Of a stretch of DNA of 63,586 nt, positions 1 through 63,586 are shown piece after piece. Below the pieces are notes generated by a model that was given only the letters and a program-made list of their open reading frames with translations, was not told the DNA's origin and made no database searches. Origin of the DNA: Halanaerobiaceae bacterium (GTDB lineage: Bacteria; Bacillota; Halanaerobiia; Halanaerobiales; Halarsenatibacteraceae); contig PWDW01000166.1 of NCBI GenBank assembly GCA_003553225.1, forward strand, positions 1-63,586, in the 5' to 3' direction. The translations under genes were made by a program, and so were the position numbers. Within the stretch, counting starts at the first letter, position 1, and every line of letters starts with the position of its first letter.

Positions 1-22
1 TAATTGAGGGAGATGACTGAAT

Positions 23-904
23 ATGAAATTAAAACGAGCTGCTGATGATCCAGTTCTTTCTCCCAGAAAAAATATTACCTGGGAAAAAGATGCAGTCTTT
101 AACTGTGGAGTTCACTTTGAGGATGGAGTTTATCACCTTCTTTACCGGGCAGTAAGCCACAAAAAGGATGATCCCAATCGTTCTTCTATCGGCTATGCGT
201 ACAGTAAAGATGGTGTCAATTTTAAAAGAAGAGAAAAACCGGTGTTAAGTCCGGGAGCTTCAGCCGAAGAAGCACAGGGAGTTGAAGATCCCCGGATCAC
301 AAAAATTGATGATAAGTACTATATGCTGTATACAGCCTATGACAGCAATAAAACCAGAATTGCAATGGCTGTTTCCGGAGATCTTATAAACTGGCAGAGA
401 AAAGGAATTGTCCTGGACTGGGAACTTTTTGGAAATAACAAAGATGCTGCCCTATTCCCGGAAAAAATTAACGGCAGATATATAATGCTGCATCGGCCTG
501 AACCTGACATATATGTATCATCTTCCCGGGATCTTAAAAAATGGGATAACCACCGGTGTATTATGAAACCAAAATATGGCTGGGAAGAAAAGAAAATAGG
601 AGCCGGAGCTCAGCCTCTGAAAACTGAAAAGGGCTGGCTGCTTATATATCATGGTGTGGATTCCGATTCTGTTTATCGGCTGGGGGCTGCTCTGCTGGAT
701 CTGGAGAACCCCACAAAGGTTGTAAAACGTCAGTCTGCTCCCATTCTGGAGCCGGAGACTGACTGGGAGCTCACCGGTGATGTTAATAATGTTGTGTTTA
801 CCTGTGGTGCGGTGCTGCGGGATAATCAACTGGAGGTATATTATGGGGGAGCGGATAAGGTAATTGGGCTGGCCCGGGCAGATATTGGCGACTTTATTAA
901 TTAG
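23..904 (+). CDS. GH130-type glycoside phosphorylase/hydrolase
   Basis: The 293-residue protein looks like a single five-bladed beta-propeller of the GH130 group, whose members phosphorolyse or hydrolyse beta-mannosides. Family-like signatures are NCGVHFEDGVYHLLYRAV near residues 27-44, and GVEDPRI near residue 89, an acid-rich segment typical of this fold. There is no signal peptide, so it acts in the cytoplasm on imported oligosaccharides. The ATG at 23 follows GAGGGAG at a good distance, so the gene is complete although it sits at the window edge. It lies 180 bp before the first transporter cassette on the same strand, which fits intracellular processing of the imported sugar. Exact linkage specificity, and whether phosphate is used, cannot be read from the sequence. 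Confidence 0.8.
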   Translation: MKLKRAADDPVLSPRKNITWEKDAVFNCGVHFEDGVYHLLYRAVSHKKDDPNRSSIGYAYSKDGVNFKRREKPVLSPGASAEEAQGVEDPRITKIDDKYYMLYTAYDSNKTRIAMAVSGDLINWQRKGIVLDWELFGNNKDAALFPEKINGRYIMLHRPEPDIYVSSSRDLKKWDNHRCIMKPKYGWEEKKIGAGAQPLKTEKGWLLIYHGVDSDSVYRLGAALLDLENPTKVVKRQSAPILEPETDWELTGDVNNVVFTCGAVLRDNQLEVYYGGADKVIGLARADIGDFIN

Positions 905-969
905 CTAAAAGTTTTCATGTTTTTTCTGGAAAAGGCGACTAGAATGTCGATTCAAAAAGAATAAATTGA

Positions 970-998
970 TTGTTGAGCCGGGTTTAAGTTAATAAACT
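970..998 (+). promoter_or_regulatory. Possible sigma-A promoter of transporter cassette 1
   Basis: TTGTTG (970-975) and TAAACT (993-998) are spaced by 17 bp, in the gap between the GH130 gene and the NHL-Yip1 gene. The hexamers are only moderate matches, so this is tentative. Confidence 0.35.
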
Positions 999-1084
999 TG
1001 TATATACCGGCAGCTGTGAATCAGGAAAAAGAGAAGTGAATTTTTTGAATAAACAGTTTACTGTACCGGATTTAAGGGGGAGCT

Positions 1085-3205
1085 GTGGTGGATAAGAACA
1101 AATTTTTATTTGTGTTTTTAATTTTATTTATCTTTTGTTCACCGTTTCTGAGGGCCGCAGAACAGCCCTATCCCAGTTATATATATGATTTCTGGGGAGA
1201 AACGATAAGTGCCCCTGTACCTTATCTCTATGAATTTGATATTGATTTTGAAAAAAAAGGTATAGGTAGTTTATCCCGGCCCGGTGATATTTTTGTTACT
1301 GAGGAACAGGAAATATTGATTTCCGATACAGGGAATAATCGTATTATTTATCTTGATGAAAATCTCAATAAGAAATATATTTTTGAGGAATATACAGCTG
1401 ATGAAAACAGTTATAGTTTTAGGAGCCCTGAAGGAATATATGTGGTCAACGATAATTTATATATAGCAGATTCAGGAAACCGCAGGATCGTTCAGTTAAC
1501 TATGGAAGGGGAATTTGTGCGAACAATAACCCGTCCGGAAACTGATATGGCTCCGGATATTAACTTTATACCGCGTGATGTTGCAGTTACTTCCTTCGGC
1601 CGGATATATGTAATATCTGAAGGTGATTATGAGGGTCTTCTGGAATTTTATAGAGATGGTTCTTTCAGTGGTTTTATTGGTGCTCCGGAGGTAACCCCCT
1701 CCCCGGCTGATATTTTTTGGAGACGTTTTGCAACCGAGGAACAGAGGAGAAGAGTTGCCCTGTTTTTACCTACAGAATATAATACGGTGACCATTGATGA
1801 AACAGGACTGGTAATGGCAGCTACCGGAAATGAAATAAGAAGATTAAGCCCTGATGGAACTAATGTGATTCGGGAAAGAGGATTTTCGCCCCCGATTGGT
1901 GATGTTGCTGCCGGGGACCGGGAAAATGTTCGGGCCTCATCATTTGTAGATGTTATATCCCGGGAAAATGGCCGTTACAGTCTTCTGGATCGGGTTCGAG
2001 GCCGAATTTTCACCTATGATCGGGATGGGCATTTGCTTTATGTTTTTGGAGGGCTGGGCAATAACCACCACTTATTTCAAAATCCAGCAGCAATTGATAT
2101 CTGGCAGAATAAATTTGTTGTTCTGGACCGTTCTCTGGCCCGGGTGATGATTTTTAGGCCTCTGGAATACACCAGAAATATATATCAGGGTGATGATCTT
2201 TTTGCTTCTGGCAGATATGAACAGGCAGCAGAAAAATGGCACCGGGTGCTGGACAGAAACAGCAATTTTTTCGTGGCTTATTCCCGGCTGGGCAGGATAG
2301 CACTCAATAGAGATGATTATGAAGAAGCCCTGGAAAAATTCAGGCTGGGCTATGACCAGCGGGGCTATTCACAGGCTTTTATGCAGTTTAGAAGAGGAGT
2401 TATACTTGATAATTTCAGTACGATAATTTCATTATTTTTATCAATTATTGTTGTTCTTTATTTACTGATAAAATTTGATCTGCTCAATAAGCTGCTTAAT
2501 ACAGCCGGGCTCTATAAATATTTTTCCGGGGATACAGAAACTGCTGATCGAAAAGAATACGGGTTAAAAAATGTGATACAGAGAGTACTGTCCGGTTTAA
2601 AATATGCCCTGCACCTTATTTTTCACCCTTTTGGTGGTTTCTGGGATTTGAAAAATGAAGGCCTGGGTAATCTGCCCTCTGCAGTCATCTTATTATTTCT
2701 TTCCTGCTATATCTATATTTTTATGCGCCAGTATACTGGGTTTTTATTCAATCCGGTGGATGTCTCACAGATAAATATTCTGGTTGATGTTTTGAGTATA
2801 CTGCTGCCCTTTGTGCTGTGGTCTGTAGTAAACTGGTCATTAACCACTTTAATGGATGGTAAAGGTACTTTCAAGGATATTGTCATCTATTCATCTTATT
2901 CATTGGCTCCTTTTATTATAATAAATTTTCCACTGGCAATCATAAGCAATTATATGACTTTAGACGAAGGTGCTTTTTATTACTTTATTCTGGTCTTTTC
3001 AATATTATGGTCATTAAGCCTGCTGTTTTTCGGAACGGTTGTAACTCATGACTACAGTGTTTCAAAATCCCTGGGAACAGTTATTGCTATTTTAATAGGG
3101 ATTGGGACCGTTCTCTTTATTGCTCTGCTGTTTTTTAGTGTGATTAATCTGATGGTAGGTTATTTTACCACAATTTATCAGGAATTGATAATCAGGGTGT
3201 ATTAA
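1085..3205 (+). CDS. NHL-repeat, TPR and Yip1-domain membrane protein (cassette 1)
   Basis: The 706-residue protein begins with a signal peptide or anchor (about residues 6-25). An extracytoplasmic beta-propeller of NHL repeats follows (for example SDTGNNRIIYLDEN and ADSGNRRIVQL, about residues 60-360). Next comes a TPR pair (about 370-430), a membrane helix (about 443-463) and a C-terminal Yip1-like block of about five hydrophobic segments (about 505-700). NHL propellers and TPRs bind ligands or proteins, so a sensor or scaffold for the adjacent importer is the natural inference, but no catalytic motif is visible. The GTG at 1085 follows AAGGGGG; a second GTG directly after it is an alternative start. 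A paralogue with the same architecture lies at 22331-24565, again first in the cassette. Confidence 0.7.
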   Translation: MVDKNKFLFVFLILFIFCSPFLRAAEQPYPSYIYDFWGETISAPVPYLYEFDIDFEKKGIGSLSRPGDIFVTEEQEILISDTGNNRIIYLDENLNKKYIFEEYTADENSYSFRSPEGIYVVNDNLYIADSGNRRIVQLTMEGEFVRTITRPETDMAPDINFIPRDVAVTSFGRIYVISEGDYEGLLEFYRDGSFSGFIGAPEVTPSPADIFWRRFATEEQRRRVALFLPTEYNTVTIDETGLVMAATGNEIRRLSPDGTNVIRERGFSPPIGDVAAGDRENVRASSFVDVISRENGRYSLLDRVRGRIFTYDRDGHLLYVFGGLGNNHHLFQNPAAIDIWQNKFVVLDRSLARVMIFRPLEYTRNIYQGDDLFASGRYEQAAEKWHRVLDRNSNFFVAYSRLGRIALNRDDYEEALEKFRLGYDQRGYSQAFMQFRRGVILDNFSTIISLFLSIIVVLYLLIKFDLLNKLLNTAGLYKYFSGDTETADRKEYGLKNVIQRVLSGLKYALHLIFHPFGGFWDLKNEGLGNLPSAVILLFLSCYIYIFMRQYTGFLFNPVDVSQINILVDVLSILLPFVLWSVVNWSLTTLMDGKGTFKDIVIYSSYSLAPFIIINFPLAIISNYMTLDEGAFYYFILVFSILWSLSLLFFGTVVTHDYSVSKSLGTVIAILIGIGTVLFIALLFFSVINLMVGYFTTIYQELIIRVY

Positions 3206-3282
3206 GTTATACAATTCTCCTTAAAAAAATCAGTCCTGCACCCAGAACACAAATTCATCTTTATTATTTGATCTGTGGGTCT

Positions 3283-3318
3283 TTAATGATTCTATTAATG
3301 ATTTTATTAATGATTTTA
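3283..3318. repeat. Three tandem copies of a 12-bp unit
   Basis: TTAATGATTCTA is followed by two copies of TTAATGATTTTA, head to tail, in the 194-bp gap between the NHL-Yip1 and DUF5696-like genes. It may be simple slippage or a regulator-binding array. No such array is seen in the second cassette, where these genes nearly abut. Confidence 0.7.
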
Positions 3319-3399
3319 TTGTTTACTACTGGAGGGTGTTTTTTAATCGGGAGTGGGGTAAGAAGTTCAGGCAGGCTCTAAATCTGGAGGTTTATTCAT

Positions 3400-6300
3400 A
3401 TGATTAATATTAAAAATAAGTGGTATATATCTAAGAAATACTCAATTATATTAGTTTTGATTTTTACCTGTCTGTTTATTTTTTTCAGCTCCAGAATCCA
3501 GGCTGTCCCGGATGATTTTGCCATGATTTCTGAGAGCAGGCACCTGGCACTTTATCTTGAAGAAAGTACAGCTGAAATTGCCGTTAAAAATAAGGAGACC
3601 GGAAAAATATGGTTTTCTAATCCGGCCCGGGAAACCGGGGGCCGAGATTTAAGAGAAATTTTTTCAATAAGTTATAGAAATAGAGAAGGAAATGTCAGAA
3701 GAATGGACAGCTACAACCACAGTGTCAATTTTGATCAATTTGAAATAAAGCAGATAGCCGATGGAGTCAGAATTGAATTTGTGGTGGGGGATAAATATTC
3801 CGAGGTAGAGCATGTACTGCCCCAGCTGATTGAAAAAAGCAGGCTGGATCATTTCCTGGAACAGATTGAAGATGAAAATGATCGAGCAACCATCAGAAAT
3901 AATTATGTATTAATTTCTCTAGAAAAAAGGGAAGAAGAACGGCCTGAACCACTGAGCAGCTTTCAGAGAACAGTGCAGAGCGTATTTGGTGATTATCATT
4001 TAATTACCCGGACAGATGATTTTCAGGAATTACAAAAACAAATAGAAAGTCTGGAGGACAGACTGGCTGAAGCTAATCGTAGTTCTGGTGAAGAGCCCGA
4101 TGAAAAAATCAATGAGGAAAACAATAATGAGGTCCATGAAGAAAATAATGAGGAACCCAATGAAGAAAACAATCAGAATCCAGAAGAAACAGATGAAAAA
4201 GCAGCTATTCGGGAGGAGCTTTCTGTAAAAAAAGATCAGCTGGAAGAAAAAAGAAGGGAGTTTACCCGACACCTTTTTAATAAATTTGTGGGTGAAGTAG
4301 TGGGTGTGGGGGGGATGACAGAAGGTTACCGCCGTGATGTTGATGCTGCCGGAGATTTAGCCGCAGCCGATTTTGCCTATTTAAAAGAAAATGATGCCTA
4401 TATGCTTAAGTCCGGCATTGCTCCTTTTGTTAAAAACAATATGGAAGACATTTTGGGTGAAGCGGGTTATACTATTGATGATTTGAGTACAGATCACTTC
4501 CGTTATTTTCTTGATCCTCCGGTTCCGGGGATCCAGTTTTTTGAAATACCGCTGGAAATACGATTAAAGGAAAGAAGTATAGAAGTTAATATTCCCCGGC
4601 AGGATATAAGATATCCCCAGGAGATGCCGGAAGAATATAAAATAAATTTTAATGCCGAAAATTATGAGCAGGCCATAGTAGCCGATCCCGGAGCTCAAAA
4701 AACCACTTTACAGCTTTTGACGGTTAATATACTGGAAGGACTGGGAGCGGCCACCTTTAATGATCAGGGCTATTTTATGATTCCCGATGGTTCGGGAGCT
4801 TTAATCGAATTTTCTGAGTCCCAGAGCGCTGTTTCACCCTATAACCGGCCTGTTTTTGGACCGGACTATACGGTTCGAGAAATTCGCCGAACGGCCAGTG
4901 ACCTGCAGCAGATACATTTACCCGTTTTTGGGGTTAATAAAAATGGAGAAGGTCTGCTGGCAATTATTGAAGATGGTGCAGCTGCAGGTAGAATAAGAGC
5001 TGATATACCGGGCAGAACTCGGCCCTTTTACACTTTATTTTCCTCATTTGAAACAATACCTACTTTTACTTCTGATACCGGAGATGTTACTTTAAATTAT
5101 CATGCCCCTCGTTTATTTAATAATGATATAAGACTCAATTATGTTTTTTTGCGGCAGGATAAATCTGACTATACAGGAATGGCCCGCTATTATCAAAATT
5201 ATTTAAAAGATCAGGGGGTACTGCAAAAAACGGAGATCACCAGCATTCCGCTGTTTATGGATCTAATAGGTGCTGTGTCCCGCAGAGAAGCCAGTATGGG
5301 GATCATGCGTGATGTCTCCCGCCCGGTTACTCCCTTTGGGCAAACTTTAGAGATTATGGAAAAAATAAAGGCTGAGCAGATAGATAATGTCCACCTCAAA
5401 ATGAGTGGATTTTTAGAAGGGGGCCTGCATCATAAATATCCTTCCGGAATTAACCATGAATCTGCCCTGGGCAAAACAGAAGAGCTGGAAAAACTGGTGG
5501 CTCAGCTGAAACAGTGGAATTACAATTTTTATCCTCAGGTATATCTGCAGAATGTATATAATACTTCCCTGCTGGATGGGTTTTATTCCCGTTTACATTC
5601 TGCCCGTCGTTTGAACAGACAGCAGGCCCGGATAAATTATTATGATCGGGTGCTTTTTGAAAAAATTGAAGATGAATATTATTATCTGGCCGCTCCGGGG
5701 GGTCTAAAAAATAGAGCTGAGAGTTTTTATGATAGTTTTCAGGAATATGGAATAACAGGTTTAAATCCCGGTGATCTGGCCCGGTATCTTTATGCTGATT
5801 ACCGGGAAAGGGAAAAAAGATATGTGGACAGACAGCAGTCACAATTAATAATAACTGATACCCTTCATTCTTTGCAGGAGGAAAGGGGTTTGAATTTATT
5901 ACTGGAAGAAGCTAATTCATATACATTTGCTTTTACGGACACATTTATTAATATTCCTCAGCAAAGCAGCAATTATAGAATTTTTGATAGAGATATTCCT
6001 TTTATACAGATAGTGCTCCAGGGTTATGCCGAATACAGCGGATTTCCCATTAATTTAGCCCCGGATAATAGAGAAAGCCTTCTAAGGAATATTGAGACAG
6101 GGGGAGGACTCCATTTCCGGCTGATGGGTAAAGATTCTTCTTTTCTGAGGAAAACAAGATTTGATCATCTTTATGATGTAGATTACCAGAGCTGGTTAAA
6201 CTATATCAAGGAAACCTACCACAGGGTTAACGATGAACTGGGCCCGGCAGCAGGTCAGGCCATCGAAAAACATGAAAAACTTCAGGAAGATGTGGTTATG

Positions 6301-6417
6301 ACTGTTTTTGAAGAGGGCACCATTATTATCGTAAATTACAGTGAAGAAGCTGTTCAAAAAAGGGGTCACAAAATAGGTGGTCAGGACTTTATTGTTCTGG
6401 ATGGTGGGGAGGATTAA
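3400..6417 (+). CDS. Large secreted DUF5696-like protein (cassette 1)
   Basis: The 1005-residue protein has a signal peptide or N-terminal anchor (about 13-35). A beta-rich region and a hydrophilic insert rich in Glu and Asn with heptad-like stretches (about 211-287) follow, then PDGSGALIE (about 463-471) and a long C-terminal region. It resembles the DUF5696 proteins that accompany carbohydrate ABC permeases and Yip1 proteins in Paenibacillus-like genomes; this family link is from memory and not verified. A beta-sandwich followed by a possible TIM-barrel-like part suggests a glycosidase or glycan-binding role, but no catalytic pair can be assigned. The ATG at 3400 follows TGGAGG. The stop is 4 bp before the next gene, implying translational coupling. 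The paralogue at 24581-27274 lacks most of the acidic insert. Confidence 0.6.
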   Translation: MINIKNKWYISKKYSIILVLIFTCLFIFFSSRIQAVPDDFAMISESRHLALYLEESTAEIAVKNKETGKIWFSNPARETGGRDLREIFSISYRNREGNVRRMDSYNHSVNFDQFEIKQIADGVRIEFVVGDKYSEVEHVLPQLIEKSRLDHFLEQIEDENDRATIRNNYVLISLEKREEERPEPLSSFQRTVQSVFGDYHLITRTDDFQELQKQIESLEDRLAEANRSSGEEPDEKINEENNNEVHEENNEEPNEENNQNPEETDEKAAIREELSVKKDQLEEKRREFTRHLFNKFVGEVVGVGGMTEGYRRDVDAAGDLAAADFAYLKENDAYMLKSGIAPFVKNNMEDILGEAGYTIDDLSTDHFRYFLDPPVPGIQFFEIPLEIRLKERSIEVNIPRQDIRYPQEMPEEYKINFNAENYEQAIVADPGAQKTTLQLLTVNILEGLGAATFNDQGYFMIPDGSGALIEFSESQSAVSPYNRPVFGPDYTVREIRRTASDLQQIHLPVFGVNKNGEGLLAIIEDGAAAGRIRADIPGRTRPFYTLFSSFETIPTFTSDTGDVTLNYHAPRLFNNDIRLNYVFLRQDKSDYTGMARYYQNYLKDQGVLQKTEITSIPLFMDLIGAVSRREASMGIMRDVSRPVTPFGQTLEIMEKIKAEQIDNVHLKMSGFLEGGLHHKYPSGINHESALGKTEELEKLVAQLKQWNYNFYPQVYLQNVYNTSLLDGFYSRLHSARRLNRQQARINYYDRVLFEKIEDEYYYLAAPGGLKNRAESFYDSFQEYGITGLNPGDLARYLYADYREREKRYVDRQQSQLIITDTLHSLQEERGLNLLLEEANSYTFAFTDTFINIPQQSSNYRIFDRDIPFIQIVLQGYAEYSGFPINLAPDNRESLLRNIETGGGLHFRLMGKDSSFLRKTRFDHLYDVDYQSWLNYIKETYHRVNDELGPAAGQAIEKHEKLQEDVVMTVFEEGTIIIVNYSEEAVQKRGHKIGGQDFIVLDGGED

Positions 6418-6420
6418 GAA

Positions 6421-7320
6421 ATGGATATCAAAAAAAGGATTTCACGATTATCACTGGATCAGCGAAAATCTGTTCTCGGGATTTTGTTTACAGCTCCCTT
6501 TACAGTTGGTTTTATCCTGTTTTTATTATATCCCATCATCCAGTCTGTCATTTTCAGCCTCAGTGATTTAAGTATAGTTGAAGGAGGATATGAAATTGAT
6601 TTCGTAGGATTAAGCAATTATTCGGAAGCACTTTTTATTGATTCTTATTTCCGGCGCATTTTTATAGATACTTTTATCAGGCTGCTTTTGGAGCTGCCGG
6701 CAATATTAATTTTTAGTTTTTTTGCTGCTATTTTATTAAATCAAAAATTCAGGGGGCGAATGCTGGCCCGGGTACTGTTCTTTTTACCGGTAATACTGGG
6801 AGCAGAAATAATTATTCGGCTGGGACAGGCCCATTATATGGAACAGGCCATGCAGCTGGGCCAGGGCGCTTTCTTTGACGTGGAGGCTATAGGGGAATTT
6901 TTGAATCAGCTGATGCTGCCTCCAGAACTCACTGAATATGTTCTGGCCGCTATTGATGATTTCCCGGAGATTGTCCGCTCTTCCGGGATTCAAATTTTAA
7001 TATTTCTGGCTGCCCTGCAGTCAATTCCCTCTGCTCTTTATGAAGTGGCCCATATAGAAGGTGCTACCGGATGGGAAACCTTCTGGAAAGTTACATTCCC
7101 CATGGTCAGCCCAATGATACTGGTTAACTTTATTTATACGGTTATTGATACATTTACGGCTCCCGATAATCAGCTCTTGACCTATATTCAAAATATAGCC
7201 TGGGGTAGTGGTGATTATGGGATTAGTGTGGCCATGTCCTGGTTTTATTTCCTGGCTATAGCAGTACTTTTAATTATAGTTTTTGTCAGTGTTTCTCGAT
7301 ATGTTTATTATGAAAGTTAG
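6421..7320 (+). CDS. Carbohydrate ABC transporter permease, MalF/UgpA type (cassette 1)
   Basis: This 299-residue protein has about six membrane segments and the EAA-type cytoplasmic loop near residues 205-230 (EGATGWETFWKVTFP), which docks the ATPase. It forms a heterodimeric channel with the next gene's product. It starts 4 bp after the DUF5696-like gene and ends 12 bp before permease 2, so it is part of one operon. A periplasmic segment between the second and third conserved helices (about residues 135-185, containing AHYMEQAMQLGQGAFFDVEA) is longer than in minimal MalF-type permeases and is present in the paralogue too. It may contact the binding protein or the DUF5696-like protein (inference). 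No ATPase gene is nearby. Confidence 0.9.
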   Translation: MDIKKRISRLSLDQRKSVLGILFTAPFTVGFILFLLYPIIQSVIFSLSDLSIVEGGYEIDFVGLSNYSEALFIDSYFRRIFIDTFIRLLLELPAILIFSFFAAILLNQKFRGRMLARVLFFLPVILGAEIIIRLGQAHYMEQAMQLGQGAFFDVEAIGEFLNQLMLPPELTEYVLAAIDDFPEIVRSSGIQILIFLAALQSIPSALYEVAHIEGATGWETFWKVTFPMVSPMILVNFIYTVIDTFTAPDNQLLTYIQNIAWGSGDYGISVAMSWFYFLAIAVLLIIVFVSVSRYVYYES

Positions 7321-7331
7321 GAGGCTGAAAG

Positions 7332-8282
7332 ATGTCCGGTAGAAATGAAAAACTTATTTCCAGAAGAAGAATAAGGCTGGATAGAACGGCCAGCAGAATC
7401 TGGGCTGTTTTTAGAGGTATTTTAATTCTTGGTATTTCCTTTATAATTATCTATCCTATCTTAAATCAGCTGTCCCTTTCTTTTATGACAGCCCGGGACC
7501 TTTATGATGCCACGGTTCGTTTTATACCCCGGGAGGTAACATATGAGAATTTTGTTATTGCTTTTAATAGAATGAATTATCTGCGGGCCCTTATAAATAC
7601 TTTTCTGGTTTCCAGTTTACTGGGTCTGCTCCAGCTTCTATCTTCCTTAATTATTGGATATGGATTTGCCCGTTTTCAGTTTAAAGGGTCGAATATACTA
7701 TTTGCCCTGGTAATACTGTCCCTGCTAATTCCTCCATCTTTAATCATGCTGCCTCTGTTTTTAAATTTTCGCTTTTTTACAGCCTTTGGGATACTGCCCG
7801 AACCAGGTATAAATCTAATCGGCAGCAGCTGGCCGCTCGTTTTACTGGCTTTAACGGGTACTGCCCGCAGAAATGGCCTTTTTATCTTTATTGTACGTCA
7901 ATATTTTAAGGGGATGTCTGAAAATCTGGAAGAAGCCGCTTATGTAGATGGAGCTGGCCCTTTGAAAACATTCTTTATGATTATGATGCCCAATGCTGTT
8001 CCTATCCTAATTATTATTTTCCTTTTTTCTTTTGTCTGGCAGTGGAATGATCTATTCTACAGCCATCTTTTTCTGCGGGGAAGTTCCCTGTTATCCTTAA
8101 ATTTACAGAGAATGACCTCTGCCTACTTTCAGCAGGGAGTGGAGCCCTTTATCGACGGGGCTCATATGGCCAATGTTAGCAATGCAGCAATTTTAATGTA
8201 TATTATTCCCCTGCTGGGATTGTATGCTCTTTTACAGAGCTACTTTGTGGAGAGTATTGAAAAGACGGGTATTATTGGCTAG
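7332..8282 (+). CDS. Carbohydrate ABC transporter permease, MalG/UgpE type (cassette 1)
   Basis: This 316-residue integral membrane protein carries the EAA loop EEAAYVDGAGPLKTFF near residues 200-215 and the usual C-terminal hydrophobic helices ending in VESIEKTGIIG. It is the second half of the importer channel. The ATG at 7332 follows TAGGAGGCTGAAAG directly after the stop of permease 1. The close paralogue at 28206-29153 shares the loop almost word for word. The substrate cannot be deduced from the permease; neighbouring GH130 and helical glycosidase-like genes point to oligosaccharides. Confidence 0.9.
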   Translation: MSGRNEKLISRRRIRLDRTASRIWAVFRGILILGISFIIIYPILNQLSLSFMTARDLYDATVRFIPREVTYENFVIAFNRMNYLRALINTFLVSSLLGLLQLLSSLIIGYGFARFQFKGSNILFALVILSLLIPPSLIMLPLFLNFRFFTAFGILPEPGINLIGSSWPLVLLALTGTARRNGLFIFIVRQYFKGMSENLEEAAYVDGAGPLKTFFMIMMPNAVPILIIIFLFSFVWQWNDLFYSHLFLRGSSLLSLNLQRMTSAYFQQGVEPFIDGAHMANVSNAAILMYIIPLLGLYALLQSYFVESIEKTGIIG

Positions 8283-8331
8283 TCTTTTCGGCTGGCCATT
8301 AATCATATATTATCGTTTCAGGTGGGAGGTG

Positions 8332-8421
8332 ATGGTGTTCTCAAATAAGCAGGTTTGTTCTGTATGGGGAAATGGTTTTTCTGAGGGGAGTATGTTTATC
8401 ACTTCTGCTGTTAAAAAATAA
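8332..8421 (+). CDS. Possible 29-residue small ORF before the binding-protein gene
   Basis: An ATG at 8332 is preceded by GGGAGG, with only about 2 bp between. The reading frame (starting MVFSNKQVCSVWG, ending SAVKK) stops at 8421, just before the ribosome-binding site of the solute-binding protein. The spacing is too tight for strong initiation and no homologue is known to me. It may be a leader peptide, or no gene at all. Confidence 0.15.
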   Translation: MVFSNKQVCSVWGNGFSEGSMFITSAVKK

Positions 8422-8438
8422 TTTAGGAGGTTTTAAAG

Positions 8439-9785
8439 ATGATGTATAAAAAATCAATTTTTTCAATTGTGCTGGCACTTATTTTAACTGTGGGCCTGGT
8501 TTCTTTTGCTACAGCCGCTGAAGATTTTGATCTTGGGGAACGTACGGTGAAAATATCGGGTTATCATGCCCCGGCTATGGAAGAATATTTCTTTGAAGGA
8601 GAAGGTCAGGGTCGGGTTGAGGCTGTAGAAGATGCTTTTAATATTGAAATTGAGTTTGTTGCCTATGACTGGGGAGCAGCAGAAGAAGAAGTTATTTCCA
8701 GTGTCATAGCCGGAGATCCTGTAGGAGATATTATTATTACCAATAACCGGCATATGACCACCTATGCAGCTGAGAATGCTATATTCCCTGTTGACGATCT
8801 GCTTGATGAAGACTACTATGACAGCCTGCCCGGTATGCACAGTGATATGCGTGAAATCTATTCCTCATATCAGGGAGAGGCCTACGGAATTTCCATTAAC
8901 GGCAGTTTCCAGAAAAATATTGATGCCAGTAATGCTTTTGGCTGGATGTATAATAAAGATATGTTCCGGGAAGCAGGTCTGGATACCCCAGGAGAACTTT
9001 TTGCCAGAGATGAATGGACCTGGGAAAGAATGCGGGAAAAAGCAAACATTCTGACCCAGGATATAACCGGTGATGGTGAAATTGATGTCTGGGGTGTAGG
9101 TATGAGATTAAACCCCTATCCTGTGGGTCAGGAGATAATGGTTTATTCCAATAATGGCAATATTTACCGGGAAATTGACGGCAGGCAGGTATATTCACTT
9201 AATGAAGAAAAAGGTGTTGAGACTTTCCGTTTTCTGCGGGACCTTATTGAGATTGATAATGTAATGGGAGGAGCGGATGTTGAAGGATATCCGGCCCGGG
9301 ATGAATTTAATGCTGAAAATGTGGCCCAGATTCCCGTTGAATTGATGGGTTATCCCCATCATGTTGATGATGTTGATTTTGATGTGGGCTGGACCCTGCT
9401 TCCTAAAGGTCCTCAGGCTGAAGAATATGTTGCTCCTATGTGGTCAGTAGATCTGGCAGTACTGCCCACCGGAGTTGAAGACCGGGAGGCCCTGGTGGAA
9501 ATAACAAATATGCTGTTCCAGACTACTTCTGAATATAGGGATCTGGATGCATATGATCAGGATATACTGGCCGCCTTCACACCCTATGCAGCTGATCAGG
9601 AATCTCTGGATGCCATAAGTAAAATGCTGGAAGTCGGAATCCCCTTTGATTTCCTGATTGGGGCAGCTGAACAGGAGCTATTTGAAGCAGTAATTGATGC
9701 CACTTTTGAAGATCGTTCTCCCCAGGCAATTCTCGATGAAGTAGAACCCAGTCTGCAGTCAGCAATTAACAGTCTGTTAAATTAA
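8439..9785 (+). CDS. Extracellular solute-binding protein, family 1 type (cassette 1)
   Basis: The 448-residue periplasmic binding protein has a signal peptide ending FATAAEDFD (about residue 26) with no lipobox cysteine. It would thus be a free periplasmic protein, as in diderm bacteria. Recognisable family features include the WTWERMREKANILTQD region followed by DGEIDVWG (about residues 190-225), common in sugar-binding proteins of this group. It delivers the sugar to the permeases encoded just upstream. The first of two consecutive ATGs at 8439 follows TTAGGAGG. The gene ends the cassette, about 140 bp before a strong terminator. Paralogues lie at 29284-30615 and, more distantly, at 19057-20370. 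Confidence 0.88.
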   Translation: MMYKKSIFSIVLALILTVGLVSFATAAEDFDLGERTVKISGYHAPAMEEYFFEGEGQGRVEAVEDAFNIEIEFVAYDWGAAEEEVISSVIAGDPVGDIIITNNRHMTTYAAENAIFPVDDLLDEDYYDSLPGMHSDMREIYSSYQGEAYGISINGSFQKNIDASNAFGWMYNKDMFREAGLDTPGELFARDEWTWERMREKANILTQDITGDGEIDVWGVGMRLNPYPVGQEIMVYSNNGNIYREIDGRQVYSLNEEKGVETFRFLRDLIEIDNVMGGADVEGYPARDEFNAENVAQIPVELMGYPHHVDDVDFDVGWTLLPKGPQAEEYVAPMWSVDLAVLPTGVEDREALVEITNMLFQTTSEYRDLDAYDQDILAAFTPYAADQESLDAISKMLEVGIPFDFLIGAAEQELFEAVIDATFEDRSPQAILDEVEPSLQSAINSLLN

Positions 9786-9882
9786 GATTTAAATAATTGA
9801 GAATGTAAAACGAAAACAGGATCATGATTAAATAAATGATTAAATACAGGAAATAATGAATATAAAGAATAAAAACATGGTT

Positions 9883-9902
9883 AACCAGAATAAATTCTGG
9901 TT
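9883..9902 (+). repeat. Perfect hairpin upstream of the cassette 1 terminator
   Basis: AACCAGAA and TTCTGGTT form a perfect 8-bp stem with a TAAA loop. It lies 25 bp before the main terminator hairpin, so the transcript end of cassette 1 carries two consecutive hairpins. Confidence 0.55.
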
Positions 9903-9926
9903 AGGATATTTAATATTTGAATGTTA

Positions 9927-9971
9927 AAAGAAAGGGATCTGCATCCCCGGGGGATGCCTTTCCCTTTCTTT
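9927..9971 (+). terminator. Intrinsic terminator of cassette 1
   Basis: A long near-perfect stem (AAAGAAAGGGATCTGCATCC against GGGATGCCTTTCCCTTTCTT) with a small C/G-rich loop sits 142 bp after the solute-binding-protein stop. The 3' arm is T-rich. The rest of the 316-bp gap (9786-10101) shows no gene. Confidence 0.85.
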
Positions 9972-10101
9972 AATAACATATTAACTGTTTAATCTTGACA
10001 GATATCATAAAATAAAGTGGCTGGAAGTGATGAGTTAAAAAATTATTTTATATTTTAATTAAGGTCCGGATACAGAAACACACATATCCGGAGGGGAAAG
10101 G

Positions 10102-11859
10102 ATGAGGATCATGGAGTATGTTAGAGATATTTTTTTGATGCTGATTGTTTTTATATTATTCTATATGATTTTCTCACCGGTGCTGGAAGCCCGGCAGATA
10201 AAAATCAGCCGAATTGAAAAAATGCCGGAACAACCTGAGCCCTTTGAGATAAGGGACTGGAAGCAAACAGCCCGGGAGTATGATGAATTTTTATATGATT
10301 TTGAACAGCAGGGAGAGTATCTGCCCTTAATTAGATGGCGTGATAATAGGATTAATTTTCAGCTGGATACCCCCTGGATTCCTTCCTATGTGGGGGGCGA
10401 GGGAGGAGGAGAAGCCATAAATGTTATAGCTTCGGTTCTGGGAGCTTCGCTGGCCGGTATAGACAAAAGTGAACAGCAGGGCCAAAACTGGGTTATTAAA
10501 CAGAAAGAATTTTTTAATGAAGCAGATGAGAAAAATTTAATATTAAATCATCCCCGGGCCCGGACCGGAGGAAGTTTCTGGTATGAAATTTTTCCGGGTA
10601 TATTATTTTACAGTCTGGTAGACCTATATCCCGATACTTCCAGACAAAAGACCCCCACCATTTCCGGCCGGAAGGCTCTCAGTATGAAAGATATGATGTA
10701 TCAGTCAGCGGAAAAATTTCGGGAAGCTGTTTATCATATGGCAGAAAAATCGGATAAACCTAATTTTAACTGGACCGGTTTTGATTTTGGTAAAATGGAG
10801 CCGGTCTATAATGGAGTCTGGAGGGAACCAGATGGGGCGGCCGGTATTGCCTGGCTGCAGTATGCCGCCTATCAGAAATTTGGTGAGCAGAATTTTCTTG
10901 AGGGTGCTGAATTGTCGCTTAATTTTCTGGAAGATATTGACTATAATCCAATGTATGAAATTCTTTTGGCCTATGGGGCCTATACTGCTGCCCGGATGAA
11001 TGCAGAACAGGGGTTTGATTATGATCTGACCAGGTTTATAAACTGGTGTTTTGAGCCATCAGATACCAGAAGTGGGTGGGGGATAATTGTTGATCAGTGG
11101 GGAGATTTTGATGTTTATGGACTTCACGGCAGTACCACCGATAGAAATGGTTATGCTTTTGCCATGAATACATTCCAGATGGCGGGAGCCCTGCTGCCCA
11201 TTGTCCGTTATGATACCCGATATGCTGACAGCTTTGGTAAATGGATGTTAAATCTGGTGAATAGTGCCCGTCTGTTTTACGGGAAATATCATCCGGCCGA
11301 ACATCAATCTTCTGATTTTTGGTCCGAATATCCGGAAAGTATTTTGGCCTATGAGGGTCTTAGAAAAAGGGGGCCGGTTACTATTCCCATTGGCAGACAG
11401 GTTAGTCCCTATGTGACAGGAGATGCTGTTCGGGAAAACTGGGCTCCAACAGATATTGGTTTATACGGCAGTTCTCATGTTGGGATACTGGGCGGTATTG
11501 TTAACAAAACAGCTCATGATAAAATATTAAAATTGGATTTATTAAAAACCGATTTTTTTAATAATTCTGCCTATCCCACCTATTTGTATTATAATCCCTA
11601 TCCCGAAGAAAAAATGATTAATCTTGATCTTCCCCAAAGGACAGGCCAGTTTGAACAGACAGAGGAATTTTCATTATATGATGTGGTCAGCAAGAAATAT
11701 ATTGAAAAAAATAAATCCAACAGAGCAGAGTTTATTATCGAACCCCGTTCTTCAGTGGTATTGGTGGTTGTACCCGCTGGCGGGACAGAAGAAATTATAA
11801 AGAGCCAGAAACTGGTTGAGGGAACAGTTATTGATTTTAACTACGAAAAGGCAGAGTAA
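10102..11859 (+). CDS. Membrane-anchored helical glycosidase-like protein, unknown family
   Basis: The 585-residue protein has one N-terminal membrane helix (about residues 8-27) and then a long soluble part rich in aromatic residues and paired helices, as in (alpha/alpha)6-barrel sugar enzymes. Notable segments are VYNGVWREPDGAAGIAWLQY (about 235-254), WGDFDVYGLHGSTTDRNGYA (about 333-352) and a C-terminal beta-like tail. I do not recognise a named family or a catalytic pair. It would face the periplasm. The ATG at 10102 follows CCGGAGGGGAAAGG; an ATG at 10111 is an alternative. It lies between the cassette 1 terminator and the DUF1861-like gene, so it probably works on the same glycan. Confidence 0.5.
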   Translation: MRIMEYVRDIFLMLIVFILFYMIFSPVLEARQIKISRIEKMPEQPEPFEIRDWKQTAREYDEFLYDFEQQGEYLPLIRWRDNRINFQLDTPWIPSYVGGEGGGEAINVIASVLGASLAGIDKSEQQGQNWVIKQKEFFNEADEKNLILNHPRARTGGSFWYEIFPGILFYSLVDLYPDTSRQKTPTISGRKALSMKDMMYQSAEKFREAVYHMAEKSDKPNFNWTGFDFGKMEPVYNGVWREPDGAAGIAWLQYAAYQKFGEQNFLEGAELSLNFLEDIDYNPMYEILLAYGAYTAARMNAEQGFDYDLTRFINWCFEPSDTRSGWGIIVDQWGDFDVYGLHGSTTDRNGYAFAMNTFQMAGALLPIVRYDTRYADSFGKWMLNLVNSARLFYGKYHPAEHQSSDFWSEYPESILAYEGLRKRGPVTIPIGRQVSPYVTGDAVRENWAPTDIGLYGSSHVGILGGIVNKTAHDKILKLDLLKTDFFNNSAYPTYLYYNPYPEEKMINLDLPQRTGQFEQTEEFSLYDVVSKKYIEKNKSNRAEFIIEPRSSVVLVVVPAGGTEEIIKSQKLVEGTVIDFNYEKAE

Positions 11860-11933
11860 AGAAAAGGCAGAGCAAATAACATTTTTTGCTGTTTAATAAT
11901 AGAATGTATTTTATAGAGAGGTGTAGAATAATT

Positions 11934-12896
11934 ATGCTAAAAAAGAAGATAAATCCGGAAAGCTGCCAGACCCAGCTTGTAAATTTTAACAGTCAGCATG
12001 TCCAGGATGCAGAGATTCTCGAATTTAGAGGTACAGGAAGCAGAGATGTATATAATCCTTCAATTCCTTTTGAAAATCAAAAGGAAACCCTGATTGCCGG
12101 TCGGGTCGAAGAAAGGGACAGTGAATTTTCTCAGGTTAAGTTTTTTAGTCCCTCTTCTGAGAAGGAAACTGTCTGGCGGATAAGAAAGGATCTCCCTTCA
12201 TTTGAACTGCAGGATCCTTTTGTGACCCGGGTAAATAATCAGCTTGTACTGGGAGGAGTTAAATTAATCACCTCTAAAAGTGGTGAAATTGAAAGCTGGG
12301 TTACCGAGTTTTACCGGGGACCTTCTGTGGAGGAATTAACTTATTTTGCCCGGGGACCCGAGCATATGAAAGATATAAGGATACTGGAACTTAAGAGTGG
12401 GAAAATTGCTCTTTTTTCCCGTCCTCAGGGTCAGAAAATGCTGGAAAAATACGGCAGGATTGCGGGAATCGGATTTACGCTGATTGATGGTCTGGATGAA
12501 CTAAAGCCGAAAATAATTAACAGGGCCCCTCTGCTTGAGTATCCCTTTACTTCCGAGGAGTGGGGGGGATGCAATAATCTTTATGAACTTGAAAACGGAC
12601 TGATAGGAATTATAGGTCACAAAGCTTATTATGATAAAGAACAGAACAAACATTATTACGGTATTGCCTTTGCACTGGATCCGGAGACCGGCAAATTTAC
12701 TCAAAATAAAATCATTATTACCAGAGACTGTTTCCCGGAGGGGCCGGCTAAATCTCCGGAACTGGAGGATATTATATTTACTTCAGGAATAATCAGAAAG
12801 CAGGACAATAAGGCTGTGCTTTATACGGGTCTAAGTGACTGTCAGGTGGGCAGAGCAGTTATAACTGATCCTTTTCTGGAATATGAGAAGCTATAA
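11934..12896 (+). CDS. DUF1861-like beta-propeller glycosidase-type protein
   Basis: I chose the ATG at 11934 because AGAGAGGTG (11915-11923) lies 10 bp upstream; an earlier TTG at 11886 has no such site. The 320-residue product carries FRGTGSRDVYNPSIPF and LIAGRVEERDSE near the N-terminus, which match my memory of the DUF1861 family. Those proteins share the five-bladed propeller of GH130/GH43/GH32 enzymes. It has no signal peptide. A role in cytoplasmic breakdown of imported mannoside- or arabinoside-like sugars is plausible given the GH130 gene in the same region, but no activity can be assigned. Confidence 0.6.
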   Translation: MLKKKINPESCQTQLVNFNSQHVQDAEILEFRGTGSRDVYNPSIPFENQKETLIAGRVEERDSEFSQVKFFSPSSEKETVWRIRKDLPSFELQDPFVTRVNNQLVLGGVKLITSKSGEIESWVTEFYRGPSVEELTYFARGPEHMKDIRILELKSGKIALFSRPQGQKMLEKYGRIAGIGFTLIDGLDELKPKIINRAPLLEYPFTSEEWGGCNNLYELENGLIGIIGHKAYYDKEQNKHYYGIAFALDPETGKFTQNKIIITRDCFPEGPAKSPELEDIIFTSGIIRKQDNKAVLYTGLSDCQVGRAVITDPFLEYEKL

Positions 12897-13387
12897 CAGG
12901 TATAAAATAAACTGAACTTTTTGTTAGGGTCTTTTTAAAAATATTTTTGTTAATATTTATCTTCGACATAACAGTAATTCTCAGAAGTTATTTTTTACAA
13001 ATACCTTTCAAAAAATACAAAAAGAAAGTTTTTTGGAAAAATCCAGGAAGTTGAAATACACTGCTATTTGAGAGGATTCGAATTATTTTTAGAACACAGA
13101 AACAACCCAGAAATAAAAATGAGCCTTTTGTTAAAATTTAAATTAAAACTTTTGTCCTTATCTGTTCAATAATGCAAAAGTTTTATCACATATATAAGTA
13201 AAGGGGAGCAGTCATGATTATTTCAAGATAGAGGGATGATTATTTAAGGACGGCATTAATAATTATTTATGGACCCGGTTTGTACTGTCCAGAACCGGAC
13301 AGCTGTTTCATTTTCAATTGCAAATTAGAGTCTGTATATCATATAATGGAATATGGAATTTCTGATAAAAATGAAGGAGGCTGTTTA
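12897..13387. other. Long AT-rich gap before the first LacI gene
   Basis: No coding region is visible in these 491 bp. They hold a perfect inverted repeat AAAACTTTTG (13145-13154) and CAAAAGTTTT (13175-13184) with a 20-bp loop. They also hold a second inverted repeat, CTGTCC (13285-13290) and GGACAG (13297-13302), and a promoter-like sequence just upstream of the regulator (listed separately). Confidence 0.6.
13318..13347 (+). promoter_or_regulatory. Promoter-like sequence of the first LacI gene
   Basis: TTGCAA (13318-13323) and TATAAT (13342-13347) with an 18-bp spacer lie 40 bp before the chosen start codon. The inverted repeat CTGTCC/GGACAG at 13285-13302 lies immediately upstream and could be an operator or activator site. 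Confidence 0.55.
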
Positions 13388-14407
13388 ATGGGTACGACAA
13401 TTGAGGATGTAGCCAGGGAGGCTGAAGTTTCTACCGCTACAGTTTCCCGGGCTTTTAATAAAAAGGAAGGTATAGCACCTTCAACCAGAGAAAAAGTTCT
13501 AAAAGCAGCCCGCAGATTGGGGTATCATAATTCTGCGGGAACTGATATCAAAAGTGTAGGTGTTATATTCAGCAGCCGGCTGGAGGGATTGACCACCGAT
13601 CCTTTCTATGGCCAGGTTATGGAAGGCCTGGAAAAAGGGTTAAACAAAACAAAATTTGATCTTTTTTTCAAGACTATTTCCGGTGTATATGAAAAAGATT
13701 ATCAGATGCTGAACAGGCTGGTTAATGATGATGAACTTAGTGGACTGATTTTAATTGGCCATGAAATGAGCAAAAAGTTTATTATGGAGCTTAAAGAAGC
13801 AGAAATTCCTGTGGTACTGGTTGATAATGATTTATGGGATGAAAATATTGACTGTGTGGTTAATGATAATATGGGTGGTGCCAAAAGAATTGTTTCTCAT
13901 TTAATAGACAGCGGCCGCCGGAGAATTGGTTTTATTGGTGGGCCCCTGACTCATGCTTCACTGGAAAAAAGGTATATTGGATTTAAACAGGCCCTTAAAG
14001 AAAGTGGTGTTGAGAAAGACAAAGATTTTATTACATTTTGCACCCCCACTTTTGATGCTGAAGATGGGTATCGGGCCGCCTCAGAGATGCTTGATTTTAA
14101 TGAAAAACAGCCGGATGCTTTATTTGCAGCCAATGATATGCTGGCCTGTGGTACGGCCCGGGCAATTTCAGATAAGGGTCTGAATATTCCGGATGATATT
14201 GCTCTGGCCGGATTTGATGATATTAGGATTTCTTCTTTAATGAACCCCTCTCTGTCCACAGTGCGTATTTTTAAAAAAGAGATGGGCCAGCTTGCGGGTT
14301 TTAGATTGAATAATTTGATTAATGGGATAAATGATAAGCCCATCAAACTTGTTGTTTCAGTGGAAACAGTAATCAGGGAGTCTACTAATTCAGGTTACAA
14401 TATATAA
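13388..14407 (+). CDS. LacI-family transcriptional regulator 1
   Basis: The start is the ATG at 13388, seven bases after AAGGAGG (13374-13380). An in-frame upstream extension has no ribosome-binding site and would lie ahead of the helix-turn-helix. The 339-residue protein opens with the classic LacI DNA-binding domain (IEDVAREAEVSTATVSRAF, residues 4-22). A periplasmic-binding-protein-like effector domain follows, with PDALFAANDMLACG and IALAGFDDI near residues 240-285. It probably controls the flanking sugar genes in response to an imported sugar. Candidate sites are the GGACAAATGT-type motifs just downstream and the GGACAG inverted repeat upstream of its own promoter (inference). Confidence 0.93.
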   Translation: MGTTIEDVAREAEVSTATVSRAFNKKEGIAPSTREKVLKAARRLGYHNSAGTDIKSVGVIFSSRLEGLTTDPFYGQVMEGLEKGLNKTKFDLFFKTISGVYEKDYQMLNRLVNDDELSGLILIGHEMSKKFIMELKEAEIPVVLVDNDLWDENIDCVVNDNMGGAKRIVSHLIDSGRRRIGFIGGPLTHASLEKRYIGFKQALKESGVEKDKDFITFCTPTFDAEDGYRAASEMLDFNEKQPDALFAANDMLACGTARAISDKGLNIPDDIALAGFDDIRISSLMNPSLSTVRIFKKEMGQLAGFRLNNLINGINDKPIKLVVSVETVIRESTNSGYNI

Positions 14408-14420
14408 TAATTTACTATCA

Positions 14421-14536
14421 GGACATTTGTTCTCCCCTGCTCAATTCTACACTTTTTGTATTAAATATATGGTGAGGACAAATGTAATGTTTGCTAATGT
14501 GGACTAATTATACTGTTAAAGACCGGACAAATGTCC
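14421..14536. promoter_or_regulatory. Cluster of three GGACAAATGT motifs upstream of the nucleotidase gene
   Basis: The 10-mer occurs inverted at 14421-14430 (GGACATTTGT contains its near complement), directly at 14476-14485 (GGACAAATGT), and as a palindrome at 14525-14536 (GGACAAATGTCC). The second and third copies start 49 bp apart. A TATACT (14509-14514) between them could be a -10 element. The spacing suggests a looping or cooperative regulator; which protein binds is unknown. Confidence 0.45.
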
Positions 14537-14596
14537 GCATTTTCATTTGTTTAAATTATATATTGCTGTATTATTCAGGAAGCAAGGAGGCAAAAT

Positions 14597-16996
14597 ATGC
14601 TGAGCAGACGGACCGGGAACTATATGGTCTGCTTTATTGCATTTTTATTTGTTTTTTATGTTTTTATATCTGCATTATTTGGAGCCGGGGTAAAGGCCGA
14701 TGAAGTGCTGGATTTTACTGTACTGCATACCAATGATGAGCATTCAGCCCTGGTTCCTCATTCTCCTGCTGTTGATTATCATCCGGAGAAAAACGATCCG
14801 ACAGTGGGTGGTCTGGCCCGTCTGGCGGGAGCAGTTAATTCAATCAGGTCTAAAAAAGAGGAGGGCAAGGAACCAGTTGTTCTGCTGTCGGCCGGTGATT
14901 TTTTAGGAGGAACTCCTTTTGCCTGGCTGAACTACAGGAATGAAGCCCCTGAATTGAGTATTTTCCAGGAGATAGGTTATGATGCTGTTACTATCGGCAA
15001 TCATGAATTTGATTACGGTACTGAAGGTCTATTGAGGTATTTACAGGCAGCAGGGTATCCCGAAAAACAGGATCAATTACCCCTGGTAACCTCCAATATA
15101 ATACCACATGAAGACCATAAATTGAATGATATGGGTTTCCAGAAAACTATGATTAAAGAGCTGGAAAATGGCTTAAAACTTGGGCTTTTTGGTCTAATAG
15201 GTGAAAATGCTGTTGAAGTTACACCCCGGTCTGAAGGGGTTAGTTTTACCGACCAGACAGAAACTGCCAGAAGAAAAGTTAATCAGCTGCAAAAAAAAGG
15301 GGCTGAAATTATTATATTGATCTCCCATTCCGGACTCCAGGAAGAGCAGGAGCTGGCCTCACGGGTGGAAGGAATTGATCTAATCATTGGGGGACACAGT
15401 CACGATACAATTGAGCAGCCCCGGAGGGAAGGAGATACTATTCTGGTTCAGGCGGGATCTTCCCTGGAATTTCTGGGTTTTTTAGAGCTCAGCTATGATC
15501 GTAAACGGGAAGTACTTAAAACCAGAAATACTGATAATCATAACCCTTTTCTGGTCCGGCTGGATGACAGTATAACTCCTGATCCGGTAATAAAGAAAAT
15601 GACTGCAGATTATACAGAACAATTAAACAGCTTTATAGCTGAGATGACCGGGGGCCAGATCACGGATGTTTTTGAACCACTTGCTCATTCTTCTTTTTCG
15701 ATTACCAATCGAGCTCCATTACTGGAATCTCCTCTGGGTAATTTGATTACCGATGCTATGAGACTCATAACCGAAAAGGAGCTTGATGAGGAGGTTGATT
15801 TTGCTTTCCAGGCCTCAAATTTGATACGGGGTCATGTTTATCCCGGGAGTACAGAGTGGGGCCGGGATAAAATCTCGTTCTATGACCTTGTTCTGGTGGC
15901 CAGTATTGGGGCCGGATATGATGATTATCCCGGGTTTCCTCTGGCTTCTTTTTATATAACCGGGGAAGAACTGCGGCGGGTGCTGGAGATATCAGCCCTG
16001 CTGCCTGAATATATAGGCTCTAGTTACTTTTTTCATGTATCAGGTCTGCGCTACAAATTTCATCCCGGACGTACGGTTCTTTTTAATATCCCGATGATTG
16101 ATTTTCCGATTCCTTCTATGCGTTCGGTTATTGATGCCGAACAATATACAGGCCAGGGAATACAAACTGGAGAAGAGGAATATGAAGAACTGCCTCTGCG
16201 TGAAGAGGAGCTTTATCATGTGGTTAGTGGTTATTATCTCCTTTATTTTGTACCACTCCTGGGTGATATTTATTCTCCACTGGAGATCAAGATCAGAGAT
16301 GAAGAGGGTAATCCGGTTGACAGCCTGGAGGACACAATTATTGAAAAAAATGACCGTGAGCTTAAATTATGGGAGGTGCTTGCAGAATATACAGCAAATA
16401 TAAATGAGTATGAAAATACTAATGAAAATAACCCGGCTCAGGTACCGGAATATTATTCTACCACTCAGGGTCGGGCTGAAAAAGAGATAAAGGCTTATGA
16501 AATTGTCGGTGGTTTTTCTGCTTCATATTTTAATAATCAGCTGCAGCCAATTGATTTAGAAGCAGATATAATCCTGGAGAATAGTTATGGATTTTATGCC
16601 GGCCTAAGACATGAATTGCTGCATCGTATAAGTGTTCAGGCTTTTTATGAAAGATCGGGAAAAAACAGTCAGGATTATAGATTTAGCCTTCAGGGCCTGG
16701 TCGGTACAGCTGTTCTGGATTTGATCCAGAGAAAAGGATCTAATTTTTACCTTAAGGGAGGTATAGGTTATTATACGGGAGAGTATTATGATTTCGACCA
16801 AAAAGAGGAGTATTCCATTTCCCATACTCCGGGTATAAAGCTGGGCCTGGGGGTAAAAGATGAACCGGGTATTTTCAGCTTGACCGGGGATATCTTTTAC
16901 CGGTATTTAAAACCTGAATTTATCGGTGAAGATAAATCCGGTACTGTGGATCTGTCCGGAATCATAATTCAGGGAGGATTGGAATATACTTTTTAA
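14597..16996 (+). CDS. Secreted 5'-nucleotidase/metallophosphatase with C-terminal beta-barrel
   Basis: The 799-residue protein has a signal peptide (about 1-34) and then the UshA-type two-metal phosphatase. Its motifs are in order: HTNDEH (about 44), SAGDFLGG (about 97), GNHEFDYG (about 134), SHSG (about 242) and GGHSHD (about 264). A 5'-nucleotidase C-terminal substrate-binding domain follows (about 350-570). The last 160 or so residues alternate polar and aromatic positions in paired strands and end in YTF. An outer-membrane beta-barrel with a terminal Phe for BAM-type insertion is the likely reading. UshA-type enzymes are normally about 500-600 residues, so this tail is extra. The start at 14597 follows AAGGAGG. 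It would release nucleosides and phosphate at the outer membrane. Confidence 0.82.
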   Translation: MLSRRTGNYMVCFIAFLFVFYVFISALFGAGVKADEVLDFTVLHTNDEHSALVPHSPAVDYHPEKNDPTVGGLARLAGAVNSIRSKKEEGKEPVVLLSAGDFLGGTPFAWLNYRNEAPELSIFQEIGYDAVTIGNHEFDYGTEGLLRYLQAAGYPEKQDQLPLVTSNIIPHEDHKLNDMGFQKTMIKELENGLKLGLFGLIGENAVEVTPRSEGVSFTDQTETARRKVNQLQKKGAEIIILISHSGLQEEQELASRVEGIDLIIGGHSHDTIEQPRREGDTILVQAGSSLEFLGFLELSYDRKREVLKTRNTDNHNPFLVRLDDSITPDPVIKKMTADYTEQLNSFIAEMTGGQITDVFEPLAHSSFSITNRAPLLESPLGNLITDAMRLITEKELDEEVDFAFQASNLIRGHVYPGSTEWGRDKISFYDLVLVASIGAGYDDYPGFPLASFYITGEELRRVLEISALLPEYIGSSYFFHVSGLRYKFHPGRTVLFNIPMIDFPIPSMRSVIDAEQYTGQGIQTGEEEYEELPLREEELYHVVSGYYLLYFVPLLGDIYSPLEIKIRDEEGNPVDSLEDTIIEKNDRELKLWEVLAEYTANINEYENTNENNPAQVPEYYSTTQGRAEKEIKAYEIVGGFSASYFNNQLQPIDLEADIILENSYGFYAGLRHELLHRISVQAFYERSGKNSQDYRFSLQGLVGTAVLDLIQRKGSNFYLKGGIGYYTGEYYDFDQKEEYSISHTPGIKLGLGVKDEPGIFSLTGDIFYRYLKPEFIGEDKSGTVDLSGIIIQGGLEYTF

Positions 16997-17083
16997 AGTA
17001 AAAAATGTAATATATATTGAATTAAGTTCAGTTTTATGTTAATTTATATTCATAATATTTTTATTAAGAAAGGAGGATTACAG

Positions 17084-17548
17084 GTGCAGGAGATAATTGC
17101 GATACTTCTTATAATCTTGCTGCTGGGTTTTGGTTTTGCGGGCAGTTTTAGAGTTGATTTTGTTAATCTAATAGAAGATGCAGAAGAAGTCGAAGAGAGG
17201 ATTGAGGGAAATCAAAGATACAGCCTGCAAAAGGAAGGACGAGAAGATATATCCCGTACCTTTCGGGCTATTACCGGATCTTCAGAAGTAAATCTGACCA
17301 CGGATAGAGGTAATATTTTTGTGCTTTTTAAAGACAGAATATCTGGTAATGCGGGTGTGAATATAAAGTCACGGAGAGGGGATATCACCCTGAAATTTGA
17401 GGAGAATATCTCGGGAGCAGCCCGGGTTAATATTCAATCTGATACAGGAGATATATTGTTTTTAAATCGAGAATCAGAAATAAGAAATTTTATAAATGAT
17501 GGTAAAATCAACGTCAGCACCGGGGGTAATATTAACTATAGGCCATAA
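17084..17548 (+). CDS. Small single-pass protein with DUF4097-like repeats
   Basis: I start at GTG 17084, seven bases after AGGAGG; an upstream ATG at 17036 has no ribosome-binding site. The 154-residue product has one N-terminal membrane helix (about 3-20). Three repeats of about 25-30 residues follow, of the form VNLTTDRGNIFVLF, VNIKSRRGDITLKF, VNIQSDTGDILFL. They resemble the beta-helical DUF4097 putative adhesin repeats. It would sit on the outer face of the inner membrane or in the periplasm. The preceding gene encodes the nucleotidase-barrel protein and the following one an MreB paralogue, so an envelope role is the only contextual hint. Confidence 0.5.
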   Translation: MQEIIAILLIILLLGFGFAGSFRVDFVNLIEDAEEVEERIEGNQRYSLQKEGREDISRTFRAITGSSEVNLTTDRGNIFVLFKDRISGNAGVNIKSRRGDITLKFEENISGAARVNIQSDTGDILFLNRESEIRNFINDGKINVSTGGNINYRP

Positions 17549-17849
17549 GATTTACACTGACTTTTAATTTTTTAAAAAATAGCAAAAAAATTATTAAATG
17601 GGTTTTGAAATTGTAGTTGAATAAAAAATGCAGGGAAACAGGTATTATATGTTGAATTATATTATTAGAGGTAGTTTATTTGAAAAAAGTTTTTTTGCAT
17701 AAATTATTTTAGGCAGGGCGTCAGGCCTGTAAAAGATTTTTTCGAATAGATGCAGGATTAATAATTTATTTTATTTACATGAATCATCAAAAATCATCAA
17801 TAATCATGAATAATTTTGACTATAATAATATTTAGTGAGGGATGGGTAT

Positions 17850-18881
17850 ATGAGATTATTTAATAAAAGGGGTGCCAAAGATCTGGGTATTGATTTGGGT
17901 ACCTCAAACACTTTAGTATTTCAGAAAAATCAGGGAATAGTGGTTCGGGAACCTTCAGTAGTGGCTTTCAATGATAAAAACAAAAAAATTCTGGCTGTGG
18001 GCCATAAGGCCAATGAAATGATTGGCCGGACTCCGGGTAATATTAAAGCTATTAAGCCGATGAAAGATGGTGTTATTGCAGATTTTGAAATTACCGAAAA
18101 GATGCTGAAATATTTCATCAACAAAAATAACAAAAAAAGCAAATTTTTTAAACCCCGGGTTATTGTCTGTATTCCTTCCGGTTCCACCGATGTGGAGAAA
18201 CGGTCGGTGCTTGATGCTGCCTCTGAAGCAGGGGCCAAAGAAGCTTTTTTAATTGAAGAAGCAATGGCTGCTGCAATGGGTGTTGGTCTGCCGGTACAGG
18301 AACCAATTGGTAATATGGTGGTTGATATTGGAGGAGGAAGTACTGAAGTTGCTGTTATTTCACTGGGAGGAATAGTAAACAGCAAAGTTATCAGAGATGG
18401 TGGCAACAGAATGGATGAGCAAATCATACAGCATATTAAAGAGGAATATAATTTAATGATCGGTGAAAGAACCGCTGAGGAAATCAAAAAAGAGATTGGG
18501 ACGGTTTCGTTAAGCAGTTCTCAGGAAAGCAAAGAGATTCGTGGTCGGAATATAGTTGAAGGTCTGCCCAAAATTGTCAGTATTGATGCAGAAGAGATTA
18601 AAAAAGCACTGCAGAGTACAACTGATAATATTATTTCAACTATAAAAATTGTTCTGGAAAATACACCTCCGGAATTATCATCGGATATTATTAATAATGG
18701 TATTATTTTAACCGGGGGGGGAGGTCTGCTGACAGGGCTGGATGAACGAATTAAAGCAGAAGTGGACATTGAAGTTCATCTGTCTGAGAGCCCCCTTGAT
18801 TCAGTTGCCAAAGGGACAGGTATTGCCCTGGAGGAGATTAACACCCTAAGCAATACTTTAATATCTGAGGGAGATTATTGA
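17850..18881 (+). CDS. mreB: MreB/Mbl-family actin-like cell-shape protein
   Basis: The 343-residue protein has the actin-fold phosphate-1 motif GIDLGTSNTLVF (about 12-23), then SVVAFN. Further on come VVDIGGGSTEVAVISLGG (phosphate 2, about 155-172) and a LTGGGGLLTGLD adenosine motif (about 289-300). It polymerises under the inner membrane to guide wall synthesis. ATG 17850 is used, with GAGG at 17837-17840; a GTG at 17835 is an alternative. It stands alone, without mreC or mreD, so it is probably a second MreB paralogue. The 301-bp gap upstream (17549-17849) holds no gene, only short ATCAT repeats near 17781-17810. Confidence 0.92.
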   Translation: MRLFNKRGAKDLGIDLGTSNTLVFQKNQGIVVREPSVVAFNDKNKKILAVGHKANEMIGRTPGNIKAIKPMKDGVIADFEITEKMLKYFINKNNKKSKFFKPRVIVCIPSGSTDVEKRSVLDAASEAGAKEAFLIEEAMAAAMGVGLPVQEPIGNMVVDIGGGSTEVAVISLGGIVNSKVIRDGGNRMDEQIIQHIKEEYNLMIGERTAEEIKKEIGTVSLSSSQESKEIRGRNIVEGLPKIVSIDAEEIKKALQSTTDNIISTIKIVLENTPPELSSDIINNGIILTGGGGLLTGLDERIKAEVDIEVHLSESPLDSVAKGTGIALEEINTLSNTLISEGDY

Positions 18882-18919
18882 TAAAAAGGTGCAGGGGGTA
18901 TATGCAAAGCATAAAAAAA

Positions 18920-18970
18920 CTACCCCTTATACATTATGATAATTGAAGCAGACGTGTATTAAAGGGGTAG
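18920..18970. terminator. Bidirectional terminator-like inverted repeat
   Basis: CTACCCCTTATACA (18920-18933) pairs with TGTATTAAAGGGGTAG (18955-18970), with two extra bases in the second arm and a 21-bp loop. It lies between the convergent mreB-like gene and the minus-strand binding-protein gene and is followed by AAAAATTTATTTTTT. Confidence 0.55.
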
Positions 18971-19056
18971 AAAAATTTATTTTTTAGTTTTATCCTGGTT
19001 GTGTATTCGCAATTTTTGTTTAAAGCAGCTTTGATATTTGCTGACTACACTGTCCT

Positions 19057-20370
19057 TTACTTAAATATGTCATCCAGCAGAGATTGAGCTGGCTCATTTA
19101 CAGCTTCTATTGAAGAAACAGCACTTTCTCCACCCCATATTATTGAAGAAATTGCAGAACCCACCGGAGTATCTCCTTCCCAGAATGAACCCAGAATTCC
19201 TTCAGCTGCATAAACCTCGCCCGACCAGTTTTCTTCTCCATCCATAAATGCTTCATAAGAGACCCGATCAGGAGAAATATCGGTATAATATTCTTCTGAA
19301 TCTTCGATGGCTTCTTCGACCGGCCACAGGAAGTGATGCAGGGCAACCAGACCTTCGGGATTGGCAGAAGAAGCGGGCAGGAAATAACCCTCTACTGCAG
19401 AAGAGGGGAACCGATGTCTTTCGGCATGAGGGCCACGGGGATAAGGAACTACACTAAAGGTGTCTTCCATTTGTTCCGGCAGCTGCTCTATCTGCCACTG
19501 CTCCAGACCAGCCATGGCTCTGTTGCCGGCAATAAATTCGGGTGCTCCCCATTGACCATCTGCTATTTCCAGTACCTCATTCCATTCATATATTTTTTCC
19601 AGAGCATATACTGCCTGTTCTTCTCCCAGGGTGAAAACTCTTTCCTGATCTATTTCTCGGGTTATACGGCCATCATTGGCAAGTAAAAAGAAAATAGGGT
19701 TGGTTTCATCCAAACCATACTGGTCAATTACACCATCACCTGAGGTATCCCGGGTAGCCTGTATAGCTAGTTCTTCCATTTTATCCCAGGTCCATTCATC
19801 ATTTTCCCATAATTCGTCCAGAGGAGTTAAATTTTCTCTTTCGAAAAGATCTACGTTCCAGACAAAATAACCTGTAGGTAATCCTCCGAGACCAAAACTG
19901 TATTTTTCATCTTTTATTGAAAAAACATCAGCTATTTCCTGGGCTGATCTGGTAAGACCTGCATAGTATTCCTCGGGCAGAATAAGATTTAAAGGATAAA
20001 GAGCACCTTGAGCTGCCATAGGCCAAAATTGTACATGGGGCAGCATCCAGACATCATAATCTGCTTCTCCCCCCATTAATCGGCTGGTCATGGTCTCTCT
20101 TAATTCATCTCCCCAGGGCAGTTCCAGTAATTCTATGGAGCCAATGTTGAAGCGTTCTTTAGCTTCATCCAGCCTGCCGGCATAATCTCCACCTTCTTCA
20201 AATGCTCCAAAAGGATTATACCAGAGGACATAGGTTACTGTAGCTCCTCCAAAATCAAGATCATCCTCATCAAATTCATCAACCGGATTAAAAGCCGACA
20301 GTGTCCCCGATATAGCAAAGGCCGCAACAACTAAACAGACGAATATCTTCAACAATAAGACCCTTTTCAT
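19057..20370 (-). CDS. Orphan extracellular solute-binding protein
   Basis: This 437-residue binding protein is on the minus strand, alone among plus-strand neighbours. It has a signal peptide (about 1-26) with no lipobox cysteine, and an Asp/Glu-rich mature start (PVDEFDEDDLDFGG). The WTWDKMEELAIQATRDTSGDG segment, split by family variation near residues 190-210, shows the same sugar-binding family as the two cassette proteins. No permease adjoins it. It may feed one of the two cassette channels with a different sugar, or be a leftover of a lost transporter. GGGAGGT lies just upstream of its ATG (20370). Its 5' end faces the second LacI gene across 383 bp. Confidence 0.85.
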   Translation of the reverse strand: MKRVLLLKIFVCLVVAAFAISGTLSAFNPVDEFDEDDLDFGGATVTYVLWYNPFGAFEEGGDYAGRLDEAKERFNIGSIELLELPWGDELRETMTSRLMGGEADYDVWMLPHVQFWPMAAQGALYPLNLILPEEYYAGLTRSAQEIADVFSIKDEKYSFGLGGLPTGYFVWNVDLFERENLTPLDELWENDEWTWDKMEELAIQATRDTSGDGVIDQYGLDETNPIFFLLANDGRITREIDQERVFTLGEEQAVYALEKIYEWNEVLEIADGQWGAPEFIAGNRAMAGLEQWQIEQLPEQMEDTFSVVPYPRGPHAERHRFPSSAVEGYFLPASSANPEGLVALHHFLWPVEEAIEDSEEYYTDISPDRVSYEAFMDGEENWSGEVYAAEGILGSFWEGDTPVGSAISSIIWGGESAVSSIEAVNEPAQSLLDDIFK

Positions 20371-20561
20371 AAAGCATACCTCCCATTTTAATATTTCCTG
20401 CTTTATTATTATACTTCTATAAGCTGGGGAAAATTCCTTTAAAAAATTAAAAAAATTTACAATTTATAAATATTTCAAGAGGGAAATAATATATTATAAA
20501 TTCATGAGATTAGCGAGATTTTCGAGAAAGCAATTTGAAATAATTCTCAAGCTGAAAATAT

Positions 20562-20590
20562 TTGACTTTTCATAATAAATAGAGTATAAT
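20562..20590 (+). promoter_or_regulatory. Promoter of the second LacI gene
   Basis: TTGACT (20562-20567) and TATAAT (20585-20590) are spaced by exactly 17 bp. An operator-like palindrome starts 30 bp downstream of the -10. The 383-bp gap (20371-20753) has no other gene. Confidence 0.75.
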
Positions 20591-20620
20591 TTTTCTAAGG
20601 TTAAGTATAATTTTTTAAAA

Positions 20621-20650
20621 AATATTTATGGTAACGTATTCATAAATATT
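20621..20650. promoter_or_regulatory. LacI-type operator upstream of regulator 2
   Basis: The 14-bp core TGGTAACGTATTCA (20629-20642) is flanked by perfectly complementary arms AATATTTATG and CATAAATATT, giving a 30-bp palindrome with a central ACGT. The central CG is characteristic of LacI-family operators. The same 14-bp core recurs at 22266-22279. Confidence 0.75.
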
Positions 20651-20753
20651 TTAATTTCAATAGAGCAATTTGTCTTCTACATAGTACTGTTTTTAACCCG
20701 GGAAGAAATTATTTTTTAATGAAGTTAATGAATATGATGTGAGGAGAATTATT

Positions 20754-21806
20754 ATGGTTAATATTAAGGACGTGGCAAAAAAAGCTGATGTTTCAGTGAG
20801 TACAGCTTCCAGAGTATTAAGAAGTGAAGGTTATTTTTCAGAAGAAGCTGAAAAAAAAGTAAAAAAAGCAGCTAAAGATTTAAATTATAGGGTTAATTAT
20901 ATAGGTAAAAGTTTAAAATCTAAAAAATCTAAAGTAATTGGCCATTTAAGTTTTGGCAGCTATTCATCTCCTTTATTTGAAAGAATAGCGAGTGGAATTA
21001 ACAATGAAGCTTATAAAAATGATTATCAGATCATGACAGCCAGCCCTGTACCTGATAGCCCTATTAGCACTGCTGATGTGGTAAATCATATTGATATTTT
21101 ACTGGGCAGACAGATTGATGGTTTGATTTTGGTTTCTCCTCATTATAAACATATGAATAAAATAATTGAGATTTTATCTAAAGAGGATGTACCTTCAGTT
21201 ATAGTAGAAAACCCAATTGGGGTTAAAGGAATGAATAAGGTGATAGTTAATCAAAAAAAGGGAGTTAGTAGAGCTGTCAACTATCTGATAGAAGAGGGGC
21301 ACAGAAAAATTGTTTATATAGGAGTAAAAAATAAGCAGACAGAACCTGAATACAAAGATAAAAATATACAGGCTCGGAGACTTCAGGGTTATAAAATTGC
21401 TATGCAAAAAAACGCTTTAGAATTAAATTCAAAATATATCATATTGGAAGAAGATTATTCTTTTGAGTCGGGGAAAAAAGCTGCAAAAGAGTGTTTTGAT
21501 AACCTGCAATTGGATCCAACTGCCATTCTGGTCACCGGAGAGATTATGAGTATGGGGGTAATCCAGGAATTATATGAAAGAAACTATCGTATTCCCGGGG
21601 ATATATCCATTATAAGTACTGACGATCTTTTTGCTTCCTATCTTTATCCTCCGATCACTTCTATTTCTCAGCCTTTTGATGATTTAGGTCGAAAAGCTGT
21701 TGAATTGATTTTAGAACAAATAGATGAAAAAAATAAACAAGTTTTGAAAGAGATAATATTAGAAATGACCCTTGTTAAGAGAGGATCTGTTAAAAATATA
21801 AAATAG
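20754..21806 (+). CDS. LacI-family transcriptional regulator 2
   Basis: ATG 20754 follows GAGGAG (20741-20746). The 350-residue protein begins MVNIKDVAKKADVSVSTASR, a standard LacI helix-turn-helix, with a sugar-binding effector domain behind it (IDGLILVSP, TAILVTGEIMSMGVIQ, ISIISTDDL). It is upstream of a broken glycosidase gene and cassette 2. Matching operator-like sites lie in front of its own gene and of cassette 2, so it most likely represses both and is released by an imported sugar. The gene is distinctly AT-rich and Lys-rich compared with regulator 1. Confidence 0.93.
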   Translation: MVNIKDVAKKADVSVSTASRVLRSEGYFSEEAEKKVKKAAKDLNYRVNYIGKSLKSKKSKVIGHLSFGSYSSPLFERIASGINNEAYKNDYQIMTASPVPDSPISTADVVNHIDILLGRQIDGLILVSPHYKHMNKIIEILSKEDVPSVIVENPIGVKGMNKVIVNQKKGVSRAVNYLIEEGHRKIVYIGVKNKQTEPEYKDKNIQARRLQGYKIAMQKNALELNSKYIILEEDYSFESGKKAAKECFDNLQLDPTAILVTGEIMSMGVIQELYERNYRIPGDISIISTDDLFASYLYPPITSISQPFDDLGRKAVELILEQIDEKNKQVLKEIILEMTLVKRGSVKNIK

Positions 21807-21851
21807 TCAATGTGTTTTCTTATCTTTGTTAATATTTCAGGGGTGAATAAT

Positions 21852-22171
21852 ATGCTCGAATTTTTTTTAAATTAATATTTATTGTGATATTTGTTTTTAT
21901 TTTCTTTCCAGCTGTGACTGGGGCTGAAACCTGGCATTTTAATCCTCAATTATTCAGATTACAGGATGAACCGGAGTTAAATTTATCATTTCTGAATGAA
22001 GATAAAGCTGGTGAAAAAGGTTTTATTGAATTAAGTGAAGATGGTAACAGTTTTGTTCTGGGAAATGGTGAAACAGTTCATTTCTGGGCGGTAAGTACGA
22101 CTGTTCAACAAAATACCCCGCGTCATCTGGAAGACCAGGCCCGTTTTCTTGCGCAAAGGGGAGTAAATTGA
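21852..22171 (+). pseudogene. Frameshifted and truncated secreted glycosidase remnant
   Basis: An ATG at 21852 after GGGGTG starts a frame that dies at once. If the T8 run at 21861-21868 had nine Ts, the frame would run into a good signal peptide (FKLIFIVIFVFIFFPAVTGA) and then the open part from 21884. The readable mature part includes FIELSEDGNSFVLGNGETV and DQARFLAQRGVN, resembling the N-terminal region of clan GH-A glycosidases. A TGA then stops it at 22169-22171 and no continuation is seen. The gene therefore seems broken twice. A sequencing error could explain the T-run but not the missing C-terminal part. Confidence 0.6.
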
Positions 22172-22220
22172 CAAATGTTACTAGATATAGCAGCAAACAC
22201 TATTTTTTATGCTAATATAA

Positions 22221-22249
22221 TTGACTTTTTTAAAAAAATGAATTATAAT
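22221..22249 (+). promoter_or_regulatory. Promoter of transporter cassette 2
   Basis: TTGACT (22221-22226) and TATAAT (22244-22249) are spaced by 17 bp. The predicted start site falls just before the operator core at 22266-22279, an arrangement suited to repression. Confidence 0.75.
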
Positions 22250-22265
22250 TTATTTATACAATACA

Positions 22266-22279
22266 TGGTAACGTATTCA
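22266..22279. promoter_or_regulatory. LacI-type operator of cassette 2
   Basis: TGGTAACGTATTCA, identical to the core at 20629-20642, lies 16 bp after the -10 element of the cassette 2 promoter. The outer arms are weaker here than at the regulator gene. Confidence 0.75.
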
Positions 22280-22330
22280 CATATTTTATAAATTACATAT
22301 GTTCTTAATGGGAACAGGAGGTACTGTAAT

Positions 22331-24565
22331 TTGAATTTTTCTTTTTATTCAAAATTGAAATATAAAAATCCATCAGCTGCTATATTAATTTTGTTAGTGC
22401 TTATTTTATTTTTTTTAATTTTTAATAATAATGCTGGTGCAGTGACTTATGAAAGTTATAGTTATAATTTTTGGGGTGAAGTCATATCCAGCCCCCATGC
22501 TTTTATTCCTTACAAAGTACTTGGAGGAGATGATCTGGGGATAGAAGTTTTTGATAGACCGGAAGATATTCATACTGATGAAAATAATCAAATATATGTA
22601 GTGGACAGACGTAATGATAGAATAATTCATATTGGGGAAGATTATCAGCTGGTGCGGGAGATAAATGAATTTTATCATGATGAAAAAGGAAAACAGGATA
22701 CCTTTGATAACCCTACTGGAATCGCAGTGGATGTCAATAATGATATTTATGTAGCCGATCGTGGTAATAATAGGGTAGTTCATCTGAGAGAAGATGAGAC
22801 TTTGAAACAGGAAATTATATTGACTGATGAAGATGAAATGATCCGCGAGGGATTCAATTTTAGACCATTAAAACTGGATGTTGATCATACTGGAAGGATT
22901 TTTGTAATTAGTGAGGGTGAATATGAAGGTCTGCTTCTCTTTTCACAGGAGGGGGCATTTGAAGGTTTTATAGGGGCTCCTTCAGTTACTCCTGATCTTT
23001 TTGATTATTTCTGGAGAAATATTGTTGCTACTGAGGCTCAAAGGGATAGAATGGCACTCCATATTCCAATTCAGTTCAATAACTTACATGTTGATTCTTC
23101 TGGATTTATCTTTGCAGTAGCTTCAGGAGGAACTGGATATGTGGCCCAGGAAGAACTTATCAGGAGATTAAATCCCGGTGGAGAGGATGTTTTAAGAAGG
23201 GAAGGTTTTCATGCTCCTATTGGTGAGGTAGAATATACCAGGGTTCAGGTGGGAGCCATATTTGTTGGGATTGGAGCATCTAGATTCATAGATATTACCC
23301 ATAGGGATGATGTTGATATTTATAGTGCCATGGATAGAAGAAGAGGGCGGATTTATACTTACGACAATCAGGGTCGTCTGCTGTACACTTTTGGCGGTCA
23401 GGGGGATAACAAAGGAGTTTTTAGAGAGCCGATAGCCCTGGAGTATTTGAATGATGGCCGCATGGTGGTTCTGGATAATCGGACAGGATTATTAACATTT
23501 TTTAGGGAGACTAACTATGCCCAAAATTTTCATCAGGCTATGAATTTGTATAATGATGGCCGTTATGATAATTCATATAATATGTGGAAACAGACATTAA
23601 GAAAAAATATAAATCATCCTTTGATTCATACCTATTTGGGATTATCATTATACAGAATGGAAGAGTATAATGAAGCACTAACCCATTTTCGTTTAGGCCA
23701 GGATAGAAATAATTATTCCCGTGCTTTTGAATATCATCGCAGAGAGATTATTAGAGAGAATTTTGATCTAATAATATATATTTTATTGTTTTTTACAGTA
23801 GTTTCAGTAGTGGTATACAAATTCAGAGTTCTGGATAAAATTTCCCGTAAAGTTGTGGCAGTAACTGCAGAAACAACAGCAGATATAACTGAAGATAACT
23901 TATCGGAACAAAAGTCGGTTAAAAAAATCAAATATTTTTTAATAAAAACATTTAATGGTTTGAAATATGGTGGACATGTAATATTTCATCCTTTTGATGG
24001 TTTCTGGAGTCTAAAACATGAACGAAAGGGTAATCTGCTTTCTTCTCTGGTAATTTTAATAATATTTTTACTTAGTTATTTGCATCACAGAATTTATTCA
24101 GGTTTTTTGTTTAACGAACTCAACCTGGCAACTATTAATATATTCAACGAGATAATAAGTGTGTTAATTCCTTTAATGTTGTGGGTGATTGTCAACTGGG
24201 CTTTAAGCACTCTCCTGGATGGGAAAGGAACTCTTCTGGATATTTTTAATGCAGTAAGTTACTCATTAGTTCCTTTTATATTGGTTAATATACCCCTAAC
24301 AATCATTAGTGAATTTTTATTGCTGGAAGAGGCAAGTTTTTATTACTTTTTTGCAGTATTATCAGTTTTTTGGTGTTTTGGTCTAATATTTTTTGGTTTG
24401 TTAGTTATTCATGATTATACACTAAGCAAAAATATATTTTTAACAATCTTTACAATAATCGGAATGGCTTCGTCAGTATTTATTGGTTTATTATTTTACA
24501 GTGTTATAGAATTGATGTTTACTTTTGTACATGAAATTTATGTTGAAGTTGTTTATAGATATTAG
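22331..24565 (+). CDS. NHL-repeat, TPR and Yip1-domain membrane protein (cassette 2)
   Basis: The TTG at 22331 follows AGGAGG with 9 bp spacing. The 744-residue protein is a full-length paralogue of the product at 1085-3205. It has an N-terminal membrane segment (about 15-35), the conserved YNFWGEVISSP opening, NHL propeller repeats (VDRRNDRIIHI, ADRGNNRVVHL), a TPR pair (about 395-465), a single helix (about 478-498) and a five-segment Yip1-like region (about 545-740). The linker between the single helix and Yip1 is longer and Thr/Glu-rich. It is the first gene of an operon under an operator-controlled promoter. A sensor or scaffold role for sugar uptake is inferred. Confidence 0.7.
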   Translation: MNFSFYSKLKYKNPSAAILILLVLILFFLIFNNNAGAVTYESYSYNFWGEVISSPHAFIPYKVLGGDDLGIEVFDRPEDIHTDENNQIYVVDRRNDRIIHIGEDYQLVREINEFYHDEKGKQDTFDNPTGIAVDVNNDIYVADRGNNRVVHLREDETLKQEIILTDEDEMIREGFNFRPLKLDVDHTGRIFVISEGEYEGLLLFSQEGAFEGFIGAPSVTPDLFDYFWRNIVATEAQRDRMALHIPIQFNNLHVDSSGFIFAVASGGTGYVAQEELIRRLNPGGEDVLRREGFHAPIGEVEYTRVQVGAIFVGIGASRFIDITHRDDVDIYSAMDRRRGRIYTYDNQGRLLYTFGGQGDNKGVFREPIALEYLNDGRMVVLDNRTGLLTFFRETNYAQNFHQAMNLYNDGRYDNSYNMWKQTLRKNINHPLIHTYLGLSLYRMEEYNEALTHFRLGQDRNNYSRAFEYHRREIIRENFDLIIYILLFFTVVSVVVYKFRVLDKISRKVVAVTAETTADITEDNLSEQKSVKKIKYFLIKTFNGLKYGGHVIFHPFDGFWSLKHERKGNLLSSLVILIIFLLSYLHHRIYSGFLFNELNLATINIFNEIISVLIPLMLWVIVNWALSTLLDGKGTLLDIFNAVSYSLVPFILVNIPLTIISEFLLLEEASFYYFFAVLSVFWCFGLIFFGLLVIHDYTLSKNIFLTIFTIIGMASSVFIGLLFYSVIELMFTFVHEIYVEVVYRY

Positions 24566-24580
24566 GGAGTGAAAGATAAA

Positions 24581-27274
24581 ATGAAGAAATTAGTTTTGAT
24601 CCTGATAATATTTTCTGCTCTGTTTATACCAGAACTATCAAGAGCAGATTTATCACAGATGGAATTAAAAACAGAAAATTCTTATCTGAAATTATACATG
24701 AACAATGAAACAACAGAACTGGCAGTCCAGGAAAAAAGAAGCGAAAATATCTGGTATTCAAATCCCCAGGATTTAGATGAAATGGAGGAAATAGCTTCTG
24801 GAAATCGCAGGGAAGCTATGGAATCACAGCTCGAAATTCAAATTTTCAATCCCGCCTCTTCATATCGGAACACAAATTCCCATAGTATAGAGTATAATCA
24901 GTATGATATTAAACCAATAAATGATGGTGTTCAGGTTGATTATATTATAGGTGCCCAATGGAAAGATGATGATTATTTGCCCGATTTGTTAAGTGAGGAA
25001 GTTTTTGAAAATGCTTTTCTAGAAGGACTGGCTGAAGATGAGCATGATACTTTTCTGGATAATTATGAACTAATTACATTATATGAAAAAGAAGATACTG
25101 ATAAAGAGGAAGAATTTAGTGTCTCAGGGGTGAATGAAGAAGATGTATTTGGAAATTACCGGGTAAGAATATTTGATGAATCATTAACCTCTCATGATAA
25201 AGAAGAAATTATCTATGATTTTTTACAGACAGTGGTTGGTTATATTGAAGATATGGAGAGTGTAAATGATTTGACTCCTGATAGATTATCAGTATTTGAA
25301 AATGAAAATATTTATGTAAAACAGGATATCCTGGGGTTTGTGGAAGATGATTTGATCGATCTTTCCCGCAATATGGGGAATGAACCATCACAATTCACAG
25401 AAATGTTTCAAAATTATATGCTGGACCCACCAGCAGAGGCTGTAGACATATATCATGTTTCGGTACAATATATTATTGATGGTAAAGATTTTAAAGTTAG
25501 AATACCTGCGGAAAAGATTCAGTATCCGGAAAATTTAGAAGACGAAGAAAGAGACTATTTTCCTTTGAGCAGAATTAATGTATTACCTTTTTTTGGAGCA
25601 GCAAATAAAAATGAAGAGGGTTTTATATTTGTCCCTGATGGAAGTGGAGCATTAATTGAATTAAATAATGATAGGTTATATGCCCAGGCTTATCGAAAGC
25701 GTATTTTTGGCTGGGATAATGCAAATTTTAGGAGGACAATGAGAAATCATCCGGAGAAAATTCATCTACCAGTTTATGGATTGAAAAATAGTGATGGGGC
25801 ATTTTTGGCCATAATTGAAGAAGGGCAGGCACTGGCTCGAATTTATGCTGATATAGCAGGAAGAACTAATTCCTATAATACTGTGTATCCTGAATTTACA
25901 CTGCGTAATTATACTACAATGGATCTGGGAGATCATGTGGATGGAAGCAGAATGCATGTGTTTCAGAGAGAACAATATGTTGGGGACCTGCAAATTCGTT
26001 ATAGTTTTATTTCAGGAAAAGATACAGGTTATGCAGAGATGGCCAATTATTATCAGGAATATCTTAAAGAGAAATATGATCTCACAAAGATCGATGAATC
26101 AACCGGAAGCTCTCTATATTTAGAACTTGTGGGAGCTATTTCCAGGGTGGAACAGGTGTATGGTATACCCCGGGAGACAGCAGTTCCTCTAACCAGCTAT
26201 CAACAGGGAGAAAAAATCATTCAACATCTGTTAGATGAGAATATTACAAATTTAAAGGTCCGCTACCTGGGGTGGTTAAAAGGAGGAAAAGAACATTATT
26301 ATCCTGAACAAGCTATTTTAGAAAAAGAACTGGGCAATTCTGAACAGATGGCTTATTTTAGTAAATTTTTGGCTGATAATAATATACCTTTTTACCCTCA
26401 TGTAGATTTTTTACATGTACATCAAAGCAGAATTCTGGATGGCTTTAGTGTTAGACAGGATAGTTCTCGGACTCTAGATCGAAGAACTGCCCGAAAATAT
26501 GATTATCATCCGGGAACATTTGCTCTTATTAATGATAAATTTTCATATGTTTTATCCCCCTCCAGACTAAACTCTGTGATAACCGGTTTTTTGAATAATT
26601 GGGGAAATCCAGCAGCAAATGCTCTTTCTGTTGATTTAGGTTCCTATATTAATTCTGATAACAGGCTTGATGTTGATAGATTTATGAATCGTCAGCAATC
26701 CCTGAAGATTATAGAAGGGGAGTTAAACAGAATTTCCACTGAACATAATATGGATTTAATGGTGGAAGAAGCCCATTCTCCAGCTTTAGGTGTGTCAGAA
26801 AATATATTATATACACCTCCCACTTCTACAGAGTATAATATAATCGATCGAAGTGTTCCCTTTTATCAGATCGCTCTTTCTGGATATTACAATTATACTC
26901 TGGAACCTATCAACCTGGCTGTAGAATATGATGAAAATATTTTGCGAACTTTAGAAACAGGAGCTTCCCTGCATTATAAGATTTTTTATGAAGATAATTC
27001 TGAGGTTATAGAAACAGATTTTGATCATCTTTACTCGGCTAATTTTGCTGATTGGGCATCCGATATAAAAGAAAATCATAAAAATTTAAGTCCTGTACTT
27101 AACAAAATAAATAACCAGAAGATAATAGATCATAGACGTTTAAAGGAAAATGTTTTTCAAACAAATTATGAAAATGGCTATAAAATCATAGTAAATTATA
27201 ATCAAAATGAAGTAAAAATTGAAGGAGATGTAATAGAAGGATCTGATTTTCTGTTGAGAAAGGATGATCATTGA
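24581..27274 (+). CDS. Large secreted DUF5696-like protein (cassette 2)
   Basis: I choose ATG 24581 because TAGGGAG precedes it and a signal peptide follows at once (about 1-23); a GTG at 24569 lacks a site. The 897-residue product parallels the 1005-residue one of cassette 1. Shared blocks include PDGSGALIEL (about 351), IHLPVYGLKNSDGAFLAIIE and the C-terminal DFDHLYSANFADW region. The Glu/Asn-rich insert of cassette 1 is nearly absent, explaining the size difference. Architecture (beta domain then possible barrel) hints at a glycan-acting or glycan-binding protein; no catalytic pair is identified. Its TGA overlaps the ATG of the next gene by one base. Confidence 0.6.
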   Translation: MKKLVLILIIFSALFIPELSRADLSQMELKTENSYLKLYMNNETTELAVQEKRSENIWYSNPQDLDEMEEIASGNRREAMESQLEIQIFNPASSYRNTNSHSIEYNQYDIKPINDGVQVDYIIGAQWKDDDYLPDLLSEEVFENAFLEGLAEDEHDTFLDNYELITLYEKEDTDKEEEFSVSGVNEEDVFGNYRVRIFDESLTSHDKEEIIYDFLQTVVGYIEDMESVNDLTPDRLSVFENENIYVKQDILGFVEDDLIDLSRNMGNEPSQFTEMFQNYMLDPPAEAVDIYHVSVQYIIDGKDFKVRIPAEKIQYPENLEDEERDYFPLSRINVLPFFGAANKNEEGFIFVPDGSGALIELNNDRLYAQAYRKRIFGWDNANFRRTMRNHPEKIHLPVYGLKNSDGAFLAIIEEGQALARIYADIAGRTNSYNTVYPEFTLRNYTTMDLGDHVDGSRMHVFQREQYVGDLQIRYSFISGKDTGYAEMANYYQEYLKEKYDLTKIDESTGSSLYLELVGAISRVEQVYGIPRETAVPLTSYQQGEKIIQHLLDENITNLKVRYLGWLKGGKEHYYPEQAILEKELGNSEQMAYFSKFLADNNIPFYPHVDFLHVHQSRILDGFSVRQDSSRTLDRRTARKYDYHPGTFALINDKFSYVLSPSRLNSVITGFLNNWGNPAANALSVDLGSYINSDNRLDVDRFMNRQQSLKIIEGELNRISTEHNMDLMVEEAHSPALGVSENILYTPPTSTEYNIIDRSVPFYQIALSGYYNYTLEPINLAVEYDENILRTLETGASLHYKIFYEDNSEVIETDFDHLYSANFADWASDIKENHKNLSPVLNKINNQKIIDHRRLKENVFQTNYENGYKIIVNYNQNEVKIEGDVIEGSDFLLRKDDH

Positions 27275-28191
27275 TGATTTTACGTTTATTAAGAAAACTT
27301 AATATTTCTTATAAGAGCCAGCGAGAGATTTTTGGTTATTTCTTTATTAGTCCTTTTATACTTGGTTTTTTAATGTTTTTTCTTTATCCATTTGTGATGT
27401 CAATAATTTTCAGTATAAGTGAGATAGAGTTGACCACAGGTGGCTTTAATTTAAATTTTGTGGGAACCGAAAATTATAGTTATGCCCTTTTTTCAGATCC
27501 TGATTTTACGTATGAGGTAGTTACCAGTTTTGGTACAATAGCTGCAGAATTACCAATTATAATTATTTTTAGTTATTTTGTTGCTGTTTTATTAAATCAA
27601 AAATTCAAAGGCAGAACAACTGCCCGGGCAATCTTTTTTCTTCCGGTGATTCTGTCAGCCGGTGTAATTCACTATATGGATCAGGGGGACTTTTTGCAGC
27701 AGGCTATGACTGCTTCTGCTCAGCTTGGAGGAGTGGATGGCATATTAACCAGTGAGGTCATTTTAAATTTGTTATATCAAATGGAATTACCTGATAATTT
27801 TGTAGAATATATTATTACTGCAGTCAACAGAACTCCAGAGATTATTAATGCGGCAGCAATTCCCATTTTAATATTTCTATCAGGTTTACAATCAATTCCT
27901 CAATCTTTATATGAGGTTGCTGATATAGATGGTGCAACCGGATGGGAGAAATTCTGGAAGGTTACATTTCCCCTGTTATCACCGATGTTACTAGCAAATG
28001 TGATCTATATAATAGTGGATTCTTTTACCAATTTAAATAATGAAATAATCAGTATGATTCAGGAATCACTTTTGGGGCGTGGTGGTTTTGGAGTAAGTTC
28101 AGCTATGATATGGTTATATTTTCTCTTAGTTATTATATTTTTAGCAATTATTATTAAAATCATTTCACGAAATATTATTTATATGGAATAG
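27274..28191 (+). CDS. Carbohydrate ABC transporter permease, MalF/UgpA type (cassette 2)
   Basis: The 305-residue membrane protein starts at an ATG sharing one base with the previous stop, so it is translationally coupled. The ATPase-docking loop is VADIDGATGWEKFWKVTFP (about 210-228). The extra periplasmic segment seen in cassette 1 is present (HYMDQGDFLQQAMTASAQLGG region, about 130-150). It pairs with the next gene's product. Confidence 0.9.
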   Translation: MILRLLRKLNISYKSQREIFGYFFISPFILGFLMFFLYPFVMSIIFSISEIELTTGGFNLNFVGTENYSYALFSDPDFTYEVVTSFGTIAAELPIIIIFSYFVAVLLNQKFKGRTTARAIFFLPVILSAGVIHYMDQGDFLQQAMTASAQLGGVDGILTSEVILNLLYQMELPDNFVEYIITAVNRTPEIINAAAIPILIFLSGLQSIPQSLYEVADIDGATGWEKFWKVTFPLLSPMLLANVIYIIVDSFTNLNNEIISMIQESLLGRGGFGVSSAMIWLYFLLVIIFLAIIIKIISRNIIYME

Positions 28192-28205
28192 CAGGGGGGT
28201 AAGAA

Positions 28206-29153
28206 TTGGATAATTTCAAAAGCAGCTTCTTCAAAATAAAAAATATGAAAGACTATTTATATAGTCTGGTTAGAATGATTTTGATCTGTGGTTTATGTTT
28301 TATTATACTGTATCCCCTGTTAATTAGAATAGCAACATCTTTTATGGGATATGAAGATTTATTAGATCCTTCAGTTAGATGGATACCACGCAATTTTACT
28401 CTACAAAATTATACAATTGCCTATGAAGGAATATATTATATTGAGAATTTAATTAGTTCCTTAACTTTAGCTTTGACAGTCAGTATTTTATCTCTTTTTT
28501 CCTGTATAATTGTGGGATATGGATTTGCCCGTTTTGAGTTTAGAGGTAGAAGTATCTGGTTTGCACTGGTAATATTTACTTTTATAGTACCACCTCAGAT
28601 AATACTGGTACCTAATTACCTGAATTTTCGTTTTTTCAATCTGTTTGGTTTGCTGGGAGAAGAAGGATTTAATCTTATTGGTACTTACTGGCCCTTTATA
28701 TTACCGGCTGCTACTGCTTCGGGTTTGAGAAATGGTTTGTTTGTATTTATTGCCCGTCAGTTTTTTATCGGGATGCCTGATAGTTTGGAGGAAGCAGCCT
28801 ATGTTGATGGAGCAGGACCTTTAAAAACCTTTAGAACAGTAATGCTGCCGTCAGCAGGTCCTATAATTGTAATTATATTTTTATTTTCTTTTGTCTGGCA
28901 GTATAATGACTATATTATGACTTCTCTTTTAACAGGTAGAAGTGGTTTTTTACCTTTTGCTCTGCAGAGTTTAAGAGGTACGGTGAGCACCTTATATGAG
29001 GCTCCAATTGAAGATTGGGTAAGTGAGCCAGAATTTGCTTCAGCCCTGGAAAATACAGGTATAATATTATTTTTAGCTCCGATAATATTTATTTATTTGA
29101 TATTACAGCGATATTTTATAGAAAGTATTCAGCGGACGGGAATAGTTGGTTAG
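28206..29153 (+). CDS. Carbohydrate ABC transporter permease, MalG/UgpE type (cassette 2)
   Basis: This 315-residue protein uses a TTG start at 28206 behind CAGGGGGG. It carries EEAAYVDGAGPLKTFR (about 195-210) and ends in FIESIQRTGIVG like its cassette 1 paralogue. It is the second channel subunit. A hairpin 4 bp after its stop separates it from the binding-protein gene. Confidence 0.9.
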   Translation: MDNFKSSFFKIKNMKDYLYSLVRMILICGLCFIILYPLLIRIATSFMGYEDLLDPSVRWIPRNFTLQNYTIAYEGIYYIENLISSLTLALTVSILSLFSCIIVGYGFARFEFRGRSIWFALVIFTFIVPPQIILVPNYLNFRFFNLFGLLGEEGFNLIGTYWPFILPAATASGLRNGLFVFIARQFFIGMPDSLEEAAYVDGAGPLKTFRTVMLPSAGPIIVIIFLFSFVWQYNDYIMTSLLTGRSGFLPFALQSLRGTVSTLYEAPIEDWVSEPEFASALENTGIILFLAPIIFIYLILQRYFIESIQRTGIVG

Positions 29154-29156
29154 ATA

Positions 29157-29185
29157 ATATTATCCCACAATTTTGTGGATAATAT
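29157..29185 (+). terminator. Intercistronic hairpin between permease and binding-protein genes
   Basis: ATATTATCC-CACAA pairs with TTGTGGATAATAT around a two-base loop, with a single bulged C (29166). It lies directly after the permease stop and 99 bp before the binding-protein start. It lacks a U-run, so it may be an mRNA-stabilising or partial-termination element that lets the binding protein be made in excess. Confidence 0.5.
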
Positions 29186-29283
29186 ATTTATAAGCTTACA
29201 AAGTAAAATTTTAAAAAGGAGGTGAAAAAGAGATAATAGTATTGGTCAGTTTTTAATAATTATTACTACTAAGGAGGAAAAAA

Positions 29284-30615
29284 ATGAAGAAATTAATTAT
29301 TTCAAGCTTAGCTTTGTTGTTTGTATTATTTGTTATTGGCGGACCTGCTTTTGCGGCCTATGATATGGATGGAGAGACAATAACAATAAAATATCCTTTA
29401 GATGTTCCAGAATATTATACAGATGGTCCGGGAGTAGATAGGGTCGAAAGAGTAGAACAAGAATATAATACCAATATCGAATTTGTTTATGGCCCCTGGC
29501 AGGATTTTGAAGAAGAAGTTATGAGTGGTGTACTGGCTGGAGATGTCCCTGCTGATGCCTATGTGATGCAGGTACCCTGGATGGAAAATCTGGCAGCAGA
29601 AGGATACTTATACCCCCTCGATACAGCAGTAGATATGGTTGAGTATTATGAGGAAAGAGTTCCTGAAATAAATAATTTTTACGCTGATGTAACCTTTGGG
29701 CCCAATATTTATGGATTACCTTTAGTTTCAGATGCTGACCCCTATACAACAAGCCATATCATGGGTCTGGCCTGGAATAAAAGTGAGTTTGAGCGTCTGG
29801 GTCTTACCAGTTTATATGAATTGGAAGCAGCTGGAGAATGGAACTATGAAACTTTTATGGATAAAGTAGCTGTCCTAACCCAGGATAAGAGTGATGATGG
29901 TGAAATTGATTACTGGGGTTATGGAGAATATATTGATATTATCGATCCCACTTTTTTCGTCCACGCCAATGGAGGTACTCTTTTTAGAGAAGAAGACGGA
30001 CAGATTGTTTTTGCTTATGATGACCCAGAAGCAATGGAAGCCCTGGAACTATACTATGATCTCGCAGAAAATGGCTATATAGGTCCTGATGATCCAGATG
30101 AAGCAGCTATGTTCACTCAGGAAAGTCATAATTTTGTTAATGTCACAGAACATGAAGATGAATGGGGATGGATTACTTATCCTACAGGTGAATATGGACC
30201 TGAAAGAGGAATGGCTCCAGTCTGGCTAAATTATACAATGGTATTTCCGGCGACAATTGATGGCGAGAGAGCAGAGGCTCAGATTGAAATTATGAGTGAT
30301 CTCTATCAGATGACCACAGATTATCTGGCAATGTCTGAAGATGAATATGAACAGGAGATGCTGGATGAATGGGCATATTCTCAGAATATAGCTGATCGGG
30401 AAAGTATTGAGTATTTCACCCATATGCTCTACAACAGGAATATTTTAAATAAGCACAATTATCTGGCAGACTATGAATTGTTTGGCCTGGTTTGGCTTAT
30501 TGCCAATGCCGAACTTACTCCTTCAGAATCAATAGCTGAATTGGGCCCTGCAGTTCAGGGAGGTATTGATGATTTATTTGAAGATATTGGCCGCTGGGCT
30601 GTAGAAATTGATTAA
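29284..30615 (+). CDS. Extracellular solute-binding protein, family 1 type (cassette 2)
   Basis: The 443-residue protein has a signal peptide ending GGPAFAAYDM (about residue 23), again without a lipobox cysteine. Family segments such as WNYETFMDKVAVLTQD and DGEIDYWGYGEY match the cassette 1 protein. AAGGAGG directly precedes ATG 29284. Its separation from the permeases by a hairpin and a fresh strong ribosome-binding site suggests higher expression. It ends the cassette and is followed by a terminator. Confidence 0.88.
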   Translation: MKKLIISSLALLFVLFVIGGPAFAAYDMDGETITIKYPLDVPEYYTDGPGVDRVERVEQEYNTNIEFVYGPWQDFEEEVMSGVLAGDVPADAYVMQVPWMENLAAEGYLYPLDTAVDMVEYYEERVPEINNFYADVTFGPNIYGLPLVSDADPYTTSHIMGLAWNKSEFERLGLTSLYELEAAGEWNYETFMDKVAVLTQDKSDDGEIDYWGYGEYIDIIDPTFFVHANGGTLFREEDGQIVFAYDDPEAMEALELYYDLAENGYIGPDDPDEAAMFTQESHNFVNVTEHEDEWGWITYPTGEYGPERGMAPVWLNYTMVFPATIDGERAEAQIEIMSDLYQMTTDYLAMSEDEYEQEMLDEWAYSQNIADRESIEYFTHMLYNRNILNKHNYLADYELFGLVWLIANAELTPSESIAELGPAVQGGIDDLFEDIGRWAVEID

Positions 30616-30641
30616 TTTCTTTAGTATAAGATAAGTTTATT

Positions 30642-30675
30642 ACCCGGGTGGAAATTACATTATTTCTACCCGGGT
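30642..30675 (+). terminator. Intrinsic terminator of cassette 2
   Basis: ACCCGGGTGGAAAT (30642-30655) pairs with ATTTCTACCCGGGT (30662-30675), followed by TTATTTC. It lies 27 bp after the binding-protein stop. Confidence 0.8.
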
Positions 30676-30861
30676 TTATTTCATGAACTATTTATATAAA
30701 AGTCATTAAAAATTAATTAACAAATCATATTTTCATATAATTCACTGGAACGATTTAGATAATTATATATTTCAGGGGAAATTATATAAATGTTTTGTCA
30801 GCTGGCTTAGATATCATTTACATACATAATAAAATATTTATATTTTGATTTAAAAATCAGA

Positions 30862-30881
30862 AATAAAGATATATCTTTATT
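30862..30881. promoter_or_regulatory. Perfect 20-bp palindrome upstream of the GH30 gene
   Basis: AATAAAGATA followed by its exact reverse complement TATCTTTATT lies about 90 bp before the GH30-type gene. It overlaps a possible -10 region (TTGATT at 30845-30850 upstream). It may be an operator. The rest of the 356-bp gap (30616-30971) has no gene. Confidence 0.4.
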
Positions 30882-30971
30882 CATAATTGGCAGATAGTAT
30901 GATCTGAGACAATGTTAATCTCAGAAAAGAAAAAAATAATTTGTTGTTAAATAATTTTAAGGAGTTTTAAG

Positions 30972-32681
30972 ATGAAAAAATGTAATTTTCTTTTTAATAT
31001 GATTTTAGTTTTTTGTCTGCTAACTTTTTTTAGTATCACTTTATTTGCTGGTGAAATAGAAACCGATGAATTGGTAGTAAATACAGATGTTTTGCAGCAG
31101 GAACAAAAGATAGTTGGCTGGGGAACCTCAGTTGGTGGTGACCACCTATCTGAATCTTGGCGTGAAGCATATCGAGATCTGGGTATGAATTTGCTTCGTT
31201 TTCATATGAGACATGAAGTATTGGTTCATGCTCCAGATGATTTTGCAACACCAGTAGAATTAACAGAGGATATGGAAACTAATCTGGAATTGATGGGAGC
31301 TGATACCCCAATTGATGTTGACAATCCAGCCAGCACTGGTTTTCAAAGAATAGATCCTTATGGAGATACTGCTGATTGGCTGGCAGAAAATGCATTGGAA
31401 CCCGAAAGAGTGAAAGTTGCCGGTTCTTTGTGGACTCCCCCCCACTGGATGAAAGGCCCGACAGGAGAAAAACAAAATTTTGTTGGAGTAACTGATGATT
31501 ATGAAACACCTTTTTTAAGTGATATGAAAGTTGACTGGCTTGATGAACCACAACCAACAGGTGATACAGTTGGTGGCCGTTTAAAAACTGAAGATAAACA
31601 TATATTAGAACAGTATGGGTGGTATATTGCCAGCTGGATTTCTGCCTGGAATGAAAGGTATGATAAATCATTTGATGTGGTAAGTTTGCAAAATGAATCA
31701 ACCTTTGAAAATCCTTTTATTTCCATGACTTTTATTGTTGATGAAAAAGGAAATGAAGATTTTGGCCAATATGCAATAGGTTTAGAGTCTGTAAAAAGAG
31801 CCTGGGAAAAGTTTGATATGGATACCAGAATAAAAGGGCCACATGTAGCCGGGTTTAAACGAAATCCCAATAATCCTTATCAGTTGTTCTGGCAGGATAT
31901 GATGATTGAAGGTGTAAAAAATTATGAAGAAGATCCTGAATTAAATGATTTTCTGGATTATTATAATGCTAATTTTTATAATAGTACTGATGAAGGCAAT
32001 ACCAAGAATGTGGCTGGTTTCTGGAAAGGTGGAAAAAAAGTTGCTCCTGATGAATGGGGCTGGCATACTCCTCCTGGAGTACAGGAAGATGGGAAACCGA
32101 TCTGGTATAGTGAGACCGGTGAAGCTGCTGGAGGTGGCTGGCCCAATAGTATAGAAACTGCCTTGAAAATACATTCAGCTTTGGTTCATGGTCAGGCCAG
32201 CTCTTATATTTACTGGCAGTTTTGTGATGGTGATGATGAATTAACTCAACATGTTCTGGTAACTGAAGATATGCTGGAGGAGCCCCTGCAGAGCAAAAAA
32301 TATGCGGCATTTAAGCAATACTCCCGTTTTATTCGACCGGGGGCCAGGAGAATAAATGTTGGTTTTGGTGAAGAAAAACTATCTTCAGCTGGCGGAAATT
32401 CTGTTTATGATATAGAAAACAGTATCAATGTTAGTGGTTTTATCCATGAGCAGGATGAAGAATTAAGTTATGTTTTTGTTAACAAAATGAATAGTGATAT
32501 AAATATGCAGTTTAATCTTGGTAATGTACCTGAATTATTTTATGAAACTGATTTTAATCTTTTCCGGACAGCAGCCGGAGAAAGTGTAAATAAAATAGAT
32601 CAATTGTTTCCTGATGAAGGTGTTTTATCATTTGTAGTTCCAGCTGAAAGTGTGGTAACTTTGACAACAATTTCTCTGTAA
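30972..32681 (+). CDS. Secreted GH30-type glycosidase
   Basis: The 569-residue protein has a signal peptide (about 1-26) and a clan GH-A TIM barrel of GH30 type. GSLWTPPHWMKGP (about 148-160) is the family's WSPP-like segment. The likely acid/base is Glu242 in SLQNES and the likely nucleophile Glu381 in YSETGE. A C-terminal beta-sandwich that flanks the barrel follows, as in other GH30 enzymes. The family cleaves beta-glucosyl, beta-xylosyl or glucuronoxylan links. Together with GH5 it is one of the two clearly exported hydrolases of region 3. ATG 30972 follows AAGGAG. A terminator lies downstream, so it is monocistronic. Confidence 0.72.
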   Translation: MKKCNFLFNMILVFCLLTFFSITLFAGEIETDELVVNTDVLQQEQKIVGWGTSVGGDHLSESWREAYRDLGMNLLRFHMRHEVLVHAPDDFATPVELTEDMETNLELMGADTPIDVDNPASTGFQRIDPYGDTADWLAENALEPERVKVAGSLWTPPHWMKGPTGEKQNFVGVTDDYETPFLSDMKVDWLDEPQPTGDTVGGRLKTEDKHILEQYGWYIASWISAWNERYDKSFDVVSLQNESTFENPFISMTFIVDEKGNEDFGQYAIGLESVKRAWEKFDMDTRIKGPHVAGFKRNPNNPYQLFWQDMMIEGVKNYEEDPELNDFLDYYNANFYNSTDEGNTKNVAGFWKGGKKVAPDEWGWHTPPGVQEDGKPIWYSETGEAAGGGWPNSIETALKIHSALVHGQASSYIYWQFCDGDDELTQHVLVTEDMLEEPLQSKKYAAFKQYSRFIRPGARRINVGFGEEKLSSAGGNSVYDIENSINVSGFIHEQDEELSYVFVNKMNSDINMQFNLGNVPELFYETDFNLFRTAAGESVNKIDQLFPDEGVLSFVVPAESVVTLTTISL

Positions 32682-32710
32682 TTTTTTTAAATTTCTAAGT
32701 TCTGTTCTGG

Positions 32711-32750
32711 AAGCATCGGTTTTTAAAAAAATTAATTCAACCGGTGCTTT
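32711..32750 (+). terminator. Intrinsic terminator of the GH30 gene
   Basis: AAGCATCGGTT (32711-32721) pairs with AACCGGTGCTT (32739-32749) through one G-U pair, followed by TTGCTATTATTTT. It lies 30 bp after the stop codon. Confidence 0.65.
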
Positions 32751-32911
32751 TGCTATTATTTTCAAACAAAGTATAAAGATAGTATGATATGGGATATGAT
32801 TAATAAAATAATAAAAAGGTATGAGAATTTTTCAATAAGCAAATTGAAATAAACATAATTTTTGATAAAAAGAAATAAGATAAAAAACATGGAATTATAG
32901 GAGAATTAAAA

Positions 32912-34246
32912 ATGTCAAATAATAATACCTCTTTATTAAAAGTTGCTGATAACTGCCGTTTTTTAGTTGATGAAAATGAGGAACTATTTTTCTGGCTGGG
33001 AGATACTGCCTGGGAGCTTTTCCACAGACTGGATCGGGAAGAGGCAGATTTATATTTAAAAAATCGCAGGGATAAAGGGTTTAATGTAATACAGGCGGTC
33101 GCTCTGGCAGAGATAAATGGTTTAACCGAAGGAAATGCATATGATAAAAAACCTTTATTAAAAAATGAAAATGATCTTTATGATCCCACTATGCCTGCTT
33201 TAGAAGAAGGAGATTATGATTACTGGGACCATGTGGATTATATAATAGAACAGGCTGATAGATATGGTTTATATATTGCTTTTTTACCAACCTGGGGCGA
33301 TAAATTTAATTCGATGTCTGATAATACTGCCGGTGAGGTTGGTCCTGAGATATTTGATGGCAAAAAAGCAAGAAAGTATGGTCAGTGGCTGGGTAAACGT
33401 TATGCAGATAAAACAAATATAGTATGGGTTTTGGGTGGAGATAGGATTCTTGAGCAACCACTGCATTTTGAAGTAATTCATGAAATGGCTGCTGGTTTAA
33501 GGGCAGGAGATAAAGGGAAACATCTGATTACCTTTCATCCTCGTGGTGGGAGATCTTCATCGTTTAAATTGCATGATGAGGAATGGCTGGATTTCAATAT
33601 GTTACAATCAGGACATACCACACAACCTTTAACAATTGAAATGGTTACAAAAGATTATAATCTCGATCCTGTAAAACCTGTACTGGATGGAGAACCACGC
33701 TATGAAGATATACCAAGAAATTTCAATATAGAAGAAGGATTTTTTGCTCCTCATGAAATAAGAAAAGCAGCTTACTGGGCTGTGTTTTCTGGAAGTTTTG
33801 GCATAACATATGGCCATAACTGTATCTGGTCTATGAATACAGAACCCGGTGAATTTTTCACAATGAACTGGGAGGAAGCTCTTGATCGACCTGCTGCCCG
33901 GCAAATGAAGCATTTACGCAATTTAATTGAATCACGACCTTTTCTGGAACGGATACCGGACCAGTCTTTAATCATTAATGCAGAAAGTGAAGAAGGTAAA
34001 GAAGAAATAAGAGCAACCTGTGGTGAAAATTATGCATTTGTTTATACTCCTGACGGTAGACAATTTACAGTTAGGGGAAATGTTATTCCGGGAGAAAAAC
34101 TTGTTACTTCCTGGTATAATCCCCGTTCCGGAAAGGAACATTTGCATGAAGAAGTTGAAAATAGTGGTGAGCTGTCATTTGATCCTCCGTCTTATGGGCC
34201 ACGGCAGGATTGGGTTCTTAAATTGGATAATGCTGATATAAATTAA
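32912..34246 (+). CDS. DUF4038/GH140-type (apiosidase-like) glycosidase
   Basis: The 444-residue protein lacks a signal peptide. FFWLGDTAWELFHRLDREEA (about 26-45) is the hallmark N-terminal motif of DUF4038/GH140-like TIM barrels. NIVWVLGGDR (about 168-177), DGEPRYED (about 258-265) and a small C-terminal beta domain (about 350-444, FVYTPDGRQFTV) complete the architecture. Characterised relatives remove apiose or other terminal sugars from plant glycans. The specificity here is open. ATG 32912 follows TAGGAG. A cytoplasmic location means the substrate is an imported oligosaccharide. Confidence 0.75.
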   Translation: MSNNNTSLLKVADNCRFLVDENEELFFWLGDTAWELFHRLDREEADLYLKNRRDKGFNVIQAVALAEINGLTEGNAYDKKPLLKNENDLYDPTMPALEEGDYDYWDHVDYIIEQADRYGLYIAFLPTWGDKFNSMSDNTAGEVGPEIFDGKKARKYGQWLGKRYADKTNIVWVLGGDRILEQPLHFEVIHEMAAGLRAGDKGKHLITFHPRGGRSSSFKLHDEEWLDFNMLQSGHTTQPLTIEMVTKDYNLDPVKPVLDGEPRYEDIPRNFNIEEGFFAPHEIRKAAYWAVFSGSFGITYGHNCIWSMNTEPGEFFTMNWEEALDRPAARQMKHLRNLIESRPFLERIPDQSLIINAESEEGKEEIRATCGENYAFVYTPDGRQFTVRGNVIPGEKLVTSWYNPRSGKEHLHEEVENSGELSFDPPSYGPRQDWVLKLDNADIN

Positions 34247-34447
34247 TTTTTGGTTTGTTTGATTTAGGTTACTATCAGTTATCCGGAGGAAATGCTGGTT
34301 CCCGGTTTACTTTTTATACCAAAGAATGAGGTTAATTCGAAATTACCAGGAATTATTTATATAAATAGTAAGGGGAAACAGAAATTTCTATATTCGTCTT
34401 CTTTCCCAATGCGAGGATGGACCCTTTGACGCACTCGATGCGTTAAT

Positions 34448-34483
34448 GCTGCCCCCACCATGTGAACAAAATGGAGGGGCAGC
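34448..34483. repeat. GC-rich hairpin in the gap before the six-hairpin glycosidase
   Basis: GCTGCCCC (34448-34455) pairs with GGGGCAGC (34476-34483), and ACCAT/ATGG extends the stem inside. It is unusually GC-rich for this AT-rich region and may be a scar of a mobile element or an old terminator. Confidence 0.5.
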
Positions 34484-34485
34484 GA

Positions 34486-34846
34486 AATGTTCATATCAGC
34501 TGACAGCAACATATACTTAAACCTACCAAGCTTTCTATGTCAAAGAGCAGATGATGTTTTGGCTTCTCGGGAAGTATTTGAGAACAGAACAGATATAAAT
34601 AAAAAAAGGATTAAAGTTAAAGGAGTAAAACAGGGAGAACGGTAGCTTTACATGCGGCTGCTTTAGATGAGAGAATTAGGGGGGGAGAATTAAAAGATTC
34701 TATAAGTTCCTGGGAAGAAATAGTAACCAATCCCTTAAAGCCTGATCAGCTTCCCCAGGTGGTACTGGGACTCTGGAATATTATGATTTGCTCGATTTAA
34801 GGGGCATTGTCGACTCCCGGTTTTAGGGCTAAATATCATTAATCTG
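34486..34846 (+). pseudogene. Decayed alpha/beta-hydrolase (acetylxylan-esterase-like)
   Basis: Three frames together read like the catalytic half of a large esterase-type alpha/beta hydrolase. The first stretch is QRADDVLASREVFENR…INKKRIKVKGVKQGE, which resembles the nucleophile-elbow strand. A second frame gives VALHAAALDERIRGGELKDS, then SWEEIVTNPL and PDQLPQVV. A third gives TLEYYDLLDLRGIVDSR. Stops and frameshifts separate them. Homology is by eye. The whole gap 34247-34968 has no intact gene. With the GH10 and CBM6-like relics it points to lost xylan deacetylation. Confidence 0.5.
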
Positions 34847-34968
34847 GGCAGATGTTATTGCCGATCTTAAAATTCGATCATTAAAATTGAAGAAAAGCTG
34901 CAAATTATTTTTGCAACATATTTTATGAAAAGCATATCACGAATCAAATTATACAAGGAGGTTTCTAA

Positions 34969-37515
34969 ATGAAAATTAAGAACGAAGATAATTCTTTTAG
35001 GCCCCTGGAAACTGTAGAAATTTCGAAAGCTGGTCCCGGAAGTATTTCAGTTTTTGATGGAGAAGGGAGACAGTATGTAGAAAGTAATGCTGAAAATGAG
35101 ACCAACTTTAAAATTAGCGGAAGTCTGGGAACTCATATAGTTTTTTACCAGGATGAAGACGGACAAATTCAGGATAAACTTTCTTTTGAGGTAGATTGTG
35201 AAACAGAAATTAAAGAGGATACCGGTAAATATCAAGAATTGCTAAATAGACTATATGACACTTTGTTTCAGGATTGGACCAAAGGATATACCAAATTTTT
35301 AAGAATCAAAGAAAAACAATATAAATTTTATGTTACCTGGCTTAGAGATCATGTTCATGCTCTAAAAGGTATGAGATACTGGGATGATGATATTAAAAGT
35401 GGTATTGAGTTATATGCAGATTCTCAGAGAGAAGATGGAATGATCTGGGATAAGTGCAAGCAAATGTGTCATTCTGAAAAACAAACCTGGCGGGATATTG
35501 AATTTGAAAAAGGGGATTTTGTCCGAAAAATACCGGGAAATCCCACCCGGCGGTGGATGCGAATTCCTATTGAAAATGATGTGGAATATTTATTTATAGA
35601 AGGTTTATATAGAACCTGGAAAGCCTGTGGTGATGATCAATGGATGGAAAATTTGCTGGATAATGCCATTCAGGCAGTTAATTATTCTACCAGTGATATA
35701 TATCGCTGGAGTGAAAAATATCAGTTATTAAAACGTGGTTATACTATTGATACCTGGGATTTTCAAAGTGAAGATGATGTTCAAAAAAGTAGTACCAAAA
35801 CAGTTATGAGAGTTGATCCGGAAACTACAGAATTTAATATATTTTATGGAGATAATACCGGAATGGCTCAAAGTTGCCGTTATCTTGCAGAAATGCTTCG
35901 GGGTGCCGGGCGAAATGAAGAGGCGCAAGAATATGAAGATTTAGCTGAGAATCTTTTGCAAAGATTAAATGATCTATCCTGGAATGGTAATTTTTATACC
36001 CATATGGTACCGGAAAACTCTGATGTTAAAAGGGATCTGGGAGATACTCCTACAGAAAAGCAGGTAACTTTATCCAACGCTTATTCTCTTAATCGGAGTA
36101 TTGATCATGAGAAATGTGTAGAAATAATAAAAACCTACCAGCAAATAAGAAATGAGATGCCTGATAGTTCTCCAGGTGAATGGTACAATTGTTATCCTCC
36201 CTTTGAAAAAGGATTTAATTTTGATAAATGGGAGTATATGAATGGTGGGGTTAGTACTATTACTGCCGGTGAACTGGCCCGAGGCTCTTTTGCCCATGGA
36301 TTTGAGGAGTATGGTGTTGATATTCTTCAAAGAATTTTTGATTTATCAGAAGAATTTGGTGGTTATCTCCATATTTGTTATAAAGGAAAATTACCAGAAA
36401 CTAACGGTCAAGCGAATTTTAAATGTATTGATATTGACAAGGTAGCAAATGTAGATTTGTATGGTGATAAATCTGAAGAGGTTACTGGTTGGGCAGGTGG
36501 TAAAAATGATTTATGTAATTTACCAACTGGAAAACAAAACTTTAAAGGAATAGATTTTAAAATTATTGATCCATCTTTAAATAACAGACAAGCAGTTTTA
36601 GGAATTTCAAGAAAAGAAGGATATAAAGATGAAGAAATATTAGAAATTAATGATAAAGCTGAAACAGTTTATTTCTTACATACGGCTTCCGGGGATCTTT
36701 CAGGCTGGCAAAATTCTACTCTCTATTCTGGTTTGAAAAATCCTCAAGAACTGGTAGGAGAAATAACGTTCAGTTATAAGGACGGAACTGAAAAAACTCA
36801 ATACATTCAAAATCATGAACAAATAGAATCGTATTTTTTACCTGCTCCGGATAAAGTCAATGGAGATAAAAGAAGAAGCGGGCCATACAGAATAGCCTGG
36901 CAGGGTTCAAATCGATTGTTTGAAAATGTAGGTGTTTTTGCCTATGGATGGTCTAATCCCTATCCTGAAAAACAAATAGAGAAAATTAAATTTAAATCTG
37001 TGGATCGAGATGTAAAATGGTTTATAGCCGGGATTACACTTTCCGATGAAAAAGTTAATTTTCCAGAATCCAAACTATCTTTTGGAATTCCTGATATGTG
37101 GGGAGCGGGAGCTTTGACATATTCTTTATTAGAGGGACTGGCCGGAATTATAGATGATAAAAAGGGCTTTGAAAAAGCAAAAATCAGACCCCGATGGTCC
37201 ATTACAGAAAGTAAGGAGGTAACAGCTTGCGCCAAATATCCTGCTTCCAATGGATATGTCAGGTATTATTTTAATAATGATGTAGATAATAAAAAAATCC
37301 AAATGTGGATAAGTGGTAATGCAAAAACAATGGAAGCTGATATTCTGCTTCCCAATAATACTAATGTAAAATATATAAAACTTGATAATAAAAAAACAAG
37401 CAAGTACAAAATTAAAACATTTGAAGGTAGTAAATACCTTAAAATTGATCTGGAGGGAATCAAAGTACATCATCTGGAAATCTCCTATGCTAAAGATGAT
37501 TTTATAGAGCAATGA
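34969..37515 (+). CDS. Six-hairpin glycosidase, family uncertain
   Basis: The 848-residue cytoplasmic protein begins with a short beta domain (about 1-85). A long helical (alpha/alpha)6-type catalytic region follows, with YVTWLRDHVHALKGMRYWDD (about 123-142), SQREDGMIWDKCKQMCHSE (about 152-170), YTIDTWDFQSEDD (about 259-271), STITAGELARGSFAHGFEEY (about 428-447), and a beta-sandwich C-terminus (about 740-848). The fold recalls GH37/63/78/125-type enzymes, but I cannot place it in one of them. Asp and Glu residues in the WLRD and QREDGM motifs are catalytic candidates. ATG 34969 follows AAGGAGG. A truncated paralogue lies at 62105-63502. GH3 follows after 51 bp, suggesting an operon. Confidence 0.65.
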   Translation: MKIKNEDNSFRPLETVEISKAGPGSISVFDGEGRQYVESNAENETNFKISGSLGTHIVFYQDEDGQIQDKLSFEVDCETEIKEDTGKYQELLNRLYDTLFQDWTKGYTKFLRIKEKQYKFYVTWLRDHVHALKGMRYWDDDIKSGIELYADSQREDGMIWDKCKQMCHSEKQTWRDIEFEKGDFVRKIPGNPTRRWMRIPIENDVEYLFIEGLYRTWKACGDDQWMENLLDNAIQAVNYSTSDIYRWSEKYQLLKRGYTIDTWDFQSEDDVQKSSTKTVMRVDPETTEFNIFYGDNTGMAQSCRYLAEMLRGAGRNEEAQEYEDLAENLLQRLNDLSWNGNFYTHMVPENSDVKRDLGDTPTEKQVTLSNAYSLNRSIDHEKCVEIIKTYQQIRNEMPDSSPGEWYNCYPPFEKGFNFDKWEYMNGGVSTITAGELARGSFAHGFEEYGVDILQRIFDLSEEFGGYLHICYKGKLPETNGQANFKCIDIDKVANVDLYGDKSEEVTGWAGGKNDLCNLPTGKQNFKGIDFKIIDPSLNNRQAVLGISRKEGYKDEEILEINDKAETVYFLHTASGDLSGWQNSTLYSGLKNPQELVGEITFSYKDGTEKTQYIQNHEQIESYFLPAPDKVNGDKRRSGPYRIAWQGSNRLFENVGVFAYGWSNPYPEKQIEKIKFKSVDRDVKWFIAGITLSDEKVNFPESKLSFGIPDMWGAGALTYSLLEGLAGIIDDKKGFEKAKIRPRWSITESKEVTACAKYPASNGYVRYYFNNDVDNKKIQMWISGNAKTMEADILLPNNTNVKYIKLDNKKTSKYKIKTFEGSKYLKIDLEGIKVHHLEISYAKDDFIEQ

Positions 37516-37566
37516 AATTATAGGTTTGGTTGATATTAGGATTTAAGTCAGGAGGATCTAAAAAAA

Positions 37567-39762
37567 TTGATTAATAGTAAAAATGAGATGAAGAATTTAA
37601 TTTCAAAGATGACTTTAGAAGAAAAAATTGCTCAGATGTATCAGTTGTATGGAGGAGTTTATGATTTTCCGGAAGAAGAAGGGAGTATTCCGGTTACAGG
37701 CCCGGCTGAAGAATGGGAGTTTGAGGAACAATTATTATTTAAAATCGGTTCTGTCTTAAATGTTAATAGGGCCCAAAAAGCTCGCAAGATACAGAAAAAA
37801 TATTTGGAAAATAATCGTCATGAAATCCCTTTAATGTTTATGTATGATATTATACATGGTTATAAAACTATTTTTCCTATTCCCTTAGGAAGTGCCTGTA
37901 GCTGGGATATGGAGTTAATTGAAGAAAGTGCCCGGGTGGCAGCCCGGGAAGGCAGTGTTTCGGGCATAAATGTTACTTTTTCTCCCATGGCAGATCTGGT
38001 AAGAGATGCTCGGTGGGGGCGGGTGATGGAAAGTCCGGGAGAAGATCCTTTGATAAATGAAAAGATGGCTGCTGCCTTAGTGAAAGGTTATCAAGGTACA
38101 GATTTGAAAAAAGATGATACAGTAGCAGCCTGTGTAAAACATTTTGCTGCATATGGAGCTGTTGAAGCCGGTCGTGAATATAATACTGTTGATCTATCTG
38201 ATTATCGCTTAAATAATTACTATCTTTCTGGATATAAAGCCGGTATAGATGCTGGTGCCCGGATGATAATGACTGCTTTTAATACTTTAAATGGAGTTCC
38301 TGCTACCGGTAATCAATATTTAATTCAGGATATTTTACGAGAAAAGTGGGATTTTTTCGGGCCAGTAATTTCTGACTATGGCTCTGTTTCGGAGCTGATT
38401 GCTCATGGATACGCTAAAAATGGAAAAGAAGCAGCTCAAAAAGCAGTTCAGGCTGGTGTAGATATTGAGATGGTTACTCCTGAATATATAAAACATCTGG
38501 CTGATCTGGTCACTGAAGAAGTAATAGCAGAAAAAAAAATAGACACTGCTGTTGAAAGAATCTTAAATTTAAAATATGATTTAGGCTTATTTTCTGATCC
38601 ATTTCGTTATATAAATGAATCCGGAGAAGAAAAATACCATCTTTGTTCTACTCATAGAAAAAAAGCCAGGCAATTAGCAGCAGAATCAATGGTTTTACTG
38701 GAAAATGATGGTGTGTTACCTCTGAAGGAAAATCTTGAAGAGGTGACTTTGCTTGGCCCGTTTGCTGATAGTGGAAAAATGCTCGGGAATTGGAGTGGAG
38801 AAGGAGATGCCGACGATACTGTTACTGCAAAAGAAGGGTTGGTTAATGAACTGCCAGATGAAACAGAACTTAATGTTTATTCACAAATCGAGAATATTTC
38901 CCAGGGGAAATTTTTAGATATAATTGAAACAGTTAAAAAATCAGCAGCGACTATTCTGGCGGTTGGTGAGCCACAATCCTGGAGTGGAGAGGCCAGAAGT
39001 CGAACAAGGTTAACTCTTCCTGAACCACAGGAAAAATTCATCAAAAAATTAGTTAATGTTCTAAAAGAAGAAGAGGAAGAACTTAATCTAGTATTGGTTT
39101 TGTTTAATGGTCGTCCTCTGGAACTGGAGTGGTATTCAGAAAATATTCCCGCCATACTTGAAGCCTGGTATCCGGGAACAGAAGGTGGGCATGCTGTGGC
39201 TGATATTTTGCTGGGCCAGGTAAATCCCTCCGGTAAATTAACAATTAGTTTTCCTTATTCTGTTGGCCAGATGCCATTATACTATAATCGGTATTCAACT
39301 GGACGTCCTCCGATGGATCAAGAAGTCGAGAAAAAAAATTGTTCTCGTTATCTTGATGTTCCTAACCATGCTCTTTATCCGTTTGGTTATGGATTAAGCT
39401 ATACAGAATTTGAATATCACAATATAAATCTAGAAAAAAATAAAATAACTGCTGGAGAAACAAATCAGCTAAATTTTGCCCTGAAAAATAGTGGGCAATA
39501 TAAAGGTCAGGAAGTAGTACAATTATATATTAAAGATTGTTATGCTAATAGAGTACGGCCTATTCTGGAATTAAAAGGTTATCAAAAAATTAGTTTAGCT
39601 CCGGGAGAAAAGAAGAACATTTCTTTTGAAATTACTGAAGAGATGTTGATCTATTTTGATGAAAATGGACAAAATGTAATAGAACCAGGAGCTTTTGAAA
39701 TATACCTTGGTTCCAGTTCAAAAGATCTACGGGAATGTGGTATACTTGAATACCAAATATAA
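37567..39762 (+). CDS. GH3 beta-glycosidase
   Basis: This 731-residue cytoplasmic enzyme has the GH3 barrel (about 1-330) and the second alpha/beta domain (about 370-590). A fibronectin-III-like C-terminus (about 640-731) is also present. Asp270 in VISDYGSV is the expected nucleophile. KHFAAYGAVEAGREYNTVDL (about 190-209) and the RWGRVMESPGEDP motif are diagnostic. GH3 enzymes of this build release glucose or xylose from beta-linked oligosaccharides. The TTG at 37567 follows GGAGG at about 10 bp; the ATG at 37588 is an alternative. It is co-directional with its neighbours at short spacing. Confidence 0.93.
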   Translation: MINSKNEMKNLISKMTLEEKIAQMYQLYGGVYDFPEEEGSIPVTGPAEEWEFEEQLLFKIGSVLNVNRAQKARKIQKKYLENNRHEIPLMFMYDIIHGYKTIFPIPLGSACSWDMELIEESARVAAREGSVSGINVTFSPMADLVRDARWGRVMESPGEDPLINEKMAAALVKGYQGTDLKKDDTVAACVKHFAAYGAVEAGREYNTVDLSDYRLNNYYLSGYKAGIDAGARMIMTAFNTLNGVPATGNQYLIQDILREKWDFFGPVISDYGSVSELIAHGYAKNGKEAAQKAVQAGVDIEMVTPEYIKHLADLVTEEVIAEKKIDTAVERILNLKYDLGLFSDPFRYINESGEEKYHLCSTHRKKARQLAAESMVLLENDGVLPLKENLEEVTLLGPFADSGKMLGNWSGEGDADDTVTAKEGLVNELPDETELNVYSQIENISQGKFLDIIETVKKSAATILAVGEPQSWSGEARSRTRLTLPEPQEKFIKKLVNVLKEEEEELNLVLVLFNGRPLELEWYSENIPAILEAWYPGTEGGHAVADILLGQVNPSGKLTISFPYSVGQMPLYYNRYSTGRPPMDQEVEKKNCSRYLDVPNHALYPFGYGLSYTEFEYHNINLEKNKITAGETNQLNFALKNSGQYKGQEVVQLYIKDCYANRVRPILELKGYQKISLAPGEKKNISFEITEEMLIYFDENGQNVIEPGAFEIYLGSSSKDLRECGILEYQI

Positions 39763-39890
39763 TAATCATTGACTAAATTGACTTAATCAAATAGAGGAAG
39801 ATGAGGATAACCAAAAAAATATTTTATAGTAGAAAACATAAAGTGATGATTTTTTCATTTTATAAATTTATATTTAGAAAAGGTGATAAA

Positions 39891-41693
39891 ATGGAAAATG
39901 AAGAAAAACCTAACTTAGCCCGCAGATCTTTGACAAGTGTGGGTGAGGAAGGGTTGATTGAAGATAGATTGAAACTTAGCCGAAAACGTCTGGAATATAT
40001 GATCGAATATCAAAAAGAATATTTACTATCTGGTTTTCAATCGCGTCCTGGAGATCATCCCTGGCAGGGAGAACATGTGGGGAAATGGCTTCACGCTGCA
40101 ACCTTAGATTATGAACGGACACACGATGAAAAGCTCCTGCGAGCTCTTAGAGAAACGGTTGAAGTGTTATTGGAGGCCCAGGAGGAGAACGGATACCTGG
40201 GAACCTATGCATCGGAATATACTTTCATGAATAAACCTGAGAACATATCCACCTCGGAAATTGCGGATGATGTCGAACATGAAAGACTACTAAGTGGAGG
40301 ATGGGATGTTTGGACCCATCGCTACAATATATATGGTTTACTAACGTATGAAAAATATCATGAAGATAATCGTATTGTTAAAGCATGTAAAAAAATGGGT
40401 GATCTATTAATTGAGGTTTATGGAGAAGGCAAAAATGATCTGACGAAATATGGTACCCGTCAGGGAATATCTTCAACTACACTGCTTGAGTCTGTAATGA
40501 TGTTATATGAAAGAACTTGTGAAAAGAAGTATCTGGATTTTGCCCAACATATTGTATATATGAGTGAAAACAATCCAGAATTGAGGTTGATGAGTAACAG
40601 GCTTGAGGAGAAAAGTGTTGTTTATTCAGGAGAAGGCAAGGCTTATCAGTTAATAGCTAATTTACTCGGTTACCTGCGCCTTTATTTATATACAGCTGAA
40701 GAGCGATATTTAAAGACAGTTCTTAATGGCTGGAAAGATATCAAAACGGATCATCTCTATATAACTGGGGGCCCCTGGACCCGAAAAATGCCTTATAATC
40801 CAAATCAAGAATGTTTTGCTTTTCATGAAGATTTTGATCCAGTTGACGCCGAGGTGGAAACCTGTGCCACGACCACCTGGATTCAGTTAAACCTGCATTT
40901 GTTGGAATTAACAAATGAAGCCAGGTATGCAAAGAAGATAGAACGTTCGGTCCTCAATGCCCTGCTGGCGGCTCAATATGGGCAGGAAGAGCCGGAATGG
41001 TGTTACTACACCAGGGTTAACGAAGAGCAGCGTCCCTATAGTAAAGAGGTTACTTGTTGTGCTTCGAGCGGCCCCCGGGCACTGGAAATGTTTTCACAAG
41101 CCCTGATAGGACAAGTTGAAAACGGTATTTCTCTAATTACACTAGTTCCCTGCTCGGTTGATTTGCCGGAATCGTTTGGCAAGGCCAGAATTAGAGTTAA
41201 AAGTGATTATCCGAGCTTATCTGGAGCAAAAATCTGTTTTGAGAAATCCGGCAATAGGGAATTTGCCCTGGATTTTAGAATTCCGGCTGGTTCACAGCTA
41301 AAATCCGTTTGTTACAATGGCCGCGATATCAGCGTGAGCAGGAATAAGCGAGGATTTTTCCGTATCAGTCAGGTATGGAAGCAGGGGGATGAACTTGATA
41401 TAGATTATAAGTATTTATTGAAAAGTCATATTGAAAAACCAAAGAATGCTCAAAAATGGGTAGCTTTCACTTATGGTCCATGGGTATTGGCCCAGGAGAT
41501 AGATGAAAATTCTGTTCTTAAAGAACCATTTGTGGGGATGCAATCAGAAGAAACGTTGAAAAGTCTTGAATCTGTTTCCTCAGATGAAGGCTCTATACCC
41601 AAGTTCAGAGTAAAAGATACAGAAATTATACTTAAACCGTTTTATGCGGCCGGGAGCAAGACAACTGGTCCCAGGACCTATTTTAAAATATAA
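39891..41693 (+). CDS. GH127/DUF1680 beta-L-arabinofuranosidase-like enzyme
   Basis: I start at ATG 39891 (AAAGGTG upstream), giving 600 residues; an upstream ATG at 39801 lacks a site. The fold is an (alpha/alpha)6 barrel plus beta-sandwiches. The zinc ligands of the characterised Bifidobacterium enzyme have visible counterparts: Glu323 and Cys325 in VETCATTTW, and Cys389-Cys390 in VTCCASSGP. One of the paired cysteines is the nucleophile in the family. It would release beta-L-arabinofuranose, but many DUF1680 members have other specificities. There is no signal peptide. Confidence 0.82.
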   Translation: MENEEKPNLARRSLTSVGEEGLIEDRLKLSRKRLEYMIEYQKEYLLSGFQSRPGDHPWQGEHVGKWLHAATLDYERTHDEKLLRALRETVEVLLEAQEENGYLGTYASEYTFMNKPENISTSEIADDVEHERLLSGGWDVWTHRYNIYGLLTYEKYHEDNRIVKACKKMGDLLIEVYGEGKNDLTKYGTRQGISSTTLLESVMMLYERTCEKKYLDFAQHIVYMSENNPELRLMSNRLEEKSVVYSGEGKAYQLIANLLGYLRLYLYTAEERYLKTVLNGWKDIKTDHLYITGGPWTRKMPYNPNQECFAFHEDFDPVDAEVETCATTTWIQLNLHLLELTNEARYAKKIERSVLNALLAAQYGQEEPEWCYYTRVNEEQRPYSKEVTCCASSGPRALEMFSQALIGQVENGISLITLVPCSVDLPESFGKARIRVKSDYPSLSGAKICFEKSGNREFALDFRIPAGSQLKSVCYNGRDISVSRNKRGFFRISQVWKQGDELDIDYKYLLKSHIEKPKNAQKWVAFTYGPWVLAQEIDENSVLKEPFVGMQSEETLKSLESVSSDEGSIPKFRVKDTEIILKPFYAAGSKTTGPRTYFKI

Positions 41694-41759
41694 AACCTGA
41701 GATAATTCACACTACCGGACTTCATCCTGTTTTGGGGCTGAGCTCTATCATTAAGATGT

Positions 41760-41996
41760 CACTTTCAGCTATTTTGAGGGACGGATAGCCGAAGATAGTT
41801 ATTATGACCCAGCTGTGATAAACACTGGGATTATCATCAGATCGTGATCGGTCTGGTTTTCAAAGCTGAAGGTCTGCAGCTTGCATTTAAAGTCTGGCCG
41901 GGTAATACTCATGATTCAAGTACGGTCATTCCCCAGAACAAAATACTGAAAGAATACTTCCAGATCGAAATAGTGGTTTTTTGTGTTGTCCACTGA
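41760..41996 (+). pseudogene. DDE transposase remnant (IS1634/IS4-like)
   Basis: One frame reads YFEGRIAEDSYYDPAV, and after a shift HQIVIGLVFKAEGLQL and VWPGNTHDSSTV follow. This matches the region around the second catalytic Asp of IS1634/IS4-type transposases (…IGL…G.P…GN..D..TV). It ends at a TGA near 41995. No terminal inverted repeats were found. The rest of the 610-bp gap 41694-42303 holds another open scrap (about 42047-42178, KYHNMGVSKAKKLYRKL) of unknown origin and a CBM6-like fragment. Confidence 0.5.
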
Positions 41997-42219
41997 TACA
42001 GGGAGTCAAGGACAGTGAAGATTATTTAAAAAATAGCTTATTTGAGTAAAAAATTTACCGACCTGAAAATAGAATTAATGAAATATCATAATATGGGTGT
42101 TTCAAAGGCCAAAAAACTGTATCGAAAGCTCAATTATTCGGATTTGAAAACAACCAATGAAGAACTTGTTGAGAGTTAGAAGTAAAAAAAGATATGGTTG
42201 TAAAAATTTAAAATAGCTT

Positions 42220-42258
42220 GGTGGTCCAGATGGAATTAAAATTCATTTAAATAGTCCT
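42220..42258 (+). pseudogene. CBM6-like gene fragment, copy A
   Basis: The frame reads GGPDGIKIHLNSPRKKL and then stops. It resembles the conserved strand of family 6 carbohydrate-binding modules (…G.I.IRLDSP.G.LIG). A near-identical 38-bp sequence at 49132-49169 is the second copy. The identification is by eye on a short segment. Confidence 0.35.
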
Positions 42259-42303
42259 AGAAAGAAACTTTAGGAAATATTATTATGTGAGGGAGAATAT
42301 AAA

Positions 42304-43581
42304 ATGAAAATTGTCTTAATTGGTGGTGGAAGTTTTGTTTTTGCTCCAACAGTAGTTGAAGATATATTATTAAAGCATAATGTTGAGAATGGTGAATTAG
42401 TTTTAGTGGACATCGATAAAGAAGCAGTTGAAATCATTGGTAAAGCAGCCCAAAAATTAGCCCGGCAGGAAAATGTGGGAATAAGTGTGAACTTTTCTAC
42501 CCAAAGAAAGAAAGTTCTTTCAGGAGCGGATTACGTTATCGTTGCGGCTGCAATTCAGGGTAAAAGAAGATGGATGATGGATTATGAAATTTTAGATGAT
42601 TTGGAGCTTACTCACCAGGCGCGAGAAAATGGTGGAATAGGTGGTTTAAGTTATGCTTTTCGTTCTATAAAGCTGGTAATGGATATTTGTCGAGATATGG
42701 AAAAACTATGTCCGGAAGCTGTATTATTAAATTTAACCAATCCTTTACCTCAAGTAGTTACCGCAGTCAATACCTATTCGAGAATTAAGGGGATTGGATT
42801 TTGTAATATTGCCTGGAGAGGTGAAAGTGGATACAGCTGGGTAAGTGATATGCTAAATAAAGAACAGAATGAACTGGAAGTAGTTTCAGCTGGTTTAAAT
42901 CACTTTTCCTGGTTGGTAAAGCTTAGAGATAAAAACTCTGGAAAAGATTTGCTCCCACATTTAATCGATAAAATTCAAAAAGGTGAGACAGCTAAATATA
43001 GAGCAATGAGAAGGTGGTATAATGAATTTGGTGCTATAATTGCTGGAGTAGTGGATCATCACGGGGAATTTTTACCTTTTTCACCAGATGTAAAATATGC
43101 TGAGTCTCCCCCTTTTCATGGAGATGACCGGGAACGAACCCGGTTGAAAAACAATCTTATTATGGTTGCAGAAGGGGATAAGAAATGGCAGGAAATAAAA
43201 ATTAGTAAAAGCTGGGAACATCCTGTTGATGTGGCGGTTGCTCTGGAAAACAATGAGAATACTTATTTTCCTATGCTAAATTTATCCAATCAGGGATATA
43301 TTCCAGAATTACCTGAGGGTTGTACTGTAGAAGTACCGGCTGAAGTTTGTGCTGGAAAGGGAATAAAAGGAAAAGTGATATCAAGTTTGCCGCATAGTGT
43401 GATAAGAATATGTAAAAGAATTTCCCGAGTACATCAGTTAACTGCTCAGGCAGCAGTAAAAGGAGATAGAGAACTAGCCTATAAAGTATTAGAGATTGAT
43501 CCAGCAGTTATACATAAAAATCTTGCTAAAAAAGCTCTTGCTCGTATGTTTGAAGCTCATTCTGATATAATATGTTTTTAG
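42304..43581 (+). CDS. GH4-family NAD- and metal-dependent glycosidase
   Basis: The 425-residue protein opens with the Rossmann dinucleotide-binding motif GGGSFVFAP (about 7-15). LTNPLPQ (about 143-149), GFCN with the metal-binding Cys (about 165-168) and GLNHFSW (about 197-203) follow, all typical of GH4. The family cleaves glycosides by a redox mechanism using NAD and Mn2+. Members act on alpha-glucosides, alpha-galactosides or alpha-(galact)uronides. Without phosphate-binding residues clearly visible I cannot choose. It is cytoplasmic. ATG 42304 follows GAGGGAG. Confidence 0.92.
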   Translation: MKIVLIGGGSFVFAPTVVEDILLKHNVENGELVLVDIDKEAVEIIGKAAQKLARQENVGISVNFSTQRKKVLSGADYVIVAAAIQGKRRWMMDYEILDDLELTHQARENGGIGGLSYAFRSIKLVMDICRDMEKLCPEAVLLNLTNPLPQVVTAVNTYSRIKGIGFCNIAWRGESGYSWVSDMLNKEQNELEVVSAGLNHFSWLVKLRDKNSGKDLLPHLIDKIQKGETAKYRAMRRWYNEFGAIIAGVVDHHGEFLPFSPDVKYAESPPFHGDDRERTRLKNNLIMVAEGDKKWQEIKISKSWEHPVDVAVALENNENTYFPMLNLSNQGYIPELPEGCTVEVPAEVCAGKGIKGKVISSLPHSVIRICKRISRVHQLTAQAAVKGDRELAYKVLEIDPAVIHKNLAKKALARMFEAHSDIICF

Positions 43582-43882
43582 TTTGCCTGGTATAGTAAAA
43601 AATTTAGTTTTCAATAATATCTTGCTGTTTAATTACTGGATATATTTACAGTAAATATCAATGAAAAATAGTTGTTTCCATGAAAGGGGAATAAAGATGT
43701 TATACTTTAATTGGGCTTTGTTGATACCTCCTATTTAAATTGATCTTGGCGGAAAATATGAAGCTTTACAGGCAGCAATCAAATCAAGCAATAGTTAATG
43801 GGTGAGATCCAAAAATTTATTTTCTTGAGATAAAAAAAGAGGGGGAAAACTGGTTGAAGATAAAAAATCAACCAGCAATATT
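43582..43882. other. Gap before the GH2 gene
   Basis: No intact gene is visible in these 301 bp. A short open stretch near 43740-43796 (LGGKYEALQAAIKSSNS) may be coding debris. A purine-rich GAGGGGG at about 43839-43845 lies 37 bp before the GH2 ATG and could serve a CTG at 43850 in the same frame. Confidence 0.4.
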
Positions 43883-46408
43883 ATGGAAGAATTAATATTA
43901 GATAATGGCTGGCAGGTAAGAGAAGAGCCACTAAGTTCCGGGAAAGAAGATTTAACTAAAATTCAGGAAAAAGACAAAGGTTGGATTAAAGCTTCAGTCC
44001 CCGGAGATATACATATTGATTTAATTCGAGAGGGTATAATTTCTGAGCCATTAATAGGCTTAAATAGTTTTAATAGTGAATGGATTGAAGACAGATCCTG
44101 GTGGTATTGTCGGAAGGTGGAAACCAGAAAGGATTGGCTGAAGGCGGATAAGGTAGAACTGAAGATGACTGGGTTAGATGCTATGGCTGATATTTTTGTC
44201 AATGGCAAATATTTAGGCCAGCATCTTTCTACGTTCCGTCCTTTTATATATGATATAAAAGATTTATTAAAAGAAAATGGCAAAAAAAATGTAATTGTGG
44301 TGAGGTTGACTTCGGGGTTGGAATATTTTAGTGAAGATGATATAAGTAAAGTGGCTCCTTTTGTTAATGAAGAAAAAGGAAGTCGGGGGGATAAAAGAAG
44401 AGTTTATGTGCGTAAACCTCAGTATACATTTGGCTGGGACTGGAATCCCCGGGTACCGACCTGTGGTATTACCGGAGAGGTGAAAATTAGTCCTGTTCAA
44501 GCAGGAGTTATTAGAAATATAAGAGTAAATACTGATTTGCAAGAGGAAAATCAAAAAGCATTTTTAAATTTCAAAGTTATATTAGAGAATACAGACTGGA
44601 TAGGAACTGCGGAAGGTAAATTAAAGATACAAATAAAGGATGAAGAGGGTAATTTAAAGGAAGTTCAAAAAGAAATATTTTTACATTCTGGTTATAATTT
44701 TCTGGAACTGGAAACTGTGCTGGATCAACCTCGTTTATGGTGGCCCCATAATCTGGGGGAACAGCATCGTTATCAAATAAAAGCAGAAGCGGAAATTGCC
44801 GGTGAAAAAATATCATATCCCAAATTTAAATATGGTGTACGTACGGTGGGATTGGATTTGAGTAAAATAAATGAAGAGGAAAGGTTATTTACCTTTATTA
44901 TAAATGAGGTTAAAACTTATGCCCGAGGTGCCAACTGGATTCCTCCCGACTCCATATATGCCCGGGTTAGTGAAGAGAAATATGAAACCTTAATCAAAGA
45001 AGCACGGAAGGCTAATTTTAATATGTTAAGAATCTGGGGAGGAGGTCGTTATGAAAAAGACTGTTTTTATGAATACTGTGAACAGGAAGGAATCCTGGTC
45101 TGGCAGGATTTCATGTTTGCCTGTGGAGCTTACCCCGATCATGAAGACTGGTTTAAAGAAGAGGTAAGAAAAGAAATTGACTATCAAACAAAAAGATTGC
45201 AAAACCGTTCTTGTATAGTTTTGTGGTGTGGTAATAATGAAAATGTCTGGGGATTTGAGGACTGGTGGCAGAGAAGAACCCGGGGTGGTGCTGAAATTTA
45301 TCATGAAATTATTCCGGAAATAATTGAAAAAAATATCCCTTATGGCCTTTACTGGAATGGTTCACCTTATGGTGGTAAGAAACCTAACAGTCCCCGGATA
45401 GGGAATAGACATCACTGGCATGATTGTATGATGAATGAGGATGTGGAGAAGAGAATTACTCCCCAGGAATATGATAAAGTTGATCCTAAATTTGTTACTG
45501 AATACGGTTATATTGGTCCTCCGATCAAAGACAGTATTTTAAAATATCTGGATGGTGAGCCTTTTGATCGAGAAGGAGAAGCCTGGCAGCATCATAATAA
45601 TACTTTTGAAAAAGAGACGGTCATAGCAGGGATTGCCAAACATTATAAAAGTACGGAAAATTTATCTCCTGAAGAATACTTATTACTGGCCGGTTTATGT
45701 CAGGGAATGATGTATGAATACTCACTGGATTCCTTTCGTTTTAAGCAAAATTGTGGAGGAGCTCTTTTCTGGATGTATAATGACTGCTGGGGAGAGGTAG
45801 GCTGGACTATAATTGATTATTATCTGGCTCGTAAGCCTTCCTATTATTTTGTGCGCCGGGCAAATGCTCCGGTGAGAATTATATTAAGGAATACAAAAGA
45901 GGAGAAGGAGATAAAAGTGATGGTGGCTAACAATAGTCCCCAGGAAATTGATGAGCTTCTGGAATTTGGTTATACTTCTTTTACAGCTTCCAATATGGAA
46001 ATCAGCCAAAAGGAGGTAAAAGTACCGCCTTTTAGCCGGGAAATCGTGGCTTCTTTTCCTGGATTTGAATTCAATCTGCTTCAGGGCTGTATATTTGCTA
46101 GTTTTCCTGAAAACAGGGAGATTAACCCCGGTATTTTTAAAAAGGGAGAAGTTCGCAGGTTGAGATTACCTGAACCTGAATTGAAGATAGAAGAAGTTCA
46201 GTCTTTTGCTTCTCAGGTTACTTTTAAAATCACAACTAATAACTTTGCTCATGCTGTTCATTTTGATTTAGAGGGAGATCACAGTTTTTCCGATCAGTAT
46301 TTTGATTTACTTCCCGGTTCTTCACGAAAAATTACTGTTAAGGAAGAAAATATTGTGGGGAAGGATATTTCCGATGTTAAAGTAAAAAATATCTGTGATT
46401 ATTTATAA
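43883..46408 (+). CDS. GH2 beta-mannosidase-like enzyme
   Basis: The 841-residue cytoplasmic enzyme has a jelly-roll N-terminal domain (about 1-185), an immunoglobulin-like domain and a TIM barrel with GANWIPPDS (about 351-359) and RIWGGGRYEKDCFYEYC. The likely acid/base is Glu453 in WCGNNEN and the nucleophile Glu540 in VTEYGY. This arrangement with a long C-terminal beta part is that of beta-mannosidases rather than beta-galactosidases. The ATG at 43883 has no good ribosome-binding site. A CTG at 43850 in frame, behind GAGGGGG, would add 11 residues and is a real alternative. Confidence 0.88.
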   Translation: MEELILDNGWQVREEPLSSGKEDLTKIQEKDKGWIKASVPGDIHIDLIREGIISEPLIGLNSFNSEWIEDRSWWYCRKVETRKDWLKADKVELKMTGLDAMADIFVNGKYLGQHLSTFRPFIYDIKDLLKENGKKNVIVVRLTSGLEYFSEDDISKVAPFVNEEKGSRGDKRRVYVRKPQYTFGWDWNPRVPTCGITGEVKISPVQAGVIRNIRVNTDLQEENQKAFLNFKVILENTDWIGTAEGKLKIQIKDEEGNLKEVQKEIFLHSGYNFLELETVLDQPRLWWPHNLGEQHRYQIKAEAEIAGEKISYPKFKYGVRTVGLDLSKINEEERLFTFIINEVKTYARGANWIPPDSIYARVSEEKYETLIKEARKANFNMLRIWGGGRYEKDCFYEYCEQEGILVWQDFMFACGAYPDHEDWFKEEVRKEIDYQTKRLQNRSCIVLWCGNNENVWGFEDWWQRRTRGGAEIYHEIIPEIIEKNIPYGLYWNGSPYGGKKPNSPRIGNRHHWHDCMMNEDVEKRITPQEYDKVDPKFVTEYGYIGPPIKDSILKYLDGEPFDREGEAWQHHNNTFEKETVIAGIAKHYKSTENLSPEEYLLLAGLCQGMMYEYSLDSFRFKQNCGGALFWMYNDCWGEVGWTIIDYYLARKPSYYFVRRANAPVRIILRNTKEEKEIKVMVANNSPQEIDELLEFGYTSFTASNMEISQKEVKVPPFSREIVASFPGFEFNLLQGCIFASFPENREINPGIFKKGEVRRLRLPEPELKIEEVQSFASQVTFKITTNNFAHAVHFDLEGDHSFSDQYFDLLPGSSRKITVKEENIVGKDISDVKVKNICDYL

Positions 46409-46437
46409 AGGATAAAGAAAATTTCAAACAGCAGTGT

Positions 46438-46566
46438 TCAGATGCAGATGGTCTTATATCAGTCCTCAATTATATGAGGAGTGGTTACTCAAGGCCAATC
46501 CAGACCCTGCTAATTTTTGCACAAATTATAAAAAGGGAGCATACTGGATTATTTTCAATTTAAAAT
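46438..46566 (+). pseudogene. Unidentified coding scrap
   Basis: An open frame reads RWSYISPQLYEEW, then NPDPANFCTNYKKGAYW, then a TGA. It looks like the C-terminal end of a lost protein, but I do not recognise it. It has no start codon with a ribosome-binding site. Confidence 0.25.
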
Positions 46567-46584
46567 GAAATGGGAGGAATAAAA

Positions 46585-48015
46585 ATGACCACAAAAATAG
46601 AAAAATGGGATATATTTGAATTAAATTTAGAAGGGCCAAAAACAGGGAATCCTTTTCTTGAAGTTGATCTGACAGCTACATTTAAATATAAACACAGGAC
46701 AGTAGAAGTAGCTGGTTTTTATGATGGTGAAGGTGTTTATAAAATACGTTTTATGCCCGATAAAGAAGGGGAATGGACCTATGAAACTGACAGTAATCGC
46801 GAAAAATTGAACGGGAAAAAGGGTAGTTTTGCCTGTGTTAAAGCTGAGAATAATAATCAGGGGCCGGTGAGGGTAGATAATAAATATCACTTTGCCTATG
46901 CCGAGGGCACTCCTTTCTATCAAATTGGAACAACCTGTTATGTCTGGAATCACCAGGGAGATGAGCTGGAGGAACAGACTCTTGAAACTCTGAAGGAAGC
47001 TCCCTTTAATAAATTGCGGATGTGTGTTTTTCCCAAGAGGTATGATTTTAATCAAAATGAGCCTGAATACTATCCTTTTGCAGGTTCTCTGGAAGGTGAT
47101 TGGGATTTTGAACGATTTAATCCAGAATTTTTCCAGCATCTGGAAAAAAGAATTAAACAATTGCGTGATATAGGAGTTCAGACGGATTTGATTTTATTCC
47201 ATCCCTATGATGATGAAAAATGGGGTTTTTCCCGGATGGATGAAAAAACAGATGATCGCTATTTAGAATATGTAGTGACCAGACTGGCTCCCTATCGTAA
47301 TATCTGGTGGTCAATGGCCAATGAATATGATCTGTTGGAAAATAAATCAATGGCTGACTGGGATCGTTTTTTCAGAATAGTACAGGAAAATGATCCCTAT
47401 CAACATTTACGCTCTATTCATAACTGCCGGGGATTTTATGATCATGGCAAACCCTGGGTGACTCATTGCAGCATACAAAGACATGAAACAGGAAAAGCAG
47501 ATGAATGGAGACAAAAATATGGCAAACCGGTTGTGATTGATGAGTGTGGTTATGAGGGGAATATACATCATGGCTGGGGTAATATAACAGCCAAAGAAAT
47601 GGTTCATCGTTTTTGGGCCGGATTCAGCAATGGTGGTTATGTGGGTCATGGAGAAACTTATGTCCATCCGGAAGATATACTCTGGTGGTCTAAAGGTGGT
47701 GTTCTTCATGGTGAATCATCTCCCCGACTTGATTTTCTAAAAGAAATCATGAAGGATATGGGCCAGGTTAAACCTTCCGATGTCAGCTGGGATAACTCCA
47801 TTGAAAATGATCGGGGCAATTATCTGGCATATCTGGGTAATTGTACACAATCCATAAATTATTATATTGACTTACCGGAAGAAAATGATTATGAAATAGA
47901 AGTGATTGATACCTGGGATATGACAGTGGAAAAACAGGAAGGCACTTATTCAGGTAGAAGCAAAGTAGATTTACCCGGCAAACCATATATAGCCATTAAA
48001 GCTACAAGAATATAG
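46585..48015 (+). CDS. DUF5060/DUF5605-type glycosidase
   Basis: ATG 46585 lies seven bases after GGGAGG (46572-46577) and is preferred over ATG 46570. The 476-residue protein has an N-terminal DUF5060-like beta domain ([13 protein letters not shown], about 5-17; [20 protein letters not shown], about 46-65). A TIM barrel follows, with [12 protein letters not shown] (Glu of the acid/base, about 234-245) and [12 protein letters not shown] (nucleophile region, about 316-327). Related barrels act on plant and algal glycans. The exact substrate is unknown. It lacks a signal peptide. Confidence 0.75.
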
Positions 48016-48128
48016 TTTTATTTTCTATTTAATATAAATATATAAAACTGAAAGCAGGATAATTAATAAATATTGAAAAAAGATTAAAATAAAGTTTTAA
48101 TAAACTAACACAAAAGGAGTTGATTCAG

Positions 48129-49028
48129 TTGGAAAACTTAAAATATAGTTTCTTTCAGCTAACATTTGGTGAAGAGGAAGCTTTTTTACAACCTGAGAAG
48201 ACATATCAACGTCTCAGTAAATACGGATATGATGCAATTGAAATTGCTCCTCCTAAAGGTCATTTTAGTTCAGAAGTAGAAATGGATGATTATTTAAAAA
48301 CCCATAAAAAATTAAAAAATAATTATAATCTGGAAGTATCAGCAGTAAACGAATGCTGGGGTGAAGAATGGGACCCTTTTTCTCCTGCTTATAAAACTTT
48401 AACTGAACCGGAAACTGCTCAAAAAGCCATTTCTGAAACAAAATCTACAATTGACTTTGCATCAGAGTTAGGGGCACCATTTGTCACAGTAGCGGTGGCT
48501 ATTCATGATGAGATTAATGAGAACAATGTTCAGAAGTGTACAGAAATTGCGGTTAAATCTTTACAGCAGATGGCTGAATATGCGAGTAAAAAAAATGTAT
48601 CTTTAGTATTTGAAGCCACTAATTTTTTAGAAATGGGGAAATATGTAAATACAATTGCCAATCATAAAAGGATCATTGAATTAACTGGAAAAGAAAATAT
48701 TGGGATTCAAATTGACTGGTTTCATGTGAACATAGAAGAACTGAATGTCTATGAGGCGGTGATGGATGCCCGGGATTTACTCTGGCATTTACATTTTCGA
48801 GATTCCAATTCTCTTACCCCAGGTTATGGAAGTATAGATTTTAAGACAATATTAAGAGCTCTAAAGAAAATAAATTATAAAGGGTACTGTACAATTGAGA
48901 GTGCTCCTATGATTCCTGATCCAGAGGTTGCTGCCAGAGATGGCATTGAGTATCTGAAAATGATGGAGAGAATAGTAGAATTTCAATTAAGCCCTGAATT
49001 TCCAAATGGATATAAAATTAAGATGTGA
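48129..49028 (+). CDS. Sugar isomerase/epimerase TIM-barrel protein 1
   Basis: The start chosen is TTG 48129, nine bases after AAAGGAG; the TTG at 48120 overlaps the ribosome-binding site. The 299-residue protein is of the xylose-isomerase-like AP-endonuclease-2 fold. Metal-ligand motifs are VFEATN (about 160-165), IQIDWFHVN (about 193-201), HLHFRDSN (about 219-226) and CTIESAP (about 252-258). Members interconvert keto sugars such as tagatose and psicose or act on inositols. It probably channels a released monosaccharide into central metabolism. Confidence 0.82.
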   Translation: MENLKYSFFQLTFGEEEAFLQPEKTYQRLSKYGYDAIEIAPPKGHFSSEVEMDDYLKTHKKLKNNYNLEVSAVNECWGEEWDPFSPAYKTLTEPETAQKAISETKSTIDFASELGAPFVTVAVAIHDEINENNVQKCTEIAVKSLQQMAEYASKKNVSLVFEATNFLEMGKYVNTIANHKRIIELTGKENIGIQIDWFHVNIEELNVYEAVMDARDLLWHLHFRDSNSLTPGYGSIDFKTILRALKKINYKGYCTIESAPMIPDPEVAARDGIEYLKMMERIVEFQLSPEFPNGYKIKM

Positions 49029-49131
49029 TTTTAGTAGTTTTCAAAAAAACAAATAGTATTTTGAAAAACAACGAACAAAAGAAAAGGCATGCCAGATAGT
49101 TGAAAAAGCTGGAGGGGATTATAATGTTTCA

Positions 49132-49169
49132 GGTGGTCCAGCTGAAATTAAATTTATTTAAATAGTCCT
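49132..49169 (+). pseudogene. CBM6-like gene fragment, copy B
   Basis: SGGPAEIKF and, after a one-base deletion, LNSPEGDVVGK read like a CBM6 strand. About 34 of 38 bases match copy A at 42220-42258. The remainder of the 268-bp gap 49029-49296 has no intact gene. Confidence 0.35.
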
Positions 49170-49296
49170 GAAGGAGATGTTGTTGGAAAGTGTTTTTATT
49201 AAATTCGGGCTCTGACCAAGAAAAATAATAGTTAGAAATAGGCTTCAGAAGTCTAAGACAATAATCAAAAACCAAAAAACAGGGAGAAACTAAATT

Positions 49297-50829
49297 ATGC
49301 TGCATAGACCAAATAAATCAAGAAGGCTCTGGGATACAACATTATTTTTCTGGAATGATAAATTTCATATGTTTTATTTAAATCAAAATGAAAGTGGCAC
49401 TCTGGGTCATGCTGTTAGTAAAAATTTGATTAGATGGGTAGAAAAAGATCTTATCAATCTTCAAGGGACTCCTGGCTCCTGGAATGAAAAAGGAGTACCA
49501 CTGACAGGCTGTATTGTTAGACATAAAAACCTGTTTTACTTATATGGAGGCACAAAAGACCCTGATACGAGAAAACAGATTTATGGCTTATTTTTGTCTG
49601 ATGATTTATATAACTGGAAACCTTATTCAAATAATCCCGTACTGGAGCCAGAATCACCTTATTGTACTGAACCATTACCATATGATGACTATATGTTTTC
49701 TGCCTGGAGAGATCCTAAAATAATTAAAAATAGTAAGGGGATCTTCCATGCTTTTCTCTGTGCTAGAATGCCAGAATGGTCTTCTGAAAGTACAGGAGCA
49801 TGTGTTGCTCATCTTAAGTCCAGGGACTTAATTAACTGGGAATCTCTTCAACCGGTTGTTATTGCTGGTGATAAAGTTAGATATTGTGAAGTACCTGATA
49901 TTTTTAAAATTAATGATGTTTATTATCTGATATTTTTGGACCATGGATGGGGAGGCTCACGAATAAATACTCCCACAAGAGATGATGTTTCCGGGACTTT
50001 TTATATGATAGCTGATAAAATGGAGGGTCCTTTTAGATGGCCTGATGATCCTTTGCTGGTAGGTACCGGGCATCATAGAATAGGACCATGGGCTGCTAGA
50101 ATTATAAAACATCAGGGACAGCATTTATTGTATCATCATATCTGTTCAAATAAAGGAAGTGCTTTTGCTTCACCCAAAGTAATCAGGCAAAATCAGGATC
50201 AAACCCTTAGTCTTAAATATTATCCTTTCGCAGAACAACTTGAAAAAAGTATGTTAGTTGAAAAATTTGATAATATACCTCACACAAGGGAGACTGATCA
50301 GGGGCAATGGAAATATGAAAAAGGAAGGTTAATTGGTACAGCCCCAGCCATGGGAACAGCTGCAGTTATTGCAGAAAAGATCAAAAATATTCACCTCCAA
50401 TGCAGTTTTAAAATGTTAACAGGTGCAGCAGGAGGATTTGTTGTCAGAACAAAGGGGGATTTTGATCCTGAAGAATTTATTTCACCTACAGAAGGAGTAG
50501 CAATAATTTTTGATTATGAACGTCAGATGGTCAGAATTGAAAAATTAAAATTTATTAGCCTTCAAGGATGGGGCCCTTCAACTGGTGAATTTATGGCTGG
50601 AAAAAGTAAATTAGAATCTGATTCTTGCAAATATGAATTCAGGCATGGTTTAAAATATCGAGTTCGGTGTATTGTACGTGATGAGTTTTTTGAGGTATAT
50701 CTTGATGATAATTGGATTTTTTCTATATCTATGACTGATGCTCCTACAACAGGAGGGGTTGACTGTTTTGTTGAAAGAGGAACAGGTGAATTTTCAGATA
50801 TTAGATTGGCATCAATTGAATGTCTTTAA
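49297..50829 (+). CDS. GH32/GH43-like beta-propeller glycosidase with C-terminal beta-sandwich
   Basis: The 510-residue protein has a five-bladed propeller (about 1-320) with RRLWDTTLFFWNDKFHMFY (about 9-27, first catalytic Asp region), SAWRDPK (about 142-148, the RDP motif) and YCEVPDIF (about 201-208, acid/base Glu region). A beta-sandwich of the GH32 C-terminal type follows (about 335-510). The order fits the GH32/GH68/GH43 superfamily. It is cytoplasmic and may act on fructosides, arabinosides or other furanosides. ATG 49297 follows GGGAG. Confidence 0.7.
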   Translation: MLHRPNKSRRLWDTTLFFWNDKFHMFYLNQNESGTLGHAVSKNLIRWVEKDLINLQGTPGSWNEKGVPLTGCIVRHKNLFYLYGGTKDPDTRKQIYGLFLSDDLYNWKPYSNNPVLEPESPYCTEPLPYDDYMFSAWRDPKIIKNSKGIFHAFLCARMPEWSSESTGACVAHLKSRDLINWESLQPVVIAGDKVRYCEVPDIFKINDVYYLIFLDHGWGGSRINTPTRDDVSGTFYMIADKMEGPFRWPDDPLLVGTGHHRIGPWAARIIKHQGQHLLYHHICSNKGSAFASPKVIRQNQDQTLSLKYYPFAEQLEKSMLVEKFDNIPHTRETDQGQWKYEKGRLIGTAPAMGTAAVIAEKIKNIHLQCSFKMLTGAAGGFVVRTKGDFDPEEFISPTEGVAIIFDYERQMVRIEKLKFISLQGWGPSTGEFMAGKSKLESDSCKYEFRHGLKYRVRCIVRDEFFEVYLDDNWIFSISMTDAPTTGGVDCFVERGTGEFSDIRLASIECL

Positions 50830-50895
50830 TTTTTTTAGAAAGGAAGTATAACATATAGTTTAATCAAAATCTTTTGCTGCTGAATAAAATTTAAA

Positions 50896-51093
50896 GAGAC
50901 TTACAAAGAAAATTCAAATAAAGATGCAGCACTTAGAGAGATAAAATGTCTTGAAAAACAATTTCCAGATATATTTGAGCCTGTTAAAGAAGGAGATTTG
51001 CATGCCGGTAAATTAAGTCTATCAGCTTATAGAACAGTCTGCTTTGGAACTGAGCAAGATTCAGGAGGCCCGGAGTATCACTGCCGGGAATAA
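50896..51093 (+). pseudogene. Gene fragment, possibly glycyl-radical-enzyme-like
   Basis: An open frame without a usable start reads LEKQFPDIFEPVKEGDLHAG, then FGTEQDSGGPEYHCRE, then TAA. The pattern of an early HAG and a GGPEYHC segment reminds me of the N-terminal region of pyruvate-formate-lyase-like proteins found near sugar-degradation genes. This is a weak, memory-based match. The rest of 50830-51230 has no gene. Confidence 0.3.
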
Positions 51094-51230
51094 AAACTGG
51101 AAGCAGAAATCTACTTGAAAAGTAATGGAAAAGATAGATTTGATGTTAAACATGCTAAATTAGATAATTAAATCTGGTTTTTATTATGTGTGTTCTTCCA
51201 TAAAATTTTAATAAAAGGTGGTAGAAAAAT

Positions 51231-52931
51231 ATGAGTAATATTTTTTGTATTTTAATTGTGGTGATTATTCTATTTTTGCCTTTAACCGAGCTTGTAAGGG
51301 CAAATGAATTAGACTATAATTTTGAAGGGGACTTTAAGAGAGGTATTAATCTGGGAAATGCTCTGGAAGCTCCTCCTGGTGAAGACTGGGGAGTAACAAT
51401 TGAAGAGTATTATTTATCCGAAATAAAACAGGCTGGTTTTGATCATGTGCGTATTCCCATCAGATGGTCGGCCCGGGCTGAAAGGAAGCCCCCTTATAAT
51501 ATTGATCAGAATTTTATGGACCGGGTGCAGGAAGTAGTTCATTGGGCTCTGGAACAAGAACTGGGTGTGATAATTAATATTCATCATTATGAACAAATGA
51601 TGAATCAACCCCGGGCAGAGAAAGCCAAATTTCTTGCCCTCTGGGAACAGATAAGTGAGCATTTTCAGGATTATCCTGAACATCTGAAATTCGAACTGCT
51701 CAATGAGCCTCATGACAAACTTGCGGCTTCAGAGGGGGGACAGCTGTGGAATGAATATATTGAACTGGCATTGGATGTTATCAGGGAACTCAATCCCGAA
51801 AGAAAAGTTATTTTCGGTCCGATAAATTGGTACAATATAAATCATCTTAACGATCTGACTCCACTTCCTGATGATGAGAATATTATAGTAGCATTTCATT
51901 ACTATAATCCCTTTGAATTTACTCATCAGGGTGCCAGCTGGGCTGGGCGTGCAGATCAGACAGGATTTACATGGCTGGGGACAGAAAGAGAGAAAAGGGA
52001 GATCAGAGAAGATCTGGACCAGGTAATTTATTTCGGGAAAGAGCACGATGTTTCTGTTAGATTGGGAGAATTTGGTGCTTACAGTGCTGCCAATAAAGAA
52101 TGTCGAGTTCGTTATACTGATTATGTAGCCCGTCAGGCGGAAGAAAGAAATATTCCCTGGACTTACTGGGAGTGGGCAGCCGGTTTTGGGATTTATGACC
52201 AGGACCGGGGACAATTAAGAAGAGAACTTTATAAAGCTTTGATTCCTGAAGGGCCTGAAATAGTTAATGAAATTGGTAATTTACAGTGGGATGTTGATGA
52301 AAAAGAAAAATCTATTTCTATTAATTTAAATGATAAATTTTATGATGATACAGATGGCACAGACCTGGCATTTTCGGTTAAAAGAGAAGAAAATAATCTG
52401 GTGGAGATTAATCTGGAGGAAGGGATATTAAATATAAATTATATACCGGGGAGTGTCGGCAAAACACAAATTCAGGTTGAAGCTCAAAACAAAGCAGGAT
52501 TCAGGGCAGTACAGAATTTTATGCTTAGAGTTCTTGATCCTGCTATGGATGATCTGGCTTTATTTAGGCCGGTAAGTACTTCTTCTACCACCGGTGAATA
52601 TAAAGGTAGTAATGTAACAGATGGTGCCAGGAAGACTGAATGGCGAAGTAAAGCTGGTGAAGATCAGTGGTTTGAAATTGATCTGGAAACAATAAGAAAG
52701 GTGGAAAGGATCAATCTTAACTGGGGAGAAAGATATGCTTTAGAATATAAAATTTTATTTTCTGAAGGGGGGAAAGAGTGGAATGTGGTACATAGTGAGG
52801 TAGACAACAGGAGAGGTATTAATCTGATTGATATTGAATCCAAATTGACCCGATTTATACGGTTGAAGCTGCAAAAAGGGGAGGATAAAATGGGATATGC
52901 ACTGCGTCAGTGTACTGTGTTTGGAGAATAA
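51231..52931 (+). CDS. Secreted GH5 endoglycanase with discoidin-like C-terminal domain
   Basis: The 566-residue protein has a signal peptide (about 1-25), then a GH5 barrel: FKRGINLGNALEAP (about 36-49), HVRIPIRWSA, Glu159 in LLNEPH as acid/base and Glu280 in RLGEFGA as nucleophile. After the barrel (about 345) comes an immunoglobulin/cadherin-like linker domain (about 345-440). An F5/8 type C (discoidin, CBM32-like) domain follows (about 450-566, TDGARKTEWRSKAGEDQW). GH5 of this type cuts cellulose, xylan, mannan or xyloglucan backbones. It supplies extracellular cleavage for the otherwise cytoplasmic system. ATG 51231 follows AAAGGTGG. Confidence 0.88.
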   Translation: MSNIFCILIVVIILFLPLTELVRANELDYNFEGDFKRGINLGNALEAPPGEDWGVTIEEYYLSEIKQAGFDHVRIPIRWSARAERKPPYNIDQNFMDRVQEVVHWALEQELGVIINIHHYEQMMNQPRAEKAKFLALWEQISEHFQDYPEHLKFELLNEPHDKLAASEGGQLWNEYIELALDVIRELNPERKVIFGPINWYNINHLNDLTPLPDDENIIVAFHYYNPFEFTHQGASWAGRADQTGFTWLGTEREKREIREDLDQVIYFGKEHDVSVRLGEFGAYSAANKECRVRYTDYVARQAEERNIPWTYWEWAAGFGIYDQDRGQLRRELYKALIPEGPEIVNEIGNLQWDVDEKEKSISINLNDKFYDDTDGTDLAFSVKREENNLVEINLEEGILNINYIPGSVGKTQIQVEAQNKAGFRAVQNFMLRVLDPAMDDLALFRPVSTSSTTGEYKGSNVTDGARKTEWRSKAGEDQWFEIDLETIRKVERINLNWGERYALEYKILFSEGGKEWNVVHSEVDNRRGINLIDIESKLTRFIRLKLQKGEDKMGYALRQCTVFGE

Positions 52932-52952
52932 AAATTCAAAAAGACAAACAGT

Positions 52953-53330
52953 ATGCCGCCAGAGGGGCTGTGGAGGGTGTTTGATCTCTTCGCAATGTCC
53001 CTTGAGTTAACAGAGTTTACCATCAGCATCGAAGATAATGAGCTGCTGTCAGACTATCTTAGAGATTTTTTTAAAGCTAGCTTTGCCCATCCTGTCGTGA
53101 ATCCTACCACTTTGTGGTAATTCTGGGAGGACCGGATCTGGCGGGAGCCTTCAGCACTGTGGCACAGGGCCTGGAGTATCAAACCAACAGGAGAGCCTAT
53201 AGTCAAACTCATGGATAAAACCTGGCACACTCAAAAAAATCTGGAGAAAGAAGACTCCGGGATAGCAAATTTCAGCGGTTTCTTTGGTGGCTACGATATC
53301 TATATCAGGGTTGACGTTAAATATTATTAG
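52953..53330 (+). pseudogene. GH10 xylanase C-terminal remnant
   Basis: The frame reads FDLFAMSLELTEFTISIEDN, SDYLRDFFKASFAHP, then TAA at 53118-53120, then WEDRIWREPSALWHR, and finally FFGGYDIYIRVDVKYY and TAG. It matches the end of GH10 endo-xylanases, including the nucleophile segment (ITEFD-like, Glu at 53013) and the C-terminal GFFGDYE tail. The N-terminal two thirds are missing. It abuts the secreted GH5 gene. Confidence 0.7.
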
Positions 53331-54007
53331 ACACAGGTTTCCCTACACCGGGACAGAACTTGGGCGACATTAATAATTGGCCAGTAGGTTGTTAATCATA
53401 GTAGTGAAGTTCGATAATGGTTCACTTAGTGAGGGACATTTCATAAATATAAATGTATAGAATGCAGCTTTATTTTCATATAATTGACATCATAAAATAT
53501 TTTTGGTATTATGAATATATAATATAAGAAAACCTACACAAAGACATGATAAATATAGTTTTTCTACCATAAAATAGGATTTGGGGAAATTACATAAAGA
53601 TAATAATTTGAATATATTAAAAAATTAAATGATAGATTATTGTTGTATTGTAAGTAACTCTGTGAAAAGGGTATTTAATATAATTTTGTCTGATTTTAAT
53701 TTGTTTCTTATTATGACAGCTAATCCTGGATTTCCTGGATAAAAAAATGAACCAGCTTTTCTTGAAAAAAATGAAAAGTAATACATTTTATAAAATAAAA
53801 AATTAAATATTGGTTTACAGACTAATGTTGAATTTAGTTTTGATATTGCTGTGAAAATGGAAAAATGGAAAAAAGTGGACTAATCTATTTGTTTCTGGAA
53901 CTTCTAGTGTTTTTTAAAAAATATTAACAAAAGTTGAATGTGTTCATAATATGAGAAAGAAAATATAGTATTAAAATCAAAGCAAATAACAAAAAGGAGA
54001 TATAAAT
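53331..54007. other. AT-rich gap with an isolated promoter
   Basis: No gene is visible in these 677 bp. A strong promoter-like sequence, TTGACA (53484-53489) and TATTAT (53507-53512) with a 17-bp spacer, lies almost 500 bp before the next start codon. A long leader or small RNA is possible but I see no obvious structure. Confidence 0.5.
53484..53512 (+). promoter_or_regulatory. Promoter-like sequence far upstream of the epimerase-sulfatase operon
   Basis: TTGACA and TATTAT with a 17-bp spacer; the predicted start is about 490 bp before the ATG at 54008. Confidence 0.6.
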
Positions 54008-54904
54008 ATGACACAATTTAAATTGGGAATAAATGCTGGATTTGCAATTAATAGGTATCCTGAGCCTGAACAATGGACTCGTTTGGTAAGTGAAGAATTT
54101 AACCTGAAATATGTACAGTTTGTTGCTGATCTTTTAAATCCTTTTTTACCTGAAAATATAATTAAACAGCAAATTGCCAATATTAACAAAAATTGTCAGA
54201 AATATGATATAAACATTAATACTACATTTACCAGTGCTTTCACAAGAGTAAATCACTTACTTCATCCTGATAAAATGCAGCGTGAAGTTTGGTTTAAATG
54301 GTTTAAGGATTTTTTTGATATTACTGCTGAGTTTGGCGCCCGAGCAAGTGGAAGTCATTTTGGAATTTTATCAATGAACGATTGTTATAATGAACAGAGA
54401 AAAGAAAAATTGCTTAAGGAAGCTATTTCTTACTGGCAGCAGTTAGCTGTTTATGCTCAAAAAAAAGATTTTGAATATATAATGTTTGAGCCTATGTCAG
54501 TGCCTCGAGAATTGGGCTGGACTATTGAAGAGACAAAAGAACTTTTAAATAGAGTAAATAAACAGAATGAAGGAGTGCCAATGAAAATTTGTCTTGATGT
54601 TGGGCATGCTCCCCATCCTGATCAAAGAGATCCATATTTATGGTGTAAAGAGCTGGGTTCTGAGTCTCCAGTTGTTCATATTCAACAAACTGAAGAAGAT
54701 CGCAGCAGACACTGGCCTTTTACCAGTGAAATGAATAAAAAGGGAATAATTGATCCAGAAAAAATTATGAAAGTTCTTGAACAAGGAGGAGCAAAAAATG
54801 TATTATTTCTTTTGGAAATTTCTCATCGAGAACGGTATCCTGAGGATTTAAAAGTTGTTGAAGATTTAAAAAATAGTGTTCAATATTGGAAAAAGTTTTT
54901 GTAA
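54008..54904 (+). CDS. Sugar isomerase/epimerase TIM-barrel protein 2
   Basis: The 298-residue protein has the AP-endonuclease-2-like barrel with metal-ligand motifs FEPMSV (about 159-164), CLDVGHA (about 197-203), VHIQQTEEDRSRHWPF (about 223-238) and LLEISHRERYP (about 271-281). The Arg/His-rich loop after the third ligand is like those of epimerases acting on phosphorylated tetroses or pentoses, but this is only suggestive. It begins a run with three sulfatases and GH78, implying it handles a sugar released there. AAAGGAG precedes ATG 54008. Confidence 0.78.
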   Translation: MTQFKLGINAGFAINRYPEPEQWTRLVSEEFNLKYVQFVADLLNPFLPENIIKQQIANINKNCQKYDININTTFTSAFTRVNHLLHPDKMQREVWFKWFKDFFDITAEFGARASGSHFGILSMNDCYNEQRKEKLLKEAISYWQQLAVYAQKKDFEYIMFEPMSVPRELGWTIEETKELLNRVNKQNEGVPMKICLDVGHAPHPDQRDPYLWCKELGSESPVVHIQQTEEDRSRHWPFTSEMNKKGIIDPEKIMKVLEQGGAKNVLFLLEISHRERYPEDLKVVEDLKNSVQYWKKFL

Positions 54905-54983
54905 AACATTTTTTCAAATATCCTCTGTTTTTAACCTCTGTTTTTTAAAAAAGTTAAAAATATTAAATATAAGGATGTTTCAA

Positions 54984-56294
54984 ATGCAACAAAAACTGCC
55001 TAATATATTATGGATATTTTCTGATCAGCATAGGTCTCAGGCCCTTAGTTGTTATGGAAATGAAAATATAAAAACTCCTAATCTTGATCGTTTAGCTAAT
55101 GAAGGAATACAATTTGAAAATGCTTATGCTAATACTCCACTTTGTTCGCCCTTTAGAGCTTCACTATATACAGGGAAATATATAACCAGTCACGGCGTGA
55201 TATCTTTGTTTGTTCCTCCTTATGAAGAGCAAAGAATGCTGGCTGAAGAAATAAGGGATATTGGTTATTATACTTCACATATGGGCAAATGGCATCTTTC
55301 AGGAGGAGATTGCCCCTGCCATTTTGTTTCTCCATTTTTTCGACCAGGATGGGATGAATGGTTGGGATGGGAGAATTCAAACAGACCATGGGATACTGAA
55401 TATTCTACAGGACCACATCCCCATCCTATAAAGAAGCTACAGGGATATCAAACAGATGCTTTAACTGATTTGACAATTAAATGGTTAAGAAATCAAGAAA
55501 AAAAACCATGGTTTCATGTTATTTCACTAGAGCCTCCACATCCTCCCAATGAAGCTCCACAAGAGTTTATGGAAAGATTTAAAGAAAAAAAATTAGATTT
55601 AAACCCTAATGTACCAGAAGATCATGAGGATTTTGAAGAATGGAAAAAACTTTTAAGAGGTTACTATGCTCAAATATCGAATTTGGACTATAATATTGGT
55701 AGAATTTTAAATACATTGGAAAAAACAGGAGAAATTGATAATACAATTATATTTTATTTTTCTGATCATGGTGATATGATGGGCAGTCATGGTCGAAGAC
55801 ATAAAAGTAGACCTGAAATCGAATCAAGCAAGATTCCTTTATTAATTCGGTATCCTAAATTAATTTCTTCAGGTAAAAAATCTGATGCATTAATTAGTGG
55901 AGTAGATATTATGCCTACTTTGTTGGGGATGATTGGTGCAGACATACCCAATTATGTAGAAGGTAAAGATTTTAGTCCAGTAATTTATGATGAGAAGGAC
56001 TACTTAAAAGATTCAATTTTATTGCAATTTGAAAGAAATTTTTATGGAAGTTTCGAACCGGATGCTTATAGAACAATAATTACAAAAAATTGGATGTGTA
56101 CTAATTTTTTAGTTTCAGGCCCTGGTCAACTTTTCAATTTAACAAAAGATCCATATCAATTAAATAATTTAATTGATAATTCTGATTATAAAAATATAAA
56201 AGATAATTTGCATGATATATTAAGAAAAAAATTAAATAAAATCAATGATAATTTCATGAAGAGAAGTAAATATAATAAAATTCATCCCAGATAA
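54984..56294 (+). CDS. Cytoplasmic sulfatase 1
   Basis: I start at ATG 54984 (AAGG upstream; ATG 54975 is equally possible); the longer frame to 54876 overlaps the previous gene. The 436-residue protein has the alkaline-phosphatase-like sulfatase fold: IFSDQHRSQALSCYGNENI near the N-terminus, the formylglycine motif Cys54-Ser-Pro-Phe-Arg, GKWHLSGGD, and SDHGDMMGSHGRR. The Phe replaces the usual Ser or Ala of C-x-P-S/A-R. Cys must be oxidised by an anaerobic sulfatase-maturating enzyme, which is not in the window. No signal peptide is present, so it removes sulfate from imported oligosaccharides. Confidence 0.88.
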   Translation: MQQKLPNILWIFSDQHRSQALSCYGNENIKTPNLDRLANEGIQFENAYANTPLCSPFRASLYTGKYITSHGVISLFVPPYEEQRMLAEEIRDIGYYTSHMGKWHLSGGDCPCHFVSPFFRPGWDEWLGWENSNRPWDTEYSTGPHPHPIKKLQGYQTDALTDLTIKWLRNQEKKPWFHVISLEPPHPPNEAPQEFMERFKEKKLDLNPNVPEDHEDFEEWKKLLRGYYAQISNLDYNIGRILNTLEKTGEIDNTIIFYFSDHGDMMGSHGRRHKSRPEIESSKIPLLIRYPKLISSGKKSDALISGVDIMPTLLGMIGADIPNYVEGKDFSPVIYDEKDYLKDSILLQFERNFYGSFEPDAYRTIITKNWMCTNFLVSGPGQLFNLTKDPYQLNNLIDNSDYKNIKDNLHDILRKKLNKINDNFMKRSKYNKIHPR

Positions 56295-56345
56295 AAGGAA
56301 TATTTCATTTAGGAATATTTGAAAATAAAATTAAGGAGAAAAAAT

Positions 56346-58676
56346 ATGAGTTTAACTAAAAAGTTTACAGGTATAGAGGCTAATCGTGATTGGGTTGGAG
56401 ACTGGATCTGGTGTAATGGGAAGGGGAAAAAAGAAAATACATATTATTATTTTCGCAAAGAATTTATCATAAAAGGTTTTTCTAATAAATACAAATTTTA
56501 TATTACTGCTGATAGTCGTTACCGTTTATATATAAATGGAAAAATGGTAGGAGATGGTTCCTTACAGTCGGTATCTCATTTTAAATATTATGATATGCGA
56601 AAGATAGGGTCTTACCTTCAGGAAGGACAAAATTGTATAGCAGTAATTGTTAATTATGTAGGTAATATTCCTAATACCAGAGGAGGTTTTTTAGCAGAGC
56701 TGGTAGATGATTGTGGGGATATCGTCCTGGCTTCAGATAATTCCTGGAGAACACAAAAAGCTAACTCCTGGGCACAAGATACTCAGAAGTTTGAAATGGC
56801 TCAATATAATCCTTATCAGGAACATGTGGATGCCCGCAATATACCACAGGGATGGAAAAGAACAGGATTTGAAGATTCAAATTGGGAATCAGCCCGGATA
56901 GTTAAAGATGGCCCCTGGACCAATTTAATACCCCGGGAAATCCCATATATGTCGGAAAATCAAGTTTTTCCGGAAAAAATTGAAGATAAAGGAGAAACTA
57001 TTGATTTAATGAATAGAATGAGGGGCCATGATCTATCCATTAAACTTTCGATGAATGGAAAACAGTTAGAACATGCAAAAATTGAAGGAGTTGACAATTT
57101 ATTAAAAAAAGAGGGCACAACTATTATAAAAAATAGCACCAAACATCAGGAAGAAAATTTTGATGGTATATATGCCCCCTATATAATAATTGATTTTGGA
57201 AAAATAATTACAGCCTTTTTAGAATTGGAACTTGAAGGAGTTGCCGGTGGTATAGTGGATATTGGTTATGCAGAAAGACTTTTTGATGGAGAATTTAATA
57301 ATTCAGTTGAATGTACATTTGCAGATAGATATACCATGAAAGAAGGAAAACAGTATTTTCGCCCCTATACCTGGAAAGCCTTCAGATATGTTAAAATTCA
57401 ATTTCATAAATGTTTTCAAGAGGTAAAATTAAATTCTCTTAAAGGAATCATTAATACTTACCCTTATCAGGAAAAAGGTAGTTTTAACTGTGATAATGAA
57501 AAATATAATCGTCTATTTGAAATAAGCCGTTATACTGTTAGGCTATGTAGTAATGAATTTATCATGGATACTCCCTGGCGGGAACAGGGACAGTTTTTAG
57601 GGGATGTTTCAGCTGTAACTCTGGGTGAAATATATTCCTGCTTTGGAGATACAGAGCTGCCTGCTAAATATTTAAGACAATGTAGTTCAATTCAGCATTT
57701 TAATGGCTTGATTCCTGCTATTACTAACAATATTTGGGACTGGGATAATATACTCATAGATTATAATTTATGGTGGATTAATGGAATTTGGGAACATTAT
57801 ATGTATACAGGTGAAGAAGAATGGATTCATCAATTTTATCCTAATATTTTAAAGATAATGCAGACTTTTATGCAGTATCTTGATAATTACGGTATGTTGA
57901 ATGAAGTGCCTTATAGTATATTTATTGACTGGGCTGATGTTGATACCAGGGGAGAAAGTGCTGTTCTAAATGCTATATTTTATAAAACTTTAAAAATAGT
58001 TGCTCAAATGTCAGTGATCAAGGGAGATTCTTATACTGGAGATATAATGAAAGATATTGCTAAAAAGATTAAAAATAATTTTAGTCAAAGATTTTATGAT
58101 GAGCAGGCGGGTTGTTTTGTAGATGCCAATATTAAAGGGGATTTATCTAGTAAAATAAGTGAACATGTTAATTGTGCTGCTATTTTATGGGATTTATGTC
58201 CGGATGATATGGCAGATAATATAATTAATAAATTATATATAAAACAAAATATTGATTATACAGAAGCCCAACCCTTTTTTAGTGCTTTTGTACTACAGGC
58301 TCTTGAAAAAGTGAATTACTTTGATCTTGCTTTAGAAATAATTGATAAAAGATGGGTTACAAGAATGGTTGATCGGGGAGCCCAATCAACCTTTGAGGAG
58401 TGGACACTAAATGGTAGCTGGCGAAATGGTGATCATTTTACAGAAATTTTGCGGACAGAATCACATGCCTGGTCGGCTTATCCCTGTGAATTCTTCTTAA
58501 GAAAATTAATAGGTTTTGAAATTCTTGAACCAGGATGTAAAAAAATAAAGGTGGATCCTAAAAAGACGTCTTTTGATTACTCAGTTAAATTACCCATACC
58601 TTCTGGGATTATTGAAGTTAATAAAAAAGGAGAAGATTTTGAGATTTCTGTGCCAGATGATATTAAAAAAAGTTAA
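56346..58676 (+). CDS. GH78 alpha-L-rhamnosidase
   Basis: ATG 56346 follows AAGGAG; upstream in-frame TTG at 56319 lacks a site. The 776-residue protein has two N-terminal beta domains (TADSRYRLYINGKMVGDG; YIIIDFGKIITAFLELELEG), then RPYTWKAFRYVKIQF and the (alpha/alpha)6 catalytic domain. The last contains DTPWREQGQFLGDV (about 398-411), the GH78 signature with its acidic residues. STFEEWTLNGSWRNGDHFTE and a C-terminal beta domain close the protein. It releases terminal alpha-L-rhamnose. It sits between sulfatases 1 and 2, so a sulfated rhamnose-containing glycan is the likely target. Confidence 0.87.
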   Translation: MSLTKKFTGIEANRDWVGDWIWCNGKGKKENTYYYFRKEFIIKGFSNKYKFYITADSRYRLYINGKMVGDGSLQSVSHFKYYDMRKIGSYLQEGQNCIAVIVNYVGNIPNTRGGFLAELVDDCGDIVLASDNSWRTQKANSWAQDTQKFEMAQYNPYQEHVDARNIPQGWKRTGFEDSNWESARIVKDGPWTNLIPREIPYMSENQVFPEKIEDKGETIDLMNRMRGHDLSIKLSMNGKQLEHAKIEGVDNLLKKEGTTIIKNSTKHQEENFDGIYAPYIIIDFGKIITAFLELELEGVAGGIVDIGYAERLFDGEFNNSVECTFADRYTMKEGKQYFRPYTWKAFRYVKIQFHKCFQEVKLNSLKGIINTYPYQEKGSFNCDNEKYNRLFEISRYTVRLCSNEFIMDTPWREQGQFLGDVSAVTLGEIYSCFGDTELPAKYLRQCSSIQHFNGLIPAITNNIWDWDNILIDYNLWWINGIWEHYMYTGEEEWIHQFYPNILKIMQTFMQYLDNYGMLNEVPYSIFIDWADVDTRGESAVLNAIFYKTLKIVAQMSVIKGDSYTGDIMKDIAKKIKNNFSQRFYDEQAGCFVDANIKGDLSSKISEHVNCAAILWDLCPDDMADNIINKLYIKQNIDYTEAQPFFSAFVLQALEKVNYFDLALEIIDKRWVTRMVDRGAQSTFEEWTLNGSWRNGDHFTEILRTESHAWSAYPCEFFLRKLIGFEILEPGCKKIKVDPKKTSFDYSVKLPIPSGIIEVNKKGEDFEISVPDDIKKS

Positions 58677-58749
58677 ATAGAATAAATCTGGCATTATACC
58701 TGATAACTCAAATGAATGATCACTATTAAAAATATAAGAGGTGAAAAAC

Positions 58750-60246
58750 ATGAGTGATAAAAAAGTTATTAATTATAAAGAGGGAAGACCTAATATTCTC
58801 TGGATTTGTACCGATTCTCAGCGGTTTGATACTTTAGGCTGTTATGGTAATGATTTTGTTGACACTCCAAATATTGATCGATTGGCTGAGGAGGGAGTTC
58901 TTTTTGAAAATTGTTTTGCTCAGAATCCGTTATGTACTCCCAGTAGAGGTAATTTTTTAACTGGAAGATATCCTGTGACCAACAAATTAAGACAAAATGG
59001 TCAGGATATTCAGTCAGATGAAACATTAATAACTAAAATGTTGGATGAAGATGATTATGTCTGTGGTTTATCTGGAAAGCTGCATCTTTCAGCCTGTGAC
59101 CATCGTATTAAAAAATTTGGGGCGGAGGGTTGGTATCATATAGATGATGATGCATTTTATAAAGGCACAGAACCCCGGATTGATGATGGTTATTCTGAAT
59201 TTTACTGGGATCATGCGGCCAGTGATCATTTTGACTCTAGTGCCTATATGCACTGGTTAAGTGAAAAGGGAGTGGAATTTGAAAAATCTGTTCGCGATGA
59301 TTGTGAGTATGTTCAGCATGGAATGGATAGTGAACATCATCAGGCAACATTTTGTGCGGAAAAAGCAATCGATTTTATCAAAAGATATGGAGAATCAATT
59401 TATCCCTGGCTTTTTTCAGTTAATATTTTTGATCCTCATTTTGTTCTAGATCCTCCTGATGATTATCTGGAAAAATATCTGGATTGTCTGGATGAAATAC
59501 CTTTACCCAATTATGTAGAAGGTGAACTGGAGAATAAACCTCCTTATCAGAAAAAATTCCATAAAAGACAGAATTATGATCAAAGAACAGAAAAAGATCA
59601 TCGAATGATAAAAGCTGCTTACTGGGCTATGGTTGAACACATAGATACCCAGGTAGGTAGAATGCTTGATGCTCTGGAAGAAACCGGGCAAAAAGAAGAC
59701 ACTATTGTTATCTTTACATCAGATCATGGAGAGATGCTTGGTGATCATGGGCTATACATAAAAGGGCCTTTTTTATATGATCCAGCCATTCAGGTGCCCT
59801 TAATTGTTTCTTATCCGGGCACAATTGAAGGAGGAAGAAGGTCTTCTACTCTGGTTGAACTGGGTGATTTAGCCCCCACTATTTTAGAAGCGGCAGGTTT
59901 GGAACGTCATCCCGGTATGCAGACAAAATCATTCTGGTCCTATATAAAACAAAATGGTGAACTTGAAGATGATTTTCGTGATGATGTCTATTGTGAATAT
60001 TATAATTCTAACCCCAATGATCCGGCTCAATACTGTACCATGGTCCGTACCCATGAGTATAAGTTAATTAACATGCATGGTCAGGATACCGGTGAATTAT
60101 ATGATCTAAAGGAAGACCCGGGAGAAAACAACAATCTCTGGTTTTCTTCAGAGTACCAGAAAATCAAAATGAAAATGCTTGAACGAATGACCGATAGAAT
60201 GGCTATGACTGCTGATCCATTGCCTGAGAGAATTGGGATATATTAA
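58750..60246 (+). CDS. Cytoplasmic sulfatase 2
   Basis: ATG 58750 lies eight bases after AGAGGTG (58736-58742). The 498-residue protein has the canonical formylglycine motif Cys62-Thr-Pro-Ser-Arg in QNPLCTPSRGNFLTGRYP, the metal segment ICTDSQRFDTLGCYGND, and FTSDHGEMLGDHGLYIKGPF. GKLHLSACD supplies the usual Lys and His. No signal peptide. It and sulfatases 1 and 3 differ clearly in sequence and so may remove sulfates at different positions. Confidence 0.92.
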   Translation: MSDKKVINYKEGRPNILWICTDSQRFDTLGCYGNDFVDTPNIDRLAEEGVLFENCFAQNPLCTPSRGNFLTGRYPVTNKLRQNGQDIQSDETLITKMLDEDDYVCGLSGKLHLSACDHRIKKFGAEGWYHIDDDAFYKGTEPRIDDGYSEFYWDHAASDHFDSSAYMHWLSEKGVEFEKSVRDDCEYVQHGMDSEHHQATFCAEKAIDFIKRYGESIYPWLFSVNIFDPHFVLDPPDDYLEKYLDCLDEIPLPNYVEGELENKPPYQKKFHKRQNYDQRTEKDHRMIKAAYWAMVEHIDTQVGRMLDALEETGQKEDTIVIFTSDHGEMLGDHGLYIKGPFLYDPAIQVPLIVSYPGTIEGGRRSSTLVELGDLAPTILEAAGLERHPGMQTKSFWSYIKQNGELEDDFRDDVYCEYYNSNPNDPAQYCTMVRTHEYKLINMHGQDTGELYDLKEDPGENNNLWFSSEYQKIKMKMLERMTDRMAMTADPLPERIGIY

Positions 60247-60262
60247 GGAAGAAAAATTTTGA

Positions 60263-60299
60263 GTATAAACCATTTTAGGAAAACTGAAATGGTTTATAC
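60263..60299 (+). terminator. Perfect hairpin between sulfatases 2 and 3
   Basis: GTATAAACCATTT (60263-60275) and AAATGGTTTATAC (60287-60299) form a perfect 13-bp stem with an 11-base loop. No long U-run follows, so it may be a weak terminator or a processing site; sulfatase 3 has its own ribosome-binding site. Confidence 0.55.
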
Positions 60300-60342
60300 A
60301 TTAAAATAAGATTGAATATTTAAACTTATTAGGAGGGATAAA

Positions 60343-61845
60343 ATGGTATCAAAACCGTGGAAAGATAGGCAACAAGAAAGAGGAAAAAGTTTTTCAGCTT
60401 TTAGAAATAAATTAGTTGAAGAAGGTAAATTAACAGGAACAGAAGAAAATAATGAAAAAAATAAAGATGAAAGTTCATTTAATAAAGATATGGTACAAAA
60501 ATCTTTAAAAAAAACAGGTAAAATGAATGTATTATGGCTAATGGCAGATCAATTAAGAGCAGATACTCTTGGTTATATGGGACATTCTATTGTAAAAACT
60601 CCCAACATAGACCGTCTGGCAGAAGAAGGGGCTGTGTTTACTAATTCATATTGTTCCAGTCCAGTTTGTGTTCCGAGTCGGGCTACTTATTTAACAGGTA
60701 AGTATAATTTTAGTCATGGAGTATTACAAAATGGCTATAACTTACCTAAATCAGAAAAATTATTACCTGAATATTATCAGGAAAACGGATATTCAACAGC
60801 CAATATAGGGAAAACCCATTGTGGACGCTATGCTGGTAAAGTCTGGGAATACCATGACTATGTTGAAGATGGATTTGGTGTTACCAAACCTTCAAAAGTT
60901 CCCTTTAATCCTGATAATTTTTCGGATATAACTTTTATTAATAAACCAGTTGATAATTCTGATTGTGTGTTACATGGGAAATATCCTGCTCCAGTAGAAG
61001 TTAGCAAGAGTTATTTACTGGCAAATGAAGCGATGAAATGGTTGTATCACTATGATTATACAGCACCTTTTTTATTAAGAGTATCGTTTGATGATCCTCA
61101 TCCACCGGTTGTTCCACCAGAACCTTATGCCAGCATGTATGATCCTGCAGAATTACCTGATGATTGGTTTGATGATAATGGAGAAAGTATAAATAATAAA
61201 ACTGAGACAGTACGGGATTTTTGGAAATACAAGGATATGGATAAGATTTCTCCAGAGGATCATCGTCAACACGCTGCCAGGTATTTGGGATTTATTTCTC
61301 ATCTGGATGCCCAAATTGGTCGTATATTAGATTATTTAGAAGAACTGGGTATTGCTGATAATACAATAATTGTTTTGAATAGTGATCATGGTCATATGAT
61401 TGGTGAACATAGTATGAGTCACAAAGGAATATTTCTGTATGAAGGTGTTAATAAAGTTCCCCTAATAATACGTTATCCGGGAGAAATAGAGTCAGGGAGT
61501 AGATATGACGATTTAATAGAAGGAGTTGATTTTATGCCGACTATGCTTGACTTAATTGGTGCAGACATTCCTGAGGATGTTCAGGGCCAGAGTATATTAC
61601 CAGTTTTAAAGGAAGAATCAGAATCGAAAGATTATGTAGTTGTGCAATGGGATGATTTTGGTTACTCTATTCGGGATCAGAGGTGGAAATTAATTACTTA
61701 CGATTCAGATGAGCAGGGAGAATTATATGATTTACAAAATGATCCTCATGAGAAAGTGAATTTATATCAAAATCATGAATTTAACGAAGTAAAGCAGAGA
61801 TTAATACAGAACTTAAATGACTGGCGGGAAAAATATGCAAAGTAA
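60343..61845 (+). CDS. Cytoplasmic sulfatase 3
   Basis: The 500-residue protein has a polar, charged N-terminal extension of about 60 residues (FSAFRNKLVEEGKLTG) before the sulfatase fold begins at MNVLWLMADQLRADTLGYMG. The formylglycine motif is Cys109-Val-Pro-Ser-Arg. GKTHCGRY and NSDHGHMIGEHSMSHKG complete the active site. The extension has no signal-peptide or membrane character. ATG 60343 follows AGGAGG. It is the last intact gene of the window. Confidence 0.92.
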   Translation: MVSKPWKDRQQERGKSFSAFRNKLVEEGKLTGTEENNEKNKDESSFNKDMVQKSLKKTGKMNVLWLMADQLRADTLGYMGHSIVKTPNIDRLAEEGAVFTNSYCSSPVCVPSRATYLTGKYNFSHGVLQNGYNLPKSEKLLPEYYQENGYSTANIGKTHCGRYAGKVWEYHDYVEDGFGVTKPSKVPFNPDNFSDITFINKPVDNSDCVLHGKYPAPVEVSKSYLLANEAMKWLYHYDYTAPFLLRVSFDDPHPPVVPPEPYASMYDPAELPDDWFDDNGESINNKTETVRDFWKYKDMDKISPEDHRQHAARYLGFISHLDAQIGRILDYLEELGIADNTIIVLNSDHGHMIGEHSMSHKGIFLYEGVNKVPLIIRYPGEIESGSRYDDLIEGVDFMPTMLDLIGADIPEDVQGQSILPVLKEESESKDYVVVQWDDFGYSIRDQRWKLITYDSDEQGELYDLQNDPHEKVNLYQNHEFNEVKQRLIQNLNDWREKYAK

Positions 61846-61945
61846 ACAGTAATTATTTATGTTATTTCCAATTAATAACACTAAAATCAGGAGTACTACC
61901 CCCTAAATTGGTTAATTAGCTTCCATTTTGAAACCGCGAGTATTT

Positions 61946-62054
61946 ATAGTAGGCTTCACTCCTTCTTTTTTTGAGTTTTAGTTCCTACTATTAAATTCTA
62001 GAAAATTGTGGTGAAGCCTTTCTTGTATTTTTAAAAATCCTATGAAATCATAGG
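61946..62054. repeat. Structured sequence with competing inverted repeats
   Basis: ATAGTAGG (61946-61953) pairs with CCTACTAT (61984-61991). The overlapping AGGCTTCAC (61951-61959) pairs with GTGAAGCCT (62011-62019), so the two stems exclude each other. A third hairpin, CCTATG-AAAT-CATAGG, occupies 62039-62054. It is either an attenuator-like leader of the following gene or a scar of a mobile element; TACCCCCTAAATTGG at about 61899-61913 is like an IS3-family end. Confidence 0.45.
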
Positions 62055-62104
62055 CTCAGAATTATTCGAAAGGCTTATTTAATTAATTGTTGGAGGTATT
62101 TAAA

Positions 62105-63502
62105 ATGATAAAATTGAAGAATAATGAAAATATATTCAAACCTCTGGATAAAGTTGAAATAGAAAAAGTTGGTAGAGGGAAGATTGTGGTATATGATGGT
62201 GAGGTTAGAAAGTATGTTGAGAGTGATGCCGGGGATATAACTCAATTTATGGTGAGTGGTAGTCTGGGAAATCATATAGTATTTTATTTAGATGAAAATG
62301 ATAAAATACAGGATAAAATCACATTTAAAGTGGACTGTAAAACTGAAATCAAAGAAAATACAGGTAAATATGAGACTTTATTAAATAGGTTATATAATAC
62401 TCTTTATCAGGATTGGACCAAGGGATATACAAAATTTTTAAGAATCAGGGGTAAACAATATAAATATTATGTTTCATGGTTGAGAGATCATGTACATGCG
62501 TTAAAAGGGATGAAATACTGGGATAGTGACATAAAAACTGGAATAGAACTTTATTCTGATTCTCAAAGAGAAGATGGGATGATTTGGGACAAATGTAAGG
62601 AAATGTGTCATTCTGAAAAACAAACCTGGCGTGATATAGAGTTTGCCAGAGGTGATTTTGTTCGTAAAATTCCCGGTAATCCTACCCGGCGCTGGATGAG
62701 AATTCCTGTGGAAAATGATGTGGAATTTCTTTATCTGGAAGGAATTTATTATACCTGGAAAGCCTGTGGTGATGATCAATGGATGGAAGAGCAACTAGAT
62801 AATGCGATTAAAGCTGTACAGTATTCCACCAGTGATGATTATCGCTGGAGTGATAAATATCAGCTTTTAAAGAGAGGTTATACAATAGATACCTGGGATT
62901 TTCAGAGTGCAGATGATGTTAAAAGGAATAGTACGGGAACTATTATGAGGATTAATCCTGAAACCGGTGAATTTAATATATTTTATGGTGATAATACGGG
63001 AATGGCTGTCAGTTGTGAATATTTGGCTGAGATGCTTCGAGTTGTTGGGCGGGAAAATGAAGCAGAAAAATATGAAAAACTGGCTAATAATTTGCGAGAT
63101 AGATTAAATAAAATTTCCTGGAACGGCAATTTTTACACACATATGGTACCGGAAAACCCAGATGTTAAAAGAGATTTGGGAGATACCCCAACTGAAAAAC
63201 AGGTTACTCTATCTAATGCTTATTCTCTTAACCGGGGAATAGAACATAATAAATGTGTTGAAATTATCAAGACATATCAAAAAATTAAAGAAGAAATGCC
63301 GGAAAGTTCTCCTGGTGAATGGTACAATTGTTATCCTCCTTTTGAAAAAGGCTTTCATCTTGACAAATGGGAGTATATGAATGGAGGGGTTAGTACAATT
63401 ACTGCTGGCGAACTGGCCCGGGGAGCTTTTGAACATGGTTATGAAAAATATGGTGTTGATATATTACAAGACATCCAATGTAAAGTAAAAATATTACAGT
63501 AA
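62105..63502 (+). pseudogene. Truncated paralogue of the six-hairpin glycosidase
   Basis: ATG 62105 follows TTGGAGG. The 465-residue frame matches residues 1 to about 455 of the 848-residue enzyme at 34969-37515 at high identity, for example YVSWLRDHVHALKGMKYWD and PGEWYNCYPPFEKGF. At about 63469, right after VDILQ, it switches to an unrelated tail (DIQCKVKILQ) and stops. The remaining sequence to the window end shows no continuation. The C-terminal half and beta-sandwich are missing, so it is probably inactive, unless a continuation lies beyond the window after an insertion. Confidence 0.75.
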
Positions 63503-63586
63503 AAATATGGTAATGAAAATTTAGCTACAGTATCCCACTATTTAAATATTCAATTTTTAAAAATCGATTAAATAGGGTTAAAACCA

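Follow-up and report, generated by a model that had tools for sequence, protein, structure and literature searches.

How does a 5′-nucleotidase come to end in what resembles an outer-membrane beta-barrel, and on which side of that membrane would its enzyme then stand? The question is raised by a 799-aa protein encoded in a 63,586-nucleotide stretch of a Halanaerobiaceae draft genome (contig PWDW01000166.1; the whole stretch is called the window here). Bacillota are mostly single-membrane bacteria, and the Halanaerobiales have two membranes. A reading made from the letters of the window alone (the sequence-only reading) had proposed an UshA-type nucleotidase fused to an outer-membrane barrel, a fusion now borne out by Pfam domains, barrel homology and the AlphaFold2 fold.

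An enzyme and a barrel in one reading frame

The protein is encoded by a single open frame with an ATG at 14597, preceded by a ribosome-binding site (AAGGAGG) that is a good match. Its features are as follows.

14597..16996, + strand: complete open frame, the stop codon ending at 16996
14597..14698, + strand: Sec signal peptide, aa 1-34, with an RR n-region, a long hydrophobic core and a VKA/DE cleavage site, read by eye
14717..15403, + strand: Metallophos (calcineurin-like) catalytic domain, aa 41-269, Pfam PF00149, metal and catalytic motifs intact
15713..16240, + strand: 5_nucleotid_C substrate-binding domain, aa 373-548, Pfam PF02872
16391..16495, + strand: linker, aa 599-633, from the alignment with relatives, containing the motif PEYYSTTQGR that ends at R626
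16496..16993, + strand: predicted eight-stranded outer-membrane beta-barrel, aa 634-799, ending in Phe, from homology, AlphaFold2 and Foldseek against the PDB

In the Pfam scan, Metallophos (E 1.3e-10, 42.4 bits, curated cut-off 21.5) and 5_nucleotid_C (E 3.9e-12, 47 bits, curated cut-off 23.6) follow each other in the UshA-type (type I) order, and no SLH domain was matched anywhere in the protein. The metal-binding and catalytic residues D47, H49, D101, N135, H136, H244, H267 and H269 show no variation when the protein is aligned with 18 relatives; from these intact residues the enzyme half is predicted to be an active UshA-type nucleotidase. Two features would fit a different fate, in which the barrel is a mere carrier whose enzyme is released by cleavage into the periplasm or the medium, or in which the enzyme is dead and the protein a structural outer-membrane protein: a flexible acidic stretch (NINEYENTNENN) lies just before the barrel, and in the alignment N408 stands where relatives keep a conserved glycine. 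However, the core catalytic residues are all kept and inspection by eye revealed no known cleavage motif, and we regard both versions as very improbable beside an active enzyme that stays attached to its barrel.

The score of the enzyme half stayed below every NCBIfam equivalog cut-off tested (NadN, UshA, CpdB, SoxB and others; the best was NadN, at 111 bits versus 436), so its exact substrate cannot be named. Deducing the substrate from neighbouring genes gave no lead. A LacI regulator lies upstream; downstream, 40 bp past the nucleotidase gene, a 170-aa protein with a weak DUF4097 (toastrack) match is encoded at 17036-17548 of the window, and a MreB/Mbl gene then follows at 17835; these genes might be co-transcribed. 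Further out, a similar cassette flanks the region on both sides (window 1085-7320 and 22331-27274), each copy an NHL/Yip1 protein followed by a DUF5696 protein, with a sugar-transporter permease after the first copy.

The C-terminal domain comprises 166 residues, from about aa 634 to F799, so that the tail recognised in the sequence-only reading does end at Phe799 but starts at about residue 634 and not at 640. An AlphaFold2 model of the tail has eight antiparallel strands closing a barrel (634-646, 663-673, 678-690, 694-712, 715-732, 737-755, 760-771 and 786-798; mean pLDDT 85.7, pTM 0.79) and no helix, and is not the globular non-barrel C-terminus that the sequence-only reading had weighed against a barrel. 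The input was five aligned sequences, four of them mutually close: the tail and four relatives, soda-lake Halanaerobiaceae drafts found by scanning the named genome collection with a narrower barrel alignment. A full-length single-sequence model of the 799-aa protein was useless (pLDDT 32) and was set aside. The best folds for the barrel model in a Foldseek search of the PDB were Ail, OmpA, NspA and OmpW, at probability 1.00, with TM-scores of 0.70-0.78 for NspA and 0.72-0.75 for OmpW.

Homology points the same way. As a single-sequence query, the tail finds homologues among the small outer-membrane proteins of sister genera, at E 1e-9 to 4e-4, and it reaches E 1e-60 with a family profile that was built with the tail included. 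Two relatives match it in the C-terminal half of a 331-aa protein; in two others the matching proteins are 184-194 aa long, stand alone and carry a signal peptide. Pfam OMP_b-brl is matched by 11 of the 13 aligned family members (best E 1.7e-9), and the tail of the 799-aa protein alone matched no family in the Pfam scan, OMP_b-brl included. Against the PDB the family profile gave weak matches, among them NspA, OmpX and Opa (E 0.08-0.4), which are suggestive only. The protein ends in ...GGLEYTF, and a terminal F, the aromatic C-terminus for BAM recognition, is found in 12/13 aligned members. As for the alternating-strand character noted earlier, hydropathy alternation on the eight modelled strands was not significant versus shuffles (594/5000), so the barrel claim rests on homology and fold and not on alternation. 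On those two grounds the prediction that the C-terminal domain is a real eight-stranded outer-membrane barrel holds. Barrel fold and C-terminal Phe are common to the protein and to OMP_b-brl, OmpA, OmpX, OmpW, NspA and Ail; however, these small eight-stranded proteins stand alone or, as in OmpA, carry a periplasmic domain after the barrel, whereas here a large enzyme precedes it.

An exchange of membrane anchors

Relatives of the enzyme were sought in close relatives, in the whole class (59 genomes) and in 398 genomes spread over the phylum. Many were found across these sets, and none aligned to the 799-aa protein past aa 638. Among the 39 complete relatives, none has a barrel at the C-terminus and 38 have a C-terminal transmembrane helix. 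Of these 39, a first set of 37 distinct relatives includes 36 (all but L083) with a strongly hydrophobic helix, in most cases with a basic tail behind it; the remaining two, from another family of the class, are helix-ended as well. The earlier view that such enzymes are usually free or cell-wall anchored is thus incomplete. In the alignment, R626 is the final residue common to the 799-aa protein and its relatives before the relatives' anchor starts, and the helix begins right after its equivalent, the place at which the barrel domain starts in the 799-aa protein. The membrane-tailed UshA-type nucleotidases of Bacillota, such as the protein's own paralogue (G000:C109), share its signal peptide, Metallophos and 5_nucleotid_C domains and are 37-50% identical to it over aa 10-630, but where it has a barrel they finish with a single transmembrane helix and a basic tail.

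Nearly all relatives in the enzyme tree are of the helix type, which indicates that the barrel-ended form is derived. The 799-aa protein itself lacks a resolved position in this tree. Its helix-type paralogue groups with relatives from the order (99/97 support), apart from the 799-aa protein, and a recent duplication of this paralogue was rejected as the source on that ground. As read from these alignments, the anchor was swapped, from an inner-membrane helix to an outer-membrane barrel, at a clean domain boundary. What is new is this exchange of one membrane anchor for another. In the origin we propose, the local family of small outer-membrane proteins would have supplied the barrel to a helix-anchored nucleotidase that lost its helix, and the enzyme would have left the inner membrane for the outer one, remaining periplasmic throughout.

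The fusion was found in one genome only, with no second species among the genomes searched. Since that genome is a draft of 269 contigs with 3.4% contamination, two unrelated genes might have been joined in frame by the assembly. The junction itself speaks against such an artefact: the 501 bp around it are unique in the genome and free of a long repeat (the best second match, 57 bp at 75% identity, lies in the paralogue), it is in frame and falls exactly at the domain boundary, GC3 is alike on its two sides (0.37 and 0.34) and to that of the neighbours, and the barrel half occurs nowhere else in the source genome. We consider an artefact very improbable and take the gene to be a genuine fusion. 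Plasmid records gave 291 weak matches, all of which covered less than 80% of the query, and searches of the open-access literature yielded no case of a nucleotidase joined to an outer-membrane barrel. Other UshA-type enzymes are also fixed outside the cytoplasm, namely the LPXTG-anchored AdsA and Nt5e and a Vibrio lipoprotein 5′-nucleotidase, but they are anchored by a sortase signal (AdsA, Nt5e) or a lipid (Vibrio) and not by a barrel (PMC8475336). The same review leaves barrels unmentioned and notes how little attachment in Gram-negatives has been studied (PMC8475336).

The outer membrane and the side on which the enzyme stands

The sequence-only reading had also taken the protein as support for an outer membrane. 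Omp85/BamA (E 5.6e-50) and LpxC (E 2.5e-91) both occur in the source genome, and these genes support the presence of one. That reading had further suggested searching for the tail in other Halanaerobiales, and a profile search found the barrel family in 29 of the 38 genomes of the order and in 43/59 of the class, mostly as proteins of 180-290 aa. In the phylum sample of 398 genomes it occurs in 11, all with LpxC, and is absent from all 313 genomes without LpxC; within this sample the family thus appears confined to cells with LPS. Homologues with the tail in monoderm bacteria, which the sequence-only reading would have counted against its proposal, did not turn up in those 313 genomes. The enzyme family is distributed differently: 28 of the 31 other phylum-sample genomes that carry it are without LpxC, which makes it mainly a family of cells without LPS. 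The absence of LpxC hints at a single membrane and is no proof of one. Two stand-alone barrel homologues (L044 and L047, in G026 and G037) contain one in-frame stop each and are possibly decaying copies. In three sister genomes a second small outer-membrane-like protein, ending in FHYRF, is encoded upstream of stand-alone barrel genes (region L035:352-850, L036 and L037).

An eight-stranded barrel, being even-stranded, has both ends on one side, which is periplasmic by the established rules for outer-membrane proteins. With the enzyme N-terminal to the barrel, this would place it in the periplasm. The barrel-family alignment agrees with this side: differences in length are concentrated in L1-L4, the connections that would form the outer loops, whereas T1 and T3 hardly change and T2 varies somewhat. 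There are precedents for a periplasmic part N-terminal to a C-terminal outer-membrane barrel in OmpM (PMC5007114, PMC10628300) and MOSP (PMC5643300). OmpM, likewise from diderm Firmicutes (PMC5007114, PMC10628300), is a trimeric 16-strand porin whose SLH stalk binds peptidoglycan, whereas the 799-aa protein has eight strands and an enzyme and no SLH match.

The enzyme could instead be displayed at the surface, with the barrel acting as a small autotransporter and the linker lying in the barrel or passing via a BAM-barrel hybrid. The order of passenger then barrel is that of classical autotransporters, and enzymes such as EstA share it; about 35 residues separate the last conserved enzyme helix from strand 1, and Pfam Autotransporter is matched by 3/13 barrel-family members. 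However, known autotransporters have 12 strands where eight are modelled here, and their barrel is not simply replaceable by other barrels (PMC3297439). Enzymes such as EstA likewise have a 12-strand barrel and a surface location. The eight-strand OmpA barrel has a pore that cannot accommodate a polypeptide (PMC7553776), the modelled domain is without the linker helix that type Va autotransporters hold in the lumen, and the family consists mostly of stand-alone proteins, which counts against an autotransporter role. Surface display thus seems very unlikely; of the surface or outer-membrane tether first suggested, the outer-membrane tether is well supported and the surface location is not.

We consider it probable, with good confidence, that the protein is an exported UshA-type nucleotidase whose C-terminal eight-stranded barrel fixes it to the periplasmic face of the outer membrane, and we infer its location, topology, substrate and benefit from sequence and model. 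The protein would be exported by Sec and its signal peptide cleaved; the barrel, with its terminal Phe, would be delivered to the BAM machinery and inserted in the outer membrane, and the enzyme half would fold in the periplasm. Tethered there, it may remove phosphate from entering nucleotides or related phosphoesters.

The barrel as a possible re-used anchor

The same barrel family stands C-terminal to other domains in relatives, as follows.

L021:5671-6660 and L022 (G003 and G005, sister genus): DUF302 and barrel, 331 aa
L123:1333-2457, - strand (G435): ankyrin repeats and barrel
L120:4057-7698, - strand (G432): FIVAR repeats and barrel, >1200 aa, the N-terminus cut by the contig end
L121:941-2485 and L122:853-2397, - strand (G332 and G438): carboxypeptidase-regulatory-like domain, scoring below the Pfam cut-off, and barrel

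With several unrelated N-terminal partners, the barrel looks like a re-used outer-membrane anchor; of the barrel-fused proteins seen, the 799-aa protein alone is clearly an enzyme. It is an even question whether the small barrel serves Halanaerobiia generally as a C-terminal anchor in the outer membrane, coupled on repeated occasions to N-terminal parts that are unrelated, so that a single domain exchange would carry periplasmic proteins over from the inner membrane to the outer one. The nucleotidase itself illustrates how a membrane-fixed enzyme, common to relatives without LPS genes, can be adapted to a second membrane when its anchor is exchanged. It offers a concrete, testable case of relocation from the inner to the outer membrane, and points to an exchangeable small-barrel anchor in a group with little-studied outer-membrane proteins. 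Beside the carboxypeptidase-regulatory-like barrel proteins lies a gene (L121:2504-3757 and L122:2456-3718, both - strand) whose product, read by eye, in both genomes resembles a TIR domain combined with a zinc-ribbon and Sel1-type repeats.
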